Positions 1-64,000 of a stretch of DNA of 64,000 bases are shown here, in pieces; position 1 is the first letter of the stretch; every line of letters starts with the position of its first letter. The position numbers and the translations under genes are program-made. This DNA is from Mycobacterium mantenii (GTDB taxonomy: Bacteria > Actinomycetota > Actinomycetes > Mycobacteriales > Mycobacteriaceae). The DNA is taken from assembly GCF_010731775.1 (NCBI RefSeq), contig NZ_AP022590.1, forward strand, positions 4,526,001-4,590,000, given 5' to 3'. The notes under the pieces are model-generated. The model was given only the letters and a program-made list of their open reading frames with translations. It searched no databases and had not been told where the DNA came from.

Positions 1-110
1 TTGCCGTCGCGTTCCCACTTCTCGACGTTCGGCACGCATTCCCGCTCGAAGAATTCGCGCGCGCTGGCCCGAAAGTCGTCGTGGATCTCATCGAAGATGT
101 TGCGGCGCAT
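1..110 (-). CDS. Acyl-CoA dehydrogenase, N-terminal part (cut by window edge)
   Basis: Only the first 36 codons are present; the frame runs off the left edge. The start reads MRRNIFDEIHDDFRAS and continues to an EFFERECVP segment, typical of the first helix of the acyl-CoA dehydrogenase fold (FAD-dependent alpha,beta-desaturation of acyl-CoA). An AGAGGAAAG ribosome site lies just before the ATG at 110. It follows the ACAD at 121-1119 by 10 bases in the same direction, so it is the third ACAD gene of one leftward operon. Substrate cannot be judged from this fragment. Confidence 0.8.
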   Translation of the reverse strand, partial: MRRNIFDEIHDDFRASAREFFERECVPNVEKWERDG

Positions 111-120
111 ACACTTTCCT

Positions 121-1119
121 CTAATTGGTCGAGGACACGATGGAGGGCAAGGTCCCTTCGGGGGAGTCGTCGGCAAAGAGGCAGTCGGCAAGCAGTGCCT
201 CGAGTTGCTGGTAGGAGCCGAAGAGGGAGTCGATCTGGAAACCACGGCTCACATACCGGTGCAGCTCGTGTTCGATGGTCAGCCCGATCGCACCGCATAC
301 CTGCAGAGTCGCGTCGGACACTGCCCGATGGGCTCGCCCGGCGGCGGCCTTCGCGGTCAACGCGGAGAGTTCCCCGCCGTATTGCCATGTTTCGCCGAGC
401 AATGCGCGCGCACCTTCCAGACCCGCTGATGCGTCGGCGAGTAGATGACGCGGCGATTGGAACGATCCGATGGGTGCACCAAACTGGATGCGGACGCTCA
501 CGTGTTCAACGGCGATACGAAGCGCTTCGTCCGCCAGCGCGACCAGTTCGGTGGCCAAAGCGCGGTGCGCCGCGGCGATCGCATGACTCCATTCAGCCGA
601 GGCGTCGACCAGCTCGCTGGTCATCGGCCCGGTGACCTGCGTCCAATATGCCGACGGGTCGAAGGTGTCGAGCCTCTCGGCGTCAAGACCGTCGGCGTCG
701 ATAATCCCGATTGACACCGTGCCCTTCGGGCTCGACACCGGGACAACCAGTCGTCCATTGCTCGGCATCGGCCCGAGCAGGATTCCGCGGACCCGCTCGG
801 CATCAGCGCTCGGACGGTAGCCGTCAGCAATCGCCGGCAGCACGATGCCGTCGACCGCGCCGTCTTGCACCGGGGCCAACTCGGCCAGCAAGACCCTGTT
901 CAGTGAGTCGGAGTTGAGCAGCGACCGGCCCTGGGCCCGAAACAGCAACTCGCAAGCCTGAATCGGGTATTCAATCTCGATGTCTGACCACCCCAGTTCG
1001 GCCAGTGGCGGTCCGACCGAAAGGTGTTCGTCGGTCCCCTTGGCGGCCAGTTCGTCGAACAGCCGGAAGACGGCTTCCTCAACCATCGGCCATGATTCGT
1101 CGACTGTGGGAGCGCCCAT
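121..1119 (-). CDS. Acyl-CoA dehydrogenase family protein, small-subunit type
   Basis: A 332-residue member of the acyl-CoA dehydrogenase family. The middle and C-terminal domains are recognisable (RIQFGAPIGSFQSPRHL, then GAIGLTIEHELHRYVSRGF), but the N-terminal domain is short and divergent. ATG at 1119 shares its A with the TGA of the upstream ACAD, so the two are probably translated together. In mycobacteria such one-degenerate-plus-one-complete ACAD pairs commonly form alpha2beta2 enzymes acting on bulky CoA esters (for example ChsE1-ChsE2 in cholesterol side-chain catabolism). That this pair is a heterotetramer is inference. A longer frame upstream was rejected because it would run through the neighbouring gene. 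Confidence 0.85.
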   Translation of the reverse strand: MGAPTVDESWPMVEEAVFRLFDELAAKGTDEHLSVGPPLAELGWSDIEIEYPIQACELLFRAQGRSLLNSDSLNRVLLAELAPVQDGAVDGIVLPAIADGYRPSADAERVRGILLGPMPSNGRLVVPVSSPKGTVSIGIIDADGLDAERLDTFDPSAYWTQVTGPMTSELVDASAEWSHAIAAAHRALATELVALADEALRIAVEHVSVRIQFGAPIGSFQSPRHLLADASAGLEGARALLGETWQYGGELSALTAKAAAGRAHRAVSDATLQVCGAIGLTIEHELHRYVSRGFQIDSLFGSYQQLEALLADCLFADDSPEGTLPSIVSSTN

Positions 1120-2327
1120 CACCGCTTCTCCTTCGGCAGCCCGAGCAGGTGATCGGCGATGATGCCGCGTTGCACCTCGGCGGTGCCGCCCATGATGGTC
1201 GCGGCGCGGGTGTACCACCATTTCGCGCGTACGGCATCGAGCTCCTTGCCGCCCTCGGCGCCCACCCCGGCGATCATCCACTCCCGCCGTACGTCGAGAG
1301 TGAGGTCGTTGATCTCCTTTTCGGCCTTGGCGAACAGAAGTTTGTCGATGCTGCTGTTCGGACCGACCATCCGACCCTCGGCCAGCGCGCGCACTGTGGT
1401 TGCCGCACGGGCCTGCGCGGCGACCACCGCCACATACAGCTGTGCGAAGCGTTCGCGGTGGGCAGATGACGCACCGTGGACGGCCATCACGGCCCGCAGC
1501 CGGCTCAGCTCAGTCAGTGCGGTGGTCAGCACGGCGTAGCCGTACATGCCGCGCTCGTATTGCATCAGATGCATGACCACGCCCCAGCCGGCGTCGACGT
1601 CGCCGATCAGCCGCTCACGCGGCACCCGGACATCGTCGAAGAACACCTCGGCCAATTCGCGGCGACCGCTGGCCAACGTAATAGGTCGCACCGTGACCCC
1701 GGGAGCATCGGAATCGACCAACAGGGTGCTCAGCCCACGATGACGGCTCTCCGGTGTGCCGGTGCGCACCAGCACCAAGAATCGGGTAGCGGTCGGGCCC
1801 TGACTGGTCCAGATCTTCTGCCCGTTGAGGACGAAGCCGCCTGCGCCGTCGTCCGTAGCCCGGCATCGCAGCCCGGCCAGGTCGCTGCCGGATTCGGGTT
1901 CGGAAAAGCCCTGACCCCACCACTCCGCGCCACGCAAATAGTTCGGCAGATACGCGGCGGCCAGCTCTGGTGCGTACTTGAGCAGGGCAGGTCCGAGCAC
2001 TTCAAGGGTCCAGTGCTGTTCCGGAACCGGCAGCATCGCCGCAGCCAACTCTTCGAAGTACACCGCGCGGTGGATCTCGGTGCCTCCGAATCCGCCCGCC
2101 GTCTCCGGCCAGCCGTACCGATTCCAGCCGGCCTCGTAGACGCGAGCGAGGACCGTGGCGTGGTAGGCGAGTTCGTCTTCGGCTGTATCGAACGCCGTCG
2201 TGCGCCATGCGTCGGCCCAGTCCAACTCGCTGAGCCAATTGCGGAAATCCTGACGGTAGGCTGCGACGTCGGACAGGTACTCAGGGTGGCGAACACTAGC
2301 CACGGTGCTGTCGACAGGGGCGGACAA
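1119..2327 (-). CDS. Acyl-CoA dehydrogenase, large-subunit type
   Basis: About 402 residues of a complete FAD-dependent acyl-CoA dehydrogenase. It shows the FAD/substrate motif GFSEPESGSDLAGL, then GQKIWTSQGP, and a C-terminal MGGTAEVQRGIIADHLLGLPKE. It desaturates an acyl-CoA at alpha,beta. The GGT motif has Gly where medium-chain enzymes carry the catalytic Glu, as in many FadE proteins. Start is uncertain: the longest frame begins with TTG at 2363, but TTG at 2327 sits four bases after a GAAGGGGG ribosome site and is preferred. First gene of the leftward operon, divergent from the aldehyde dehydrogenase. Confidence 0.9.
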   Translation of the reverse strand: MSAPVDSTVASVRHPEYLSDVAAYRQDFRNWLSELDWADAWRTTAFDTAEDELAYHATVLARVYEAGWNRYGWPETAGGFGGTEIHRAVYFEELAAAMLPVPEQHWTLEVLGPALLKYAPELAAAYLPNYLRGAEWWGQGFSEPESGSDLAGLRCRATDDGAGGFVLNGQKIWTSQGPTATRFLVLVRTGTPESRHRGLSTLLVDSDAPGVTVRPITLASGRRELAEVFFDDVRVPRERLIGDVDAGWGVVMHLMQYERGMYGYAVLTTALTELSRLRAVMAVHGASSAHRERFAQLYVAVVAAQARAATTVRALAEGRMVGPNSSIDKLLFAKAEKEINDLTLDVRREWMIAGVGAEGGKELDAVRAKWWYTRAATIMGGTAEVQRGIIADHLLGLPKEKR

Positions 2328-2374
2328 CTGACCCCCTTCATAGGTGCCCGGACTCGGGCGCAAGCCAGAATCCG

Positions 2375-2407
2375 CTAAACAGTTAGCTATAAAAGGTTAC
2401 AATAACC
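2375..2407. promoter_or_regulatory. Operator-like repeats between divergent catabolic genes
   Basis: The gap between the leftward ACAD operon and the rightward aldehyde dehydrogenase holds CTAA-ACAG-TTAG (2375-2386) and a perfect inverted repeat GGTTA-CAA-TAACC (2395-2407), with TATAAAA between them. AT-rich inverted repeats in a divergent promoter usually bind a TetR- or GntR-type repressor. Which regulator binds here is unknown. Confidence 0.5.
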
Positions 2408-2438
2408 CACGCCGCTACTTCAGTGAGAGGGATCGCCA

Positions 2439-3932
2439 ATGACGGCTTCACCCGTCGCCGCTGCCACCGTCAACTTCAACCCCGAGACCCGGCTGTTCAT
2501 CGACGGCCGGCTGCGTGACTCATCGACCGGAAAGACCGTCGAAAACGTCAACCCGGCCAATGAAGAAGTGCTGGGATTCGCCGCCGACGCCAGTGCCGAG
2601 GACATGGCGGAGGCCATCGCCGCCGCCCGCCGTGCGTTCGACACCACCGACTGGTCGACCAACCACGAGTTCCGGCAACACTGCCTGATGCAGTTGCACG
2701 ACGCGTTGCAGCAGGAAAAAGAAGACATTCGCGCCGAGCTGATCGCCGAAGTCGGCGCGACGGTCGGGATGACCTACATCGCGCAGCTGGAATGGCCGCT
2801 GGCCGATGCGATCCGGTGGCCGGCGCAATACATCTCGAAGTTCGCCTGGGAGCGGATGCTCGACCAGGACGCCAAGATGGGCGTGCCGTACAACCGCGTC
2901 GTGGTCAAGGAGCCGATGGGCGTCGTCGGCGCCATCACGCCATGGAACTTCCCGTTCGAGATCATCAGCAACAAGGTGGGTCAGATCCTGGCCACCGGGA
3001 ACACGATGGTGCTCAAGCCCGCCGTCGAGACGCCGTGGAGCGCGCTGCGGTGGGGCCGGATCATCGCCGAGAAGACCGACATTCCGGCTGGTGTCGTCAA
3101 CATCGTCCCGGCGTCGGACAACGACATCGCGCAGGTGCTCGCCACCGACCCGCGGATCGACATGGTGTCTTTCACCGGATCAACCGCGGTCGGCAAGCTC
3201 ATCCAGCGGCTGTCCGGGGACACCATGAAGCGCAACATGCTCGAGCTCGGCGGCAAGTCGGCGTATCTGATACTCGACGACGCCGACATGAGCATGGCAC
3301 TGCCCGGCTGTATCGGGGCACTGATGCATTCCGGGCAGGGCTGTGCGCTGGCCACCCGGATGCTGGTGCCGCGCTCGCATTACGACCAGGCCGTCGAGGT
3401 CGCCTCGGCGACATTCAGCTCCCTTACCGTCGGTGACCCCGCGGATCCGAATACCTTCTGCGGGCCGTTGGTGTCGGCCAAGCAACAGGCCCGGGTGCTC
3501 AAATACATCGAGACCGCCAAGGCCGAAGGCGGCCGGATCACTGCCGGCGGCGGCGTGCCCGACGGTCTGGACCGGGGATACTTCGTGGCACCGACCGTCG
3601 TTGCCGATGTCGCACCGGACCACACGATCTTCCAGGAGGAGGTCTTCGGGCCGGTGCTGTCCATCACTCCGTACGACGGCGGTGACGACGGCGCCGTCGA
3701 GATGGCGAACAACTCCAACTACGGGCTGGCCGGCGGAATCCACGGCTCCAACGAGCGGGCGATGGCGGTCGCCCGCCGTATCCGCACGGGCTCGCTGATG
3801 ATCAACACCGGCATGTACTACGGCGCCGACGCCCCGTTCGGTGGATACAAGATGAGCGGCATCGGCAGGCAGAACGGCATCGAGGGCTTCGAGCAGCACC
3901 TGCAGACCAAGACGATCGGCTACCCCCTATGA
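2439..3932 (+). CDS. NAD(P)+-dependent aldehyde dehydrogenase
   Basis: A 497-residue aldehyde dehydrogenase of normal length, oxidising an aldehyde to the acid. Visible motifs are PWN (168-170) for cofactor and substrate contact, FTGST (245-249) in the Rossmann domain, the general base Glu in LELGGK (268-273), and the nucleophile Cys302 in HSGQGCA. The ATG at 2439 follows GAGAGGGA. It overlaps the CaiB-type transferase by ATGA, so it heads a four-gene rightward operon with the transferase, a VOC protein and an SDR. The substrate is unknown; its place suggests an aldehyde formed before CoA activation. Confidence 0.95.
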   Translation: MTASPVAAATVNFNPETRLFIDGRLRDSSTGKTVENVNPANEEVLGFAADASAEDMAEAIAAARRAFDTTDWSTNHEFRQHCLMQLHDALQQEKEDIRAELIAEVGATVGMTYIAQLEWPLADAIRWPAQYISKFAWERMLDQDAKMGVPYNRVVVKEPMGVVGAITPWNFPFEIISNKVGQILATGNTMVLKPAVETPWSALRWGRIIAEKTDIPAGVVNIVPASDNDIAQVLATDPRIDMVSFTGSTAVGKLIQRLSGDTMKRNMLELGGKSAYLILDDADMSMALPGCIGALMHSGQGCALATRMLVPRSHYDQAVEVASATFSSLTVGDPADPNTFCGPLVSAKQQARVLKYIETAKAEGGRITAGGGVPDGLDRGYFVAPTVVADVAPDHTIFQEEVFGPVLSITPYDGGDDGAVEMANNSNYGLAGGIHGSNERAMAVARRIRTGSLMINTGMYYGADAPFGGYKMSGIGRQNGIEGFEQHLQTKTIGYPL

Positions 3933-5140
3933 GCGATATCCTCAGCGGAATCCGTGTCGTTGAGTTGGCCGCCTGGACGTTCGTTCCCGCCGCCGGCGCG
4001 GTGCTGGCCGACTGGGGCGCGGACGTCATCAAGGTCGAACACCCGGAAACCGGTGATCCGCAGCGTGGCCTGATCAGCTCCGGGATCGTCACCGGCGCAG
4101 GGGGAGTCAACCACTTCGTCGAGCAGCCCAACCGCGGCAAGCGCAGCATCGGCCTAGACACCTCCACTCCGGCGGGTTTGGAGCTGCTGATGAAGCTGAT
4201 CGAAACCGCCGACGTCTTCGTCACGAACCTGCTGCCGGACTCGCGTCAACGGATGGGGATCGACGTCGAGCAGGTGCGTGCGCGCAACCCCAAGATCATC
4301 TATGCCCGCGGCCACGGCTACGGCACCCGTGGCGACCTCGCCTCGCAGGGCGGCTTCGATCTGGCTGCCTATTGGGCGCGCGGCGGTATCGGCGATGCCT
4401 ATTCGGCGGGTGACGGGTCGTACCCGCCGATTCAGCGCCCGGCATTCGGTGACTCCTACGGCGGGTTGGCGATCGCGGGAGGTATCGCGGCGGCCCTGGT
4501 GAAACGCGAGCGCACCGGCGAACCGTCGGTGGTGGACGTCTCGCTGCTCAACGCCGCGATCTGGCAGTTGGGTCCGGATATCGTCGGTGCCGGCGTCACC
4601 GGTCAGGACATCCCTAAGTTCAAACTGGACGAGATGCCCAACCCGGTGGCCAGCATCTACAAGACGCGCGACAACCGATTCATCGCGTTCGTGCTACTGC
4701 AGGCCGACCGATTCTGGGCGGACTTCTGCACCCGGCTGGGCCGCGCCGACCTGATCGAGGACGAGCGGTTCGCCAGCGCGGTGGCGCGGTTCGGCAACCG
4801 CAAAGAATGCATCGGCGAGTTGCGCAACGCCTTTGAGTCTCAGGATCTCTCACACTGGGAGAAGGCATTCGCCGGTTTCGACGGCGTGTGGGACGTGATG
4901 CATACCGCTCACGAGGTGCACAGTGATCCACAGGCGATCGCCAACGGGTATCTGCCCAAGGTTTCCGATGCGAACGACAACAAGTTCGCACTGGCGGCCA
5001 GTCCCGTGCAGTTCGACGAGACTCCCTTAGACCTGACATGTGCGCCCGGCCACGGCGAGCACACCGACGCGCTGCTTGCCGAACTCGGCTTCAGCGAGGA
5101 GGAGATCATCGACTTCAAAATCAATTCGGTTGTGCTGTAG
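3929..5140 (+). CDS. CaiB/BaiF family III CoA-transferase
   Basis: A 403-residue family III CoA-transferase, which moves CoA between acids without ATP. The N-terminus MSDILSGIRVVELA and GADVIKVE (30-37) are family signatures, and the catalytic Asp is Asp175 in AFGDSYGG. Its ATG overlaps the stop of the aldehyde dehydrogenase, and its TAG shares a base with the GTG of the next gene, so translation is coupled on both sides. It probably activates the acid made by the upstream aldehyde dehydrogenase (inference). Family members also include racemases and bile-acid CoA-transferases, so the donor and acceptor remain open. Confidence 0.93.
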   Translation: MSDILSGIRVVELAAWTFVPAAGAVLADWGADVIKVEHPETGDPQRGLISSGIVTGAGGVNHFVEQPNRGKRSIGLDTSTPAGLELLMKLIETADVFVTNLLPDSRQRMGIDVEQVRARNPKIIYARGHGYGTRGDLASQGGFDLAAYWARGGIGDAYSAGDGSYPPIQRPAFGDSYGGLAIAGGIAAALVKRERTGEPSVVDVSLLNAAIWQLGPDIVGAGVTGQDIPKFKLDEMPNPVASIYKTRDNRFIAFVLLQADRFWADFCTRLGRADLIEDERFASAVARFGNRKECIGELRNAFESQDLSHWEKAFAGFDGVWDVMHTAHEVHSDPQAIANGYLPKVSDANDNKFALAASPVQFDETPLDLTCAPGHGEHTDALLAELGFSEEEIIDFKINSVVL

Positions 5141-6093
5141 TGGGTTCCGACGAACTTGCGCGGCGATTCCTGCACGTCAACCTCAACTGTGAATCGCTGG
5201 ACACCACCGAGAGGCTCTACGTCGGGCAGCTCGGACTCTCGGCGCGCATGCGCACCGATCCCAAAGTTCCGACCAACGGCAGCATCCTGGGCATCGACGG
5301 CGACGAAACATTCTGTGAGACATCGTTTCTCTACGACTCCCGAGGCGGCCGCGCGGGATGTGCCTTGGAGGCCATCGAGTTTCACAAGCCGGCGCTAAAA
5401 GCCGACCGGAACAGCGACCCGACTCGTCCCGGCATCCGGTCGACGCTGCTGACGGTGGCCGATCTCGACGCTACCGTCACGGCGCTGCGCGACGTTGGCA
5501 TCACCTTGAGTGGGCCGGTCGACGGGCTGATCTCCGGCTCCAAATCGGTTCTCGCGCTCGACTCGGACGGCGCGGTCATCGAGCTCGCCGAAGCCCCGAG
5601 CGACAAGCCGGGGGCGGTGTTCGCCGGAATCCGTATCGCTTCGATCGACGCAGCCGCGACGGGCGAGTTCCTCACTGCCATCGGTTTCGACGAGGTGGAG
5701 GTCGCGGCGCAGGTTGAGGTCGTCGGCGACCAGCTCACGCCCGGTGGATCGCCCAATCCCGTCAAATGCACGGTGTCGCGGTACGCCCTTGCTGAGGACG
5801 CGCATCAGTTCAGCCTTACCGTTGTGGAGCATCCCGACACCCGCAAGGCGGATCCGGTGCCGTGGGGCGGGAATCATCAAGGGCTGTACCGGTGCGCGCT
5901 GCGGGTGGAGAACACCGAGGCGGCGATGTCGTTGGTCCCGGATTCGGTTGAGGTGATGGGTGATCCGGTGTGGTGCCCGCTGCCGGGAACGAAGATTGAC
6001 GGGCTGTACATCTCTTTCCTGCGTTCGCCCGACGGGGTGGTCTTCGAATTCGTCGAGCGGCCGCTGAAGTACTTCACTCCGGCAAAGGGTTGA
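5140..6093 (+). CDS. VOC (glyoxalase/extradiol dioxygenase fold) family protein, two-domain
   Basis: A 317-residue protein of two repeated vicinal-oxygen-chelate modules. Module one begins RRFLHVNLNCESLDTTERLY and ends near HKPALK; a further pair of beta-alpha units (RSTLLTVADLDATVTALRDVG, then KSVLALDSDGAVIELAE) and a C-terminal block (YISFLRSPDGVVFEFVE) follow. VOC proteins bind a divalent metal and carry out isomerisation, epimerisation or dioxygenation. The start is GTG at 5140 within the TAGTG junction. An epimerase or lyase role on a CoA ester would fit the operon, but this is not shown by the sequence. Confidence 0.8.
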   Translation: MGSDELARRFLHVNLNCESLDTTERLYVGQLGLSARMRTDPKVPTNGSILGIDGDETFCETSFLYDSRGGRAGCALEAIEFHKPALKADRNSDPTRPGIRSTLLTVADLDATVTALRDVGITLSGPVDGLISGSKSVLALDSDGAVIELAEAPSDKPGAVFAGIRIASIDAAATGEFLTAIGFDEVEVAAQVEVVGDQLTPGGSPNPVKCTVSRYALAEDAHQFSLTVVEHPDTRKADPVPWGGNHQGLYRCALRVENTEAAMSLVPDSVEVMGDPVWCPLPGTKIDGLYISFLRSPDGVVFEFVERPLKYFTPAKG

Positions 6094-6096
6094 GCG

Positions 6097-6885
6097 TTGG
6101 ATCTGGGAGTACGCGGCAAGGGTTATGTCGTCGTCGGTGGAACTGCGGGCATGGGGCTGGCGGCAGCGCGGGCGCTGGCCCGCGAGGGTGCGTCGGTCGT
6201 GATGGTCGGGCGTGACGCCGAGCGGGGCAAGAACGCCGCGGAAGAACTCGTCGCCGCTGGCGCGGCCGCAGCGCACGGCCTGGCCTCCGACGTGAGTCAG
6301 CCCGGAGCAGCATTGGCCGCCGTCGACGAAGCGGTCGGGATACTCGGCCGACTCGACGGCATCGCCATCACCATGGGCACCGCCGGGATGATGCCGATCG
6401 AATCCGACGACGACGCCTGGGACACCGCATTTCACGACGTCTTGCTGGCGACCACCCGCAGCGTGCAAGCGGCGTTGCCGCACCTCGCGGTCAACGGGGG
6501 TGCGATTGTGACTACCGCCGCGTACTCGGCCCGCTCGCCGCACGAGCCGCGCCTGCCGTATGCGAGCCTCAAGGCGGCGGTTGCCACGTTCACTCGCGGC
6601 ATCGCGCGCACCCACGGCAAATCGGGCATCCGTGCCAACAGCGTTGCTCCCGGCGCGGTGGAAACCGATGCACTGCATGCCATCCGCGGGTATGTCGCCG
6701 AATGCAAGGGCTATCCCTACGACGAGGCACTCGAGCGGGCGCTGGTGGAGGACTTCGGGTTCGACGCCGCGCTCGGTCGCCCCGGCCAGCCGGATGAGAT
6801 CGGCGCACTGATCGCTTTCCTACTGTCCGACATCTGTGCGTTCGTCACCGGGCAGACCATCTATGCCGATGGCGGGGCGCCCTAG
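6097..6885 (+). CDS. Short-chain dehydrogenase/reductase
   Basis: A 262-residue classical SDR, an NAD(P)-dependent alcohol/ketone oxidoreductase. The cofactor loop is VVGGTAGMG (12-20), an unusual TAG version of TGxxxGxG, and the active site is Tyr155-x3-Lys159 in PYASLKA. It begins with TTG at 6097, three bases after the previous stop, with AAAGGG upstream. It ends the rightward aldehyde dehydrogenase operon, and its TAG at 6883-6885 directly abuts the stop of the convergent SDR. Substrate unknown. Confidence 0.88.
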   Translation: MDLGVRGKGYVVVGGTAGMGLAAARALAREGASVVMVGRDAERGKNAAEELVAAGAAAAHGLASDVSQPGAALAAVDEAVGILGRLDGIAITMGTAGMMPIESDDDAWDTAFHDVLLATTRSVQAALPHLAVNGGAIVTTAAYSARSPHEPRLPYASLKAAVATFTRGIARTHGKSGIRANSVAPGAVETDALHAIRGYVAECKGYPYDEALERALVEDFGFDAALGRPGQPDEIGALIAFLLSDICAFVTGQTIYADGGAP

Positions 6886-7797
6886 TCAGGACGTCGGCAG
6901 CGGTCCGGCCAGCCCGCGGGGTGAGGTGCCGTAGAGCCAGCTGACAGCCTGCCCGATCTCCGAAAACGTCAGGGCGGCACCGTCTTTAGCGTGGTAGGCG
7001 CCCGGCGCTTCGGTAAAGCCCTCGATGCGGGTGAGCTTGTCGCCGTTGATACGGAGGATCTGCCCGGTGAGCCAGGAAGACTCCGCAGACTGCAGGCAGG
7101 CCACCACGGCGGAACTGCGGGCGGGATCCAACGCGGGATCGTCGGCCCGGCCGCTGAACACGTCGGCGGTCATTCGCGACATCGCGAGCGGTGAGATCGC
7201 ATTGACCGCAACACCGTAACGCTTCGCCTCCATCGCTGTGACGACGGTCAGGTTCGCGATCGCGGCCTTGGCCGCACCGTAGGCGCTCTGCCCGACGTTG
7301 CCCCACAGGCCCGCGCCGGACACCGTGTTGACGATATGCGCGTCAATCGGGTTGCCTGCCTTGAACTGAGCGCGCCAATATTCGCAGGCATTCCGGGTGA
7401 CGGCGAAGGTGCCCTTGAGGTGCACGGCGATGACGGCGTCCCAATCGGCCTCGCTCGCGGCGGCCACCATCGAATCACGCAGGATGCCTGCGTTGTTCAC
7501 CACACCGGTCAGTGAGCCGAACGTGTCGACGGCGGTCGCGATCATGTCGGCGACGTCGTCCCATGCCGACACCGAACCGGTGTGTGCGACAGCCTTGCCG
7601 CCAGCCGCCTCGATTTCGGCGACGACGTCGGCCGCCGGGCCGTCCCCGTCGCCGCTGGAGCCATCCCGGCCGACGCCTGGATCGTTCACCACGACGGCCG
7701 CGCCCTGCTTGGCCAACTCGAGGCAGTGGCCACGGCCGATACCTCGTCCGCCGCCCGTGACCAGGACGACCTTGCCGGTCAGGGGACCTTCAGGCAT
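6886..7797 (-). CDS. Short-chain dehydrogenase, 17beta-HSD4/multifunctional-enzyme-like
   Basis: A 303-residue SDR with TGGGRGIG (14-21), NNAGI (101-105), Ser160 and Tyr173-x3-Lys177 in SAYGAAKAA. The NDPGVGRDG segment after the second strand is typical of the (3R)-hydroxyacyl-CoA dehydrogenase domain of peroxisomal multifunctional enzyme 2 and related actinobacterial proteins. It likely oxidises a 3-hydroxyacyl-CoA to the 3-ketoacyl-CoA. It lies 15 bases after the CoA-transferase gene, as the last gene of a leftward run. Confidence 0.9.
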   Translation of the reverse strand: MPEGPLTGKVVLVTGGGRGIGRGHCLELAKQGAAVVVNDPGVGRDGSSGDGDGPAADVVAEIEAAGGKAVAHTGSVSAWDDVADMIATAVDTFGSLTGVVNNAGILRDSMVAAASEADWDAVIAVHLKGTFAVTRNACEYWRAQFKAGNPIDAHIVNTVSGAGLWGNVGQSAYGAAKAAIANLTVVTAMEAKRYGVAVNAISPLAMSRMTADVFSGRADDPALDPARSSAVVACLQSAESSWLTGQILRINGDKLTRIEGFTEAPGAYHAKDGAALTFSEIGQAVSWLYGTSPRGLAGPLPTS

Positions 7798-7812
7798 CGC
7801 GCGTTATCTCCT

Positions 7813-9006
7813 TCATTGTGTGAACAATTCGGCGATGAGCGTGCGGCGCTGTGACCAGTCCGCTGCGCGCAGGTCGACGTGTCCGGACTCGGTGACGATC
7901 AGGTCGACGTCGTGGGCGGGGGTGGAGGCTGGCCGGCTGAGCTGCTCGACGAGCGGTGAGCGCCCCTTCACCCGGGTCGGAACGGCGATGATCGACAGTC
8001 CACCGCTGCTCATCCGGGCCGCGGCGCAATAGTCAGGGTGCCCGCCGATCCCACCGACCACTTTGTCGCGCACACCTTCGACGTTGACCTGCCCGTACTG
8101 ATCGATCTCGATGGCTGTGTTCACCGCCACCAGCGGCAGCCCGCGTGACAGCCGGGTCAGGTCATGGGTGTAGTCGAGCCCGCGCAGGATCGGGCGCCCG
8201 TCGGCCCAGTCGTAGAGCGACTGACTACCCAGTAGATACGTCGCCGACGGTGTCCCCGCCAGCAGGCCGCGCCGGTCGAGGTCGACGACGGCATCGGTAA
8301 GCAGCCCGGTGTCGACGTGCAACGGCACCTGCGCCCGTCGCAGCAGTGCGGTGCCGAGTTGACCTGGGCCAGTTTGGATCCGGGCGCCATCCGGAATCAA
8401 CTGCAGGACCGCGTCGGCGAGCGCGTCGTGAATCGGCTCGGGTTCGCGCTCCGGTACTCGCGCCGGCCCGCTGTCGACTGTGCCGAGCACTTCGACGCCC
8501 GACGTGTCGAGTGCAGGCTCGGCGTCCGCCGCAGGTGCCAACGTGTCGACGACCGCGAGAGTCTTTGTGCCGCTGTCGATTACGCCACGCTGCCAGGACA
8601 CCTCGGTGCCGAACTGCAGCACGTCATCGCGACGTACCAGCCGGGTGAGCAGCACGTCGGGCCGCATTACATCAGCGAGCAGCGCGGGAATCGCCGCCAG
8701 CCGCGTCGGCAGGAACCGCGCCTTCGGGCTGCGCAGTATCTCCCGCACGCCCCACCCGGGCATCAGCGCAACCACTTCGGAGAATGCGTCGGCATCGAGG
8801 CCGTCGATCGGGGCGGGCAGCCAGCCCAGCACCAGCCGCATCGAGCCGACCTCGGCGGACGCGGCGCTCAGTGTCGCGCCGATCGACGCGCCGTCGTCGA
8901 GGCAGCGCAGTGCGCCCACTCCGTCGCCGAGGGCGACCGTCATCCCTGGGCGCAGCACGTCGCGCAGCGCGGCGGTGAAGTCGGCCGCGGTCAAACTTGC
9001 TGTCAT
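7813..9006 (-). CDS. Acetyl-CoA hydrolase/CoA-transferase family protein
   Basis: A 397-residue member of the acetyl-CoA hydrolase / 4-hydroxybutyrate CoA-transferase family (family I fold). The C-terminal domain is clear: NTAIEIDQYGQVNVEG, then GGIGGHPDYCAAARMS, and PLVEQLSRPASTPAHDVDLIVTE in pieces. The N-terminal half, including LRPGMTVALGDGVGALRCL, is more diverged. It would move or hydrolyse CoA on a pathway acid. ATG at 9006 overlaps the TGA of the ACAD at 9003 by ATGA, which fixes the start; a longer frame upstream lies inside the ACAD gene. Confidence 0.88.
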   Translation of the reverse strand: MTASLTAADFTAALRDVLRPGMTVALGDGVGALRCLDDGASIGATLSAASAEVGSMRLVLGWLPAPIDGLDADAFSEVVALMPGWGVREILRSPKARFLPTRLAAIPALLADVMRPDVLLTRLVRRDDVLQFGTEVSWQRGVIDSGTKTLAVVDTLAPAADAEPALDTSGVEVLGTVDSGPARVPEREPEPIHDALADAVLQLIPDGARIQTGPGQLGTALLRRAQVPLHVDTGLLTDAVVDLDRRGLLAGTPSATYLLGSQSLYDWADGRPILRGLDYTHDLTRLSRGLPLVAVNTAIEIDQYGQVNVEGVRDKVVGGIGGHPDYCAAARMSSGGLSIIAVPTRVKGRSPLVEQLSRPASTPAHDVDLIVTESGHVDLRAADWSQRRTLIAELFTQ

Positions 9007-10148
9007 TTCGGTTCTTTGGGAAGCCCGAGCACCCGCTCGCCGAGGATGTTGCGCTGGATTTCGCTGGTGCCGCCGAGAATCGTCTGCGCCCGCCCGACCA
9101 GCATGTGGTGCACCAGGTCGTCGTCCCCCGGGTCGGTGCACGCGTCGGTACCCAGCACATCGGTCGCCATATCGCCCAGGTCCTGATCGGTCTCCGAGGT
9201 CATCAGCTTGAGCACCGAGAAGGCCGGAGACGTCAGGTCGCCCGAGTCGATGGCGCGCTGCCAGGTGTAGCGCAGCAGCCACATCCTGGCCCACAACCGG
9301 GTCATCGACCGCGACAGCACCGGGTCGAGCAGGTCGTGGTCACGAGCAGCATCCACCATGCGTTCGTGCAGGCGGAACATCGATACCGCCTGCGAACCCA
9401 ACGTCAGACGCTCACGGCCGAGCGTCACCATCGCCACTGTCCAGCCCTGACCAACCTCACCGATCAGCGCGTCGTCGTCGAGTTCGGCGCCGTCGAAGAA
9501 GACTTCGTTGAACTTGCTCTCACCGTCCATCTGCATCAGCGGGCGCACCGTGACACCTGGGGTGTCCATCGCGACCACGAACATCGACAAGCCTCGGTGC
9601 TTGTCCGGGCCGGTGCGGGCCAGCAGCAGCCCGTAGTCGGCCGATGCGGCAGCCGAACTCCACACCTTTTGGCCGTCGATTCGCCAGCCCGTCGCGGTGC
9701 GCTCGGCCCGAGTGCGCACGCCGGCCAGATCCGACCCCGCGCCCGGTTCGGAGAACAACTGAGTCCAGACGGCCTCGCCGAGTCGGATCGCTTCCAGGTG
9801 ACGATCCTTCTGATCCGGCGTGCCGAACTTGATCAGCACCGGACCGACCAGGTCGGCGCCGGTGATGTTCAGCTGACGGGGCACGCCTGCCCGCGCGCAC
9901 TCCTCGGCGAAGATGGCCTGGTACGCCACTGACGCTGCGGCGCCGCCGAACTCGCGCGGCCAGTGCAGGCAGGTGTAGCCGTGGTCAGCGAGGTAGCGGT
10001 GCCACGTCCGCCCCGGTTCGACGTCATCCGTCGTGGGCGTCGGCCCGTAGTTCCGCAGGCCGACCGGTTTGGGGGCACTGCCGAGGAACGCGCGGATCTC
10101 CGCACGCAGTGCGTCGATATCCTCGGCGAGGTCAGGTGAAGCCGACAC
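9003..10148 (-). CDS. Acyl-CoA dehydrogenase
   Basis: A complete 381-residue ACAD. Motifs are LFSEPGAGSDLAGVRT for FAD/substrate binding, GQKVWSSAA, and the C-terminal ILGGTSEIQRNILGERVLGLPKE. It begins with GTG at 10148 after AGGAGCGCCA. It sits between the small charged protein at 10179 and the CoA-transferase, with which it is translationally coupled. The HWPREFGG segment near residue 60 is typical of FadE proteins that act on ring or branched acyl-CoAs, but the substrate is not determined. Confidence 0.92.
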   Translation of the reverse strand: MSASPDLAEDIDALRAEIRAFLGSAPKPVGLRNYGPTPTTDDVEPGRTWHRYLADHGYTCLHWPREFGGAAASVAYQAIFAEECARAGVPRQLNITGADLVGPVLIKFGTPDQKDRHLEAIRLGEAVWTQLFSEPGAGSDLAGVRTRAERTATGWRIDGQKVWSSAAASADYGLLLARTGPDKHRGLSMFVVAMDTPGVTVRPLMQMDGESKFNEVFFDGAELDDDALIGEVGQGWTVAMVTLGRERLTLGSQAVSMFRLHERMVDAARDHDLLDPVLSRSMTRLWARMWLLRYTWQRAIDSGDLTSPAFSVLKLMTSETDQDLGDMATDVLGTDACTDPGDDDLVHHMLVGRAQTILGGTSEIQRNILGERVLGLPKEPK

Positions 10149-10178
10149 TGGCGCTCCTAGGTGTAGGACGGGTCGGAA

Positions 10179-10451
10179 TCACTTCCCGTCGAGATAGTCG
10201 TTGTATTCATCGCGGACAGACTCCATCGCATTGAGTCGACGGGCCAGCAGCGTGACTTCCGCCTCGATGTGTGCGGGGTCCCCCCCGCGGGCCTGCACCT
10301 CCGCCAGTCGGGCCTGGGTGCGGCCGATCTCCTCGACGAGGCGTTCGCGGGCCTCGTCTTTGGTGAGGAGGTCTTGGTCGGTCCAGTCTGACCGGGGAAG
10401 CTGCTCGATGCGCTCCACGCCTGTTCGATCCTTCGCTTCGTCGCCGGTCAC
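10179..10451 (-). CDS. Small charged helical protein coupled to amidohydrolase
   Basis: A 90-residue protein I cannot name. It is rich in Glu, Arg and Ala with a predicted long helix pair (about 30-80: KDEARERLVEEIGRTQARLA, then EVTLLARRLNAMESVRDEY), which looks like a coiled coil. The GTG at 10451 overlaps the stop of the amidohydrolase by GTGA. A second small charged protein with the same general layout lies next to the related amidohydrolase at 36649. The repeated pairing suggests a partner or accessory subunit of this amidohydrolase group; that role is inference. Confidence 0.8.
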   Translation of the reverse strand: MTGDEAKDRTGVERIEQLPRSDWTDQDLLTKDEARERLVEEIGRTQARLAEVQARGGDPAHIEAEVTLLARRLNAMESVRDEYNDYLDGK

Positions 10452-11599
10452 GCCGCCCGCGGAAAGTTGTAGAACTCACGGGCATTCAGTTCCACGATGC
10501 GGTGCACCTCGTCGTCGGGTACCTTCTCCAGCGCCTGTGCCGCGCGCTCGCGACTCTGTGGCCAGAACGAATCCGAGTGCGGGTAGTCGCACTCCCAGGT
10601 GATCTTGTCGACGCCGATCATGTGTCGCATCTCCACGCCGAAGTCATCCTCGATGAAGCAGCCGTGAATGTGCTTCTTGAACAGGTAGCTCGGCGGGTGA
10701 TCCTGGTTGATGTTGTTGTAGAAGCGGTGCTTACGCCACACGCTGTCGGCGCGCTCCAAGATGTAGGGGATCCAACCGATGCCGCCCTCGGACAGGCCGA
10801 TCTTCAACTTCGGGTGCCGGTAGAGAGTGTTGGAGAACAGCCAGTCCGTCATCGAGGTCATCGACATGGTCCCCATCAGCGTGACGAACACCGCGAAAGG
10901 GGCATCCGGAGCAATCGGCGGCGGGAAGCCACCAGAACCGAAGTGCTGAGCCAGCACCAGGCCGGTGTCCTCCATCGCCGACAGCAGCGGGTCCCAGTGA
11001 TCGGAATGGACCGAGGGCAGGCCGAGCCGGTCGGGCAGGTCGGGGAAGGTCACGCATTTCGCGCCCTTAGCGGCGACACGGTGGATCTCCTTGACGCTGG
11101 CCTCGACGTCCCAGAACGGCAGCATCGCGACGGGGACGAATCGGTCGGGCGCGGTGGCGGCCCACTCGTCGAGGTGAAAGTCGTTCCAGGCCGCCGAGCA
11201 CAACTTGGCGAGTTCCTTGTCCTCGCCCTCGGCGAACACCGCGCCGGCAAAACGGGGGAACGACGGGAAGCACGTCATCGCCTGCACGCCGTCGATGTCC
11301 ATGTCGGCCACCCGCGCCTTGGGGTCGTAGCAACCGGGGATCATGTCGTCGTAGCGCACCGGTTCGATGCCGTACTCCTCGGGCCTCTTGCCCGCGACCG
11401 CGTTGAGCCCGATGTAGGGGTAGATCCGGCCCTCGTATTCCCAGACCTGACACATCGCCTTGGTATCGGGGCGCTCCCACTCGATGATCTTCGGACCCGC
11501 CTCCAGGTACTTGGTGGGCAACCGATCACTCCAGACCTTCGGATGTTCGATCAGGTGATCGTCAACGGAGATCAATTCCATCCAGGGCTGCAGCGGCAC
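10448..11599 (-). CDS. Amidohydrolase-2 family TIM-barrel protein (copy A)
   Basis: A 383-residue metal-dependent hydrolase/decarboxylase of the amidohydrolase-2 group (PF04909). It starts with the metal-site-like strand ISVDDHLIEHP and shows ADMDIDGVQAMTCFPSF, QHFGSGG, LSEGGIGWIPYILERAD and WECDYPHSDSFWPQS, which contain the Asp, His and Glu residues expected at the barrel mouth. The close homologue at 36649 begins MPLQ, which supports the GTG at 11599 (VPLQ) with GAGGAG six bases upstream. Family members include ACMSD- and 2-hydroxy-acid-type decarboxylases and ring-opening hydrolases. It is followed by the small charged protein at 10179. Confidence 0.9.
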   Translation of the reverse strand: MPLQPWMELISVDDHLIEHPKVWSDRLPTKYLEAGPKIIEWERPDTKAMCQVWEYEGRIYPYIGLNAVAGKRPEEYGIEPVRYDDMIPGCYDPKARVADMDIDGVQAMTCFPSFPRFAGAVFAEGEDKELAKLCSAAWNDFHLDEWAATAPDRFVPVAMLPFWDVEASVKEIHRVAAKGAKCVTFPDLPDRLGLPSVHSDHWDPLLSAMEDTGLVLAQHFGSGGFPPPIAPDAPFAVFVTLMGTMSMTSMTDWLFSNTLYRHPKLKIGLSEGGIGWIPYILERADSVWRKHRFYNNINQDHPPSYLFKKHIHGCFIEDDFGVEMRHMIGVDKITWECDYPHSDSFWPQSRERAAQALEKVPDDEVHRIVELNAREFYNFPRAA

Positions 11600-11726
11600 G
11601 GGTGGCTCCTCAAGGATGTGTGCGCAATGGGGTCGAAACATAAAAACATTTAGTTATTTCCAGGTGAGTCTAGTCGCCCGCGTGGAAGACGAGCAAGGAA
11701 ACTCCGGCCGGCCCTGTCGCTCCCGC

Positions 11727-12890
11727 CTACAGCAGCTTGGCCAGCGCCGAGAGCCGGTCCCAGTGCTGGCCCGGACCGCCGAAGATCACCTCGTCCGTCC
11801 GGGCGCGCCGGAAGTACAGGTGCGCGGAATCCTCCCAGGTGAAGCCGATGCCGCCGTGAATCTGTACGTTCGCCTTCGCTGCGTTGTTCAGCGCCTCCGA
11901 GCACACCGCCTTGGCCATGCTGGCGCGCCAGTCCGCTTCGCCGGCGGCCGCGCCATCCGCATCGTCGAGCGCCTCCAGAGCCGCCTGCGAGGCCGACCGG
12001 GCCCACTCGAGATCGACCAGCATGTCGGCGCACTTGTGCTTGATGGCCTGGAAGCTGCCGATCCGCCGGCCGAACTGCTCGCGCGTGCGCGCGTAGTCGG
12101 TGGCGATCTCGAGCACCCGTTCGCACGCGCCGACCTGCTCGGCCGACAGCACCGCCAGCGCCAGGTCGACGTTGCGGTCGACGACGTCACCGATTGGGGC
12201 GTCGCCGGACAGCCGCAACGCCGGCGCTGAGCTCAGCGTGATGGTGGCCATCGGTCTGGTGCCGTCGAGTACACGTTCGGGCTCGGCGACGACGCCGTCG
12301 ACGGCCGGGTCGAGCAGGAACACCGCCGGCTCGCCATCCTCGGCGATGGCAACCACGACGAGGTCGTCCGCGGCGCTGCCGCCCAGCACGTGGCGCACCG
12401 TGCCGTCGATGCACCAGTCGCCCCCGGTGTGGCCGGCGCTAAGCGTCACTGCGGACCGACGCCATAACCCGCCGTCGCCGGTGAGAGCAGCGGCGGCGGT
12501 GCGGCGACCTTCGATGAGCCCGGTGAGTCGCTTGTCCGCGTCGGGATCGTGCTCGGTCAGGTCGAGCAGCAGGCCGGTGGCCAGCACCGTCGAACTCAGG
12601 AACGGCACCGGGGCCAGCGCGCGGCCGAGTTCGTGGGCGACCACCCCCAGCGCGGACGCGCCGTACCCTGCGCCGCCGAGGTGCTCGGGCAGCGCGATGG
12701 CGGCCACGCCCACCTGGTGGCACAGCACGTCCCACAGCGTCGTGTCAAAGCTGGAGTGCCCGTCTTCGCCGCCGTGGCCCCCATTGCCGTAGGCGACCGT
12801 GCGCACTCGCTCCTCGGGTGCCAGTCGCTCGCAGGCAGAGCGTACGGACTGCGAGAGTTCCTGACGTTCGTCAGCGGACAACGCCGTCAT
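11727..12890 (-). CDS. Acyl-CoA dehydrogenase family protein
   Basis: A 387-residue ACAD-fold protein of the diverged subunit type. The C-terminal half is clear (RTREQFGRRIGSFQAIKHKC, then QIHGGIGFTWEDSAHLYFRR), while the usual SEPGAGSD motif is missing from the middle domain. In heteromeric mycobacterial enzymes one subunit is of this kind. Its ATG overlaps the ligase stop by ATGA, so ligase and ACAD are coupled. It may pair with the ACAD at 9003 (inference). The 127-base gap before the amidohydrolase start at 11599 holds that gene's promoter. Confidence 0.88.
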   Translation of the reverse strand: MTALSADERQELSQSVRSACERLAPEERVRTVAYGNGGHGGEDGHSSFDTTLWDVLCHQVGVAAIALPEHLGGAGYGASALGVVAHELGRALAPVPFLSSTVLATGLLLDLTEHDPDADKRLTGLIEGRRTAAAALTGDGGLWRRSAVTLSAGHTGGDWCIDGTVRHVLGGSAADDLVVVAIAEDGEPAVFLLDPAVDGVVAEPERVLDGTRPMATITLSSAPALRLSGDAPIGDVVDRNVDLALAVLSAEQVGACERVLEIATDYARTREQFGRRIGSFQAIKHKCADMLVDLEWARSASQAALEALDDADGAAAGEADWRASMAKAVCSEALNNAAKANVQIHGGIGFTWEDSAHLYFRRARTDEVIFGGPGQHWDRLSALAKLL

Positions 12891-14377
12891 CGGGCTCCTC
12901 CTGCGATCTGCCGGGCCAGCTCAGACTTGGCGACCTTGCCGAGCCCCGTCAGCGGGAACTCGTCGACCAGGACCAGCCGCTCGGGCCACTTCTGCTTCAT
13001 CAGCCCGCGTTCGTCAAGGAACGTGCAGAGCTCCTCGAGGGTGACGTCACGATGGCGTGGCGAACGACGCACCACCGCGCATACCAGCTCACCGCGTAGT
13101 TCGTCGGGCTGGCCGAGCACCGCGATCTCGTCGACCAGCGGGTGGGCCAGCAGTTCGTTCTCGATCTCGTCAGGGGCTACGTTCTCGCCCTTGCGGATGA
13201 TCAGATCCTTGGTGCGGCCGGTGACCACGATGCGCCCGTCCGGACGGAGGTAGCCCATGTCGCCGCTGCGGAACCATCCGTCCGCGGTTAGCGCGTTCGC
13301 CCATTGCTCGCCCTGCAGGTATCCCGGTGTCAGGTTGGCGCCGCGCAGCTCGATCTCGCCGCTCGCCGCGATCCGCACCTGCGATCCCGGGATGGGTCGG
13401 CCTGAGCTGCTGAACAGTTGCTCGTCGGTGTCGGTGGCCTCGCTGACGCAGATCATCGGTGCCTCGGTCATCCCGTAGGCGTGCACGACGGGTACGCCCA
13501 GGTGTTCTCGCACCTGCTTGTGCACCTCGGGCGGACACGGGGCACCCCCGCCGATCAGCATCCGCAGCGACGGCACCAGCGATTCGCTTGTCGGCGCGGC
13601 CAATTGGGCGGCGAGAAGCATCTGGTAGAACGCGGTGCTTGCCCCGGTCACCGTCACCTGGTGCTCGGCGAGCAGCCGAGGCAGGTCATCGGCGGAAACC
13701 TTGGGAATGAGCAATACCGGGAAGTCGCCGAACAGAGCCGTGGCGAGATAGACCATGCCCCCGATGTGTGCGATGGGGAACGCGATCGTGCCGACTTCCC
13801 GAGGATGGGAGCCCACACCGAGATGGTCGACGTAACCGCTCGCGGCGCTGAGCAGGGTGGCGTCAGTGTGGTGTACGGCTTTCGGGCGCCCGGTGGTTCC
13901 CGACGTGAAGTACACCCAGCGCGGCTCCGCTGGGGAGTGGGGTGCCGCGTCGTCGGTGCTGGTGGCCGGCGACGTCTGGAGCCGGCTGACGAGGTCGTCA
14001 GGCACCGTGATCGTCGGTAACCCGGGTGGAGCGTTGGCGGTCGTCGACTCGTCAACCAGGAGGATGTCCGCGCGCGCGACATCGACTGCCGCGCACACCT
14101 CGCGGCGCCGATAGAGGTGCAACACAGGGGCTTGCACGACCGGCATGCGGGCCAGCGCCAGCATCACCACCGCGGCGTTGACGTGCGAGGGCAGCTGCCA
14201 GGCGACCGTCATGCCGGGACGCACACCCGCGTCGGCCAACCATCCCGCGGCCTCCGCTGCCAGCCCGGCAACCTGGGGCACCGTCAGTGTCTCGCCGGCG
14301 ACGTCGCGCAGCAGAGGACGATCCGGCCGGCCGGCGGCGCACTCGTCCAGCAGCCCGGCGATGGTGCCAGCCGTCAC
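12887..14377 (-). CDS. Acyl-CoA synthetase (AMP-forming)
   Basis: A 496-residue member of the ANL ligase family. It makes an acyl-adenylate from ATP and an acid, then the acyl-CoA. The P-loop motif is YFTSGTTGRPKAVHH, followed by HAYGMTEAP, GWFRSGDMGYLRPDGRIVVTGRTKD and the C-terminal hinge and Lys in PLTGLGKVAKSEL. It starts with GTG at 14377 after GGGAGAACAC. It follows the P450 by 24 bases, so oxidised P450 product may be its substrate (inference). Confidence 0.92.
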   Translation of the reverse strand: MTAGTIAGLLDECAAGRPDRPLLRDVAGETLTVPQVAGLAAEAAGWLADAGVRPGMTVAWQLPSHVNAAVVMLALARMPVVQAPVLHLYRRREVCAAVDVARADILLVDESTTANAPPGLPTITVPDDLVSRLQTSPATSTDDAAPHSPAEPRWVYFTSGTTGRPKAVHHTDATLLSAASGYVDHLGVGSHPREVGTIAFPIAHIGGMVYLATALFGDFPVLLIPKVSADDLPRLLAEHQVTVTGASTAFYQMLLAAQLAAPTSESLVPSLRMLIGGGAPCPPEVHKQVREHLGVPVVHAYGMTEAPMICVSEATDTDEQLFSSSGRPIPGSQVRIAASGEIELRGANLTPGYLQGEQWANALTADGWFRSGDMGYLRPDGRIVVTGRTKDLIIRKGENVAPDEIENELLAHPLVDEIAVLGQPDELRGELVCAVVRRSPRHRDVTLEELCTFLDERGLMKQKWPERLVLVDEFPLTGLGKVAKSELARQIAGGAR

Positions 14378-14401
14378 CGTGTTCTCCCGTTCTACCGGCC
14401 G

Positions 14402-15622
14402 TCAGCCCACGCGCGGGCCGGGCGTGAATTTGATCGGGAGCTTGCGTACCGCATAAACCTCGCCGGCGTCCTCGAATCGTTCGTAATCGCCGGCGAGTTC
14501 AAAGTCGGGCAGGCGTTCCAAGATCTGGGTGATCATGACCTGGAACATCATCTTGGCGTAGTGCGAGCCCAGGCAGCGGTGTATCCCCACGCCGAAAGCC
14601 ATCTGCTTCTTGGCGTTCGCGCGGGAGAGGTCGAGTGTGTCGGGATCGTCGAACATGGCCGGGTCGCGGTTGGCCGCCGCCCACATCAGGATCGCCCGGT
14701 CGCCCTGGCACATCGGCTGACCATGGAATTCGGTGTCCCGCGAAACCGTGCGAGCCAGCCCAAGCGTCGGGGTGAACACCCGGAGCAGTTCGTCAGTGCC
14801 GTTTTTCACCAGGCTCGGGTCGGCGATCAGTTGGCGGCGCAGCTCGGGGTCTTGGCATAGCCGCAGCAGCACGTTGCCGGTGAATCCGCTGGTGGTGTCC
14901 ATCCCACCCAGCATCATCAGGAAGCCGTACATGGTGATCTGGATGTCGTCGAGCGGTTGACCGTCCAAAGTGCCGCGCAATATGTCGCTGAACAGGTCGT
15001 CACCCAGGCCCTCGGCGCGCCGTTCCTCCATCTGCTTGTTGATCTCGCCGAATAGCTCCATACCGGCCATGCCGGCCTTTTCGGGGTCATGGGCGCGCTC
15101 GTGGACGGTGGTGTGCACCCAGTGCACCCAGTCCATCGCCCGCGACTCATCCCACTTGAGCAGTCGCAGAATGAGCCGTGCCGGGACCGGCGTCGTCAAC
15201 TCGCCGACGATGTCGCATTCGCCGCGTTCGATGAATTCGTCGATCGCCGCATTGGTGATGTCGACGGCCGCCGATCGGGCTCGCTCGGCAGACCCGGGGG
15301 AGAACTGCCGCAGTGTCACCTCGCGTAGTTCCTGGGTGTGCGGCGGGTCGGATTCGATGGGCAGAATCGGGAACGGTATGCCGCTGGCCGGCACGCCCAC
15401 CGACGGATAGGAGTTGAACAGGTCGTCGTCGCGGGCCGCTTCGAAGACAGACGCGTAGTCGACCAACGCCCAGAATCCGTCGTAGTGCTCGGAATGTGCG
15501 ACCGGACAGCCTGATTCGCGCATCTCGCGGAACCGGCTGTAGGGGTCCTCGCGGAACTCGGGCGAGTGGTGGTCGAGGTCAACCTCGGCGCGTGGGCGCG
15601 ACTCCGCCTGGGTGTCGGTCAT
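14402..15622 (-). CDS. Cytochrome P450
   Basis: A 406-residue bacterial cytosolic P450. The I-helix oxygen-activating motif is GGMDTT (239-244), the K-helix ExxR is Glu278-Arg281, and the heme loop is FGVGIHRCLG with Cys350 as thiolate ligand. It would hydroxylate a hydrophobic substrate using ferredoxin electrons. No reductase is adjacent; the only [3Fe-4S]-type ferredoxin in the window is at 39226. It lies between the thiolase-like gene and the acyl-CoA ligase in one leftward run, which suggests hydroxylation of the same substrate that is later ligated to CoA. Confidence 0.95.
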   Translation of the reverse strand: MTDTQAESRPRAEVDLDHHSPEFREDPYSRFREMRESGCPVAHSEHYDGFWALVDYASVFEAARDDDLFNSYPSVGVPASGIPFPILPIESDPPHTQELREVTLRQFSPGSAERARSAAVDITNAAIDEFIERGECDIVGELTTPVPARLILRLLKWDESRAMDWVHWVHTTVHERAHDPEKAGMAGMELFGEINKQMEERRAEGLGDDLFSDILRGTLDGQPLDDIQITMYGFLMMLGGMDTTSGFTGNVLLRLCQDPELRRQLIADPSLVKNGTDELLRVFTPTLGLARTVSRDTEFHGQPMCQGDRAILMWAAANRDPAMFDDPDTLDLSRANAKKQMAFGVGIHRCLGSHYAKMMFQVMITQILERLPDFELAGDYERFEDAGEVYAVRKLPIKFTPGPRVG

Positions 15623-15648
15623 CGGCGCTATTCCCTTCGCTTTGGCGG

Positions 15649-16803
15649 CTACTTGGAGAAGATGGCGACGGCCGCGGTTCCGGGTGCGCCGTACAGCTGG
15701 GCCAGCCCGACCTGCGGATCGTTGGGCACCTGACGGTCACCCGCAGTGCCGCGCAGTTGCTGGACCAGCTCGTAGACCTGGCGAAGGCCGGACGCCCCGA
15801 CCGGTTCGCCGTTGGCCAGCAGGCCACCGTCGGTGTTGATGGGTAGCCGCCCACCGATCTTGGTGGCGCCGTCGGCGAGCAGCGCTTCCTGTTCGCCGTC
15901 TTTGCACAGCCCCGTCTCGGCCATGTGGATGATCTCGGACCCGGAGTCGGTGTCCTGCACTTGCGCAACGTCGATGTCCTCGGGGCCGATGCCGGCCAGC
16001 TCGTAGGCGGCGCGGGCGGCTTCGGCGGTGGTGCCGGGCACGATGGGTAGCTCGATCGAGGTACGCAACAGCTCGTAGGCGCCCTCGCGGCGGCTGCGCA
16101 GCGCGGTCGAGCGAAGGTAGATCGGGGTGTCGGTGTACTGCTTGGCTTTATCGGCCCGGCACACCACCACGGCGGCAGCGCCTTCGTTCGGGTTGCAGTA
16201 CATGTATTGGCGCAGTGGGGCATTCACAACCGGAGAGCTCAGGATCGCGTCGACGCTCATCGGCTTGCGGCGCCACGCGTGCGGCGCCAGCGCCCCGTTT
16301 TCGAAGTTCTTGGCCGCCACGCGGGCCAGCGTCTCTTCGGTGATGCCATGGTCGTGCATGTAGCGCATGACCTTGGTGCCGAAGTAGTGCGTAGTCAGGA
16401 ACATGCCCTGATCGCCGTACCACTGCGGCAGCCCCGACACCGACGGGTCGGCGCCGAACGCGCCGCGGGGATGCTTGTCCAGGCCGACGCCTACCGCGAT
16501 GTCGGCTTCGCCGAGCTGGACGTCTCGCGCGGCGAGCGTCAACAGCGAGTTACCGGTCGCGCAGCCGCTGAGCGTGGCCCGTGCCGGGAGTCCGGTCATT
16601 CCGGCCAGCCCGGTCACCGCCTCGGGGTTGGCCACCTCGAGGCTGCCCGCGTAGAGGCTGCCGACGTCGGACCATTGCACCCCGGCGTCGCGCAGTGCCC
16701 TGCTGATCGCCACCGCGCCCATCTCCAGCGCCGAGCGGTCCTCGTACCGCCCGAAGGGATGAAGGCCGACACCGATGATGGCGATTTCGGGCGTACTGCT
16801 CAT
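15649..16803 (-). CDS. SCP2-type thiolase (lipid-transfer/acetyltransferase family)
   Basis: A 384-residue thiolase-fold protein of the SCP2/Ltp group. The nucleophile is Cys81 in LSGCATGNS. The C-terminal GHP motif of classical thiolases is replaced by GEPVGASGLRQV, a change common in this branch. It would cleave a 3-ketoacyl-CoA or a related substrate. ATG at 16803 follows GGAGGGA; the much longer frame upstream crosses the promoter region and was rejected. First gene of a leftward run with P450, ligase and ACADs, divergent from the ligase at 16978. Confidence 0.88.
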   Translation of the reverse strand: MSSTPEIAIIGVGLHPFGRYEDRSALEMGAVAISRALRDAGVQWSDVGSLYAGSLEVANPEAVTGLAGMTGLPARATLSGCATGNSLLTLAARDVQLGEADIAVGVGLDKHPRGAFGADPSVSGLPQWYGDQGMFLTTHYFGTKVMRYMHDHGITEETLARVAAKNFENGALAPHAWRRKPMSVDAILSSPVVNAPLRQYMYCNPNEGAAAVVVCRADKAKQYTDTPIYLRSTALRSRREGAYELLRTSIELPIVPGTTAEAARAAYELAGIGPEDIDVAQVQDTDSGSEIIHMAETGLCKDGEQEALLADGATKIGGRLPINTDGGLLANGEPVGASGLRQVYELVQQLRGTAGDRQVPNDPQVGLAQLYGAPGTAAVAIFSK

Positions 16804-16881
16804 TACATTCCCTCCAGCATGGTCTCTGTCGAACCAGGCGGCGACAGGAGTGCGCGTTGACTCAGATGCCACTAAGCCTAT

Positions 16882-16901
16882 AACTATATATCTGATTAGT
16901 T
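16882..16901. promoter_or_regulatory. AT-rich inverted half-sites in divergent promoter
   Basis: Between the leftward thiolase and the rightward ligase lies AACTA, ten bases, then TAGTT (16882-16901), with TATATATC in between. This resembles other AT-rich TTAG/CTAA sites in this window at 2375, 24891 and 44019. It could be an operator or simply overlapping -10 elements; the sequence does not decide. Confidence 0.4.
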
Positions 16902-16977
16902 GGCCTGAGTCTAGAATCGGATCGCCGCCCGGAGAGCGGCGATAGCACATGACTTCACAGGTGAAGGCTGAGGGACG

Positions 16978-18477
16978 TTGAGTATTTCGTTGCTTCTGGA
17001 GATGGCGGCGTCGGGTGAGCCCGACCGGGTTGCCTTGGTGGACGGCGACATTCGGTTGACGAGCGCGGGTCTCAGCGAGCTCGCCGACGGCGGCGCAGGC
17101 GTGATTGCCGCATCCGGGGCGTCCCACGTCGTCTATGTCGGCACCGGGGGAGTGTTGCTCCCGCTGCTGATGTTCTCGTCGGCGCGTGCGAACCGGGCGT
17201 TCACGCCGCTGAACTATCGACTGAGTGCCGACGGGTTACGACAGCTCATCGACCGGCTGCCCGATCCGCTGATCGTCGTCGACGTCGACTACCGCGACGT
17301 CGTGGCCGGTTTCGGCCGGCCGATGATGACGTCCAACGAGTTCGTCGAGGCCGCGCGATCCACCGAGCCTGTCTCGGCCTTCGCCGACCCCGACGACGTG
17401 GCGGTGGTGCTGTTCACCTCGGGCACCACGTCGCGACCCAAAGCCGTTGAGCTGACCCACAACAACCTGACCAGCTATGTCACCGGCACCGTCGAGTTCG
17501 GTTCTGCCGATCCCGCCGACGCGGCGCTGGTGTGCGTCCCGCCGTATCACATCGCGGGGGTCGGCGCCGCACTGTCAAACCTGTACGCCGGGCGTTCGAT
17601 CGTGTACCTGCGCCGGTTCGACCCGCAGGAATGGGTTCGGCTGGTCCGCGACGAGCGGGTCACCACCGCGACCGTGGTGCCGACCATGCTGTCCCGCATC
17701 GTCGCGGTCCTCGAGGAGCAGTCCGCTGAGCTTCCGTCGCTGCGCAACTTCGCCTACGGCGGATCGAAGGTGGCGCGTCCCCTGGTCCGGCGGGCACTCG
17801 ACCTGCTGCCGCAGGTCGGCTTCGTCAACGCCTACGGGCTGACCGAGACCAGTTCGACCATCGCGGTGCTCACGCCCGAGGACCATCGCCTCGCCCACTC
17901 GGCGCAGGACGACGCCGTCGCCCGGCGACTGAGTTCGGTCGGTCGCCCGGTCCCCGACATCGAGGTGCAGATCCGCGCGCAGGACGGCGCCGTGCTCGGG
18001 CCGGGCGAGGCTGGTGAGCTGTTCGTGCGGGGCCCGCAGGTGTCGGGCCGGTACGCAGAGATCGGGTCGGTGCTCGATGCGGAGGGCTGGTTTCCGACCA
18101 GGGACGTTGCGATGCTCGATGAGGACGGCTACCTCTTCATCGGCGGTCGGTCCGACGACACCATCATCCGCGGCGGTGAGAACATCGCTCCGTCGGAAAT
18201 CGAGGACGTGCTCGTTGAGCACCCCGATGTCCGCGAGGTCGTCGTCGTCGGACTGGATGACGCCGAGTGGGGGCAGATCATCGTGGCGGTGATCGTGCCC
18301 GAGGCCGGTGCCGCGCCGACACCCGAGCAGCTGCGCGAGTTCGCCCGCCGCACGCTGCGCGGGTCGCGTACGCCGGACCGCATCGTGTTCCGCGAGGAGC
18401 TCCCGACCACGCCGACCGGCAAGGTGCTGCGCCGGGAAATCCTCGACGACCTCACGCCGGCGGCTGCCGAGCACTGA
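16978..18477 (+). CDS. Acyl-CoA synthetase (AMP-forming)
   Basis: A 499-residue ANL-family ligase with the P-loop LFTSGTTSRPKAVELTH, the acyl pocket segment VNAYGLTETSS, the hinge GRSDDTIIRGGENIAP and the C-terminal Lys in TTPTGKVLRR. It starts with TTG at 16978 after GAGGGAC, the only start that keeps the full N-terminal domain. It heads a rightward set with a small two-Cys protein, an AveC-like membrane protein and a broken phosphotransferase. It probably activates a carboxylic acid for the pathway around it, but substrate selectivity cannot be read. Confidence 0.92.
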   Translation: MSISLLLEMAASGEPDRVALVDGDIRLTSAGLSELADGGAGVIAASGASHVVYVGTGGVLLPLLMFSSARANRAFTPLNYRLSADGLRQLIDRLPDPLIVVDVDYRDVVAGFGRPMMTSNEFVEAARSTEPVSAFADPDDVAVVLFTSGTTSRPKAVELTHNNLTSYVTGTVEFGSADPADAALVCVPPYHIAGVGAALSNLYAGRSIVYLRRFDPQEWVRLVRDERVTTATVVPTMLSRIVAVLEEQSAELPSLRNFAYGGSKVARPLVRRALDLLPQVGFVNAYGLTETSSTIAVLTPEDHRLAHSAQDDAVARRLSSVGRPVPDIEVQIRAQDGAVLGPGEAGELFVRGPQVSGRYAEIGSVLDAEGWFPTRDVAMLDEDGYLFIGGRSDDTIIRGGENIAPSEIEDVLVEHPDVREVVVVGLDDAEWGQIIVAVIVPEAGAAPTPEQLREFARRTLRGSRTPDRIVFREELPTTPTGKVLRREILDDLTPAAAEH

Positions 18478-18515
18478 AACTGAAACTTCTCCCTCGAGAC
18501 AGCAAGGAGTCCGAC

Positions 18516-18818
18516 ATGATCAAGAACGGCACGCGCCTGCAGAGCCAGGTGTGTGACACCCAGGTGATCGTCGTCAAAGCCGCTGAAAGCCTGGACGATC
18601 TGCGTTGCGGAGGCAGGCCGATGCTGCCGCTCGACGCGGAGCGGCCCGCCGATGCCGCGCCCGACCCGGCCTTCGCCGAGGGCAGCACGATGGGTAAGCG
18701 CTACGTCGACGACGGCGGCGCCGAGGTGCTGGTCACCAAGGCCGGTGCCGGGTCACTCAGCGTCGGCGCGACGCCGTTGGTGCTCAAGGAAGCCAAGCCG
18801 CTGCCGGCCAGCGACTGA
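18516..18818 (+). CDS. Small two-Cys protein, unknown function
   Basis: A 100-residue protein with an AGCAAGGAG ribosome site, ending with an ATGA overlap onto the AveC-like gene. Two Cys stand out, in LQSQVCDTQVIVV and in LRCGGRPM, about 20 residues apart, followed by an acidic linker (ADAAPDPAF) and a C-terminal KRYVDDGGAEVLVTKAGAG segment that reads like a beta-hairpin. I do not recognise a named family. Its position between ligase and membrane protein suggests it serves the same pathway. A metal-binding or small carrier role is possible but not supported beyond the two Cys. Confidence 0.8.
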   Translation: MIKNGTRLQSQVCDTQVIVVKAAESLDDLRCGGRPMLPLDAERPADAAPDPAFAEGSTMGKRYVDDGGAEVLVTKAGAGSLSVGATPLVLKEAKPLPASD

Positions 18819-19612
18819 TGACACGTACGAGCCACGGCGTGCTCGCCGCTGGGCCCCTGCCTCCGTCAAACGCCGCATGGCTGATGGAGATTGGCGGTTG
18901 GATCGTCTTCGGTCTGGTGGCCGTGGTCTTGCTCTACCGCTGGCGCAAGAATGGCCGGCCCGACACCGCCGCGCTGCTGTTCATCGGGTGCTTCACCATG
19001 TGGTGGCAGGAGTTCTATGCCGACTGGGGTGCCTATCTGTACTACAACCCGGATCTGTCGCTGCTGCCCTGGGGGAAGAGCCCGTACACCACCCCGAACA
19101 AACCGGTGTACGTGTTGGCCGGCTACGGCTGGTTCTATGCAGGCGGATTCGCCGCGGTCCTGGCCCTGTTCCGCTGGTTCCGCCGCCGCAATGCCTCAGT
19201 AAATTACGTTGCTGCCCTGGTGATCACCGTGTTCGTTCCGTTCATCTTGTGGAACTTCGTCACCGCTGACGGGGTGTCCTATGTGACGAACTGGTTCCAG
19301 TATCTGGAATCGATCGGTCCCACGATCCACACCGACAAGGGCGGCCTGCAGCTGATCTATCAAGGCGTCCCGTTGGCCGTCTTCGCCGTTGCCGTGGTTG
19401 CCAGCCTCGACCGCTGCGGTGCCGACGGGCGCACCTGGTTCGAGCGGGTGCTGGGCGTGCGCGCCGTCATCACCACCGTCGGGCAACGGGCGTATCAGAT
19501 CGTCGTTTGGATCGTCGCTATGAATGTTCTCTATGCGGTGTTCCTGACGCTGCCGCTGGTGATCGCGCGCATCCTGTTCTTCCCCGACAACCCCTGGGTG
19601 CCCAACCCGTGA
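18818..19612 (+). CDS. AveC-like (spirocyclase family) membrane protein, copy 1
   Basis: A 264-residue integral membrane protein. Hydrophobic segments fall near 25-42, 52-64, 100-118, 130-147, 180-200 and 228-255. The family signature is MWWQEFYADWGAYLYYNP followed by PNKPVYVLAGYGWFYAGG, which matches my recollection of proteins annotated as AveC-family spirocyclases. AveC in Streptomyces avermitilis acts in spiroketal formation in avermectin synthesis; the role of mycobacterial homologues is not known to me. A paralogue is encoded convergently at 20461. ATG overlaps the previous stop (ATGA), and its own stop overlaps the GTG of the broken phosphotransferase (GTGA). Confidence 0.8.
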   Translation: MTRTSHGVLAAGPLPPSNAAWLMEIGGWIVFGLVAVVLLYRWRKNGRPDTAALLFIGCFTMWWQEFYADWGAYLYYNPDLSLLPWGKSPYTTPNKPVYVLAGYGWFYAGGFAAVLALFRWFRRRNASVNYVAALVITVFVPFILWNFVTADGVSYVTNWFQYLESIGPTIHTDKGGLQLIYQGVPLAVFAVAVVASLDRCGADGRTWFERVLGVRAVITTVGQRAYQIVVWIVAMNVLYAVFLTLPLVIARILFFPDNPWVPNP

Positions 19613-20533
19613 CTGCCGAGCAGACGATCGATGCGTGGATCGCCAATCGCCTTGGCGCGCGTGTTGTCTCGATCACCCGGCAGTCGCGGTGGCGGGCCGC
19701 CTGGCTGGTGGACGCTGAGCGTGATGGCATCCCGCTTCGATGTCGAGATCGGCCATATCGGCGATCCGATGATGGACCTGGGCGCCCCGCGTATGCGCGA
19801 CACCGTTCTGCACTTCGGCGACTTCACCGCCCTGTATGACGCCTATGAGCGTACCGGTGGCTTTCCAGTCGACCTCGATGCCGTGCAACTGCACCACATC
19901 GCCTTCACGCTCACCAATGAGCTTGCATTCCGGAATTCGTCGAACACGCCGAGCGCCGATTCCGATTACATGACCAACCTGCACTGGTGCAGCGAGACCA
20001 ACCTGCACGCGATCGAGGCACTCGGGGAGCGGCTCGGCATCGATCTCGAGCCGCCCGAGATCCCTGCTGTCGCGCCGACCCGCGCCAGCGTCGCACACGA
20101 GCAGCTCATCAAGATGCTGCGCGGCACTGCCGTTGACGACGACTACGCGACGTATCGCCTACGCGTGGCATTCCGGCTGGCGCGCTATCTGCAGCGCGAG
20201 GACGAAATCGGACGCGACCTGACCAATGCCGACCTCGACGACCTCGTTCCGCTGCTCGGCGCGCGCCCTGCCACGTGGCGCGACGGCGACGCAGCGCTCG
20301 AACAATTCGTGCTGAGTGACCACGGTGAACACGACCGGATGCTCTGTAGTCTCTTCTACCGCCGCCAGATTCGCCACAAGGCCACCCTGGGCCGCCTGGA
20401 TCGGCGATGGCCAGACACCATACGTGTCAGCCGTTCAACGGGCGAATGGTCCCGAGTTGCTCAAGGCACCAACGAATTCGGCGGTAGGAACGCCAACCGG
20501 ATCAGCACCGTCGGCACGATGAAGATCAGGTAG
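19609..20533 (+). pseudogene. Phosphotransferase (aminoglycoside-kinase-like) with internal deletion
   Basis: The N-terminus begins at GTG 19609 (VTAEQTIDAWIANRLG) and stays in one frame to about 19735. From 19736 the coding continues in another frame as FDVEIGHIGDPMMDLG and then YMTNLHWCSETNLHAIEAL, the C-terminal lobe of the aminoglycoside phosphotransferase-like kinase family. The kinase core expected between these parts (roughly 200 residues, including the HxD catalytic loop) is missing, so a deletion with a frame change joined the two ends. Intact relatives are about 400-470 residues. The product is almost surely inactive. The last codons overlap the convergent AveC-like gene, so the natural C-terminus may also be lost. 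Confidence 0.8.
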
Positions 20534-21330
20534 CAGAGATTCATCGTGACGATCCAGGTGAAGATTCGGCGGACGTCGCGTCTGACTCCGGCGATCCGGT
20601 CTACCCGGGCCCAGGATTCAACCAGCGGTGTGCCCAATGGCGTTTTGGCTCCGATGACGAGCAGCGTGATAGTCATCATCGCGGAGAAGGTGAGCACGGG
20701 GTAGAGCAGCGGGAAGTTGCCGCGCGTGCTCTGCATGGCGGGCCCGACAAAGTCGACGTAGCTCCAGATTCCGAGGACCGACGCGCCGCCCTCGATCAGG
20801 GTGTCCCAGATGTAGAAGAACGGCCAACTGACGGCGACCACGACGACCCACAGTTTCGCAGCCGGAAAGAAGCGGGCATGAATCTTCTTGCACGCCCACA
20901 GCATAGGGAAGTAGACCAGGGCGTAGAACCAGCCGTAGGCGGGGATGACTGCCCACGGCTTGTTCGGGCTGGTCAGTGGCCAGTGATAGCCCGGAATCAG
21001 TGCTAAGTGTGGGTTGTAGAGAACGTAGGCGCCCCAGTCGCCGTACCACTCCTGCCACCACATGGTGGTGCCGCCGATGAAGACCAGGGTCGGCAGAGTC
21101 AGTTCCCTGCGTTTGATGCAGGTGTAGGCGAAGAACGCCGCCAACGCTAGCCAGATGAGCGGGCCGATGACTTCGAACAGCCATCCAAATACCGGGGGCT
21201 CTGATCCACGATGACCAGCCTTTCGTATGACTACAATTAATTCTTTCTGTAGTGTCGCTACAGAGTAGGGATGTTGTAGTCTCGCGTCAATGGTGAACGG
21301 GCAGAAGCAAGTTGAGGGGCGACGGAGCAC
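20461..21330 (-). CDS. AveC-like (spirocyclase family) membrane protein, copy 2
   Basis: A multi-pass membrane protein paralogous to the one at 18818: TTMWWQEWYGDWGAYVLYNP, then SPNKPWAVIPAYGWFYALV and a C-terminal WIVTMNLCYLIFIVPTVLIR. The start is unclear. The frame opens with GTG at 21330, which would overlap the divergent TetR start (21290) by 41 bases and run through its operator. No ATG, GTG or TTG follows in frame until inside the first membrane helix. A rare start (ATT or ATA) near 21215-21235 or a truncated 5' end are alternatives. Regulation by the divergent TetR is likely. Confidence 0.78.
   Translation of the reverse strand: MLRRPSTCFCPFTIDARLQHPYSVATLQKELIVVIRKAGHRGSEPPVFGWLFEVIGPLIWLALAAFFAYTCIKRRELTLPTLVFIGGTTMWWQEWYGDWGAYVLYNPHLALIPGYHWPLTSPNKPWAVIPAYGWFYALVYFPMLWACKKIHARFFPAAKLWVVVVAVSWPFFYIWDTLIEGGASVLGIWSYVDFVGPAMQSTRGNFPLLYPVLTFSAMMTITLLVIGAKTPLGTPLVESWARVDRIAGVRRDVRRIFTWIVTMNLCYLIFIVPTVLIRLAFLPPNSLVP
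21248..21262. promoter_or_regulatory. TetR operator candidate, TGTAG-N5-CTACA
   Basis: A perfect inverted repeat TGTAG-TGTCG-CTACA lies 28 bases before the TetR start at 21290, with a further TTGTAG half-site at 21274-21279. The position between divergent genes fits autoregulation plus control of the AveC-like gene. Not tested. Confidence 0.55.
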
Positions 21331-21943
21331 CCGCTGGGGTGCGGCTTCGCCGGCCAGCGATGCCGATGCGCGTGAGCGACTGCTGGACGCCGCTGATGAG
21401 TGTTATGCCCGACGAGGTGTAGCGAGGACCCGTATCGACCACATCGCTGAGGCTGCGGGTGTGCACCGCACCACCGTCTACTCCTATTTTCCTACCAAGA
21501 ATGCGCTGCTGTCCGCCTCGTTCGTGCGCTCGGCGGCCGCGATCCTGGCTACCTCCAAGGCGCACTTCCTGACCGACGAGCCGTTTGTCGAGCAGTTCAT
21601 CAAGGCAACCCTGGAAAGTCTTGCGGCGACTCGAAATTCCCCAACGATGGCTCTCCTCCTGGGGTCGAGTGACTCAGCCGGGCTGACGGTTCATGCCGCC
21701 GCGATGTCGGAGGAGTGGCAGAGCTTGGCGCGTGAAATTTTGGGGCCGCCCCTGATGCAGGCTGTCGCCGACGGGTACGTCCGTGACGACGTACCGGTCG
21801 AAGCGATCTTGCGGTGGATTTGGCGGGTGAGCTTCAGCCTGGCCACCGAACCCGGATCGCCCGAAGACGGCGGGGACGAAGGGGTACTGCGAGCCTTCGT
21901 CGTGGCTTCAGTCATGAGCCCGCACAAACGATCTGCGCCCTAA
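21290..21943 (+). CDS. TetR/AcrR family transcriptional regulator
   Basis: A 217-residue TetR-type repressor. The N-terminal DNA-binding domain covers about 24-70, with the helix-turn-helix IAEAAGVHRTTVYSYFPTKNALL. The C-terminal domain has no assignable ligand. It is divergent from the second AveC-like gene, with the repeat at 21248-21262 between them, and is followed after 11 bases by the DinB-like gene. It probably controls the AveC-like gene and itself (inference). Confidence 0.92.
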   Translation: MVNGQKQVEGRRSTRWGAASPASDADARERLLDAADECYARRGVARTRIDHIAEAAGVHRTTVYSYFPTKNALLSASFVRSAAAILATSKAHFLTDEPFVEQFIKATLESLAATRNSPTMALLLGSSDSAGLTVHAAAMSEEWQSLAREILGPPLMQAVADGYVRDDVPVEAILRWIWRVSFSLATEPGSPEDGGDEGVLRAFVVASVMSPHKRSAP

Positions 21944-21953
21944 GGAGTGGCAC

Positions 21954-22457
21954 ATGGAAGAGACGTGCAGTGAATGTGCGTTCGACGAGTCGCTCGCCCA
22001 ACCCACAGACGTCGCGCTGGCATTACCACCGTTGGCCCCCGTGATCGGTGACGACATCCGCGCCCTGTCCGCAGAGCTGGCCCGACGCCGTCCATCGTCT
22101 GACGTCTGGTCTCCGGTGGAGTACCTCGGGCACCTTCGCGAATCGATGGCCTTCCATCGCGGGCTTATCGAAAGCGCACTCGCCGAAGACAATCCGTTCA
22201 TCCCGATGGTTGACCCCGACAAGTCGGTCGCGAAAGCCGGTTACGCAGACGCCGATATCGGTGCACTGGTCGGTCAGTTCGAGCGCCGCGTTGACCGGCT
22301 TTGCCACCTGCTCGCCGAGCTCGACGGGGGTGCGGTCAACCGCACGCTCACGCTGGATGATCGGCAGGTCACGGTGGGACTCGTCGCGCGCAGCGCATGG
22401 CATGAATGCCATCACCACCGCGGCGACATACGCAGGCTTGGCCGCGCCTCGCCCTAG
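21954..22457 (+). CDS. DinB-like (YfiT/DinB superfamily) protein
   Basis: A 167-residue four-helix DinB-like protein. Family marks are WSPVEYLGHLRESM near the first helix and WHECHHHRGDIRRLG at the C-terminus, whose His residues would bind a metal. It opens with an extra CSEC motif (MEETCSECAFDESL), a small Cys pair seen in some actinobacterial members. Such proteins include thiol-dependent S-transferases using mycothiol or bacillithiol. ATG at 21954 follows AAGGAGTGGC. Its TAG overlaps the stop of the convergent ligase by four bases. Confidence 0.8.
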   Translation: MEETCSECAFDESLAQPTDVALALPPLAPVIGDDIRALSAELARRRPSSDVWSPVEYLGHLRESMAFHRGLIESALAEDNPFIPMVDPDKSVAKAGYADADIGALVGQFERRVDRLCHLLAELDGGAVNRTLTLDDRQVTVGLVARSAWHECHHHRGDIRRLGRASP

Positions 22458-24076
22458 GCCGGCTCGACGAGTGCGTGCAGCTCGCGACGGACGATCTTGC
22501 CGGTGCTGCCACGAGGGAGTTCATCGAGCACCGTGATCGCCCGGGGCACTTTGTAATTCGCCAAGTTCTCGCGGATGTGCGCCTTGAGGTCATCCGTCGT
22601 GGTGGCGGCGCCGTCGTTAAGAACGACGAACGCGACCAGCCGTTGACCGTACTGGTCGTCGTCGACGCCGAGCACTGCGGCTTCAGCCACTGCCGCGTGC
22701 GAAGCCAACGTCTTCTCGACTTCGATCGGGTAGACGTTCTCGCCACCGGAGACGATCATCTCGTCGTCGCGACCCACCACGAACAGCCTGCCCGCGGCGT
22801 CGAAGTATCCGACGTCACCGGACGACATGTAGCCATCGTGAAAGTCCTTGCTGGCACCGGACGTGTAGCCGTCGAACTGGGTAGAGTTGCGGACATAGAT
22901 GGTCCCGACCTCACCGGTCGGCAGTTCGCGAAAGTCGGCGTCGAAGATGCGGACCTCGGTGCCTTCAGCGGGCCGGCCTGCGGTGTCGGGGGCCGCACGC
23001 AGGTCGGCAGGCGTGGCCGTGGCGATCATGCCGGCTTCGGTGGCGTTGTAGTTGTTGTAGATGACGTCGCCGAACCGGTCCATGAACTTGGTGACGACAT
23101 CGGGACGCATCCGCGAACCCGATGCCGCCGCGAACCGCAACGACCGGCCGCTGTACTTTGCCAAGACGTCATCAGGCAGGTCGATGATGCGGTCGAACAT
23201 GACTGGCACAACGGACAATCCGGTGGCGCGATGTTTGTCGACGAGCGCGAGCGTTGCCTCCGGGTCAAACTTGCGGCGGGTGACGATGGTGCAAGCCATC
23301 AGCGCAGCGATGCCCAATTGTCCGAATCCCCATGCATGGAACATCGGTGCCACGACCACCGTGGTCTGCTCGGCGCGCCAGGGTGTCCGGTCCAGGATCG
23401 ACTTCAACGCATCCGCGCCGCCGCCAGAATGCTTGGCGCCCTTGGGTGATCCAGTGGTGCCCGACGTCAGCAAAATCATCTTCGACGTCCGCGCGGTCCG
23501 CAAGGGACGTTGACCGTGATGCGCCTCGACCAAGCCCGCGACGGTGACGTCGTGTGCGCCGGGATCGTCCGTCCACGCCACGATCCGGGCAGCCTGTGGA
23601 CGCTCCTGCAGTGCCTGGTCGATCGACGATGTGAACTCCTCGTCGTAGATGACGGCGTCGACCTTCTCACGCGCCACGACCTCGGCCAGGGCCGGCCCGG
23701 CGAAGGACGTGTTCAACAGCAGCACGTCGGCGCCGATCCGGTTGGCAGCGATCAATGACTCAACGAAGCCGCGATGGTTACGCGCCATAATGCCGACGAC
23801 CTCGGGCGGGCCGCCGGGCAACGCCTGTAGCGCGGCGGCCAAGGCGTCGCCGCCCTCATCCAGTTCGCGCCACGTCAGAGTACCCAACTCGTCGATCAGC
23901 CCGGGCCGGTCAGGGCATCGCTGGGCCGCGATCGCGAACCCCGAAGTGGCGTTCATTCCCGCCCGCCGCACCGCCGCCGCCATGCGCACGTAACGATCAG
24001 GCCGCAGCGGAGCGATCAGTCTCGCTCGAGACATCGTGCCGACGAGGCCTGCGATCTGATTCAGACGCTCCAGCAT
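22454..24076 (-). CDS. Acyl-CoA synthetase (AMP-forming), long-chain type
   Basis: A 540-residue ANL ligase with MILLTSGTTGSPKGAKHSG, YNNYNATEAGMIATAT, SSGDVGYFDAAGRLFVVGRD and a C-terminal GSTGKIVRREL carrying the adenylation Lys. The N-terminal MLERLNQIAGLVGTM and GVDDDQYGQRLVAFVV are typical of mycobacterial FadD proteins. ATG at 24076 lies two bases after the acyltransferase stop; the same frame stays open upstream through that gene, but this is not a fusion. Ligase plus acyltransferase plus the divergent WS/DGAT form a small lipid-ester gene group. Confidence 0.92.
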   Translation of the reverse strand: MLERLNQIAGLVGTMSRARLIAPLRPDRYVRMAAAVRRAGMNATSGFAIAAQRCPDRPGLIDELGTLTWRELDEGGDALAAALQALPGGPPEVVGIMARNHRGFVESLIAANRIGADVLLLNTSFAGPALAEVVAREKVDAVIYDEEFTSSIDQALQERPQAARIVAWTDDPGAHDVTVAGLVEAHHGQRPLRTARTSKMILLTSGTTGSPKGAKHSGGGADALKSILDRTPWRAEQTTVVVAPMFHAWGFGQLGIAALMACTIVTRRKFDPEATLALVDKHRATGLSVVPVMFDRIIDLPDDVLAKYSGRSLRFAAASGSRMRPDVVTKFMDRFGDVIYNNYNATEAGMIATATPADLRAAPDTAGRPAEGTEVRIFDADFRELPTGEVGTIYVRNSTQFDGYTSGASKDFHDGYMSSGDVGYFDAAGRLFVVGRDDEMIVSGGENVYPIEVEKTLASHAAVAEAAVLGVDDDQYGQRLVAFVVLNDGAATTTDDLKAHIRENLANYKVPRAITVLDELPRGSTGKIVRRELHALVEPA

Positions 24077-24078
24077 GG

Positions 24079-24867
24079 TCAGCCGATCACCGGAAATCGA
24101 CGTTGCGCTGCCAGATCGTCGAGGCCCTGTTGCATGACGCCGCGAACGTGGGCGTCGACCTCGGCGATGTCGGGGTCCTCGCCGAACTCCGCGACGATGT
24201 CGATGGGAGCCAGCACCTGGGTGACGATCTTGGTCGGCAGGGGCAGGTTCACCGGCAGCACCATCGACAGGCCGAACGGGAAGCCGAACGAGAGTGGCAG
24301 GAACTTGGTCCGCAGGAGCTTGTCGATTCGCACCACCTTGGCCAACCATTCGCCGCGCGACAGGAACAGCTGGTTCTCCTGGCCGCCGATCGACACCGTG
24401 GGCACGATCGGCACGCCGGAGTTCAGAGCTGCGCGAACGTAGCCGGTGCGGCCACCGAAGTCGACCTTGTTCGCGGACGACGTCGGTCGGTACACGTCGT
24501 AATCGCCGCCCGGGAAGACCATGACGACGCCGCCGGCGCGCAAGGCCTCGTCGGCGTTCTCGTGGCTGGCCGGGATAAAGCCGGTCCGCTTGAAGAAGTC
24601 GCCTGTCGGGCCCGCGAAAAGGATGTCGTGGCTGAGCGTGTAGACCGGCCGGTCGTAACCGAATGTCGCGTAGAAGTCGGTGGCGAATAACGGCACATCC
24701 ATCGGGAAGAGTCCGCCCGAGTGGTTGGATACCATCAGCGCGCCGCCGGCCGGGAAGCCTTCGAGCCCACGCACCTCGCCGCGGTGCCAGCCCTTGATCA
24801 CCGGTCGGATGAGGCCCATCAGCCGTTCGGTGAGTTCCGGGTCCCACTTCGAGACTTCCGAGTTCAT
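24079..24867 (-). CDS. Lysophospholipid/monoacylglycerol acyltransferase (LPLAT family)
   Basis: A 262-residue PlsC-superfamily acyltransferase, transferring acyl groups from CoA to a glycerolipid or similar acceptor at the membrane. The catalytic motif is NHSGGLFPMD (48-57), and the substrate motif FPGG (118-121) replaces EGTR, as in the MGAT-like branch. ATG at 24867 follows GGGAGGGGTCG. It is coupled to the ligase downstream and divergent from the WS/DGAT at 24998, suggesting joint neutral-lipid or wax-ester synthesis. Confidence 0.88.
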   Translation of the reverse strand: MNSEVSKWDPELTERLMGLIRPVIKGWHRGEVRGLEGFPAGGALMVSNHSGGLFPMDVPLFATDFYATFGYDRPVYTLSHDILFAGPTGDFFKRTGFIPASHENADEALRAGGVVMVFPGGDYDVYRPTSSANKVDFGGRTGYVRAALNSGVPIVPTVSIGGQENQLFLSRGEWLAKVVRIDKLLRTKFLPLSFGFPFGLSMVLPVNLPLPTKIVTQVLAPIDIVAEFGEDPDIAEVDAHVRGVMQQGLDDLAAQRRFPVIG

Positions 24868-24890
24868 TCGACCCCTCCCGCAGTAAATCG

Positions 24891-24965
24891 TTAGATATTT
24901 AGATGTTACCTAGCACATACCCAAAAAAATTGGATGTTAGCCAGCGCACATTCGGGTACCCGAAT
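24891..24965. promoter_or_regulatory. Divergent promoter with 16-base perfect palindrome
   Basis: Between acyltransferase and WS/DGAT lie TTAGATATTTAGAT (24891-24904) and, closer to the WS/DGAT, the perfect palindrome ATTCGGGTACCCGAAT (24950-24965), ending 32 bases before its GTG. The palindrome is a strong operator candidate; its position would block transcription toward the WS/DGAT. The binding protein is unknown and no regulator gene is adjacent. Confidence 0.6.
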
Positions 24966-24997
24966 ACCCTGACTTCAGTGCAGAGTCTGGAGGAGCG

Positions 24998-26383
24998 GTG
25001 AAGAGACTCGGAGGCTGGGACGCTGTCCTGCTGTACAACGAAACTTCCAACCTGCCTCAGCACACCCTGAAGATTGGCATCGTCGACGCGACGGGGTGCG
25101 ACGAATTCGGCTACGACCACTACCGTCAAGCCTTGGCGCGGAAACTGCACCTTCTTGAACCGCTGCGCTATCAGCTGGTCGACATCCCGCACCGCCTGCA
25201 CCGCGAGATGTGGCGGGAGAACTGCGACATCGACCTCGACTACCATGTCCGGCGCTTTCAGATCCGGCCCCCCGGGGGTCGCCGCGAGCTCGATGACGCG
25301 ATCGGAGAGATCGCCAGCACTGCATTGGATCGCAGTAAGCCAATGTGGGAATTCCACTTCGTCGAGGGCATGGCGGACAACCGGTTCGCGATCATCGGTA
25401 AGGTCCACCACGCGCTGGCCGACGGCGTTGCCTCCGCCAATTTGATGGCGCGTGCGCTGGACTTTCCCGACGCGTCATGGCCGGACAAGGACAACTACCG
25501 GTGCGACCCTCGCCCATCCGATGGGCAACTGATCCGAGCCGCGATGCGCGATCACGCGGTCCAACTGCGACAACTGCCCAGCCTGTTGCGAGACACCGTC
25601 ACGGGAATTCGGCGGGTACGCCAAAACTCCAGGTCTGCCCCAGGGATGGCCCGCAATTTCCGTCCGCCGGTGACCTTCCTCAACCACGTCGTGACGCCCG
25701 GACGCACCTTCGCCAGTGCCACCCTTCCACTCGCCGACGTCAAAGGCGCCGGCAAGCAGCTCGGAGCCACGATCAACGACATGGTGTTGGCCATCAGCAC
25801 GGGAGCTCTTCGCGCGCTGCTGCTGAAATACGACGGTCACGTCGACGAGCCCTTGCTGTGTGGCGTGCCGATCAGCATCGACACCTCACCGGAGCGAATC
25901 TCGGGCAACGCCCTGGGCACGATGGTGGTATCGCTACCAGTGCAGGTCGCCGATCCGCTCGAGTGGGTGCGCCTGGCCCACACCGGTGCGACGATCGGCA
26001 AGGAGAATGCTGCGCTTCTCGGGTCCGAACTCGTGAGCCGGTGGTCCCAATACGCACCACCCGCCTTGGCGGAGTGGGGTTTTCGCCACATCGCAACCAG
26101 TAGCTCGCCCAACAAGCTGATCAACGTTCCGATCTCCAACGTGCCGGGCCCGCGCCAGTTCGGCCGGATCGCGGGCGCCCCACTCGCCGAGATCTACTCG
26201 GTCGGGCCGCTCACCTTCGGGGTGGGAGTCAACATCACCGTGTGGAGTTACGTCGACCAACTCAAAATCTCGGTGCTCGCCGACGATGCGACCTTCGACG
26301 ACCCCCACGAGGTCACCGACGCCATGGTTGACGCGTTTTCCCTCATTCGTCACGCGGCCGGCATGCCCGCCGAGGTCACGTAG
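24998..26383 (+). CDS. Wax ester synthase/diacylglycerol acyltransferase (WS/DGAT)
   Basis: A 461-residue bacterial WS/DGAT, esterifying acyl-CoA to diacylglycerol or fatty alcohol. The catalytic motif is HHALADG (137-143), and the later NVPGP motif appears in PISNVPGPRQF. GTG at 24998 follows GGAGGAG; there is no other start near the N-terminal KRLGGWDA. It lies divergent from an acyltransferase and a FadD-type ligase, consistent with storage lipid synthesis. Mycobacteria carry many paralogues, so the exact acceptor cannot be given. Confidence 0.93.
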   Translation: MKRLGGWDAVLLYNETSNLPQHTLKIGIVDATGCDEFGYDHYRQALARKLHLLEPLRYQLVDIPHRLHREMWRENCDIDLDYHVRRFQIRPPGGRRELDDAIGEIASTALDRSKPMWEFHFVEGMADNRFAIIGKVHHALADGVASANLMARALDFPDASWPDKDNYRCDPRPSDGQLIRAAMRDHAVQLRQLPSLLRDTVTGIRRVRQNSRSAPGMARNFRPPVTFLNHVVTPGRTFASATLPLADVKGAGKQLGATINDMVLAISTGALRALLLKYDGHVDEPLLCGVPISIDTSPERISGNALGTMVVSLPVQVADPLEWVRLAHTGATIGKENAALLGSELVSRWSQYAPPALAEWGFRHIATSSSPNKLINVPISNVPGPRQFGRIAGAPLAEIYSVGPLTFGVGVNITVWSYVDQLKISVLADDATFDDPHEVTDAMVDAFSLIRHAAGMPAEVT

Positions 26384-26386
26384 GTT

Positions 26387-27328
26387 TCACGGAAGCCGGG
26401 CTTCGACGAACACGCTTTCCGGGACCGCGGCGGCGAGGCCGGCGGGTGCGGCCCGGTCGCTGGCGGCCATCAGATCCTCGGCGCTCGTGGCCGAGGTGAC
26501 GGACCAGCCGTGCGCCCGCAGCCAGTCGACGACCTCGGTTCGCTCCTCCTCATAGAGCAGGTTGCCGGATTCTGTGATGTCTTTGCCGCCCAGCTTGATT
26601 GCGGCCTGCCGGTAGCGTTCGGCCTGTTCTTCGCGGCGCGCGAAACTGTCTGCGCTGAAAAACTCGTTGGTGAAAGCTTCGACAGCGAGACGGCTTCCGG
26701 GCGCGCTGAGCGACTGAATCCGGTCGAACAACAGGTCTTGGGCGTCGGCTGTCAGATACGGCAACAGGCCCTCCGCCGACCACGCCGTAGCAGCCGATGC
26801 GTCAAACCCGGCCTCCGTCAAGGCTTTCGGCCAGTCCAGACGCAGATCGATGCCGACACCGACATGGGAAGCGATCGGGTCGACCGCATGAGTTTCAAGA
26901 GTGCCGGTCTTGAATGCCAGTACCTTGGGCTGGTCGATCTCGTAGACCACACATCCGGCAGGCCACGCGAGCCGCCAGGCCCGCGAGTCCAGACCAGCCG
27001 CGAGGATCACGATCTGCTGGATGTCGTCGGCTGCTGCCGCCAGAAAGTAGTCGTCGAAGAACTTCGTCCGGCACGCTGTGTAGCCCAGCATCGCGTGCAT
27101 CCGGTCCTCGAATCGTGGATCGGCGTCGACCAATTCGGCCGGTAATTCATCGTTCAGGTACACCCGCCAGATGCCGTCGCCGGCCGCTTCGAGGAAGAGT
27201 TCTGCGTAGGGATCGTTGATCAGCGGGTCGGCGCTGTTGGTCTCCTTCGCCCGCCCACCGGCAACTCCGAGCGCGGTAGCGCCGACGCTCTCATTGATGT
27301 CCCATGTGTCATCGTCAGTTCTGGCCAT
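26387..27328 (-). CDS. SAM-dependent methyltransferase (TIGR00027/LCMT-like family)
   Basis: A 313-residue methyltransferase of the family greatly expanded in mycobacteria. Signatures are [42 protein letters not shown] for SAM binding and [13 protein letters not shown]. The target is not known for most members. It ends three bases from the convergent WS/DGAT stop. An inverted repeat at 27344 separates it from the amidohydrolase gene upstream, so it probably has its own promoter. Confidence 0.93.
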
Positions 27329-27343
27329 CGGAGTCCCTTTCGC

Positions 27344-27364
27344 GGCTCTCGGTAAACGAGAGCC
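27344..27364 (-). terminator. GC-rich hairpin after amidohydrolase gene
   Basis: Perfect inverted repeat GGCTCTCG-GTAAA-CGAGAGCC about 50 bases downstream of the amidohydrolase stop and just upstream of the methyltransferase. A strong stem without a clear U tract; in actinobacteria such hairpins often act as terminators. An operator for the methyltransferase gene is an alternative. Confidence 0.5.
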
Positions 27365-27416
27365 TACCCCGAAAGTTAGCCGTGCTTACTAAGTGAGCGT
27401 GAACCCTAAGCTCGCC

Positions 27417-28646
27417 TCAGGCGTTGGCCAGAGCGGGCGGCTTGACGGCCTCCGGGTCGGGGTTGGCGATCGGCAACCCCATGAAGCGACGGGCGTTGTC
27501 TCCCATGAAGTCATAGGTGCGACGTTCGTCCATACCCTCGGCGTACTGCCAGTACCGCTTGGGTTCGGCGAGGCCTTCGGGATGCGGCCAGTCCGAGCCG
27601 AACATCACCTTGTCCCATCCGACGGTTTGTACGACGTCGGCCACGGAGCCCTCCCAGAACGGGCTGACCCAGACGTTGCGGCGGAATACCTCGTGCGGAT
27701 GCTCGGGGAAGTTCTGCGGCATCTTGCTGTACGTCGACTGCAGGTCATCGAACAGCGGCTTGATCCATGCGCTGCCGTTCTCCACGCTGGCGATGCGCAG
27801 TTTGGGGAAGCGGGTCAGTGTGCCGTGACAGATCAGGCTGGTCAGCATGTCGGCGATCTCCCGGTGGCCCAGCGCCGTCCACTTGAATGCCGACATCTCG
27901 AACGCGCTACTGGTCGACGGCGGTTCCCACTTGTCGATGTACTCCTGCAACGGAGGTTGGCTGGCGTGCAACACGATTGGCAGCCCGGCGTCCTCGACGT
28001 CGCGCCAGAACGGATCGAACTCGGGCAGGGCGGGGGAGCGCCAGCCTTTGTAGCCGTTCACCGGCGCCGGCTTGATCAGCGCGACTTTGGCGCCGTTGTC
28101 CAGGATGTAGGCGAGTTCGCGACGGGCTTCGTCGACGATGCCGAGGTTGAGCACCGGTGTCGAGTAGACCCGGTTGGCGTGGCTGAAGCCCCAGTGCTCA
28201 AGCATCCACTGATTGAGGGCGTGGATGATCGCCACCGTCAGGTCGGGATCCTCGGCGGCCGAATGCTCGACCAGATTGGCCAAGGTGGGGTAGTTCAGGC
28301 ACGCGTCGACGCCCTGCCGGTCGAGTTCGGCGATGCGGTCCTCGGGGTTGCGCGCGCCCGGCGGGGTGTCGATGCCACGGCCGGACATCTCCCGCATCGA
28401 CAGGCCCTCGGGGTTCTGGCCCGAGTAGAACTTCTCGTGCGCGCCGGGAGCGGCAACACGCTCGAATGTCGGGTTCGGCATGTAGTCGGTGATCTTGTTC
28501 AGGATCGCAATCCGGGTGTGCCTGCCGATCTGGACGAACTGCACCTTCGGCCGAAACTGCTCGGGCAGGTATTTCGTCAGCGCATCGGGGGTCTCGTACA
28601 TGTGCTGATCGGCATCGAAGATCGGTGCATCGGTGAACTGCGTCAT
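27417..28646 (-). CDS. Amidohydrolase-2 family TIM-barrel protein (copy B)
   Basis: A 409-residue amidohydrolase-2 protein. It opens with IFDADQHMYETPDALTKYL, whose DADQH replaces the more common DxHxH metal motif. Other marks are RIAELDRQGVDACLNYPTL, LPIVLHASQPP, WTALGHREIADML and MFGSDWPHPEGLAEP near the C-terminus. Enzymes of this class hydrolyse or decarboxylate cyclic acids using a metal in a TIM barrel. It is more distant from copies A (10448) and C (36649). It is divergent from a TetR gene with two inverted repeats between them. Confidence 0.9.
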   Translation of the reverse strand: MTQFTDAPIFDADQHMYETPDALTKYLPEQFRPKVQFVQIGRHTRIAILNKITDYMPNPTFERVAAPGAHEKFYSGQNPEGLSMREMSGRGIDTPPGARNPEDRIAELDRQGVDACLNYPTLANLVEHSAAEDPDLTVAIIHALNQWMLEHWGFSHANRVYSTPVLNLGIVDEARRELAYILDNGAKVALIKPAPVNGYKGWRSPALPEFDPFWRDVEDAGLPIVLHASQPPLQEYIDKWEPPSTSSAFEMSAFKWTALGHREIADMLTSLICHGTLTRFPKLRIASVENGSAWIKPLFDDLQSTYSKMPQNFPEHPHEVFRRNVWVSPFWEGSVADVVQTVGWDKVMFGSDWPHPEGLAEPKRYWQYAEGMDERRTYDFMGDNARRFMGLPIANPDPEAVKPPALANA

Positions 28647-28698
28647 CGTTGTGCCTCTCGCTACTCGACTTAGGGCTTGGTACGAGCTTGGCTTATTC

Positions 28699-28787
28699 TG
28701 ACAGATGTGTCAAGTCCGGGTTCGCTTTCTGCGGCTATTTTGTCTTGAGCAGCTGTGATTGCACTTGACGATACTGTCATATACAGT
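28699..28787. promoter_or_regulatory. Two TetR operator candidates
   Basis: TGACA-GATG-TGTCA (28699-28712) and ACTGT-CATAT-ACAGT (28773-28787) lie between the amidohydrolase (start 28646) and the TetR (start 28794). The second is only six bases before the TetR ATG. Both contain TGTCA or TGACA cores that recur at other promoters in the window. They would fit dual control of both divergent genes. Confidence 0.6.
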
Positions 28788-28793
28788 TGCTGG

Positions 28794-29411
28794 ATGACGG
28801 TGACCTCAGCTTCGCCCGCCGAACGGCGACTGGACGCCACCGCCACGCGCGGTGAACGCACCCGCGCTTCGATCCTGGATGCCAGCCGTCGCCTCTTTCT
28901 GGAACGCGGTTATGCGGGCACGGCGATCAACGCGATCACCGAGGCGTGCGGCATCTCCCGCGCCGGCTTCTATACCTACTTCAAGGACAAACGGGAGATC
29001 TTCAACGTCCTCGGTGAGACCGCCTACCGCGATGTCCTCACTGTCATCGGCGAGTGGGACGACGCTGGAAAACCGTTCGATCCGGTCGATGTACGGGTCT
29101 GGGTCGGACACTACTTCGACTTCATGGACCACCACGGCGCGTTCGTGCTGGCCTCGGCGCACTCGGCGCCCGACGATGAGGCGTTCCGAATGTCTCGCAA
29201 TCGCATGGTGTCCCGGGTGTCGTGGAAGCTGGGTCAGGCGATCGCAGGCGGCGGCGGACATTCCCCCGATGTCATCGGCGTCGCGGTGATGGGGTTGCTG
29301 GATCGCGCCTGGTACACGATGCACCGGCAGACGATCGCCGTCGACCGCGACGAGATGATCGCGGTGGTCGCCGAGATGATCGTCGCGATGGCAACGCCTC
29401 TCGCGTCGTGA
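28794..29411 (+). CDS. TetR/AcrR family transcriptional regulator
   Basis: A 205-residue TetR regulator. The DNA-binding domain has SILDASRRLFLERGYAGTAI and the helix-turn-helix ITEACGISRAGFYTYFKDKREIF. The ATG at 28794 is preferred over one at 28755, because the inverted repeat at 28773-28787 would otherwise lie in the coding region. Its stop overlaps the GTG of the split-barrel protein (GTGA), so the two are coupled. It probably represses the divergent amidohydrolase and its own operon. Confidence 0.9.
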   Translation: MTVTSASPAERRLDATATRGERTRASILDASRRLFLERGYAGTAINAITEACGISRAGFYTYFKDKREIFNVLGETAYRDVLTVIGEWDDAGKPFDPVDVRVWVGHYFDFMDHHGAFVLASAHSAPDDEAFRMSRNRMVSRVSWKLGQAIAGGGGHSPDVIGVAVMGLLDRAWYTMHRQTIAVDRDEMIAVVAEMIVAMATPLAS

Positions 29412-29860
29412 CCCCGCCGTTGCTCGACGCGCCGGACGTCGTCGAGTTCATCCGCGCCAACCACCGTGTGTTTCTGTTCTGCCGCGATGGCGCCCGACGT
29501 CCAATCGGCTACGCCATGCGTTCGGTCGCCTATCGCCCCGTCAGCCGCTCGCTCTCCTTCGCCACGTATGCCAAGAGCGCCAAGGTCCAACACCTGCGCT
29601 CCGCTCCTGAGGTCGCGTGCCTGATCGGCGACGACGAGGGCTGGGTCTCCGTTTCTGGCATCGCCCACGTTTACCAACCGTCCGCGGCTGAGGTCGACGA
29701 ACTCATCGGCGAACGCTCGCCGGATCAACGCGTGCCCGACTCGGTCGTAACGAAGGTCCGCGACCGCCTTCTCAGCGGCAAGCGGTGCTTCATCGGACTG
29801 ACGCTCACCGAGGTCCGTGCCGCCGATCTCCCCGATCGACATGCCGAGTCCGCGCGGTAG
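29408..29860 (+). CDS. Split-barrel flavin/F420-binding family protein
   Basis: A 150-residue protein that looks like the pyridoxamine-phosphate-oxidase-type split barrel, binding FMN or F420. Supporting segments are IRANHRVFLFCRDGARRPIG, RSLSFATYAKSAKVQHLRSA and EVACLIGDDEGWVSVSGIAHV, which read as the beta strands and the KxxxLR anion site of this fold. GTG at 29408 overlaps the TetR stop. It could be an F420H2- or flavin-dependent reductase acting on the local pathway, but the cofactor is not determined. Confidence 0.75.
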   Translation: MTPPLLDAPDVVEFIRANHRVFLFCRDGARRPIGYAMRSVAYRPVSRSLSFATYAKSAKVQHLRSAPEVACLIGDDEGWVSVSGIAHVYQPSAAEVDELIGERSPDQRVPDSVVTKVRDRLLSGKRCFIGLTLTEVRAADLPDRHAESAR

Positions 29861-30200
29861 CGGCCCGGTTCCCATGGCCGAGGACGAACTAGCGGAGTTC
29901 TTGGCACAGGGGCCGACCGGCGCGATCTGTGTCGTCGACGCCAACGACCAGTTGCTGGCCCTACCGGCGCGGGTGGTCGACTTCGACTCCGCCACAATCG
30001 CCGTCACCGTCGACGGTGTCGATGTCGACGCCGCCCACAGCGCTGAGACCCAGGCCTGCGTCGTGGCCGACACCTTCGCCGCTTATCGCGACATTCGCGG
30101 TGCGATCGTGCAGGGAGCAGTGATGTGGCCACCCGCGTCGGATGACGTGGCCATGCTGACGGTCAGCCGCACGGTGACGTTCTCGTTCGTCAACGCCTAG
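29841..30200 (+). CDS. Second small split-barrel-like protein
   Basis: A protein of up to 119 residues, with DELAEFLAQGPTGAICVVDA and QLLALPARVVDFDSATIAV forming the first barrel strands and ending in SRTVTFSFVNA. It resembles the previous protein's fold but is shorter. Start is uncertain: ATG 29841 overlaps the upstream gene by 20 bases, and ATG 29874 lies 13 bases after its stop; neither has a clear ribosome site. The two neighbours may form a heteromer or be halves of one function (inference). Confidence 0.65.
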   Translation: MPSPRGSGPVPMAEDELAEFLAQGPTGAICVVDANDQLLALPARVVDFDSATIAVTVDGVDVDAAHSAETQACVVADTFAAYRDIRGAIVQGAVMWPPASDDVAMLTVSRTVTFSFVNA

Positions 30201-30210
30201 AGGATTGGGC

Positions 30211-30252
30211 GCTGACATTCTGGTTACTCAGGCTGAGATTCTGGTTACTCAG
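30211..30252. repeat. Tandem 21-base repeat upstream of small gene
   Basis: Two directly adjoining 21-base units (30211-30231 and 30232-30252) differ at one position; each contains ATTCTGGTTACTCAG. The 21-base period equals two helical turns, so a regulator could bind both units on one face. The array ends seven bases before the ATG of the 49-residue gene and starts 11 bases after the preceding stop. Confidence 0.8.
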
Positions 30253-30258
30253 TAGGGC

Positions 30259-30408
30259 ATGTCAGGATTCGATACCAGCCAACCGATCACCGACGACGCG
30301 GCCCTCGAGGACATCGAGGAGCCCGACGACGCGACCAAGCAGAAGGCCGCGCTCGGGCGTTCTGCCGAACCCGACGAGTTGGGTGACGCGACGCCTGGCC
30401 CGCGCTGA
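30259..30408 (+). CDS. Small acidic protein, 49 residues, unknown
   Basis: ATG at 30259 gives MSGFDTSQPITDDAALEDIE, with 11 of the last 30 residues charged, ending TPGPR before TGA at 30408. Codons show the G/C third-position bias of real genes here. It has no Cys and no membrane segment, and looks disordered. AGGG is very close to the ATG, so the ribosome site is weak. It is convergent with the DUF2889 gene, six bases apart. I cannot assign a function. Confidence 0.55.
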   Translation: MSGFDTSQPITDDAALEDIEEPDDATKQKAALGRSAEPDELGDATPGPR

Positions 30409-30414
30409 GGCGGC

Positions 30415-31419
30415 TCAGGCTTGTTTCACCCGCGCGATCAACGCCTCGGCATCGGCAACACTGCGCAGTAGATCATTGAGATGAGTACATGTACTGGTAC
30501 CGGACAGTTCCTGCCGGACCCGGAAGTGCAAGTCCTGCAACGTCATTCCGACGATTCGCGCAGCGCTGGCGACGGCCCCGGGGCATTCCTGCCACGGGAG
30601 CACTCGAGGCGTGGCCTGCGATTCGACGATGACGCCGGTCTCGGTGTCCACGACGGCGTCCAAGGTGTACTCGTGGATGATCGTCTCCACCCCGTCACCG
30701 CGCACGTAGGTGTCGCGGAACATCGCATCAATTCCGGCTCGGTCGACGCCGTCCTCGTAAACATCGATGCGGCGTCTGCGGCGCATGCCGTGCTGCGGTA
30801 ACGCCGACACCTGGTGCCACGCCCAGGGATCGTCCCCGTTATCGAGGTCGGGAGCCTCCGGTCCGGTGACGATAGCGGGATCGCCTGCCTCGAACGACGT
30901 CAGCAGCAGACCGCCGGTAGCGAAGCCCGCACACTGGTCGGCGACCGGCAGGTAATAACCCGATTTTCCCACGTCGCCGAGCAGGTTTGACGCCGACAGC
31001 GCATGGCCGGAGATCAGCGTGGTGACGGGAACGTCGTCGAGCAGCGTGTAACGCAGGTCGCGCGCGTGCCGTAGCCCGGGCGCGGCCTTGTCGGCTGCGG
31101 CGCGGAAACCGCTCATCGCCGGAGCGCCCACCAGCCGGGACGTCGCGGCGACCGGCGGCGTCACCTCGACGTGCCGGACGACGCGGGCGACCAGCTCGAC
31201 GGTGGCTGAGAGTGTCGCGGAGCCGAGCTCGGTCGCCGTTCCGTCGGCTGCCGTCCACAGATCGCGCGCCCGCCCATTCAGATACACCGGGTCCAGGGAG
31301 CCCTCGTCGCGAGTCATGTCGATCGACGTGGTGCGTCGCGCGGACCGCGGCCGGCGCGGCGGATTGCCGGTCGTGGGCTCATGCACGCCGTGCAGGGGAT
31401 GCAGGCGCAGGTCCGTCAC
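30415..31419 (-). CDS. DUF2889 family protein
   Basis: A 334-residue protein matching what I recall of DUF2889, recognised by PRRPRSARRTTSIDMTRDEG near the start, RDLWTAADGTATELG, and a C-terminal LPWQECPGAVASAARIVGMT. The function of DUF2889 is not known to me. It starts with GTG at 31419, ten bases after the DUF35 gene, and ends a leftward operon: thiolase, DUF35, DUF2889. The association with thiolase and DUF35 hints at a role in acyl-CoA or sterol-like metabolism. Confidence 0.82.
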   Translation of the reverse strand: MTDLRLHPLHGVHEPTTGNPPRRPRSARRTTSIDMTRDEGSLDPVYLNGRARDLWTAADGTATELGSATLSATVELVARVVRHVEVTPPVAATSRLVGAPAMSGFRAAADKAAPGLRHARDLRYTLLDDVPVTTLISGHALSASNLLGDVGKSGYYLPVADQCAGFATGGLLLTSFEAGDPAIVTGPEAPDLDNGDDPWAWHQVSALPQHGMRRRRRIDVYEDGVDRAGIDAMFRDTYVRGDGVETIIHEYTLDAVVDTETGVIVESQATPRVLPWQECPGAVASAARIVGMTLQDLHFRVRQELSGTSTCTHLNDLLRSVADAEALIARVKQA

Positions 31420-31429
31420 CGGATGAACA

Positions 31430-31864
31430 CTAGCTCTCGTCGGCCGGTCGGAACGCGAAGGTCAGCAGCGATTGTCCGTCGGCGGTCTCCAGCGTGGTGG
31501 TCGTCGACACCAGGGGCTGCCCGATCCGCAGTTCGGCCGGGGTCGCGTCGACGATCAGCGTCTCCACCAGCACACCCTCGGCCAACTCGACGAAGCCCAC
31601 CACGTACGGCTGGAACACCTTTGGATCCCGATTGCCCTTGTACGGCAATGGCGGCGGGAACTCCTGTGTCGTGTAGGTGTACAGCGTTCCGGCGGTGGAC
31701 AATTCGATGGGCTCGATGTCCTCCTGGATTTGGGGGTCGCCGTCGAAGAGCTCGGGCCGCTCGGCCGGGAACTTCACCGCCCCCGACGAACGCCTGCGCG
31801 ACGCGAACAGCACCGCGCGGTCGCCGTCGACCCGGAACAGTCCCTCGGTGATCAATGTGGTCAT
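31430..31864 (-). CDS. DUF35 (OB-fold, acyl-CoA-associated) protein
   Basis: A 144-residue DUF35-type protein with an OB fold: GTLYTYTTQEFPPP, then YVVGFVELAEGVLVETLIVD, and RIGQPLVSTTTTLETADGQ. The zinc-ribbon Cys pairs seen in many DUF35 proteins are absent. DUF35 proteins act as partners of thiolase-fold enzymes, for example ChsH2 with the retro-aldolase Ltp2. ATG at 31864 lies one base after the thiolase stop, so they are surely co-translated. Confidence 0.82.
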   Translation of the reverse strand: MTTLITEGLFRVDGDRAVLFASRRRSSGAVKFPAERPELFDGDPQIQEDIEPIELSTAGTLYTYTTQEFPPPLPYKGNRDPKVFQPYVVGFVELAEGVLVETLIVDATPAELRIGQPLVSTTTTLETADGQSLLTFAFRPADES

Positions 31865-31865
31865 C

Positions 31866-33053
31866 TCAGGCCACCTCGATGACCATCGCGGCGCCCATAC
31901 CGCCGCCGGCGCACATCGACAGCACGCCGATACCTCCACCGCGCCTGCGCAATTCGTAGATCGCCGAGGTGACCATCCGGGCACCGGTCGCGGCGATCGG
32001 GTGGCCGAGGCTGATCCCCGATCCGTAGACGTTCACGATCTCCTCGTCGAGCCCGAGTTCGCGGGCGCATGCCACCGCCTGCGCGGCGAACGCCTCGTTG
32101 ATCTCGAACAGCGCTACGTCCTCGAGCTTGCGGCCGGCCAACTCCAGCGCCTTGGGAATGGCCTTGATCGGCCCGCTGCCGGTCCGCGTCGGGTCAAGTC
32201 CGACCTGCGTCCAGGACAGCACGCTTGCCAGCACGTCCTGCTGGGTGTCCGGGCTGGCCAGTGCCACCACCGCCGCGGCATCGTTGATGCCGGAGGAGTT
32301 TCCTGCCGTCACCGTGAAGCCTTCGATCTCGGGGTGCAGCACTTTCAGCGCGGTCAGCGACTCCATCGAGCTTCCTCGCCGCGGATGCTCGTCTGCAGCG
32401 AACGTGATCGTGCTGCCGTCGGCCTGGGCGACCTCGAGGGGGATGATCTCGTCGATGAATGAACCCGCGTCGATGGCCTTGATTGCCCGCTGATGGCTGC
32501 GTAACGCCCACTCGTCCTGATCTTCGCGGGTGATCCCGTACTGCACGTTGCAGTTGTGCGCGACGGTGATTGACATGTCCATGGCGGGCGCTTCCGCGGT
32601 CGGCGGATGCGACTCGGGGAACCACTGCTCGTAGTCCTCGGGTGACTTGCCCGTGGTGAAGAGCTTGCGCTTCTGCATGATGGGGCCGGTCGACAACGAC
32701 TCCATACCGCCGGCGAGGATGGCGCGGCTCATCCCGGAGGCGATCTGCCCGGCACCCACAGCGATGGCCGAGAGGCTCGATGCGCACTGGCGGTTGACGG
32801 CGAGTCCGGGAACATCGAGCAGCCCGAGGGCCACCGCGATGTAGCGGGCGCTGTCGCCGCCGCCTTGCATGCTCTCGGCCAGCACCAGGTCGTCGAAGTC
32901 TGCCGCGTCCAGTCCGGAGCGTTCGACGACGGCCTGTAGGACGGGCTTGGCCAGCTCGATGGCTGGCATGTTGGCGAGTGTGCCCTTGCGCGCCGTTCCG
33001 ATCGGTGTGCGGGCAGCGGCCACGATCGCTGCGCGTGACGTGGTGGTGGCCAT
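31866..33053 (-). CDS. Thiolase (acetyl-CoA acyltransferase)
   Basis: A 395-residue classical thiolase cleaving 3-ketoacyl-CoA with CoA. The nucleophile is Cys90 in NRQCASSLSA; NEAFAAQA, GHPIAATGARM and the second Cys in MCAGGGMGAAM complete the active site. ATG at 33053; a longer frame runs through the divergent promoter and into the MaoC gene and was rejected. It heads an operon with DUF35 and DUF2889 and is divergent from the MaoC hydratase. Confidence 0.95.
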   Translation of the reverse strand: MATTTSRAAIVAAARTPIGTARKGTLANMPAIELAKPVLQAVVERSGLDAADFDDLVLAESMQGGGDSARYIAVALGLLDVPGLAVNRQCASSLSAIAVGAGQIASGMSRAILAGGMESLSTGPIMQKRKLFTTGKSPEDYEQWFPESHPPTAEAPAMDMSITVAHNCNVQYGITREDQDEWALRSHQRAIKAIDAGSFIDEIIPLEVAQADGSTITFAADEHPRRGSSMESLTALKVLHPEIEGFTVTAGNSSGINDAAAVVALASPDTQQDVLASVLSWTQVGLDPTRTGSGPIKAIPKALELAGRKLEDVALFEINEAFAAQAVACARELGLDEEIVNVYGSGISLGHPIAATGARMVTSAIYELRRRGGGIGVLSMCAGGGMGAAMVIEVA

Positions 33054-33111
33054 GTGTCTCCCAAGAGCGTCAGGGTGGATGGGCTGGTTGCCCGATGAGC
33101 GAGGCCAGTCT

Positions 33112-33138
33112 ATACCGTTAAATAGATATCGATATATC
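33112..33138. promoter_or_regulatory. AT-rich divergent promoter with ATATCGATAT palindrome
   Basis: The stretch between thiolase and hydratase contains GTTAAATAGATATCGATATA; its core ATATCGATAT (33126-33135) is a perfect palindrome 30 bases before the hydratase GTG. Likely operator and/or overlapping -10 elements. Confidence 0.45.
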
Positions 33139-33165
33139 AAGCCATGTCGACGTGGGGAGCAACCC

Positions 33166-33624
33166 GTGAAGGTGATCAAGTCCGTGGATGATGCGCTCGC
33201 GACGATCGGGGAGGAACTCGGCGTCAGCCGGTGGGTGGACATCGACCAGGACCGGATCGATTCTTTCGCCGACGTCACGATGGACCACCAGTGGATCCAC
33301 GTGGACGTCGAGAAGGCCCAGGCCGAAAGCCCGTACGGCGCAACGATTGCGCACGGCTTCCTCACGCTCTCGCTGATACCTGGTGTGAGCAAGGACAACT
33401 ACCGCGTCGAGAACGCCAAGATGGGCATCAACTACGGCCTGAACAAGGTGCGGTTTCTCTCCGCGGTCACCGCCGGCAGCCGCATCCGGGTCCGGTCGGA
33501 GCTAACGGACGCCGCCAAGGTCGCCGACGACACCGTGAACCTGACCGTGCGTCACACCGTGGAGATCGACGGCGTCGACAAACCCGCCGCGGTCGCCGAA
33601 CTGATCGCTAGGTTCGTCTGGTGA
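33166..33624 (+). CDS. (R)-specific enoyl-CoA hydratase, MaoC/HtdZ-like
   Basis: A 152-residue single-hotdog hydratase. The hydratase-2 motif is seen as FADVTMDHQWIHVDVEKA (catalytic Asp and His) and GATIAHGFLTLSLIP, then INYGLNKVRFLSAV. From memory it is close to Mycobacterium tuberculosis HtdZ (Rv0130). It adds water to trans-2-enoyl-CoA to give a (3R)-hydroxyacyl-CoA. GTG at 33166 follows GGGGAGC. Its stop overlaps the GTG of the thiolase-fold gene (GTGA). Confidence 0.92.
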   Translation: MKVIKSVDDALATIGEELGVSRWVDIDQDRIDSFADVTMDHQWIHVDVEKAQAESPYGATIAHGFLTLSLIPGVSKDNYRVENAKMGINYGLNKVRFLSAVTAGSRIRVRSELTDAAKVADDTVNLTVRHTVEIDGVDKPAAVAELIARFVW

Positions 33625-34814
33625 CTGGTGGCCCGTTCGAAGGCAGAGCCGTCCTCACCGGAGCCGGCAAGTCGCAGGTTGGCCGGCGGCTGGGCCGAAC
33701 GGGACTGGATCTCACGCTCGAGGCGGTGCAGCGGGCGATAGCCGACGCGGGGCTGAGCATCGACGACGTGGACGGGATCGCCAGCTACCCGGGGCCGGGC
33801 GTGCCCGACGCCGGATTCTCCGGGGCCACCGTCCAGGAGGTCCGCAACGCACTCGGACTGCGCTCCCGCTGGTACATCTCGGCGATGGAGACCGGCGGGC
33901 AGATCGGCCCGGCGATCGAGGCCTGCATGGCGGTCAGTCTCGGGCTGGCCAACCACGTTGTGGTCTACCGGTCGGTATGGGAATCCACCGCCGCGCAGCA
34001 GGCCGGCGGCGGCCGCGCCTCGGTGCTGTTCGGTGGCGGGGAATTGCCACCGCACCTGGAGTGGACGGCGCCTTTTGGCGCATTGTCGGCGGCGAACTGG
34101 CTGGCGATGCCCGCCCAGCGCTACATGCACGACTTCGGTCTGACCCGCGAGCATCTAGGCCGTATCGCGATCAACGCCCGCACCAACGCCGGACTCAACC
34201 CCGATGCGATCTACCGCGAACCGATGACGATGGACGACTACCTCGGCGCGCGGATGATCTCCGAGCCGCTGTGCCTCTATGACTGCGACGCGCCCTGCGA
34301 CGGCGCCACCGCTGTGATCGTGTCCCGTCGTGACGCCGCCAACGGCTTACCGCGGCACCCACTGACGGTGGAATCCGTCGGGCCCGGCATGTTCGAACGG
34401 GCGACCTGGGATCAGCGGTCGGACATCACCACGATGGCCGCCCACGACTCGGCTGCCACGCTGTGGGAGCACACCACTCTGACTCCCCCCGACGTCGACA
34501 TGGCCCAGCTATATGACGGTTTTACCTTTTTGACCGTGATGTGGCTGGAAGCGATGGGCTTCTGCGAGCACGGTAAGGTCGGCGAATTCCTGGGCGACGG
34601 TTCGCCTATCGCACTGGACGGTACGCTGCCGATCAACACCAGTGGCGGGCAACTCTCCGGCGGTCGACTGCACGGGATGGGCTTCCTGCACGAGGCATGT
34701 GTGCAGATGTGGGGCGAGGGCGGCGATCGCCAGGCACCCCGCCTTCCCGAGGTGGTGGCGGTCGGTGTGGGCGGCGGGCCGGTCGCCGGCTCGATGCTGT
34801 TGAGCAGCCGGTAG
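33621..34814 (+). CDS. Thiolase-fold protein lacking N-terminal Cys (Ltp/retro-aldolase-like)
   Basis: A 397-residue thiolase-superfamily protein of the lipid-transfer (Ltp) type. The segment where the thiolase nucleophile Cys sits reads METGGQIGPA (89-98) and has no Cys; the nearest is Cys102. The C-terminal loop is NTSGGQLSGGRLHGMGFLHE, with a His but no GHP. Ltp2-type members without the Cys work as retro-aldolases with a DUF35 partner, so an aldolase role after the adjoining hydratase is plausible. The DUF35 at 31430 is a candidate partner, though transcribed from the opposite strand. Confidence 0.85.
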   Translation: MTGGPFEGRAVLTGAGKSQVGRRLGRTGLDLTLEAVQRAIADAGLSIDDVDGIASYPGPGVPDAGFSGATVQEVRNALGLRSRWYISAMETGGQIGPAIEACMAVSLGLANHVVVYRSVWESTAAQQAGGGRASVLFGGGELPPHLEWTAPFGALSAANWLAMPAQRYMHDFGLTREHLGRIAINARTNAGLNPDAIYREPMTMDDYLGARMISEPLCLYDCDAPCDGATAVIVSRRDAANGLPRHPLTVESVGPGMFERATWDQRSDITTMAAHDSAATLWEHTTLTPPDVDMAQLYDGFTFLTVMWLEAMGFCEHGKVGEFLGDGSPIALDGTLPINTSGGQLSGGRLHGMGFLHEACVQMWGEGGDRQAPRLPEVVAVGVGGGPVAGSMLLSSR

Positions 34815-34819
34815 GGCGA

Positions 34820-34930
34820 TGGCCGCGGTCGACGGCGTACCACTGGGTGACATCGCCAGCGGCAAAGTCGACAAGAAGCGACTGCGGGCCGATCTCAAGG
34901 ACGCAGTAACGAACGGCGCAGAAGGTTGAC
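34820..34930 (+). pseudogene. Acyl-CoA ligase C-terminal relic
   Basis: Starting with ATG five bases after the thiolase-fold gene, this 36-codon frame reads DGVPLGDIASGKVDKKRLRA, the C-terminal GKxDKKxLR element of ANL acyl-CoA ligases, in which the Lys of GK is catalytic. The rest of the ligase is absent. It overlaps the 3' end of the double TetR gene. I read it as the surviving tail of a deleted ligase gene; a tiny independent protein is less likely. Confidence 0.55.
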
Positions 34931-36217
34931 CATCAACACTGCGGACTGCTCGTCGCTGGCCGGCGTGCTTGCCGCCGTCGGCTCGGTCATCCGGCCCAGG
35001 ACCGCCACGAACACCGCACCCGCCACGTCGGGGTCGATGCCGGCGGGGAGGTCCACGGTGGACAGCAGCGCGGCGACCGCCTGGTGGATCGCGCCGATGC
35101 CGTGGTCGACATCCGCACCCGAGAGCTGTTCTGCCACAGTGCCGTCGAACCATGCCCGGATGACACCGCGGTAGGCGCGATGGAATCGGACGTAGCCGAG
35201 CATCCATTCGGTCAGCGCATCGCCGGCCATAGCCGGCAGGGCGGCGGCGTGCGTCTCGATCTCGGCGACCGCTCGGCGGGTCAGTTCGGCCAGGATCGTG
35301 TCCTTGGTGCTGAAGTACCGGTACAACGTCGCGCGGCTGACGTCGGCAGCGGCCGCGATGTCCTCCATGCTGACGGCGTAGTAGCCGCGTTCGGCGAACA
35401 AAGCCGAGCTGACCGACAGCACGTCTTGCGGAACCGGCGAGCCCGACACGTCGATCGGCGCAGGTGTTGCCGCGGCACCGTTGATGGCGCGGGGTGTTGT
35501 TCGCTCGCCCCGGTTTGTTGCTTGCGGTCTAACCGCCTGCAAAACGTCGGTCGGGGTCTCAGGAAACAGCATCAGCTGCAATGCGACGGTCAACGACCAC
35601 GTCACGGTCCTGCGAGCGGGCAACGGGAACATGGCTCGGTAGGCGTAGAGGTGAACCATGTGGGGGATACGTCCCAATGCTGCCGCCGCGTCGTCGGGGT
35701 CCAGATCCCGCAGGTGCGTCCTACGCAGCCGATCGGTGACTGTGTTGTGAAACTGGTCGGCTGCCGCGCTGGCATCGATCACCGATAATCCGGTGGCCGT
35801 TCCGATCCCCGGGAACTCGGCGAATACCGCAGCGTGGGCGTCGTAGAGGTCGGCCCATTCGACCAGCCATCGGTGCAGCGACTCGACACCCTCGACAGTC
35901 GGGCCGAGCCCGCGGAGGTGTTCGCCGTGCGCAAGCACATCGTGCTCGGCGAGCGCACTCAGTTCGCGGAAGATCTCCTCCTTGCCGGCGAAATACTGAT
36001 AAACGGTCGCGCGGGAGGCGTTAGCGGCCTTGGCAATGGCATCAAGCGAGGTGGCGTGGAATCCGTTGGCAAGGAACACTTCCGCGGCGCACCTGAGGAT
36101 GCGGTCGCGGGTATGCAGCCCGCGTCGCCCCACCCCGGCATTGGCGGCAGGGGCATATCCGGGGCGCCGCAGCTTGTCGGGAGTGCGGGCCATGTCAGAA
36201 GTAGCCGACACGCTCAT
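34895..36217 (-). CDS. Tandem TetR-TetR fusion regulator
   Basis: A 440-residue protein that contains two complete TetR repressors in one chain. Domain one has HTH around 56-76 (LDAIAKAANASRATVYQYFA) and a ligand domain to about 225. A Pro/Ala/Thr linker (230-262) follows. Domain two has HTH around 283-303 (MEDIAAAADVSRATLYRYFS) and its own ligand domain to the end. Normal TetR proteins are about 200 residues. ATG overlaps the stop of the small charged protein (ATGA). It is divergent from amidohydrolase copy C, with an array of repeats between. It may act as an intramolecular pseudo-dimer. Confidence 0.93.
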   Translation of the reverse strand: MSVSATSDMARTPDKLRRPGYAPAANAGVGRRGLHTRDRILRCAAEVFLANGFHATSLDAIAKAANASRATVYQYFAGKEEIFRELSALAEHDVLAHGEHLRGLGPTVEGVESLHRWLVEWADLYDAHAAVFAEFPGIGTATGLSVIDASAAADQFHNTVTDRLRRTHLRDLDPDDAAAALGRIPHMVHLYAYRAMFPLPARRTVTWSLTVALQLMLFPETPTDVLQAVRPQATNRGERTTPRAINGAAATPAPIDVSGSPVPQDVLSVSSALFAERGYYAVSMEDIAAAADVSRATLYRYFSTKDTILAELTRRAVAEIETHAAALPAMAGDALTEWMLGYVRFHRAYRGVIRAWFDGTVAEQLSGADVDHGIGAIHQAVAALLSTVDLPAGIDPDVAGAVFVAVLGRMTEPTAASTPASDEQSAVLMVNLLRRSLLRP

Positions 36218-36528
36218 CGGGCTGACGGCGCTCCGGGCAGGTTGCGCTTGGCCTTGCCGGGATAGCCGAAGAACTTTTCGAAGTTGGCATCGTTGATGGG
36301 CTGCGCGCTGTTGCGGGCTGCAGCTGACCGCAGCGCCTCCAGGCGTGCTTCGGCCTTCTCGAGAGCATCCACCGGACCGGACTGCGCGAGGCGCCGCACC
36401 TCCCTCTCGGCGGCGGCGACCTCGAGACGAAGCCGCTCGCCCGCCTCGCCGAAGGTCAACAGGTCGTGGTCATCTTCGTCAACTTTGTCGCGGCCCGCGT
36501 CGTCGGCGGGTGGGTCCGTGGGTTCCAT
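36214..36528 (-). CDS. Small charged helical protein next to amidohydrolase copy C
   Basis: A 104-residue acidic protein: a disordered start (EPTDPPADDAGRDKVDEDDH), then a heptad-like helix (GERLRLEVAAAEREVRRLAQ) and a C-terminal ANFEKFFGYPGKAKRNLPG tail. The layout (acidic head, Arg/Glu helix with Ala) recalls the protein at 10179, which is coupled to the homologous amidohydrolase. ATG at 36528 follows GAGAGG; a longer frame would enter the operator array. It is co-translated with the double TetR. Confidence 0.78.
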   Translation of the reverse strand: MEPTDPPADDAGRDKVDEDDHDLLTFGEAGERLRLEVAAAEREVRRLAQSGPVDALEKAEARLEALRSAAARNSAQPINDANFEKFFGYPGKAKRNLPGAPSAR

Positions 36529-36542
36529 GTCGCGCCTCTCAA

Positions 36543-36631
36543 CGTCTAGACGAATGTGGCGTGCCTCATATAGTCTGTGAGACGAACCGTCAGAAAACAA
36601 GACGATTTGTCAGAAAAGACGACAGCTCGTC
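36543..36631. promoter_or_regulatory. Operator array between double TetR operon and amidohydrolase
   Basis: Within 89 bases lie CGTCTAGACG (36543-36552, palindrome), GTCT-GTG-AGAC (36573-36583), two direct 20-base units starting AGACGA and containing GTCAGAAAA (36580-36599 and 36600-36619), and GACGA-CAGC-TCGTC (36618-36631). The array covers the promoter of amidohydrolase copy C and of the small protein/double TetR operon. Two binding domains in one regulator would suit such a repeated array. Confidence 0.65.
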
Positions 36632-36648
36632 CGATGCGAAGGAGCATC

Positions 36649-37848
36649 ATGCCGCTTCAGGATGACCACCAGATCGTGTCCGTCGACGACCACTTGGTCG
36701 AGCACCCGCGGGTGTGGCAGGACCGGTTGCCGAAGAAGTACCTCGAACAGGGTCCGCGCATCGTCGAGGAAAACGGCATGCATCTGTGGCACTACGACGG
36801 GCAGGTCTTTCCGACTATCGGCCTGAACGCGGTCGCCGGCAAACCGCCGGAGGAGTGGGGCATGGACCCGGTCCGCTACGAAGACATGATTCCGGGCTGC
36901 TACGACCCTGTCGCCCGGGTCGCCGACATGGACCTCGACGGTGTGCAGTCGGCGTTGTGCTTCCCGTCGTTCCCCGGCTTCGGCGGCGGCACGTTCCAGC
37001 GTGCCGAGGATAAAGACCTGGCGCTGCTGTGCACCAAGGCGTGGAACGACTTCTACATCGACGAGTGGTGCGCGGTGGCGCCCGAGCGCTATATCCCGCT
37101 GGCGATCCTGCCGACCTGGGATATCGACGCATGTGTGGTCGAGGCAGAGCGCGTCGCCGCCAAGGGTGCACGCACGATCTCGTTCCCGGATAGCCCGGTA
37201 CCGCTGGGTCTGCCGTCGTTCCACTCCGATCACTGGGACGGCTTGTGGCGGGTCTGCTCGGACGCCAAGATGCCGGTGTCGCTGCACTTCGGGTCCGGTT
37301 CCTTCGTGCCGGGTTTCTCGTTCTCCACGATCAAGCCGGTCCCGGGTCAGATGGCGGTGCCCGACGCGCCTTTCGCGGTCGCGACGGCACTGTTCTCCAC
37401 GAACCTGATGTGGTCGACGGTCGACCTGCTGTTCTCGGGCAAGCTCCAACAGTTCCCCGATTTACAGATTTCGCTGGCTGAGGGCGGCATCGGTTGGGTG
37501 CCTTACATCCTGGAGCGAACCGACTACGTGTGGGAGCGGCACCGCTACTACCAGAACATCGACTTCGACACCCGTCCGTCGGATCTGTTCCGCAAGCACT
37601 TCTGGGGCTGCTTCATCGACGACGAGCACGGTCTGAAGAACCGGCACAGCATCGGCATCGACCGGATCACGCTCGAGATCGACTTCCCGCATAGCGATTC
37701 CAACTGGCCGAACTCACGCAAGCGCGCCGCCGAGGTACTCGCGGATGTGCCCGACGACGAGTGCAAGCTGATCGTCGAGGAGAACGCCCGCCGAATGCTG
37801 AACTTCCCGCGGGTCAAAGCCGGCGATCGGCAACTCGCCGGCGTCTAG
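36649..37848 (+). CDS. Amidohydrolase-2 family TIM-barrel protein (copy C)
   Basis: A 399-residue paralogue of the protein at 10448. Shared marks include VSVDDHLVEHPRVWQDRLP, ADMDLDGVQSALCFPSF, LHFGSGSF, LAEGGIGWVPYILERTD and EIDFPHSDSNWP. ATG at 36649 follows GAAGGAG four bases upstream, and both copies share the (M/V)PLQ start. Compared with copy A it has an insert after LHFGSGSF (FSFSTIKPVPGQMAV). Its TAG overlaps the stop of the convergent ACAD by four bases. Control by the divergent double TetR is likely. Confidence 0.9.
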   Translation: MPLQDDHQIVSVDDHLVEHPRVWQDRLPKKYLEQGPRIVEENGMHLWHYDGQVFPTIGLNAVAGKPPEEWGMDPVRYEDMIPGCYDPVARVADMDLDGVQSALCFPSFPGFGGGTFQRAEDKDLALLCTKAWNDFYIDEWCAVAPERYIPLAILPTWDIDACVVEAERVAAKGARTISFPDSPVPLGLPSFHSDHWDGLWRVCSDAKMPVSLHFGSGSFVPGFSFSTIKPVPGQMAVPDAPFAVATALFSTNLMWSTVDLLFSGKLQQFPDLQISLAEGGIGWVPYILERTDYVWERHRYYQNIDFDTRPSDLFRKHFWGCFIDDEHGLKNRHSIGIDRITLEIDFPHSDSNWPNSRKRAAEVLADVPDDECKLIVEENARRMLNFPRVKAGDRQLAGV

Positions 37849-38999
37849 AGGCTGCCTCGCGATACCAATTGCGCGGCAATGACGTTGCGCTGGATTTCGT
37901 TGGTGCCTTCGCCGACGATCATGAGAGGTGCGTCGCGGAAGTAGCGCTCGACGTCGTATTCGGTGGAGTATCCGTAGCCGCCGTGGATTCGGACGGCGTT
38001 GAGTGCTATCTCCATGGCCACCTCCGACGCGAACAGCTTGGCCATCCCGGCCTCCATGTCGCATCGTTCGCCGCTGTCGTACTTCTCGGCGGCGTAGCGG
38101 GTGAGTTGGCGCGCCGCAGTCAGTTTGGTGGCCATGTCCGCCAGATAGTTCCCCACCGACTGGTGCTTCCAAATCGGCTGCCCGAAGCTCTGCCGCTCCT
38201 GTGCGTATTTCAGCGCGTCCTCGAGGGCTGCGCTAGCCACCCCCAGCGCCCGCGACGCCACCTGAATACGGCCCGTCTCAAGGCCTTTCATCATCTGCGC
38301 GAATCCTTCGCCCGGCTCGTCTCCGAGGATCGCCGAGGCCGGTACGCGGCAGTCGTCGAACGACAGCTCGCAGCTTTCCACGCCCTTGTAACCGAGCTTG
38401 GGGAGGTCGCGTGAAACCGTGAGGCCACGACCGTGCTCGACCAGGACGATTGAAATGCCCCTATGGCGGGGCGCGGCTCGTGGATCTGTCTTGCACAGCA
38501 GTGCGATGAGGCCGGACCTGCGGGCGTTACTTATCCAGGTCTTCGCGCCGTTGATCACCAGTTCGTTGCCATCGGCGCGCGCGGTGGTAGTCATCGCCTG
38601 CAGGTCCGAACCGCCGCCAGGTTCGGTGAGCGCCATCGTGGCACGTAACTCCCCGCTCGCCATCTGAGGCAGATATTTTTGTCGCTGTTCTTCGTTGCCG
38701 TACAACGAGATCAGCTTCGCGACCACGGTGTGGCCGCCCATCGCGCCGGCCAGGCTCATCCAGCCGCGGGCCAATTCCTCGGTCACCCTCACATAGCAAG
38801 GCATCGATACCGGCGAACCGCCGTACTCCTCTGGCACGGCAAGCCCGAAGATCCCGATGCGCTTCATCTGCTCGATCCACGCTTCCGGGTACTCGTTCGC
38901 GTGCTCGAGTTCGCGGACCGTGGGCTTGACGTCGCGATCGATGAAGGTCCGCACGGTATCGACCAGCATGGTCTCTTCGTCGTTGAGCGCGAGTGTCAT
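37845..38999 (-). CDS. Acyl-CoA dehydrogenase with Glu in the EGT position
   Basis: A 384-residue ACAD closest in layout to short/medium-chain enzymes: MALTEPGGGSDLQAM, GAKTWISNA, QSFGQPIWKHQSV, RIHGGYGYSTEYDVERYFRD and MIVGEGTNEIQRNVIA. The Glu in GEGT matches the catalytic base of medium-chain ACAD; the other complete ACADs in the window have Gly there. The divergent upstream gap carries TGACTGTCA (39024-39032) and an inverted repeat at 39066. Confidence 0.95.
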   Translation of the reverse strand: MTLALNDEETMLVDTVRTFIDRDVKPTVRELEHANEYPEAWIEQMKRIGIFGLAVPEEYGGSPVSMPCYVRVTEELARGWMSLAGAMGGHTVVAKLISLYGNEEQRQKYLPQMASGELRATMALTEPGGGSDLQAMTTTARADGNELVINGAKTWISNARRSGLIALLCKTDPRAAPRHRGISIVLVEHGRGLTVSRDLPKLGYKGVESCELSFDDCRVPASAILGDEPGEGFAQMMKGLETGRIQVASRALGVASAALEDALKYAQERQSFGQPIWKHQSVGNYLADMATKLTAARQLTRYAAEKYDSGERCDMEAGMAKLFASEVAMEIALNAVRIHGGYGYSTEYDVERYFRDAPLMIVGEGTNEIQRNVIAAQLVSRGSL

Positions 39000-39065
39000 T
39001 TGCAGCTTCCCTCTTACCGGACATGACTGTCAGAATCAGCGAACCAAATGGGGTCGATCGTCACT

Positions 39066-39088
39066 AATATGCACCAAAACGGCATATT
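39066..39088. promoter_or_regulatory. Inverted repeat AATATGC-N9-GCATATT
   Basis: A perfect 7-9-7 inverted repeat in the 226-base divergent gap between the ACAD (start 38999) and the ferredoxin (start 39226). The gap also holds TGACTGTCA at 39024. Probable operator for one or both genes. Confidence 0.5.
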
Positions 39089-39174
39089 TTCCAACCTTGT
39101 ATATCAACACTGATGTCAGAAGGTCTGCGGTCTAGAAGACTCTGCAATTAGTTAAAGCTTTAGCCTTATGCTGA

Positions 39175-39420
<246 letters not shown>

Positions 39421-39496
39421 CGGGAGTGCTTGCCAAGTGGGCGCAGTAACCGGCACACTGCTGACATAGTTAACCAGGTTGCCTTTGTGGAGTGTC

Positions 39497-41776
39497 ATGC
39501 AGACAGCTGATTGGCGTCCCCGGCTCGAGTCGCTACTCGACGACTTCTGTCGTCGCCAGGACGACATAGCGCGCAACGGCGTCAAACCCGACCGCATCGA
39601 GGCGGCGCGCGCGTGGCACGCCGAACTCGTCGACCACCACCTGGCGGCGCCGGGGTGGCCGCGCGAGGTCGGCGGACTCGACCTCACGCTGCAGGACCAG
39701 CTGGATTACTACCGGATGACGACGGATGCGGGCGCGCCGCCACACCCGTGTCCGCTGTCGTTCATCGTCGCCCCCACCCTCATCGCGCACGGCACGCAGG
39801 AACAGAAGGATCGATTCCTGACGCCGTTGCTGCGCGCGGACGAATTCTGGTGTCAAGGTTTTTCCGAACCTGGGGCGGGCAGCGACCTGTCGTCGCTGTC
39901 CACCCGCGCCGTCCGCGACGGCGACGTGTACCGGGTGACGGGTCAGAAGGTGTGGACCTCGATGGCCGACCGCGCCGATTGGATGTTCGCGCTGGTTCGG
40001 ACGGGCTCCGGTGACAAGCCATCGGACGGGATCACTTATCTGCTGATCCCGATGGACAGCCCGGGAATCACCGTGCGCCCGCTGCGCGACATCAGCGGCG
40101 CGGCGCACTTCGCCGAGGTCTTCCTCGACGACGTGGCGGTGCCGGTCGAGAACGTGGTCGGGGACGAGGGCGCGGGCTGGTCGATCATGCGAACCTCGTT
40201 GGGCCACGAGCGGGCTACCGCTTTTCTGGCTGACGAGTTCAAGTACCGCCGCACGGTCGACCGGGTGATCGATCTCGTTGTCTCCCAAGGGCTCGACGAA
40301 AACCCGCAGGTCCGCCAGGACGTCGCGCGGCTGGAATCGGGGGTTCGCACCATCGCCGCCAACAGCGCCCGCGCATTGGCCGCGGTGCTGCGCGGCGAGG
40401 ATCCCGGCGGGGTGGCATCGGTGAACCGATTGGTGAAGTCGGAGTTCGAGCAGCACATGCATGCGCTGGCCCTGCGCGCGGCCGGTCCCTATGCGGCGCT
40501 GGGCAGCCGGGCGCCCGACGCCGTCGACGGCGGGCGTTGGACGTTCGGCTACCTGATGAGCCGGGCGACCACGATCGGCGCGGGAACCGCAGAGATTCAA
40601 CGCAACACCATCGCCGAGAGCGTGCTCGGACTGCCGTCGCACCGCGGCGAGGGCACCCGGGCAGCTGCCGTCACGCCCGGGGCCCCACTCGCCGTGCCCG
40701 AGGAAGACGAACGCGAGCTGCGGGAGGTGCTGGCCGCGGCACTTCGGGCCAAGGTAGACGTGGCAAAATTGCTCGACCGCAAGCGTCCCGTCGATGCGAC
40801 CGAACCCGAAGTGTGGTCGGCGCTCGTCGAATTCGGCCTACCGGGTCTGGCGGTCGATGAATCGCTGGGCGGCGGCGGCGCTCGACCGCGGCTACTGTAC
40901 GCCGCCATCGAGGAGGCTGCCAAGGCACTGGCTCCTGCGCCACTGGTTCCGACGGTGACCGCGCTCGACGTCGCACTGCAGTGTGGCGCAAAGGCTTTGG
41001 TGCAGCGGATCGCGAGCGGTACAGCTGCTGCGTTCGCCGTTCCGGTGAACGACAGCGGCTGGGTGACCAGCGGCCTTGATTTGCCCGAGTGGGACGGTGC
41101 GGGTGTTTCCGGCGTGATCCCGATCGTGGCGGGAGCACCGAACGCCGAAGTGCTGGTGGTACTTGCTCGCTTCGCGGGCGGCGCCGGTGAGGTTTTGGTG
41201 GCCGTCGACGCGTCGGCCGACGGTGTTGACGTGGCGGCCCATCAGCCGCTCGACATCACCGGCACCATCGGCGCGGTGACCTTCAGCCGGGCAGCGGGGG
41301 AGGTGCTGGCCGACGGCACCGACGTGCCCCCGGTGCTACGCGACGCCCACCGCCAGGCGGCGCTGGCGGTGGGGGCGGATTCCGTCGGGGTTGCGTCGCG
41401 TGCGTTGGCGATGGCCGTTCAGTGGGCAGGCGAACGCCATCAGTTCGGCCGTGCCATCGGTAGCTTTCAGGCGATCTCGCATCGGTGTGCGGACATGTTG
41501 GTCGCGCTGGAGGGGGCGCGCAGCCAAGTGCTGGCCGCGGCCGAGGCCGACCTCGAAAAGTCAGGATATCTGGCGGATCTGGCCACGGCGGCCGCGCTCG
41601 ATGCCGGGGTGATAGCCACCGAGGGTGCGTTGCAGATCCACGGCGGCATCGGCTTCACCTGGGAACACCCGATCCACCTGCTGCTGCGCCGCGCTCAGGC
41701 CAACTCCGCGTTGATCGGCCGTGCTGACGCGCTGCGAGACCGGGCTGCCGGCGAACTGTTGGCGCTGAGCCGCTAA
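39497..41776 (+). CDS. Two-domain fused acyl-CoA dehydrogenase (FadE34-like)
   Basis: A 759-residue chain with two ACAD units. Unit one (about 1-390) has GFSEPGAGSDLSSLST, GQKVWTSMAD and GAGTAEIQRNTIAESVLGLP. Unit two (about 410-759) is of the diverged subunit type, with ERHQFGRAIGSFQAISHRCA and QIHGGIGFTWEHPIHLLLRR but no SEPGAGSD. It resembles Mycobacterium tuberculosis FadE34, a fused counterpart of ChsE-type heteromers that act on steroid side chains. ATG at 39497 has GGAG five bases before it; a TTG at 39479 is in frame but has no site. Confidence 0.92.
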   Translation: MQTADWRPRLESLLDDFCRRQDDIARNGVKPDRIEAARAWHAELVDHHLAAPGWPREVGGLDLTLQDQLDYYRMTTDAGAPPHPCPLSFIVAPTLIAHGTQEQKDRFLTPLLRADEFWCQGFSEPGAGSDLSSLSTRAVRDGDVYRVTGQKVWTSMADRADWMFALVRTGSGDKPSDGITYLLIPMDSPGITVRPLRDISGAAHFAEVFLDDVAVPVENVVGDEGAGWSIMRTSLGHERATAFLADEFKYRRTVDRVIDLVVSQGLDENPQVRQDVARLESGVRTIAANSARALAAVLRGEDPGGVASVNRLVKSEFEQHMHALALRAAGPYAALGSRAPDAVDGGRWTFGYLMSRATTIGAGTAEIQRNTIAESVLGLPSHRGEGTRAAAVTPGAPLAVPEEDERELREVLAAALRAKVDVAKLLDRKRPVDATEPEVWSALVEFGLPGLAVDESLGGGGARPRLLYAAIEEAAKALAPAPLVPTVTALDVALQCGAKALVQRIASGTAAAFAVPVNDSGWVTSGLDLPEWDGAGVSGVIPIVAGAPNAEVLVVLARFAGGAGEVLVAVDASADGVDVAAHQPLDITGTIGAVTFSRAAGEVLADGTDVPPVLRDAHRQAALAVGADSVGVASRALAMAVQWAGERHQFGRAIGSFQAISHRCADMLVALEGARSQVLAAAEADLEKSGYLADLATAAALDAGVIATEGALQIHGGIGFTWEHPIHLLLRRAQANSALIGRADALRDRAAGELLALSR

Positions 41777-41804
41777 GACGTCACATCGAACAGGAAGACG
41801 CAAC

Positions 41805-42995
41805 GTGGAATACGGTATGGGTCCCGAGTTGGAGGCCTTCCGCGCCGAGGTACGGGCCTTCATCGCTGAGCATGCACCGCCCATCCCGCCGCGAGCGGGC
41901 GTACGAAGCGCCGAGAACGAAGCCGAGCTCAAGGCGCTTCAGGACTGGACGGCGCGCCTGTTCGAAGCCGGCTACGTCGGCGCGGACTGGCCCGCGGAGT
42001 TCGGCGGCCGCGAGGATCGCTCCGCGGAACACGCCATCGTGGTGGGCGAGGAGCTGGCCCGGGCCGCGGTGCCGGGCGTGCCGAGCGGCAACGCCCTGGC
42101 GTCGCATGCGCTGATTCACTACGGCACCGATGACCAGCGCCGCAGGCATCTGCCCGAGATCCGGGCGGGTCGACAGCTGTGGTGCCAACTGTTCAGTGAG
42201 CCCGGCGCCGGAAGTGATCTGGCGTCGCTGCGCACCCGCGCAGTTCTCGACGGCGACACTTACACCGTCAACGGGCAGAAGGTGTGGACCACCGACGGGC
42301 ACTGGGCCGATTACGGATATCTGTTGGCGCGCACCGATGCCGACGCCCCTAAGCACAAGGGCATCAGTGCGTTCATCCTCGACATGTCCAGCCCCGGCAT
42401 CACGGTCCGCCCGCTGCGCGAGCTGACCGGTACCTCGGACTTCAACGAGGTCTTCTTCGATTCCGTCGAGGTGCCGGCCGAGGCGATGATCGGCGAACCA
42501 GGACAGGGCTGGGCGATCGCGAACGCCACGCTGGGACACGAACGCACCAGCGTGGGCGCCGCGGTCGTCAAGCTGAGGCTGGCCATCGACGGACTGGTCG
42601 CACTCGCCTCGGACGTCACCCTCGACGGTCGCCCCGCGATCGAGAGCGATCGGGTTCGCGATCGGATCGGCGAGTTCAGCGCCGAGGTCGAGGCGCTCTC
42701 GGCGCTGACGTACGCCAACCTCACGCGTTGGCTGCGCGGCACCGAACGCATGCACGACGGCGCGATGGCCAAGCTGATGTTCAGCGAGCTGAACCTTGAG
42801 ATGGCGCGCTTCGCCGTCGAACTCGGCGGCGAGGCAGGCGTCTTGGTGGAGGGCGACCCGGGTGTCCTCGACGGCGGTCGTTGGCAGGACGAGTGGCTGT
42901 ACGCCCGGGCCTACACGATCGCCGGTGGCAGTTCGGAAATCATGCGCAACCTGATCGCGGAGCGGGGCTTGGCGCTGCCGCGGGATCGGCGCTGA
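41805..42995 (+). CDS. Acyl-CoA dehydrogenase, large-subunit type
   Basis: A 396-residue complete ACAD: LFSEPGAGSDLASLRT, GQKVWTTDGHWADYGYLLART, and AGGSSEIMRNLIAERGLALPRD. GTG at 41805 follows CAGGAAGACG. It ends four bases from the convergent ACAD at 42999, which is the diverged subunit type, so the two could still be partners although transcribed toward each other. Substrate unknown. Confidence 0.93.
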   Translation: MEYGMGPELEAFRAEVRAFIAEHAPPIPPRAGVRSAENEAELKALQDWTARLFEAGYVGADWPAEFGGREDRSAEHAIVVGEELARAAVPGVPSGNALASHALIHYGTDDQRRRHLPEIRAGRQLWCQLFSEPGAGSDLASLRTRAVLDGDTYTVNGQKVWTTDGHWADYGYLLARTDADAPKHKGISAFILDMSSPGITVRPLRELTGTSDFNEVFFDSVEVPAEAMIGEPGQGWAIANATLGHERTSVGAAVVKLRLAIDGLVALASDVTLDGRPAIESDRVRDRIGEFSAEVEALSALTYANLTRWLRGTERMHDGAMAKLMFSELNLEMARFAVELGGEAGVLVEGDPGVLDGGRWQDEWLYARAYTIAGGSSEIMRNLIAERGLALPRDRR

Positions 42996-42998
42996 ATG

Positions 42999-44006
42999 TC
43001 AGGCGCTGAGCAGCGCCGCGCGGTGTTCGGCGACGCTCCCGTTGAAGGCCTCGTCGACCTTGATCCGCCGAAGAAACAGGTGCAGATCGTGTTCCCAGGT
43101 GAAGCCGATGCCGCCGTGTACCTGCAGAGCCGTGCCGGCCACCTTGGCAGCGGCCGACTTTGTGTATGCCGCCGCCGCGGACGCGGCCCGGGACCGTGCG
43201 GCCGGCGGCGCGGTGTCCAACGCGAGAGCCGCGGCCCACAGGCTGGCCCTGCTCGCTTCGACAGCGACGACCATGTCGGCGCAATGATGCTTGACCGCCT
43301 GAAACGACCCGATCGGCGCGCCGAACTGTTCGCGCTGCCCCGCGTAAGAGACCGTCATGTCGAGCAGCCGGGCCGCCGCGCCCAGCGCGTCGAAGGCCCG
43401 GTGTACCGCCAACGCGTCGCGCACAAATGCCAATGTGCCGGCGGGCAACTGGGTCCAGTCGGCGATCGTCGCGTCGAGGTCCAATCGCGCCCACGAACGG
43501 CTCAGATCGAGCGTCGACATCGCCGACAGCGTCGGGGCATTCAGAACCGCCAGGTACTCGCCGTCGCCGACCTGACCGGTCACCGCGATGGAGTCCATGT
43601 CGGCGGCCATCGGCACGGGGCGGGTGAGACCGGTCAGCCGCAGCGCATCGCCGTCGACGCCGGCGTCCGGACCAAGCGCCACTCCGGTCAGCTCGCCACC
43701 GGCGGTGCGCGCGTCGACCTGGTCGAGCAGCCACGCGGCGATGTTCAGATCGGCGACCGGAAGCGAGCCAGCGGCGTATCCGTGCGCCTCGGTCACGACG
43801 GCGAGATCCACATGGGTGCCGCCCATTTCGGACGTGAGCAGCGCCAGCAGACCCGATTCCGCGGCATGGGCCACCGCTGCGGGGTCGACGGTGACAGGCG
43901 CCGCGTCCAGTGTCGCGCGGACCCTGGCGACGGGGTCGTTCTTGGTGAGCCAGGCGCGCTCCGCCGCGGCGAGTTGATCCTGTTCGTCCGTCAAGCCGAA
44001 GTCCAT
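42999..44006 (-). CDS. Acyl-CoA dehydrogenase family protein, diverged subunit type
   Basis: A 335-residue ACAD-fold chain: short N-terminal region, then QREQFGAPIGSFQAVKHHCA and LQVHGGIGFTWEHDLHLFLR. The central SEPGAGSD motif is missing, as in the second half of the fused ACAD at 39497. Likely non-catalytic or half-site subunit of a heteromer with the ACAD at 41805 (inference). It lies divergent from the ligase at 44099. Confidence 0.88.
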   Translation of the reverse strand: MDFGLTDEQDQLAAAERAWLTKNDPVARVRATLDAAPVTVDPAAVAHAAESGLLALLTSEMGGTHVDLAVVTEAHGYAAGSLPVADLNIAAWLLDQVDARTAGGELTGVALGPDAGVDGDALRLTGLTRPVPMAADMDSIAVTGQVGDGEYLAVLNAPTLSAMSTLDLSRSWARLDLDATIADWTQLPAGTLAFVRDALAVHRAFDALGAAARLLDMTVSYAGQREQFGAPIGSFQAVKHHCADMVVAVEASRASLWAAALALDTAPPAARSRAASAAAAYTKSAAAKVAGTALQVHGGIGFTWEHDLHLFLRRIKVDEAFNGSVAEHRAALLSA

Positions 44007-44018
44007 CGTGGGCCCTTC

Positions 44019-44082
44019 TACTAAGTTGACCTAGTAAACCATGTCCTCTAGGTTCAGATGACAGGCTTTCGCCGCGAAAGCC
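44019..44082. promoter_or_regulatory. Divergent promoter with two inverted repeats
   Basis: TACTA-N8-TAGTA (44019-44036) and a 19-base hairpin, GGCTTTCGC and GCGAAAGCC around one C (44064-44082), occupy the gap before the ligase ATG at 44099. The second lies in the likely leader of the ligase mRNA and could be an operator or an RNA stem. Confidence 0.5.
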
Positions 44083-44098
44083 GATTCGGAAAGTGACG

Positions 44099-45616
44099 AT
44101 GACGAGCATCCACGACGCACTGGGCCGGCTCTGGGACGCCAACGACCACGACCGCATGGTGGAGTGCAACGGACGCTGGGTGTCCTGGGGTTCCGTTCGG
44201 TCGCTCATCGAGCGGATCGACGACGAACTCACCGCCGCCGGGTGTCAGACAGGTGGCCGAGTCGCCGTCGTGCTGCCCAATCGAATGGAGTCCGTGGCGG
44301 CTCTCATCGCCATCCTGCGGGGCGGGCGCACGCTGGTGACCCTCAGCCCGCTGCAGCCGCCGGACAGGCTGAGCGACGACCTTGCTGCATCCGGCGTGTC
44401 CTTCGTCCTTGGGCCGGCTGCGTTGTGGTCCAACGAGGTGTTCAACCGCGCCGTCGCCGATCTCGGCGCGACCGGCTGGACGCTCGACGACGGCGAACTC
44501 GCCATCCGGGTACGGGGCACCAAGAACGCGGTCAGTGGCGATCCAGCGGTAGCCATCGAGATGCTGACATCGGGCACGACGGGCGCTCCGAAGCGCATCC
44601 CCTTGACCCGCGCGCAACTGGAGGCTTCCCTCGCGTCGGCGTTGCAGCACAACGACCGCGCCGACGCCAGGACCAAACCCCCGTTGTCGGGCACCGTGGG
44701 CCTGGTGACGTTGCCCATCGTGCACATCGGTGGGCTGTGGTCGCTGTTGCAGTCGCTGGTCGCGGCCCGTCCGATCGCGATGCTCGATCGATTCACGGTG
44801 CCGGGCTGGCACGCCGTGGTGAAGCAGTACCGGCCCGCGGTGGCAGGACTGCCCCCGGCGGCCATGCGATCGGTGCTCGACTCCGACATCCCGCGGGAGG
44901 ATTTGGCGAGCATCCGCGCCATCAACGCGGGCACCAGTCCCGTCGACCCCGGATTGGTCGATGCATTCTTCGAGCGGTACGGCATCCCTATCCTCGTCGT
45001 CTACGGCGCGACCGAGTTTTCCGGCGCGGTGGCCGGTTGGACCGTCAAGGACTTCCATACGCGTTGGGCCGACAAGAAGGGCAGCGTCGGACGCGCCTTC
45101 CCCGGCGTGCAGCTGCAGGTCGTCGGAGAGGACGGCGCGGTCCTCGGCGTCAACGAGAGCGGCAGGCTGCAGGTTGCCACGCTGCAGGCCGGCGGTGCCG
45201 GAGACTGGATCACGACGAGCGACCTGGCGCACCTCGACGCCGACGGCTTCCTCTACATCGACGGCCGCGCCGACGACGTGATCGTGCGCGGCGGTTTCAA
45301 GGTGTCTCCGGAGACGGTCGTCCGCGCGCTGCGTGCGCACCCGGCGGTCGCAGATGCCGCCGTCGCGCCCATGCCGGATCAGCGGTTGGGCCAGATTCCA
45401 GTTGCCGCAGTCGAATTGCGTCCTGAAGCGACCACCGATGGCGAGGCGCTACGCGAACACTGCCGGGCCATCCTGACCCCGTATGAGGTGCCGGCCCGCA
45501 TCTTGGTCGTCGACGAGTTGCCCCGCGGAGCGGCGCTCAAGGTCGACCGTCGCAGGCTGCTCACGATGCTCGAGGATCTTGGCTTGCCGACCGTCCAGCC
45601 GGCCGGAGCCGGCTGA
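44099..45616 (+). CDS. Acyl-CoA synthetase (AMP-forming)
   Basis: A 505-residue ANL ligase with MLTSGTTGAPKRIPLTR, VVYGATEFSGAVAGW, TSDLAHLDADGFLYIDGRAD and GAALKVDRRRL in place of the usual GK: the catalytic Lys is probably the one in ALKVDRR. ATG at 44099 follows GGAAAG; a GTG two codons earlier is possible. It starts a rightward run of ligase, crotonase, SDR, hotdog dehydratase, ACAD, crotonase and alpha/beta hydrolase, which together make a near-complete beta-oxidation set. Confidence 0.9.
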   Translation: MTSIHDALGRLWDANDHDRMVECNGRWVSWGSVRSLIERIDDELTAAGCQTGGRVAVVLPNRMESVAALIAILRGGRTLVTLSPLQPPDRLSDDLAASGVSFVLGPAALWSNEVFNRAVADLGATGWTLDDGELAIRVRGTKNAVSGDPAVAIEMLTSGTTGAPKRIPLTRAQLEASLASALQHNDRADARTKPPLSGTVGLVTLPIVHIGGLWSLLQSLVAARPIAMLDRFTVPGWHAVVKQYRPAVAGLPPAAMRSVLDSDIPREDLASIRAINAGTSPVDPGLVDAFFERYGIPILVVYGATEFSGAVAGWTVKDFHTRWADKKGSVGRAFPGVQLQVVGEDGAVLGVNESGRLQVATLQAGGAGDWITTSDLAHLDADGFLYIDGRADDVIVRGGFKVSPETVVRALRAHPAVADAAVAPMPDQRLGQIPVAAVELRPEATTDGEALREHCRAILTPYEVPARILVVDELPRGAALKVDRRRLLTMLEDLGLPTVQPAGAG

Positions 45617-45658
45617 AAACGCGCATCACCCAACCGCATTGACCTGGAAGGAAATGTT

Positions 45659-46468
45659 ATGACCGAAACTGCGACCGACGTGGCGAGCCTGGCGGCCCGC
45701 GTTGAGCGGCGCGGCAACGTCTCCTTGATCACCATCAACCGGCCCGACGCGCGCAACGCCGTCAACGGGGCGGTGAGCACGATCGTCGGCAGCGCGCTCG
45801 AAGAGGCGCAGCGCGATCCGGAAGTGTGGGCGGTCGTCATCACCGGTGCGGGCGATAAGTCCTTCTGTGCCGGAGCGGATCTCAAGGCCATCTCGCGGGG
45901 CGAGAACCTCTACCACGCCGAGCACCCCGAATGGGGCTTCGCCGGCTACGTGCATCACTTTATCGACAAACCCACGATTGCCGCAGTGAACGGCACTGCA
46001 CTCGGAGGTGGCTCCGAGCTCGCCCTCGCAAGCGATCTGGTGATCGCCTGCCAGAGCGCGAGTTTCGGACTTCCTGAGGTGAAGCGTGGCCTGATCGCCG
46101 GGGCGGGCGGCGTGTTCCGGATCGTCGAGCAGCTGCCGCGCAAGATCGCGTTGCAGCTGGTGTTGACCGGTGAGCCGATGACAGCGGCCGACGCCCTGCG
46201 GTGGGGCCTGATCAACGAAGTCGTGCCGGACGGAACTGTCGTGGAGGCCGCCCTGGCACTCGCTGGGCGGATCACCTGCAACGCGCCCCTATCGGTACAG
46301 GCCAGCAAGCGGGTCGCCTACGGTGCCGACGCGGGCATCGTCGCCGCGGAAGAACCCAAGTGGGACCGTACCAAGCGAGAGTTCACCGAGCTGTTGAAAT
46401 CCGACGATGCCAAGGAAGGCCCGCGGGCCTTCGCGGAGAAGCGTCAACCTGAATGGAAGGCACGTTGA
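45659..46468 (+). CDS. Enoyl-CoA hydratase (crotonase family)
   Basis: A 269-residue crotonase. The oxyanion-hole segment SFCAGADLKA and both catalytic glutamates (in GGGSELALAS and LPEVKRGLIAGAGG) are present, so true hydration of 2-enoyl-CoA is expected. The C-terminal AEKRQPEWKAR is typical. ATG follows GGAAGGAAA. Only two bases separate its stop from the SDR start. Confidence 0.94.
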   Translation: MTETATDVASLAARVERRGNVSLITINRPDARNAVNGAVSTIVGSALEEAQRDPEVWAVVITGAGDKSFCAGADLKAISRGENLYHAEHPEWGFAGYVHHFIDKPTIAAVNGTALGGGSELALASDLVIACQSASFGLPEVKRGLIAGAGGVFRIVEQLPRKIALQLVLTGEPMTAADALRWGLINEVVPDGTVVEAALALAGRITCNAPLSVQASKRVAYGADAGIVAAEEPKWDRTKREFTELLKSDDAKEGPRAFAEKRQPEWKAR

Positions 46469-46470
46469 GA

Positions 46471-47334
46471 ATGGCGGAGAGTGCGGGACGCGTAGCAGGA
46501 AAAGTCGTTCTGGTGACCGGCGGTGCCCGCGGTCAGGGCCGCAGCCACGCGGTCAAGCTGGCCGAGGAGGGTGCGGACATCATCCTCTTCGACATCTGTC
46601 ACGACATCGAGACCAATGAGTACCCGCTGGCGACACCGCGTGATCTCGAAGAAGCCGGTCTGGAGGTCGAGAAGACCGGCCGCAAGGCCTACACCGCCGA
46701 GGTCGATGTGCGAGACCGGGCGGCGGTAAGCCGCGAACTTGCCAACGCGGTCGCCGAATTCGGCAAACTCGACGTGGTCGTCGCCAATGCGGGCATCTGT
46801 CCGCTGGGCGCTCATCTGCCGGTTCAGGCCTTCGCCGATGCTTTCGATGTCGACTTCGTCGGCGTCGTCAACACCGTCCACGCCGCGCTGCCGTACCTGA
46901 AGTCCGGCGCGTCGATCATCACCACCGGGTCGATCGCCGGCCTCATCGCGGCCGTACAACCCCCCGGGGCTGCTGGCCCGCAGGGCCCCGGCGGGGCGGG
47001 CTACAGCTACGCCAAGCAGCTGGTGGATTCCTACACGTTGCAGCTCGCCGGGCAACTGGCGCAGAAATCCATCCGCGCCAACGTCATTCATCCCACGAAC
47101 GTAAACACATCGATGCTCAACAGTGAGCCGATGTACCGGCAGTTCAGACCGGACCTCGAGGCACCGAGCCGCGACGACGCTCTGCTGGCGTTCCCCGCGA
47201 TGCAAGCGATGCCCACCCCCTACGTCGAAACCTCGGACATCTCGAACGCGGTCTGTTTCCTGGCCTCTGACGAGTCCCGGTACGTGACGGGGCTGCAGTT
47301 CAAGGTCGACGCCGGTGCAATGCTCAAGTTTTAG
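46471..47334 (+). CDS. Mycofactocin-coupled short-chain dehydrogenase
   Basis: A 287-residue SDR of the TIGR03971 type, with TGGARGQGRSHAVKLAEEG, the insert DICHDIETNEYPLATPRDLE, Tyr-x3-Lys in GYSYAKQ, and the hallmark HPTNVNTSMLNSEPMYRQF. These enzymes hold NAD(H) tightly and are thought to be re-oxidised by the peptide cofactor mycofactocin, whose genes are not in this window. It likely oxidises a hydroxyl intermediate made by the neighbouring hydratases. ATG 46471 is preferred over one at 46453 that overlaps the crotonase. Confidence 0.93.
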   Translation: MAESAGRVAGKVVLVTGGARGQGRSHAVKLAEEGADIILFDICHDIETNEYPLATPRDLEEAGLEVEKTGRKAYTAEVDVRDRAAVSRELANAVAEFGKLDVVVANAGICPLGAHLPVQAFADAFDVDFVGVVNTVHAALPYLKSGASIITTGSIAGLIAAVQPPGAAGPQGPGGAGYSYAKQLVDSYTLQLAGQLAQKSIRANVIHPTNVNTSMLNSEPMYRQFRPDLEAPSRDDALLAFPAMQAMPTPYVETSDISNAVCFLASDESRYVTGLQFKVDAGAMLKF

Positions 47335-47343
47335 GAGGAATCA

Positions 47344-48639
47344 ATGACAACCACCGAGAAGACTGGTGCCGACGCGGCCGCCGAAGAGGGTCGCATCACC
47401 GACGAAGACATCGAACGCGCCAAGGGACAGATCGGAATTCCCGTCCATCAGCGCGACGAAGCGTGGCACAAACTGCCGTCGGCGGATGGCATCACGCACT
47501 TCGCCTTCGGCTGTGGTGACGACAACCCGTTGTTCCATGATCCGACGTACGGGCCGTCGACGCGCTGGCACGGCCAGATCGCGTCGCCGACCTTCCCGAT
47601 CGCGACGGGCCTGGATCAGACCCCGAAGTTCACCGATCCGGAGCGAAAGAAGCTGTTCCGGGGGCTCTTTCGCGGTACCGGCAAGTACTACTCGGGGGTG
47701 AAGTGGACGTGGTACCGCCCGATCTACGCGGGTCGGCCGGTGTTGGCGGAGAACTACACGCTCGACGTCCAGGTGAAGGAGAGCGAATTCTCCGGTGGGC
47801 GTTCGGTCAAGGAAACCTACCGCTATCTCTACGTCGACATCGACGGCAACCCGATCGCCACCCGCGACGAGTCGTACATCAACGCCGAGCGCCACGGCTC
47901 GAAAAAGTCCGGCAAGCTCAAGGACATTCAGCGCAAGCACTGGACTCCCGAGGAGTTCGCTCAGGTCGAGGAAGAGTACGAGGCAGAAGTACGGCGAGGC
48001 GCCGATCCGCAATGGTGGGAGGACGTCTCCGTCGGCGACGAACTTCCGGGAATCATCAAGGGCCCGTTGACCGTCGTCGACATCATCTCCATGCACATGG
48101 GATGGGGCTGGGGCGGCTACGGCGTGGGGCCACTGAAGTTCGCTCACCAGTTACGCAAGCGGATGCCCGCCTTCTACCAGCCCGACGAGTACGGCGTCCC
48201 CGACGTCGTGCAACGACTGCACTGGGACGCCGAACGCGCTCAGGCACTGGGTATCCCGGCACCGTACGACTACGGCCAGATGCGCGCCGCGTGGGTGAGC
48301 CACCTGCTGACGAACTGGATCGGCGACGACGGCTGGCTGGCCGAGATGGACCTGCAGCTGCGCGGCTTCAACTATCACGGAGACGTGCACCGGTGCACCG
48401 GCACCGTCACCGCGAAGGGTGACGGCGCCGAAGACCTGGTGTCACTGGACGTCTTTGCCACCAGCCAGCGAGACGAAACCACCACGCGCGGCACCGCCAA
48501 GGTATTGTTGCCGTCCAAGACATCCGGCGCGGTGGTGCTGCCGGTCCCAGATGCCGAACTGAGAAGGCGTGGTGCCCAGGTTGTTTCGCGGGTATCCGGC
48601 AAGGTCGGTGAAGAGATGCGACGACTGTATGGAGAGTGA
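47344..48639 (+). CDS. Double-hotdog dehydratase (FAS1-like/MaoC domain)
   Basis: A 431-residue protein with an N-terminal FAS1-like dehydratase (hotdog) domain, seen in ITHFAFGCGDDNPLFHDPTY, ASPTFPIATG and AGRPVLAENYTLDVQVK. A second hotdog-like half has WWEDVSVGDELPGIIKGPLT, MGWGWGGYGVGP and GDVHRCTGTVTAKGDG. Such proteins hydrate or dehydrate unusual acyl-CoAs, often as one half of a heteromer. ATG follows GGAGGAATC. Located between SDR and ACAD in the rightward run. Confidence 0.88.
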   Translation: MTTTEKTGADAAAEEGRITDEDIERAKGQIGIPVHQRDEAWHKLPSADGITHFAFGCGDDNPLFHDPTYGPSTRWHGQIASPTFPIATGLDQTPKFTDPERKKLFRGLFRGTGKYYSGVKWTWYRPIYAGRPVLAENYTLDVQVKESEFSGGRSVKETYRYLYVDIDGNPIATRDESYINAERHGSKKSGKLKDIQRKHWTPEEFAQVEEEYEAEVRRGADPQWWEDVSVGDELPGIIKGPLTVVDIISMHMGWGWGGYGVGPLKFAHQLRKRMPAFYQPDEYGVPDVVQRLHWDAERAQALGIPAPYDYGQMRAAWVSHLLTNWIGDDGWLAEMDLQLRGFNYHGDVHRCTGTVTAKGDGAEDLVSLDVFATSQRDETTTRGTAKVLLPSKTSGAVVLPVPDAELRRRGAQVVSRVSGKVGEEMRRLYGE

Positions 48640-48648
48640 GAGCACCAC

Positions 48649-49791
48649 ATGAAGAGACTTGTTCTGGAGCCGGAGCACGAGGCGTTCCGCGAGACGGTCC
48701 GGCAGTTCATCGACCGCGAACTCGTGCCCAACGCCGAGCAGTGGGAGCGCGACCGAATTGTCGACCGGTCGGCGTTCGTCGCCGCCGGCAAATACGGTCT
48801 GATCGGGTTCAACATGCCCGAGCAATACGGCGGTGGCGGGGTCGACGACTTCCGCTTCAACGCGGTGATCGACGAGGAGATCGCCCGTTATGGCGGGCCG
48901 GCGCCCTCGCTGAGCCTGCAGAACGATGTTGTGGGCCCGTACTTCTCGTCGTTGGCTAACGACGAACAGAAGGAACGCTGGCTACCCGGCATCATCAGCG
49001 GCGAATTGATCGTCGCCGTCGCGATGACCGAGCCTGGCGCGGGCAGCGACCTCGCGGGTATCCGTACCTCGGCCGTGCGCGATGGCGACGACTGGATCAT
49101 CAACGGCGCCAAGACGTTCATCTCGTCCGGGATCAACTGCGACCTCGTGGTGGTGGTGTGCCGCACCGACCCCGACGCCGGTCACAAAGGCTTCACCTTG
49201 CTGGTGGTCGAGGCGGGTATGGAGGGCTTCAGTCGCGGACGCAAGCTCGAAAAGATGGGGTTGCACTACCAGGACACCGCCGAATTGGCCTTCGAGAACG
49301 TGCGAGTGCCGTCGGCGAACCTGCTGGGCAAGGAGGGACGCGGGTTCTATCACCTGATGCACAACCTCCCATCAGAGCGGTTGTCCATCGCCATCTCAGC
49401 CATCGCGGGCGCTCGCGAGACCTGGCGCCAGACGTTGCAATATGCCAAGGACCGCAGGGCTTTCGGCCAATCGATCGGCAGCTTTCAGCACAACCGATTC
49501 CTGTTGGCAGAGATGGACACCGAGCTCGACATCGGCGAGCAGTACATCGACCGGTGCCTGCAGGCCGTCGTCGACGGTGAACTGACGGCGGTCGAGGCGT
49601 CTAAAGCCAAGTGGTGGTGCACCGAGACCGCCAAGAAGGTCATCGACGGATGTGTACAGCTGCACGGCGGCTATGGCTACATGACGGAATACCGGGTTGC
49701 GCGCGACTACATGGACAACCGCATCATGACCATCTTCGGCGGCACGACCGAGATCATGAAGGACATCATCGGCCGCGACCTGGGCTTGTGA
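48649..49791 (+). CDS. Acyl-CoA dehydrogenase
   Basis: A 380-residue complete ACAD: MPEQYGGGGVDDFRFN, MTEPGAGSDLAGIRT, GAKTFISSGIN, QSIGSFQHNRFLLAEMDTE and LHGGYGYMTEYRVARDYMDN followed by FGGTTEIMKDIIGRDLGL. It is close to the ACAD at 59572, with the same EIMK-type C-terminus. It starts nine bases after the hotdog gene with weak GGAGAG upstream. It desaturates an acyl-CoA, feeding the two crotonases around it. Confidence 0.95.
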   Translation: MKRLVLEPEHEAFRETVRQFIDRELVPNAEQWERDRIVDRSAFVAAGKYGLIGFNMPEQYGGGGVDDFRFNAVIDEEIARYGGPAPSLSLQNDVVGPYFSSLANDEQKERWLPGIISGELIVAVAMTEPGAGSDLAGIRTSAVRDGDDWIINGAKTFISSGINCDLVVVVCRTDPDAGHKGFTLLVVEAGMEGFSRGRKLEKMGLHYQDTAELAFENVRVPSANLLGKEGRGFYHLMHNLPSERLSIAISAIAGARETWRQTLQYAKDRRAFGQSIGSFQHNRFLLAEMDTELDIGEQYIDRCLQAVVDGELTAVEASKAKWWCTETAKKVIDGCVQLHGGYGYMTEYRVARDYMDNRIMTIFGGTTEIMKDIIGRDLGL

Positions 49792-49797
49792 TTCTTG

Positions 49798-50553
49798 GTG
49801 AGCGGTATCGCAGTCCAGCGCGATGAAGCGGTCCTGCGACTGCGGCTGGACCGGCCGGAGAAGCTCAACGCCGTCGACACACCGATGCTCGATGAGCTGT
49901 GTGCTCAGTTCGAGAGCGCTGCGGGTGACGAGGCTGTCCGCGCGGTACTGCTCATCGGCGCCGGGAAGGCGTTCTGTTCCGGCGGCGACCTGACCGGCGG
50001 TGACACCGCGGGAGCCGCTGACGCCGCCAGCCGGGTGGTCCGCGCGATCACCGCGCTGCCCAAGCCAGTGGTCGCAGGCGTGCACGGCGGCGCCGTTGGC
50101 TTCGGATGCCCACTCGCCCTGGCCTGCGATCTGGTGGTGGCCGCGCCATCGGCGTACTTCCAGCTGGCGTTCAGCCGGGTCGGACTGATGCCCGACGGTG
50201 GTGCGTCCGCGCTGCTGCCGGGGCTGATCGGGCGAGCGCGGACGGCGCGCATGGCGATGACCGATGAAAAGATCTCCGCGGCAACCGCATTCGAGTGGGG
50301 GATGATCTCCTATCTCACTGGCGAGGATGATTATCAATCTGTACTGGCCGACGTGCTGCGGTCCGTCTCCGGCGGTCCGACGTTGGCGTTCGGCTGGACC
50401 AAGCGTGCGCTGGCCGCCGCGACCCTGACCAAGCTCGAGACGGTGCAAGCGATCGAAGCCGAGGGGCAGTTAGCGTTGATCGAGACCGCTGACTTCAGCG
50501 AAGGCGAGCGCGCCTTCCGCGAGCGGCGCACCCCGGATTTTCGCGGTCACTGA
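49798..50553 (+). CDS. Crotonase family protein (enoyl-CoA isomerase-like)
   Basis: A protein of about 251 residues with the crotonase fold: RPEKLNAVDTPMLDEL, AFCSGGDLTGG and GGAVGFGCPLALACDLVVAA. The first hydratase Glu is replaced (GFGCPLA) and the second site reads RVGLMPDGG with Asp, so isomerase or another crotonase reaction is more likely than hydration. GTG 49798 is chosen; TTG at 49795 is equally in frame. It follows the ACAD by six bases. Confidence 0.85.
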   Translation: MSGIAVQRDEAVLRLRLDRPEKLNAVDTPMLDELCAQFESAAGDEAVRAVLLIGAGKAFCSGGDLTGGDTAGAADAASRVVRAITALPKPVVAGVHGGAVGFGCPLALACDLVVAAPSAYFQLAFSRVGLMPDGGASALLPGLIGRARTARMAMTDEKISAATAFEWGMISYLTGEDDYQSVLADVLRSVSGGPTLAFGWTKRALAAATLTKLETVQAIEAEGQLALIETADFSEGERAFRERRTPDFRGH

Positions 50554-50569
50554 ACAAAGGAGAGCCGAC

Positions 50570-51397
50570 GTGGCAACCCCGAAGGTACGAGTGGACGGCC
50601 TGGACATCGAATACGCCGATACCGGGCAAGGACCTACCGTCCTGTTCGTGCACGGCGTCTACGTGACCGGCGCCCTCTGGAACGAGGTCGTGGCCGAACT
50701 CGGCGATGGGTTTCGTTGCATCGCGCCAACCTGGCCGCTGGGCGCGCACAGCGCACCCACCGACGGCGCCGACCTGGGCGCCGAGGCGGCCGCTCGGCGC
50801 ATCGTCCATTTCATGGAAGCCCTCGATCTGACCGACGTCACTGTGGTGGCCAACGACACCGGCGGCGGCCTGGTGCTGGCGTCGCTGGGCGATCCGACCC
50901 TGGACACGTCCCGGATCGCCCGTCTGGTGCTAACGAATTGCGATAGCTACGAACACTTTCCGCCCGGGTCGTTTGCTCAGATCGTGAGGCTGTGCCGGTT
51001 CAGCTCGGTGGTGGGTGGAGGAATCTTGCGCCTGTTGGCCACCGGACCGGGGCAGGCCTTCTTCCTCAAGGCCGTGTCCAAGCACCCCCCGACCCCGGAG
51101 CGGCAGCGGGAGATCTTCGGAGCCTTCGCCACCAGCGGAGCGGCCCGCCACGACGCGGTTGCGGTGACCGGCTCATTGGATCCGGCTCTCACGTTGCGCG
51201 CCGCGCCGGCGATCGAGGCGTTCGACAGACCCGTCACCTTGACGTGGGGCACCGAGGATCAGCTGTTCCCCATCGACCACGCCCGCCGACTACGCGATGC
51301 GTTCCCGCATGCCACGTTGATCGAGATCCCCGACAGCGCCACCTTCGTCATGATCGATGCGCCCGGGAAACTCGCCGAAGCGATCCGGAACGGATAA
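50570..51397 (+). CDS. Alpha/beta hydrolase with Asp nucleophile, no obvious His
   Basis: A 275-residue alpha/beta-hydrolase: oxyanion region FVHGVYVTGALW, nucleophile elbow VVANDTGGGL with Asp96, acid Asp230 in TWGTEDQLFP. The segment where catalytic His normally stands reads PDSATFVMIDAP, with Thr258 in its place. Asp nucleophiles are used by haloalkane dehalogenases and epoxide hydrolases. Without His, hydrolysis of a covalent ester would be impaired, so another reaction is possible. GTG follows AAAGGAGAG. Last gene of the rightward run. Confidence 0.88.
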   Translation: MATPKVRVDGLDIEYADTGQGPTVLFVHGVYVTGALWNEVVAELGDGFRCIAPTWPLGAHSAPTDGADLGAEAAARRIVHFMEALDLTDVTVVANDTGGGLVLASLGDPTLDTSRIARLVLTNCDSYEHFPPGSFAQIVRLCRFSSVVGGGILRLLATGPGQAFFLKAVSKHPPTPERQREIFGAFATSGAARHDAVAVTGSLDPALTLRAAPAIEAFDRPVTLTWGTEDQLFPIDHARRLRDAFPHATLIEIPDSATFVMIDAPGKLAEAIRNG

Positions 51398-51409
51398 CCT
51401 TCGCGAATA

Positions 51410-51425
51410 TGACAGCGTACTGTCA
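51410..51425. promoter_or_regulatory. Operator-like palindrome TGACAG-CGTA-CTGTCA
   Basis: A perfect 16-base inverted repeat 13 bases after the hydrolase stop and about 33 bases before the epimerase start. It matches the TGACA/TGTCA theme at 28699, 36580 and 39024. Likely controls the (now broken) epimerase gene. Confidence 0.65.
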
Positions 51426-51458
51426 TACTTCGCGATCGCGACGGATGGGAATCCTGAC

Positions 51459-52458
51459 GTGGCAGGTCCGGTGAAACTGGTCATCGGCGCGAGCGGCTTC
51501 CTCGGCTCACACGTGACGCGCCAACTGGTGGAACGTGGCGAGCGAGTCCGAGTCCTGCTGCGCCGCACCAGTTCCACCGTGGCGATCGACGATCTCGACG
51601 TCGACCGCCACTACGGCGACATCTTCGACGACGCGGCGTTGCATGACGCGCTGACGGACTGCGGCGACGTGCACTACTGCGTTGTCGACACCAGGGCCTG
51701 GCTGCGCGTCCCGGCCCCGTTGTTCCGCACCAACGTCGAGGGCCTGCGCCACGTGCTCGACGCCGCCGCGGACGCGGACCTGCGACGGTTCGTCTTCACC
51801 AGCACCATCGGCACGATCGCGCTCAGCCAGAACGGCCGCCCGGTCACCGAAGAGGAGCCGTTCAACTGGGCCGACAAAGGCGGCGGCTACATCCGCTCCC
51901 GCGTAGAGGCCGAGCAGTTGGTGTTCCAGTACGTGCGCGAACGGGGGTTGCCCGCGGTCGCGCTCTGCGTCTCGAATACCCACGGGTCCGGTGACTTCAG
52001 CCGACGCCGCACGGCTCACTGTTGGCCGCCGCGGCGAAGGGCAAGGTGCCGGTGTACTTCAAGGGCATGTCGATGGAAGTGGTCGGCGTCGAAGACGCCG
52101 CCCGTGCGCTGATCCTCGCCGCCGAGAAGGGTCGGGTCGGCGAGCGGTACATCATCTCGGAGCGCTTCATCAGCGCGCGTGAACTCTACGGGACCGCCGC
52201 TGAGGCCGGGGGAACGCGGCCACCCCGAGTGGGGATTCCGTTGCAGGTCATGTACGCGTTGGGCTTTGGCGGAGATATCGCCGCGATCCTGCTGCGACGC
52301 GACATGCTATTGTCCACGCTGTCGGTGCGATTATGCACATCATGTCCCCAATGGACCACGGCAAGGCCGAGCGTGAACTGGGTTGGCATCCCGAGCCGAT
52401 CCACGACTCGATTCGACGCGCAGTGGCGTTCTACCGGGATCGGCGCGAGGCGCACTGA
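51459..52458 (+). pseudogene. NAD-dependent epimerase/dehydratase, two frameshifts
   Basis: An extended-SDR gene read in three frames. Frame one (from GTG 51459): KLVIGASGFLGSHVTRQL, FVFTSTIGTIAL, SRVEAEQLVFQYV. A base is missing at about 51998 (TTCAG where TTCCAG would keep frame). Frame two: KGMSMEVVGVEDAARALILA and RDMLLSTLSVRL. A second base is missing at about 52333 (TTATG for TTAATG). Frame three: MSPMDHGKAERELGWHPE to the TGA at 52458. Restoring both bases gives about 333 residues, similar to 3beta-HSD-like reductases. Tyr-x3-Lys is not typical in frame one. Real decay or sequencing error cannot be told apart here. Confidence 0.85.
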
Positions 52459-52583
52459 CCGTCGATCAGCCGTCTCCCGCCTGCTTGCGTGGCAGCCGAT
52501 CACGACCTCGCCGTCGAAGCTTGCTGTGCCGTACGGAGGACGTATCGGGTCAGTGCCGACGTTGTGCACCGTTGACTGGCGTG

Positions 52584-52841
52584 TCATACGGCGACGTCGA
52601 ATTCTTGCCGGGCCAGTCGTTGGGCCGCTGCCGGGTCGGATTCCACGCGCGATTTCCGGTCGAAGATCATGACCGCCCGGTCGGGTTCGGTGCAGCCGGG
52701 CCACCCGGCGCCCGGTGTGCCCGTGCGGGCGAACGCCACCCATCGGGACTCTCGGTCGTCGCACATCATCGAGAACCAGATGCTCAACGGCGAAGCGATC
52801 AGGCTCGACAGCGCGCGGCGGATGGCTGCGCGCTGAGTCAC
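52584..52841 (-). pseudogene. Carboxylesterase C-terminal remnant
   Basis: An 85-codon frame whose part RWVAFARTGTPGAGWPG and AVMIFDRKSRVESDP match the last section of type-B carboxylesterases. The catalytic Ser elbow and the rest are absent. Its GTG overlaps the TetR stop (GTGA), which could let it still be translated. I take it as a remnant of a deleted esterase gene. The bases 52459-52583 beside it show no gene. Confidence 0.55.
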
Positions 52842-53455
52842 CTGGCCGTCGCGCCGGCCCGCCGCCGGCGCCGCGGCTTGGCAGCGGACTCGGCCTTGAC
52901 CTTGAACAGGGATGCCACCAGCGCCGGTACCTCATCCGACCGGCTGCCGGGCAGGAACAACATTGATATCACGCTGCGCGTGAACAGATCGCCCAACTGG
53001 CGCTTGGTGAGGGCGCCGCTGGTTACCAACGGAGACTCCTCGGCCGCGGGGTCTAGCGCATCCGTGACCACGTCGACCAGCTTCGGGAACGTGTCGCGTA
53101 TGAATTCCAGCGTGAACTCCGGTGCCACGTCCAACATCTGGTTCCAGTCTCCGCCCGCGGCACGGTAGGCGACGATGGTGTCCAAGACCACTTCGACACG
53201 CAGTTGCGGATCCGGGTTGGCTTCGATCGCGGCAGCGAACGCCGCCGCGACTCCGTCCTCGAAATGCTGACCGAGTGCTGCCAGCACCTCTTCTTTGCTG
53301 TTGAAGTAGCGGTAGAAGGTGCCGCGCGCGATCTGCGACGACTCACATATATCGCTCACCGAGAGCTTGTTCGCGCCTTGCCTGCTCAACGCTTTCATCG
53401 TGCCGGCCAGAATCTTCTGCACGGCCCTCTCCGCGCGCGGGTCGTCGACAGCCAT
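52838..53455 (-). CDS. TetR/AcrR family transcriptional regulator
   Basis: A 205-residue TetR protein: ILAGTMKALSRQGANKLSVS, HTH ICESSQIARGTFYRYFNSKEEVL, and a basic tail KPRRRRRAGATAR. ATG 53455 is chosen because the perfect operator at 53477-53497 lies directly upstream; a much longer frame would include it. Autoregulation is therefore likely. The esterase remnant is coupled downstream, and the twice-frameshifted epimerase lies convergent to it. Confidence 0.9.
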   Translation of the reverse strand: MAVDDPRAERAVQKILAGTMKALSRQGANKLSVSDICESSQIARGTFYRYFNSKEEVLAALGQHFEDGVAAAFAAAIEANPDPQLRVEVVLDTIVAYRAAGGDWNQMLDVAPEFTLEFIRDTFPKLVDVVTDALDPAAEESPLVTSGALTKRQLGDLFTRSVISMLFLPGSRSDEVPALVASLFKVKAESAAKPRRRRRAGATAR

Positions 53456-53476
53456 CCGGAACCACCTCACAGACAA

Positions 53477-53497
53477 CATGAACACTGTGTTCATGTG
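53477..53497. promoter_or_regulatory. 21-base perfect inverted repeat (TetR operator)
   Basis: ACATGAACAC and GTGTTCATGT flank a single T. The repeat starts 22 bases upstream of the TetR ATG at 53455. Length, symmetry and location are those of an autoregulatory TetR operator. TGAACAC/GTGTTCA half-sites are common for TetR regulators of efflux or catabolic genes. Confidence 0.75.
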
Positions 53498-53510
53498 GTG
53501 TTCTACTTGT

Positions 53511-53735
53511 CGATTATGTCCGACCTGGGTGGACTTCCGGAGACCCATGACTGGCGACTGTGAGCAAACGCACCCGTCACGGCCGGTGCGCGCTCGAACA
53601 ACTCGACCGGTCCACTCGCGACAATGTCGAGGTTGGTGTCGAGGCGCCGCACCACATCGTCGAGGTCGCGAACCAGGAAGCTGCGGTTGAGATCCGGATC
53701 GTCTGTCCATGGACGCGGGTGGCACGGACATGCGT
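53511..53735 (-). pseudogene. Short coding relic, possibly VOC-like
   Basis: On the minus strand a frame without start codon reads DDPDLNRSFLVRDLDDVVRR and then SGPVELFERAPAVTGAFAHS before a TAG at about 53511. Codon bias is coding-like. The VRDLDDVVRRLDTNL piece could be the first strand-helix of a VOC (glyoxalase) domain, but this is a weak match. It is bounded by the TetR operator and the VapB gene, and probably is a leftover of a lost gene. Confidence 0.35.
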
Positions 53736-53750
53736 GCTACTATGTAGCAC

Positions 53751-54017
53751 ATGAAGACGATTGGGGTACGGGAGCTGCGGCAACACGCCAGCAAGTACCT
53801 TGAAGAAGTGGTCGCCGGGGAATCGATCGAGATCACTGACCGCGGCCACCCCGTCGCGCGCCTGGTGCCAATCACGGGCGATCCGTGGGCAGACCTGATT
53901 AGCGCTGGTGAAGTTGTCAGCGCGGCTCGTCCGATGAACATCGACGACCTCAAGCCTGCGGCATACCCGCACAGCGCCTCTGAAACCCTTGAGCGACTTC
54001 GGAGCGACGAGCGCTAA
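53751..54017 (+). CDS. vapB: VapB/Phd-type antitoxin
   Basis: An 88-residue antitoxin: N-terminal MKTIGVRELRQHASKYLEEV and ITDRGHPVARLVPI form the Phd/YefM-like DNA-binding fold, and the C-terminal part (about 50-88) would wrap the toxin. It would neutralise VapC and repress the operon. The start TGTAGCACATGAAG has little ribosome site; the TGCTACTATGTAGCA palindrome (53734-53748) just upstream is a good autorepressor site. The toxin ATG lies four bases after its stop. Confidence 0.92.
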   Translation: MKTIGVRELRQHASKYLEEVVAGESIEITDRGHPVARLVPITGDPWADLISAGEVVSAARPMNIDDLKPAAYPHSASETLERLRSDER

Positions 54018-54021
54018 CCCG

Positions 54022-54417
54022 ATGCGGATCTACCTGGACACCTCTGCCTTGGTCAAACTCGTTGTCGCTGAGGATGAATCGCAGTCGCTGCAGTCCTTTC
54101 TGAGCGCACGAGCTAACGACAATTTATTCTCGGCGGCTTTGGCGCGCACCGAGCTAATACGCGCAGTGGCACCAAACGGAGCCCAAGCCATCGCTGATGC
54201 TCGAGACCTACTTAAGAGCTTGGACACCGTCATGCTGACGCGACAACTGCTCGACGAAGCCGGCACCTTGCTGCCACTACGCTTGCGCAGCTTAGACGCT
54301 ATACACCTCGTAGCGGCACAGCGAGCTGGCGACTCGTTGCGCGCGGTCATCACATATGACGCGCGAATGCTTTCAGCAGCAGCGGATCTCGGGATCTCAG
54401 CAGCATCTCCGCGATAG
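54022..54417 (+). CDS. vapC: VapC PIN-domain toxin (ribonuclease)
   Basis: A 131-residue PIN-domain endoribonuclease. The four acidic metal ligands are visible: Asp6 (YLDTSALVK), Glu44 (ARTELIRA), Asp92 (SLDAIHLVAA) and Asp113 (ITYDARML). VapC toxins cut specific tRNAs or rRNA. ATG at 54022 is chosen; an earlier in-frame ATG at 53989 lies inside vapB. A-T content is slightly above the neighbours, consistent with a mobile cassette. Confidence 0.93.
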   Translation: MRIYLDTSALVKLVVAEDESQSLQSFLSARANDNLFSAALARTELIRAVAPNGAQAIADARDLLKSLDTVMLTRQLLDEAGTLLPLRLRSLDAIHLVAAQRAGDSLRAVITYDARMLSAAADLGISAASPR

Positions 54418-54888
54418 AGGTCCGGGCCTTTATCGGCCAGACGCGTCACTGCGACGCAACTGGCTAGAGCAACCCGCCAATGGTCGAGAATCAGCCACTG
54501 GTCTGATATCCGACGGCTACGCCCACATAAGAGGGATCGGCGCCCCCACCCGAGGGGTCACCCGATCGCGCCAACTCTTACACCGCCACGCCTAGGGGCT
54601 TGGCCGCAGCGCATCAGGGTCTTGGCAGCCAGTCAAAGGATAGATAGGTCCGAGGTGCTGGCGCAATTGGCGTGGCCGACGGACTCGCCGCGATTACGAT
54701 GGTGGAGGCATCGCCGCTTCCGATGGATGGCAGCCGCGACCACGAGCGCATACCGCCCCCGGCGGGGCCAGTCTTGGACTGCGCAATTCTTAGCTCCGCG
54801 TAACAGGCTGGCCGCTGCAAAGTCACCTCAAGCAACTCGGTCTCCCTGGGCGACCACCGTAATGACCGCCTGGGACGTGTCCGCGGGT
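54418..54888. other. 471-base gap without recognised gene
   Basis: Between vapC and the indolepyruvate oxidoreductase I see no convincing gene. Frames on both strands are short and have poor codon bias; a minus-strand frame (54614-54892) has no recognisable domain. The bases contain GCGCCCCCACCCGAGGGG (54540-54557), a weak stem. The gap may be scar DNA from insertion of the VapBC module. Confidence 0.6.
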
Positions 54889-57800
54889 TCATTCGTCGGC
54901 TTGGGACGAGGCCGACGCTGGGAGCGCCGAGGTGTCGACTCCCAGTTCGTCGAGCCGCTTGATGTACAGCCGAACGTTGCGCATCTTCACGTCTTCATAG
55001 CCGCGAACAAGCTCGGCCGCCGACGCCGCCGCGACTGCGGCGGCGTACCCCTCGGGCGTCAGATTCGACAGGAAGCCGCGCATCATCGCCTCATAGTGGG
55101 CGACCAGTTGCCGTTCGAGTCGCCGCATGTGCGTGTGGCCGAACGGGTCCAGCCTGGTGCCGCGCAGAAATCGGCCCTTGGCGAGCAGTCGCAGCGCCCC
55201 GTGGCTGCCCGGCCGCATGCTGATCTTCTTTTTGCGGCCCAGCGCCTTCAACACTGGCGGATGCAATTTGTAGGTCAGGTTTTCGCCGTCCGGGACCTGC
55301 CTGCGCACCGACTCGATGAACGCGGCGTCGGTGAGCATGCGGGCGACCTCGTACTCGTCCTTGTAGGCCATCAGCTTGTGCAGGCCGCGGGCGACGGCCT
55401 CCGACAACTCCGTGTGTTCGGTTATTCGACGTTCTGCCGACCACACGTCCTCGACGAACTGGATGTACTTGAGCGCGAGGTGATCTCCCTGGTAGGCGAC
55501 CAGCCCGGCGGCCCGCCGCTCGAGCATTTCTCGGGCCGGCCCGACCACAGAGCAGCCACCAAGCAGGTGAATGGGCACCACCGTGTCGGAGCGCTGCGCC
55601 TCCAAAGGCCCGGTTGTTGCGGACTGGAAAGTCGCCGGGCTGTCCACCGCGACCCGCCCCCAGCGGAACGCCGCCTGGTTCGCGCGCACGGCCACCCCGT
55701 TGATGGCAATCGCCTCTTCGATCGCCGCGGCCGGGATGGGAATGCCACCCGACTGATAGGCGGCGCCGACGAGGAGGAAGTTCGCCGGCGCGGTGGTGCC
55801 GAAGAGCGTGTCGGCGGCGGCGAGCGCGTCGAAAGCGGTGAGCGTTTTGGATCGCACGTCGAGCCGCGACAGCAGACTGTCCTCCGACGGGTACTCCACC
55901 GCACCGTCGTAGACCATGTCCCCGGTCGGCGTCTTGCTGGTCGACGCGACGGCGACGGTTCGGTTCGGATCGCCGTACCCGACGTTCTTGGCGTCGACGG
56001 CGGTGAGCAGATCGAACGCCAGGACGCAGTCGGCGGATCCCGGACTGACCCGGTTCGATCGATCGGCTGGCGCAGCACTGAGGCGCAAATGCGATGTCAC
56101 CGGTCCCGCTTTCTGACTGAGACCGGTTTGGTCGAGTCCCTCCACGTGCAGTCCGGCGCGCAGCGCCGCCATTCCGAGGACCTGGTTGACCGTCACGACG
56201 CCCGTGCCGCCGATGCCGGCCAGGAAGATGTTGTGAACTCCGGTGATTGGCCGCCCCGCAGGGTCAGGGACCTCGGGCGGCTCGGGAGGTTGTGGTCGCG
56301 CGCTGGCGGATGACCGGTCGGGAACGTCAACGGTGATGAAAGAGGGGCAGTCGCCGTCGAGGCAGCTGTAGTCGGTGTTGCAGGTGGTCTGGTCGATCCG
56401 GGTCTTGCGACCGAACTCGGTGTCGACAGGCTGTACGGACAGGCAGTTGCTCTTCACCCCGCAGTCGCCGCAGCCCTCGCATACCGCCTCGTTGATGACG
56501 ACGCGCGTGCGGCGCACGGGCAGGGCGCCACGTTTGCGCTTGCGTCGCGCCTCGGCGGCACACTGCTGGTCATAGATCAGCACGGTGACGCCCTTGGTGT
56601 CGCGAAGCACGCGCTGGGCTTCGTCGAGGCGGTCGCGGTGCCAGACCTGGACGCCGGCGGCGAACGTGGCGCCTTTATGCCGCTGGGGCTCGTCGGCACA
56701 GACGATCACCTTCGTGACGCCGTCCGCGACGAGTTTGTGGGTCAGTTCGGGAACCGTGAGTCCGGCCTGGACGTCCTGGGCGCCGGTCATCGCGACCGCG
56801 GAGTTGAACAGGATCTTGTAGGTGATGTTGACGCCGGCGGCCACACACGCCTGCACGGCCAGCTGGCCGGAGTGGAAATACGTTCCGTCGCCGATGTTCT
56901 GGAACATGTGTCCGATGTCGGTGAAGGGTGACTGGCCGATCCACTGAGCGCCCTCGCCGCCCATCTGCGTCAGCCCGGTCACCTGGGAATCGGTCCGGGC
57001 GGACATTGTGACCAGCGTGTGGCATCCGATGCCGCCACCGGCCAGCGACCCCTCGGGCACCGCGGTGGAACGGTTGTGCGGGCAACCCGAGCAGAAGTAA
57101 GCGGTGCGCTTGGTGGGCAGAACCGTCAACTCGAGCGACGGGGGCGGCGGCGCCGACAGCGCGACCCGGTCCCGCAGCACCCGGCGTAGCGGAGCGGTCA
57201 GCCGTGCCGCGGTGAGTTCGCCGTCCGGCGGAATGAGCCTGCGACCCTGGGCATCACGCTTGCCGAGTACGTCCGGCGCGCCAGTGCGACCGTACAGGGC
57301 CTCCTTGACCTGAGTCTCGACGAATGCGGTCTTGTCCTCGATCACCAGCACCTGCTCGACGTCGCGAGCCAGGCGCGCGACCTTGTCCGCACCCAGGGGG
57401 TAGGGCATGCCGACCCGCAGTATCCGGACGCCCGAACGCAACAGGTCGGCCTCGTCGAGACCCAGATCCACCAGGGCTTCGCGGACGGAGTCGTAGGCGG
57501 TGCCGACGGCGACGATGCCCAGCCACGCGGTCGACGGATCGACTTCGATTGCGTCGATGTCGTTGGCCGCGTTGAACGCTTCAACCATCGCCCAGCGCGG
57601 CCCGTAGAGATCGGCCTCGGCCAGCACGCTGTCGGGGGGCGCGGCGAGGATACGTTGGCGGTACGTCCAGGGGCGCCCGTCCCATTCGATCGCCGGTACC
57701 GCGATGTCGAAGTCGGCAAAGTCCCGATCGAGCGTCCACAGGCCGTCGGCGACGTCGGCGACGATCTTGAGAGCCGGCCAGCACCCCGATGCTCGGGACA

Positions 57801-58389
57801 GTGCGACTCCGTACAGGCCGAAGGCGATGAGCTCTTCGGCGTTGCGGGGGAAGAAGATCGGCATGGACAGCGCGGCCAGTGACCGCTCACTGGCCGCGGG
57901 GACGCTCGACGACTTGGCGCCGGGATCGTCGCCGACCAGGGCCAGCGCGCCGCCGTGCGGGTTCGCGCCGTACATCGCCGCATGGCGCAGTGCGTCGCTC
58001 GCGCGGTCCAGGCCAGGACCCTTGCCATACCAGACCCCGACCACACCGTCGTGGCGACGCGTGCCATTTGGCAGGTCGAGCTGGCTTCCCCACACCGAGG
58101 TCGCCGCGAGTTCCTCGTTCACGCCCGGCACGAGCCGCACGTGGTGGACGGTGCTCAGCTCGGGCAGGCTGGCCAGCAGTTGATCGAGCCCGGCCAACGG
58201 GCTGCCCTGATACCCGGAAACGAATGTGGCGACGTCCCTTTGGGCTCGTTCTTCACGTGTGTGCTGTTCGACCAACAACCGGGCAATGGCCTGCACTCCG
58301 GTCAACAACACCGGACCCGACGAGGCGCGGTAGCGCTGTGCAAGAGACGACTCGAGCGCCGGGCTCTCCGCGCTGTGCAGATCAGTCAT
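54889..58389 (-). CDS. Indolepyruvate ferredoxin oxidoreductase, fused alpha-beta type
   Basis: A 1166-residue fused 2-oxoacid:ferredoxin oxidoreductase, decarboxylating an aryl or other 2-oxoacid to acyl-CoA. The N-terminal pyruvate-binding region has FVSGYQGSPLAGLDQ and VPGVNEELAATSVWGSQ. The TPP domain is near 460-570 (GIGCHTLVTM, GTYFHSGQLAVQACVAAG). An Fe-S cluster motif CEGCGDCGVKSNC lies near 635-648 and a second Cys set (CNTDYSCLDGDCP) follows. The gamma-like domain starts about 717 (LAGIGGTGVVTVNQVLG). The frame is intact. The divergent Lrp/AsnC gene is the likely regulator. Confidence 0.95.
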   Translation of the reverse strand: MTDLHSAESPALESSLAQRYRASSGPVLLTGVQAIARLLVEQHTREERAQRDVATFVSGYQGSPLAGLDQLLASLPELSTVHHVRLVPGVNEELAATSVWGSQLDLPNGTRRHDGVVGVWYGKGPGLDRASDALRHAAMYGANPHGGALALVGDDPGAKSSSVPAASERSLAALSMPIFFPRNAEELIAFGLYGVALSRASGCWPALKIVADVADGLWTLDRDFADFDIAVPAIEWDGRPWTYRQRILAAPPDSVLAEADLYGPRWAMVEAFNAANDIDAIEVDPSTAWLGIVAVGTAYDSVREALVDLGLDEADLLRSGVRILRVGMPYPLGADKVARLARDVEQVLVIEDKTAFVETQVKEALYGRTGAPDVLGKRDAQGRRLIPPDGELTAARLTAPLRRVLRDRVALSAPPPPSLELTVLPTKRTAYFCSGCPHNRSTAVPEGSLAGGGIGCHTLVTMSARTDSQVTGLTQMGGEGAQWIGQSPFTDIGHMFQNIGDGTYFHSGQLAVQACVAAGVNITYKILFNSAVAMTGAQDVQAGLTVPELTHKLVADGVTKVIVCADEPQRHKGATFAAGVQVWHRDRLDEAQRVLRDTKGVTVLIYDQQCAAEARRKRKRGALPVRRTRVVINEAVCEGCGDCGVKSNCLSVQPVDTEFGRKTRIDQTTCNTDYSCLDGDCPSFITVDVPDRSSASARPQPPEPPEVPDPAGRPITGVHNIFLAGIGGTGVVTVNQVLGMAALRAGLHVEGLDQTGLSQKAGPVTSHLRLSAAPADRSNRVSPGSADCVLAFDLLTAVDAKNVGYGDPNRTVAVASTSKTPTGDMVYDGAVEYPSEDSLLSRLDVRSKTLTAFDALAAADTLFGTTAPANFLLVGAAYQSGGIPIPAAAIEEAIAINGVAVRANQAAFRWGRVAVDSPATFQSATTGPLEAQRSDTVVPIHLLGGCSVVGPAREMLERRAAGLVAYQGDHLALKYIQFVEDVWSAERRITEHTELSEAVARGLHKLMAYKDEYEVARMLTDAAFIESVRRQVPDGENLTYKLHPPVLKALGRKKKISMRPGSHGALRLLAKGRFLRGTRLDPFGHTHMRRLERQLVAHYEAMMRGFLSNLTPEGYAAAVAAASAAELVRGYEDVKMRNVRLYIKRLDELGVDTSALPASASSQADE

Positions 58390-58548
58390 TGGGTCTCACC
58401 ATCCAGGCGGGTTGGGATCTCACCACACGAGTTGTGATTCGTAGGTACTCTTAAGGCTTGCTTTGAATGCTGTTCGGGTCAACTATTACGCTGGCAACTA
58501 ACCAATCTGGGTAGTCGGCATCGTTGACGACATCGATAGGTGACAAGA

Positions 58549-59049
58549 ATGCTCAGCATCGACCGCCTAGACGTGGAGCTCCTCGAAATGCTCGCCGGCG
58601 ACACCCGCGCGGGGGTGGTGGAGCTGGCGTCCCGGCTTGGCATCTCGCGCAACACTGTTCAGGCTCGACTGCGGCGCCTCGAGGAGGGTGGTCTGCTCAC
58701 TGGCTACCGTCCCGAACTCAAACTCGGGCAGGCGGGAGTGTCGATGGAGGCGTTCATCGGGCTGGAGGTTCAGCAGGGCCGACTATCGTCGATCGTCGAC
58801 GCCCTGACGGCCATGCCGCAGGTACTCGAGATCCACGCCACCACCGGACGCGAAGACCTACTGGTGCGAGTGGCCACCGAGACCCAGGGCGACCTGCAGC
58901 AGCTGATCGAAGCCATCGTCGTGATCCCGGGCGTCGTGCACTCGACGACGACGTTGGCGCTTACGACGCCACTGCCGTACCGAGCGCTGCCGCTGCTCAA
59001 ACACATCACGCGGGACGCCGGCTGGGGACGGTCGACGCCCAAAGCGTGA
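58549..59049 (+). CDS. Lrp/AsnC family transcriptional regulator
   Basis: A 166-residue Lrp/AsnC protein: LSIDRLDVELLEMLAGDTRA and HTH VELASRLGISRNTVQARLRR, then a RAM (ligand-binding) domain around 75-150 (GLEVQQGRLSSIVDALTAMP). ATG 58549 with AGGTG seven bases upstream is preferred to the GTG at 58540. The gene is divergent from the oxidoreductase with 159 bases between. Lrp-type proteins usually sense an amino acid or its 2-oxo acid, which fits this enzyme. Confidence 0.93.
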   Translation: MLSIDRLDVELLEMLAGDTRAGVVELASRLGISRNTVQARLRRLEEGGLLTGYRPELKLGQAGVSMEAFIGLEVQQGRLSSIVDALTAMPQVLEIHATTGREDLLVRVATETQGDLQQLIEAIVVIPGVVHSTTTLALTTPLPYRALPLLKHITRDAGWGRSTPKA

Positions 59050-59090
59050 GCGCGGCCCGATAAATCGCTGGGCACTACCGCCGGGGCATC

Positions 59091-59216
59091 TCACCGCTCA
59101 AGCAATGGTTGCGTGTCGTCGTAACGCATCGCCCTACCCATGAGGTCCTTCATGATCTCGGTGGTGCCGCCGTACAGCCCCTGGACCCGCGCGTCACGCC
59201 ACAGGCGGGCAGTCAT
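59091..59216 (-). pseudogene. Acyl-CoA dehydrogenase C-terminal relic
   Basis: A 41-codon minus-strand frame ending at 59091 reads ARLWRDARVQGLYGGTTEIM and KDLMGRAMRYDD, the C-terminal YGGTTEIMKDLMGR signature of ACADs. The rest of the gene is absent upstream. It is related to, but not identical with, the EIMK-type ACADs at 48649 and 59572. This looks like what remains after a deletion. Confidence 0.75.
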
Positions 59217-59571
59217 TGGGACAACCGGGAACCGCACGCACGACTGCCAATCGAATCCTCGTGGTCGGCGCGACCAGGGATATCGCGGACTCCAAATAAT
59301 CGGTGATGGATGTCATTCGGTCCTTCAGGCCGTCGAGCCATGCTGGGTCAACCCTTACCGTCCGCCGGGTTGGCGCCACGGCGCCCTTAAGACCGTCGCT
59401 GGGATCGGTTAACAAATGGTATTGAATGTGTATTATCACTACGATAAGATCTATTCTGGGCATCCGACCCCGTGTGGACCGCGTGAACGTCCGGATGCCG
59501 AATCCCGCTGTCCACGAACGAACTTAACGCCCGTCGATGATGGCGTGAGTGGAACTTCGAGAGGCTCTTGA
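59217..59571. other. 355-base gap with AT-rich promoter
   Basis: No convincing gene between the ACAD relic and the ACAD at 59572. A minus-strand frame of about 89 codons (59194-59463) shows no known domain and weak coding bias. Around 59405-59455 the sequence is unusually AT-rich (GGTATTGAATGTGTATTATC), and probably holds the promoter of the next gene. Confidence 0.5.
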
Positions 59572-60714
59572 GTGAAACGCACCCTCTTCAACGAAGATCA
59601 CGAGGCATTCAGGGCAACGGTTCGCGCCTTCTATGCCGAACAGGTAGTTCCCGATTACGTCGAATGGGAGCGCGCCGGCGCGCCACCTCGCGAGTTCTGG
59701 ACGGCCGCGGGCAAGCTCGGGCTGTTGGGTACTCAGGTTCCCGAGCAGTTCGGGGGAGGCGGACAGGACAGCTTTCTGTTCAACGTAATCCTGACCGAGG
59801 AGTCTCAACACGCAGGCATCGCACTCGGTGGCTTGCGAATGCACACCGACATCGCGATGCCCTACTTCCTCCACTACGCCAACGCTGAACAACAGAGCCG
59901 CTGGCTCCCAAGGCTGGTCAGCGGAGATGCCGTCGCCGCGTTGGCGATGTCCGAACCGGGCGCCGGCTCGGATATGAAAGCGATCCAGACCCGGGCCGTT
60001 CGCGACGGTGCCAATTACATCGTCTACGGCTCCAAGACGTTCATCTCCAACGGCGCCAACGCTGATCTCATCGTCACCGCCGTCAAGACAGATCTGGAAG
60101 CCGGCCGGGAAGGCCTGAGCCTGTTGGTGATTGACGGCGACAGCCCTCGGCTCATCCGCGGCCGCAAGCTAGAGAAGCTGGGCTTGAAGTCGCAGGACCT
60201 GGCAGAGCTGATCTTCGACGATGTAGTGGTGCCCGCCGAGGACTTATTGGGGGAGGAGGGCAAAGGGTTCGCCTACCTGACGGAAAACCTTGCCCAGGAG
60301 CGCCTCTCAATTGCGGTGAACAGTCAGGCCGCCGCGACCAAGGCTTTGCAGGACACCATCGAATACACCAAGGGCCGCAAAGCGTTCGGGACGACAGTAT
60401 CGTCGTTCCAGAATACCAAGTTCGAACTCGCAGCCTGCGCCACCGAAATCGAGGCCGGTCAGTCACTGCTCGATCGGGCCCTGCTGGTTCATGAGGACAG
60501 GAAGCTCTCGGCGGCAGATGCGGCCGTGGTCAAGCTGTACTGCACCGAACTGCAGGGCCGAGTGATCGACCGCTGTCTGCAGTTGCACGGCGGCTACGGC
60601 TACATGATGGAATATCCGATCGCGCGGGCTTATGCCGATGCCCGGGTGTCCCGAATCTACGGTGGCTCCAGCGAGGTCATGAAGGTGATCATCGCCCGGT
60701 CGCTTGGGCTGTGA
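59572..60714 (+). CDS. Acyl-CoA dehydrogenase
   Basis: A 380-residue complete ACAD: MSEPGAGSDMKAIQT, GSKTFISNGANADLIVTAVK, KAFGTTVSSFQNTKFELAAC, LHGGYGYMMEYPIARAYADA and YGGSSEVMKVIIARSLGL. GTG at 59572 follows GAGAGG. It lies 91 bases before the dioxygenase operon on the same strand, with an operator-like repeat between them, so it may be separately controlled. It is close in type to the ACAD at 48649. Confidence 0.94.
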   Translation: MKRTLFNEDHEAFRATVRAFYAEQVVPDYVEWERAGAPPREFWTAAGKLGLLGTQVPEQFGGGGQDSFLFNVILTEESQHAGIALGGLRMHTDIAMPYFLHYANAEQQSRWLPRLVSGDAVAALAMSEPGAGSDMKAIQTRAVRDGANYIVYGSKTFISNGANADLIVTAVKTDLEAGREGLSLLVIDGDSPRLIRGRKLEKLGLKSQDLAELIFDDVVVPAEDLLGEEGKGFAYLTENLAQERLSIAVNSQAAATKALQDTIEYTKGRKAFGTTVSSFQNTKFELAACATEIEAGQSLLDRALLVHEDRKLSAADAAVVKLYCTELQGRVIDRCLQLHGGYGYMMEYPIARAYADARVSRIYGGSSEVMKVIIARSLGL

Positions 60715-60746
60715 CCCGTTGACGCACGCTCCTAAGCCCTCTACAT

Positions 60747-60765
60747 TACAGAGATCAACTCTGTA
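60747..60765. promoter_or_regulatory. Operator TACAGAG-N5-CTCTGTA before dioxygenase operon
   Basis: A perfect 7-5-7 inverted repeat 41 bases before the alpha-subunit ATG. It lies in the 91-base gap after the ACAD, where a promoter for the dioxygenase operon is expected. No regulator gene is adjacent in the window. Confidence 0.65.
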
Positions 60766-60805
60766 GAACAGAGGACCGGAGCGCCGGGTCTTAGGAAGGG
60801 TGGCT

Positions 60806-62203
60806 ATGACACAGCTGTCAAGCGTTCTCAATGACGTACGGCGAGGGATGATCCCGGCGCATATCTACAACGACTGTGAGATCTTCAAACTCGAGAAGGA
60901 GCGGATCTTCAACCGGGCGTGGATCTTCGTTGGGCACGAATCAGAGATCCCCCAATCGGGTGATTACGTGGTGCGCCGGATTCTCGACGATTCCTTCATC
61001 ATCATTCGCGACGAAGAAGGTCAGGTGCGCGCGCATTTCAATATGTGTCTGCACCGGGGGATGCAAGTATGCCGGGCCGAGATGGGCAACACCTCGCATT
61101 TTCGTTGCCCGTATCACGGCTGGTCCTACCGCAACGACGGCAGGATCGCCGGATTGCCGTTCCACCACGATGCCTATGGCGGGGAGGCCGGATTCAGGCG
61201 CAAGGGCAAACGACTGCTGCCGGCGCCAAACATCGGTATCTACAACGGAATGATCTTCGTCAGCTTAGCCGCGACGGCCCCGCCGCTGGAAGAATATCTC
61301 GGTGACTTCCGCTTCTATCTGGACTTCTACACAAGGCAAAGCCACAGCGGCATCGAACTGCGCGGGCCCCAGCGCTGGCGGATCAAGGCGAATTGGAAGA
61401 TCGGTGCTGAAAACTTCGCGGGCGACATGTACCACACGCCGCACACGCATACGTCGGTCGTGGAAATCGGCCTGTTCCGCGAGCCCAGTGCCCAAAAACG
61501 CAAGGAAGGCGCGCTTTATTGGGCAGGAAACGGCGGTGGAACCACATACAAACTGCCGGAGGGCCCGCTCGAGCAGCGTCTGAGCTACGTCGGCTACCCC
61601 GAGGACATGATCACCCGGATGAAGCAGTCCTGGACGGCCGAGCAGCTCAACATAATCGGCGAAGACGGGTTCATGTTCAGCGCCGCGTCCCTGTATCCCA
61701 ACCTTTCTTTCGTGCACAACTGGCCGAAGGTCGCAGATTCCGATGATGTGCTCCCGTTCATCACCCTGCGGCAGTGGCAGCCGATTAGCGAGGATGAGAC
61801 CGAAATACTGTCTTGGTTCGCCGTCGACAAAGAGGCGCCAGAGCAGTTCAAGGCACTCTCCTACAAGGCCTATCTGATGTGTTTCGGCAGCACCGGCATG
61901 TTTGAGCAGGATGACGTGGAGAACTGGGTGTCGCTGACCAACACGGCGGCCGGCTCCATGGCCCGCAGATTACTGCTCAACAGCAGAATGGGTCTGCTGG
62001 AAGACGGCACCGAGGTCGCTCCGCCACTGACGCGTGAACAGTTCTCCGGACCAGGTATCGCGCGGAAGGGCTACAGTGAGTTCAATCAGCGAGAATTGCT
62101 GCGGCGCTGGGCGGATGACCTCGAGAGCCCGGTTGAGGCCGCAGCAGAAGGCTCCGAAATCTGCAGCTTTCCAGCCGCCGTCGACAAGGTGGTGCGCCGG
62201 TGA
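60806..62203 (+). CDS. Rieske ring-hydroxylating dioxygenase, alpha subunit
   Basis: A 465-residue oxygenase subunit that adds O2 to an aromatic ring, giving a cis-dihydrodiol. The Rieske [2Fe-2S] ligands are Cys81-x-His83 (NMCLHRG) and Cys101-x2-His104 (CPYHGW). The mononuclear iron site is in ENFAGDMYHTPHTH with His210 and His215, the bridging Asp207, and MFEQDDVENW near the C-terminus. ATG 60806 follows AGGAAGG by six bases. It requires a ferredoxin and reductase, not present in this window. The substrate class is not resolved. Confidence 0.95.
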   Translation: MTQLSSVLNDVRRGMIPAHIYNDCEIFKLEKERIFNRAWIFVGHESEIPQSGDYVVRRILDDSFIIIRDEEGQVRAHFNMCLHRGMQVCRAEMGNTSHFRCPYHGWSYRNDGRIAGLPFHHDAYGGEAGFRRKGKRLLPAPNIGIYNGMIFVSLAATAPPLEEYLGDFRFYLDFYTRQSHSGIELRGPQRWRIKANWKIGAENFAGDMYHTPHTHTSVVEIGLFREPSAQKRKEGALYWAGNGGGTTYKLPEGPLEQRLSYVGYPEDMITRMKQSWTAEQLNIIGEDGFMFSAASLYPNLSFVHNWPKVADSDDVLPFITLRQWQPISEDETEILSWFAVDKEAPEQFKALSYKAYLMCFGSTGMFEQDDVENWVSLTNTAAGSMARRLLLNSRMGLLEDGTEVAPPLTREQFSGPGIARKGYSEFNQRELLRRWADDLESPVEAAAEGSEICSFPAAVDKVVRR

Positions 62204-62826
62204 GTACTGACACCACAACATCAGATCGGGGTGCAACGGCTAGCAGGCAGCGCGAGACCCATTCGGCTGCCTCGCGACTCGGGGCCCATGCATCCCGAAT
62301 TGCCCGCAGCGGTAGCACATTACGCTTCGATGACGAACGCCATCTGTTGGCTCACCGGTGGCTGGTCGACGAGACCTATCTACTCGACGCGCAGGCCTAC
62401 ACCGACTGGCTGGACACGCTCGCCGACGACATTCACTACCTGATGCCGGTTCGGGTGACCACCGCCCTTGGTGCGGGATACGACACATCTCCGGGCATGG
62501 CTCATTTCGATGAAGACAAGTACTCACTGTCTCGCAGGGTCGCGCGATTCCTCACCGAACATGCGTGGACCGAAGATCCGCCGTCGCGGCTGCGGCACCA
62601 CCTGTCGAATGTGCGCACCTTTGCCACCGAGGATTCCGATCATCTGGTGGTCGAGTCTGCAACTCTCCTCTTCCGTAGCAGGGGTGACGTTCGAGAAGGA
62701 GCCTTTCTCTCCGCGGGTCGCGAGGACCTCCTGCGCCATGAGGGTGAGCAATGGAAGCTGGCCCGCCGGACCATTCTGGTGGACGAGTCGGTGATCCGAA
62801 TGCAGAATCTGGCGATCTTCCTATGA
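62200..62826 (+). CDS. Ring-hydroxylating dioxygenase, beta subunit
   Basis: A 208-residue beta subunit with the SnoaL/NTF2-like fold: HRWLVDETYLLDAQAYTDWL, DIHYLMPVRVTTA, RLRHHLSNVRTFATEDSDHL and QWKLARRTILVDESVI. It stabilises the alpha3beta3 hexamer. GTG at 62200 overlaps the alpha stop. The N-terminal extension (about 35 Ser/Thr/Arg-rich residues) is longer than usual. Confidence 0.94.
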   Translation: MSTDTTTSDRGATASRQRETHSAASRLGAHASRIARSGSTLRFDDERHLLAHRWLVDETYLLDAQAYTDWLDTLADDIHYLMPVRVTTALGAGYDTSPGMAHFDEDKYSLSRRVARFLTEHAWTEDPPSRLRHHLSNVRTFATEDSDHLVVESATLLFRSRGDVREGAFLSAGREDLLRHEGEQWKLARRTILVDESVIRMQNLAIFL

Positions 62827-63128
62827 CAGCTTATCCGCAGCAGCCGGGGCGATCAGGGACTGACACGGTCCACCCGGAAGATATTGCCGGCGAACCGATC
62901 ACGATTGGCAACGAGTTCGCGGAGGTTCGGGTCGCCCGCTTGCAGACGCGCAACGGGTCACGTCTGTTGATCGAATCACTGAAATCCGGGCAATGGGTTT
63001 CGTTGTGCCCATTGGAACTTGAAGCGCTGACCTGGCAGGCCACGGCCACATTTTCGGCAATGATCGGCCAGCCGTTCGGGTCGCTGGTCACCGACGAATC
63101 CGGGGACACAACGTCAGGCCGGGCATGA
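62823..63128 (+). CDS. Small protein of dioxygenase operon, unknown
   Basis: A 101-residue protein overlapping both neighbours by ATGA. The core ITIGNEFAEVRVARLQTRNG, LLIESLKSGQWVSLCPLELE and LTWQATATFSAMIGQPFG is, as far as I recall, a conserved small protein in actinobacterial aromatic dioxygenase operons, sometimes loosely labelled dihydrodiol dehydrogenase although it has no Rossmann motif. Function unknown; its coupling suggests a dioxygenase accessory role. Confidence 0.8.
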   Translation: MTAYPQQPGRSGTDTVHPEDIAGEPITIGNEFAEVRVARLQTRNGSRLLIESLKSGQWVSLCPLELEALTWQATATFSAMIGQPFGSLVTDESGDTTSGRA

Positions 63129-63931
63129 CGGGCTGGCTCGAGGGTCGCCGGGCGCTTGTCGTCGGGGCCGGCTCCGGAATCGGCAAGGCCATTGTCGACG
63201 CTTTCTTGGGCGAAGGTGCCCGGGTAGCGGTCCTGGAGCGCGATCCCGACAAATGCGCGGCATTGTCGACCACCCATCCCGAGGTGGTCACGACGATCGG
63301 CGACGCAACCACCCGAATCTCGAACGATCGGGCCGTCGCAGCCGCGGTGAAGGCATTCGGCGGACTGGACATCTTGGTCAATTGTGTTGGCGTGTTTGAC
63401 TTTTACCGCAGCATCGAGGATCTGGACGCCGACCTTGTCGACGACGCGTTCGACGAGATCTTTCGCGTCAACGTCAAGAGTCACCTGCATTCGGTCAAGG
63501 CCGCCCTCCCGGCGCTGCGTCAGTCCGAGCACGCCGTCGTTCTGCTGACCGAATCCACGTCGGCCTACTACCCGGGCCGCGGTGGAGTGCTCTACGTTGC
63601 TTCCAAATTCGCTGTCCGCGGCCTGGTGACCGCGCTGGCACATGATTTGGCCCCTGGTGTCCGGGTGAACGGGATCGCACCCGGCGGGACGTTGGGCACC
63701 GACCTGCGAGGCGTGGCGAGCCTCGGATCAGCCGAGCGCCGCATGTCCGATACTGCCGAGCGGGCCGGGGAACTCGCTGCGCGCGTGCCGTTGCAGGTCG
63801 CACTGAGCGGCGAAGATCACGCCTGGAGTTATGTCTTTCTCGCATCGGATCGATCCCGCGGCATCACCGGCGGTGTCGTTCACTCCGACGGCGGGATGAG
63901 TGTCGCCGGGGCGCCGAAGAAGCGGCGATGA
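63125..63931 (+). CDS. cis-Dihydrodiol dehydrogenase-like SDR
   Basis: A 268-residue SDR similar to BphB/HcaB-type dihydrodiol dehydrogenases: ALVVGAGSGIGKAIVDAFLG for NAD binding, NCVGVFDF, and the active site in LTESTSAYYPGRGGVLYVAS followed by Lys. It should oxidise the cis-dihydrodiol from the dioxygenase to a catechol with NAD+. It overlaps the preceding stop and the next start by ATGA. Confidence 0.92.
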   Translation: MTGWLEGRRALVVGAGSGIGKAIVDAFLGEGARVAVLERDPDKCAALSTTHPEVVTTIGDATTRISNDRAVAAAVKAFGGLDILVNCVGVFDFYRSIEDLDADLVDDAFDEIFRVNVKSHLHSVKAALPALRQSEHAVVLLTESTSAYYPGRGGVLYVASKFAVRGLVTALAHDLAPGVRVNGIAPGGTLGTDLRGVASLGSAERRMSDTAERAGELAARVPLQVALSGEDHAWSYVFLASDRSRGITGGVVHSDGGMSVAGAPKKRR

Positions 63932-64000
63932 CGCCCGATCACAGTGAAGACACAGGGGATGCCTTGCCGAATCTGAAGCCGAATGCCAGGAGCCGCAGGG
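63928..64000 (+). CDS. Dioxygenase-operon gene, cut by window edge
   Basis: ATG at 63928 overlaps the SDR stop (ATGA) and 24 codons (MTPDHSEDTGDALPNLKPNA) run to the window edge. The piece is hydrophilic and shows no domain. By its place it could encode a ring-cleavage dioxygenase, hydrolase or electron-transfer component; the sequence does not decide. Confidence 0.6.
   Translation, partial: MTPDHSEDTGDALPNLKPNARSRR

What the first reader, a model, noticed from the sequence alone, without database searches (positions are those of the whole stretch)
16978..21943. Twin AveC-like membrane proteins in a cassette with CoA ligase, two-Cys protein, broken kinase and TetR
Two paralogous multi-pass proteins (18818-19612 and 20461-21330) share MWWQE(F/W)Y-DWGAY and PNKP-GYGWFY signatures. 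In Streptomyces AveC acts in spiroketal formation; no role is known to me in this kind of catabolic neighbourhood. They face each other around a phosphotransferase pseudogene, with a ligase and a 100-residue two-Cys protein translation-coupled upstream and a TetR plus palindrome on the other side. This is the best candidate for an undescribed system: a membrane enzyme pair acting on a CoA-linked or ring substrate.
Basis: partly seen in the sequence, partly recalled or inferred. Interest (0 to 1): 0.72.

Follow-up and report, generated by a model that had tools for sequence, protein, structure and literature searches.

The report
Remnants of two AveC–TetR modules, spliced
Two membrane proteins related to the avermectin spiroketal enzyme AveC sit together in a mycobacterial breakdown-gene island, but they look like left-overs of two separate regulated gene sets, one of which elsewhere pairs its AveC protein with a P450 oxygenase and the other with a kinase; what they do is unknown.

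Summary
AveC2 (20461-21330, -) matches PF17198; AveC1 (18818-19612, +) only through relatives; they are 33% identical. The kinase between them is broken and the TetR is real. But this is not one cassette. Ligase plus two-Cys protein is a separate, common mycobacterial pair. AveC1 belongs to a module TetR_A/AveC1-kinase (operator CCGACA-N12-TGTCGG), seen whole in two genomes. AveC2 belongs to a sister module TetR_B/AveC2-P450-ferredoxin plus DinB (operator CTACA-N12-TGTAG), seen whole in one. The window holds a remnant of each, between the two-Cys gene and an amidohydrolase that are neighbours in M. porcinum. Across the wider PF17198 family, genes lie beside a CbbQ-type AAA+ ATPase and a VWA protein (20 of 40 loci, 1 of 40 random places) and P450s (16 against 2); those 40 are of other subfamilies than AveC1/AveC2, for which the oxygenase link rests on single loci. 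Position 65 is Asp or Glu in 61 of 61 aligned members. I infer a membrane acid/base enzyme (dehydration, ketal or ether chemistry) acting on oxygenase products; untested. The twin layout is decay; the AveC / remodeller / oxygenase link is the interesting part, and my paper searches did not find it described.

The parts
16978..18477 (+). AMP-forming acyl-CoA ligase (LIG), first gene of the resident LIG-TWOC pair
   Evidence: PF00501 E 9.6e-61 and PF13193; orthologues at the same place in L019-L022, L029
18516..18818 (+). Two-Cys protein (TWOC), 100 aa, resident partner of LIG; first 36 residues modelled like desulforedoxin
18818..19612 (+). AveC1, predicted membrane protein of the WQEFYADW subfamily of AveC-like proteins; its start overlaps the TWOC stop
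   Evidence: homology to AveC2, relatives with PF17198, model pLDDT 89
19609..20533 (+). Broken phosphotransferase (kinase) gene of the AveC1 module: start and C-terminal part left in different frames, middle not found
   Evidence: whole relatives L024, L025, L077; L025 PF01636 E 3.2e-8
20461..21330 (-). AveC2, PF17198; body about 20464-21207; start displaced compared with relatives
   Evidence: orthologue 82% in L173 with P450 and ferredoxin behind it
21231..21252 (.). Presumed operator copy 1, CTACA-N12-TGTAG
21258..21279 (.). Presumed operator copy 2, CTACA-N12-TGTAG; a copy also lies between AveC2 and TetR in L173
21290..21943 (+). TetR_B, divergent from AveC2
   Evidence: PF00440 E 2.5e-13; 80% (over the parts called as genes) to the TetR beside AveC2 in L173; 46-48% to TetR_A of the AveC1 module
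21954..22457 (+). DinB-superfamily protein (weak match to a bacillithiol transferase model), 10 bp behind TetR_B; in L173 it stands beside a copy of the same palindrome
   Evidence: PF12867 E 5.2e-12, NF009807 E 6.5e-5 below its cut-off; L173 67%, palindrome at L173:162-183
14402..16803 (-). Resident P450 and thiolase, divergent from LIG; conserved neighbours of LIG-TWOC, with or without AveC1
   Evidence: PF00067, PF22691; L019-L022, L029

Best explanation
SUPPORTED BY COMPARISON: 18818-21943 is made of remnants of two related but separate modules behind a resident acyl-CoA ligase / two-Cys gene pair. Module 1 is TetR_A, divergent from AveC1 and its kinase; here TetR_A and its operator are absent, the kinase is broken and AveC1 follows the two-Cys gene with overlapping stop and start. 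Module 2 is TetR_B, divergent from AveC2-P450-ferredoxin, with DinB as a further target; here TetR_B, its palindromes, DinB and AveC2 are present, no P450-ferredoxin follows AveC2 and its start is displaced. INFERRED: the order of events (insertion, then loss); that the sister TetR proteins bind the sister palindromes (same 12-bp spacing, different half-sites) and answer to small molecules. INFERRED: AveC-like proteins are integral membrane enzymes that use an invariant acid (E65 in AveC1; Asp or Glu in all aligned members) to make or break C-O bonds (dehydration, ketal or ether closure or opening) on hydrophobic molecules first oxygenated by a neighbouring P450 or Rieske enzyme, the product then entering CoA-linked breakdown. 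In many loci of the wider family a CbbQ-type AAA+ ATPase and a VWA protein may assemble or reactivate the membrane enzyme or the P450. The substrate class (terpenoid or steroid-like) is a guess from the nearest known P450s.
For: Composite origin: syntenic loci with AveC1 directly behind TWOC (window, L019, L021, L022), with TetR_A between (L020), with no AveC1 (M. porcinum L029: TWOC and amidohydrolase 66 bp apart), and AveC1 with TetR_A elsewhere (L023, L024, L077; L025 with CbbQ and VWA genes between). Whole kinase behind AveC1 in L024, L025, L077. AveC2 orthologue L173 with P450, ferredoxin, TetR 80%, DinB 67% and FadD 73%. Palindromes: CCGACA-N12-TGTCGG in 11 of 198 fetched loci, all of them the four places L020, L023, L024, L077 under several locus numbers; none in the window. 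CTACA-N12-TGTAG in 7 of 198 loci, all of them this place or L173's. Wider family: of 40 hand-picked AveC-like places in 14 genus genomes against 40 random places there, CbbQ 20 v 1, VWA 20 v 1, P450 16 v 2, acyl-CoA dehydrogenase 16 v 4, substrate-binding protein 9 v 0; nearest P450 on the same strand in 14 of 16. Outside the genus, 19 loci: VWA 7, P450 6, CbbQ 4; AveC-CbbQ-VWA-P450 in a row in L176; Hydrocarboniphaga L030 and Solimonas L031 alike. AveC1/AveC2 subfamily (WQE): P450 behind AveC2 in L173, P450 directly in front in L030 and L031, P450 within 5 kb in L032 and L033, Rieske protein near by in L029, CbbQ and VWA beside AveC1 in L025. Acid at position 65 in 61 of 61 rows, at 209 in 60 of 61. 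AveC itself is reported to do spiroketal formation and optional dehydration (introduction of PMC13303154; passages of PMC6490886).
Against: No function was tested. AveC2's whole module was found in one genome only (G110), so the P450-ferredoxin could be a gain there. The 40-locus test does not include the AveC1/AveC2 subfamily: none of the 46 rows from those loci carries WQEF or WQEW. The 40 loci include orthologues of each other, so the p values overstate independence; 10 come from one genome, 6 from another. 12 of the 40 have neither CbbQ nor P450 in the 14 kb read. No kinase of the AveC1 type and no KshA-like Rieske protein occurs in the 40 (0 v 0 each). The window itself has no CbbQ, VWA or substrate-binding gene. 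L025 has TetR_A but no CCGACA palindrome. L026-L028 show no P450 (two of these records end close by). Residue 69 varies (N 35, D 21, A 4, Q 1) and N94, K95, W105 hold in a minority. 6 of 9 AveC1 loci lack a whole kinase. No solved structure resembles the model well enough to place an active site.
Confidence: 0.57

Rival explanations
1. One working system: ligase, two-Cys protein and both AveC proteins act together on a CoA-linked or ring substrate.
For: TWOC-AveC1 overlap; LIG-TWOC-AveC1 order kept in window, L019, L021, L022, so AveC1 at least may now be expressed with the ligase.
Against: LIG-TWOC lives without AveC1 in most of the genus; no AveC2 was seen in L019-L022; AveC2 faces its own TetR; the kinase is broken; AveC2 start displaced.
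Confidence: 0.12
2. AveC-like proteins are not the catalysts but membrane docking, assembly or transport subunits for P450 or Rieske systems, serviced by CbbQ and the VWA protein.
For: CbbQ and VWA near AveC-like genes in 20 of 40 loci, 4 and 7 of 19 outside the genus, and in L030 and L031. Recalled: NorQ/NorD and CbbQ/CbbO act on other enzymes, not on substrates.
Against: Streptomyces AveC is reported to carry out the chemistry itself; an invariant acid (61 of 61) fits catalysis; 20 of 40 loci have no CbbQ in the 14 kb read.
Confidence: 0.23
3. The stretch is decaying debris without present function.
For: Broken kinase, displaced AveC2 start, no P450 and ferredoxin behind AveC2 as in L173, no TetR_A palindrome.
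Against: AveC1 is intact, 80-88% identical to its three nearest full-length relatives and in line with the ligase in three other named species; TetR_B and both palindromes are present.
Confidence: 0.2

Closest known systems
AveC of Streptomyces avermitilis (PF17198, spirocyclase AveC-like)
   Same: Pfam family (AveC2 directly, AveC1 through relatives)
   Different: Here in an acyl-CoA island with TetR, P450, kinase or CbbQ/VWA neighbours in relatives, not in a polyketide cluster; substrate and activity unknown. The AveC sequence itself was not compared
NorQ/NorD and CbbQ/CbbO remodelling pairs
   Same: PF08406 CbbQ C-terminal domain with AAA_5, and a VWA protein beside it, in relatives' loci
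   Different: Found beside AveC-like and P450 genes; whether AveC is the target is untested; not in this window
CYP143 with its ferredoxin
   Same: The P450 behind AveC2 in L173 best matches CYP143 chains (E about 1e-94) and has a 4Fe-4S-type ferredoxin beside it
   Different: Stands behind an AveC-like gene and its TetR; no such pair follows AveC2 in the window
TetR-controlled divergent catabolic operons (KstR-type control of steroid genes, recalled)
   Same: Divergent TetR with palindromes in the shared promoter region
   Different: Palindromes CTACA-N12-TGTAG and CCGACA-N12-TGTCGG; binding and inducer unknown

Membership tests
AveC-like (PF17198) | Score above Pfam gathering cut-off, AveC2 | tested here: met
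   54.4 bits against 26.6
AveC-like (PF17198) | Score above Pfam gathering cut-off, AveC1 itself | tested here: not met
   no PF17198 row at E<=1; relatives at 80-88% carry it and AveC1 is homologous to AveC2, so I treat it as an outlying relative, not a member by Pfam's rule
AveC-like (PF17198) | Acid conserved in the W..(E/D)...(D/N) helix (my own criterion from the alignment) | tested here: met
   position 65 D or E in 61 of 61 rows
AveC-like (PF17198) | Spiroketal formation or dehydration activity | not testable with these tools
   needs enzyme assay
Phosphotransferase (PF01636) | Whole kinase domain | tested here: not met
   no family on the window frames; middle of the protein not found; whole relative L025 meets PF01636, L024 does not
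TetR regulator | TetR_N domain | tested here: met
   PF00440 50 bits against 24
TetR regulator | Binds the palindromes CTACA-N12-TGTAG | not testable with these tools
   two copies present; binding needs an experiment
CbbQ/VWA-linked AveC locus | CbbQ and VWA gene near AveC | tested here: not met
   no CbbQ or VWA match in the whole window; present beside AveC1 in L025
Desulforedoxin-like (two-Cys protein) | Fold | tested here: inconclusive
Desulforedoxin-like (two-Cys protein) | Four Cys metal ligands (recalled) | tested here: not met
   the protein has two cysteines, C13 invariant and C31 nearly so in 22 rows

The most novel reading that the evidence does not exclude
AveC-like proteins, a CbbQ-type AAA+ ATPase, a VWA protein and a P450 form an undescribed membrane-bound oxygenation and C-O bond machine that opens polycyclic hydrophobic molecules for breakdown, spread over Actinomycetes and some Proteobacteria and controlled in part by sister TetR proteins with sister operators; the window is a fossil of two offshoots of it.
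Probability: 0.3. Interest if true: 0.75.

Novelty: new variant of a known kind. Interest (0 to 1): 0.5.

Why it matters
AveC is known from avermectin biosynthesis, yet 45 of 59 genus genomes searched carry PF17198 genes, up to 17 in one. If they are oxygenase partners in breakdown, this gives a testable role to a large unassigned membrane family, to CbbQ/VWA pairs away from their known clients, and to orphan P450s of the CYP143 kind.

Tried and rejected

Papers, search listings unless said otherwise: 'AveC-like' gave one unrelated paper; 'spirocyclase AveC' and 'AveC family' one taxonomy paper (two passages seen); AveC with spiroketal and Mycobacterium three avermectin papers; AveC with spirocyclase five, four on polyketide biosynthesis or production and that taxonomy paper; NorQ, NorD, P450, Mycobacterium three unrelated; spirocyclase, Mycobacterium, P450 one comparative-genomics paper not opened; CbbQ, von Willebrand, P450 none. 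One search was mostly French text; none of the 40 rows listed (of 15,528) holds PF17198 or DUF5135. PMC13303154: outline, abstract and introduction read; PMC6490886: passages only. 'Not found in print' means these searches of open papers only.

Full report
Setting. The window lies in a single-contig genome of 6.19 Mb whose genus, from the relatives found, is Mycobacterium in the broad sense. The genes called in it are largely of acyl-CoA metabolism: ligases, acyl-CoA dehydrogenases, thiolases, CoA transferases, with amidohydrolases, a MaoC and an OB-fold protein.

The observation. The kinase assignment rests on relatives: L025 meets PF01636 at E 3.2e-8, L024 does not; they belong to one sequence cluster with the window's fragment (82% and 78%).

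Ligase and two-Cys protein are residents. Two-Cys relatives are in 64 of 78 genus genomes. In 31 two-Cys loci read (the two of the own genome and the 29 others that one search returned as loci, its best matches) a ligase of the same family ends just upstream in 30. The own genome has a second such pair (L040). P450, thiolase and second ligase to the left are conserved with it in L019-L022, and P450 and thiolase in L029, whose stretch begins there.

AveC1 is a visitor. A protein search found 41 relatives, and 7 of 297 genus genomes, the own included, have a match at E<=1e-40. Nine close loci were read: window, L019-L025, L077 (L024 and L025 are two places in one genome). AveC1 stands directly behind TWOC in 4 of 9 (window, L019, L021, L022), behind TWOC but after a TetR gene in 1 (L020), and elsewhere in 4 (L023 Nocardia, L024, L025, L077). 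TetR_A is divergent and adjacent in L020, L023, L024, L077; in L025 a CbbQ and a VWA gene stand between. A whole kinase follows AveC1 in 3 of 9 (L024, L025, L077), a broken one in the window, none in 5. In M. porcinum (L029) TWOC and the amidohydrolase are neighbours without AveC1; a different AveC-like gene (30%) stands 5.4 kb further on behind a KshA-like Rieske protein, its reductase and a 114-residue piece of the same kinase cluster.

AveC2 is a second visitor. At E<=1e-30, 8 of 297 genus genomes match; besides the own, only G110 has a close copy (81%, plus a second gene at 40%); the other 6 genomes match at 32-36% through their AveC1 genes. In G110 (L173) AveC2 is followed by a P450 and a ferredoxin on the same strand, faces a TetR 80% identical to the window's, and lies near DinB (67%), a wax-ester-synthase-like gene (60%) and a FadD (73%), then genes matching window 44-50 kb. 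The P450 matches CYP143 best among solved structures. In L025 two pieces of an AveC2-like gene lie convergent behind AveC1 and kinase, so that layout is shared, with the decay falling on the other gene.

Regulation. CTACA-N12-TGTAG occurs twice in 64 kb, both between AveC2 and TetR_B, against 0.01 expected; of 198 fetched loci 7 hold it, all being this place or L173's, where a second copy precedes DinB. CCGACA-N12-TGTCGG occurs in 11 of 198 loci, all being the AveC1/TetR_A places L020, L023, L024, L077 under several locus numbers; it is not in the window and not in L025, which has a TetR_A. TetR_A proteins are 70-89% identical to each other and 46-48% to TetR_B. Binding is inferred.

Family. 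PF17198 rings in 45 of 59 genus genomes and 14 of 148 class genomes. Forty places in 14 genus genomes, chosen by hand from the capped listing (6 from one genome, 10 from another), were compared with 40 random places in the same genomes, 14 kb each: CbbQ 20 v 1, VWA 20 v 1, P450 16 v 2, dehydrogenase 16 v 4, substrate-binding protein 9 v 0; amidohydrolase 3 v 2, ligase 3 v 5, thiolase 1 v 1, two-Cys 0 v 0, AveC1-type kinase 0 v 0, KshA-like Rieske 0 v 0, the other kinase type 1 v 0. Two controls hold an AveC gene by chance; without them CbbQ and VWA are 0 of 38. Twelve of the 40 have neither CbbQ nor P450. Loci share ancestry, so the Fisher values are not to be taken as such, and none of the sampled rows is of the WQE subfamily of AveC1 and AveC2. 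Nineteen further loci from other genera of the class gave VWA 7, P450 6, CbbQ 4, without a control. Hydrocarboniphaga and Solimonas records (Gammaproteobacteria, recalled) carry CbbQ, VWA, P450s and AveC-like genes together, one of the AveC-like genes being of the WQE subfamily and directly behind a P450. Of the eight non-AveC1 loci (L026-L033), four show a P450 (L030-L033) and one a Rieske protein (L029); L029's own P450 belongs to the LIG neighbourhood; L026-L028 show none.

Mechanism. AveC1 is modelled as five long helices and a broken pair (pLDDT 89); that they cross the membrane is my reading. Position 65 is acidic in 61 of 61 aligned members, 209 in 60 of 61, Y103 in 60 of 61. Streptomyces AveC is reported to make a spiroketal and optionally dehydrate. 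With P450 or Rieske neighbours, the simplest reading is acid/base C-O chemistry on oxygenated hydrophobic substrates. P450s beside AveC-like genes are nearest to P450cam and kin (L031), P450cin (L176) and CYP143 (L173), hence the guess of terpenoid or steroid-like substrates. The kinase may activate a hydroxyl as a leaving group; this is speculation, and 6 of 9 AveC1 loci lack a whole one. None of this was tested.

Verdict. The twin arrangement is best read as a composite of two decaying modules and not a designed pair. The recurring company of AveC-like proteins, CbbQ/VWA remodellers and oxygenases is the part worth pursuing.

Noticed in passing
window:18516-18818: The two-Cys protein belongs to a large family without a Pfam match here (3826 proteins), partner of an acyl-CoA ligase; its first 36 residues model like desulforedoxin, with two cysteines where that protein has four (the four recalled).
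   Followed up: partly
L036, L038, L176, L180, L030, L031; L039 with P450 only: AveC-like genes together with a CbbQ-type AAA+ ATPase, a VWA protein and a P450.
   Followed up: yes
G069:C1:4463726-4728240: Ten of the listed AveC-like genes lie within 265 kb of one relative's chromosome; that genome has 17.
   Followed up: no
L173:162-183: A second CTACA-N12-TGTAG before the DinB gene suggests a small TetR_B regulon.
   Followed up: partly
window:31430-34814: OB-fold ChsH2-like protein, thiolase, MaoC and lipid-transfer-type thiolase in a row: resembles steroid side-chain retro-aldol genes (the resemblance recalled).
   Followed up: no
window:39497-41776: 759-aa protein with two acyl-CoA dehydrogenase halves in one chain.
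   Followed up: no
window:54889-58311: 1140-aa protein with POR and DUF6537 domains.
   Followed up: no
P0034: An AveC1-like protein (45%) is recorded from a fungus, Lepidopterella palustris: transfer or contamination.
   Followed up: no
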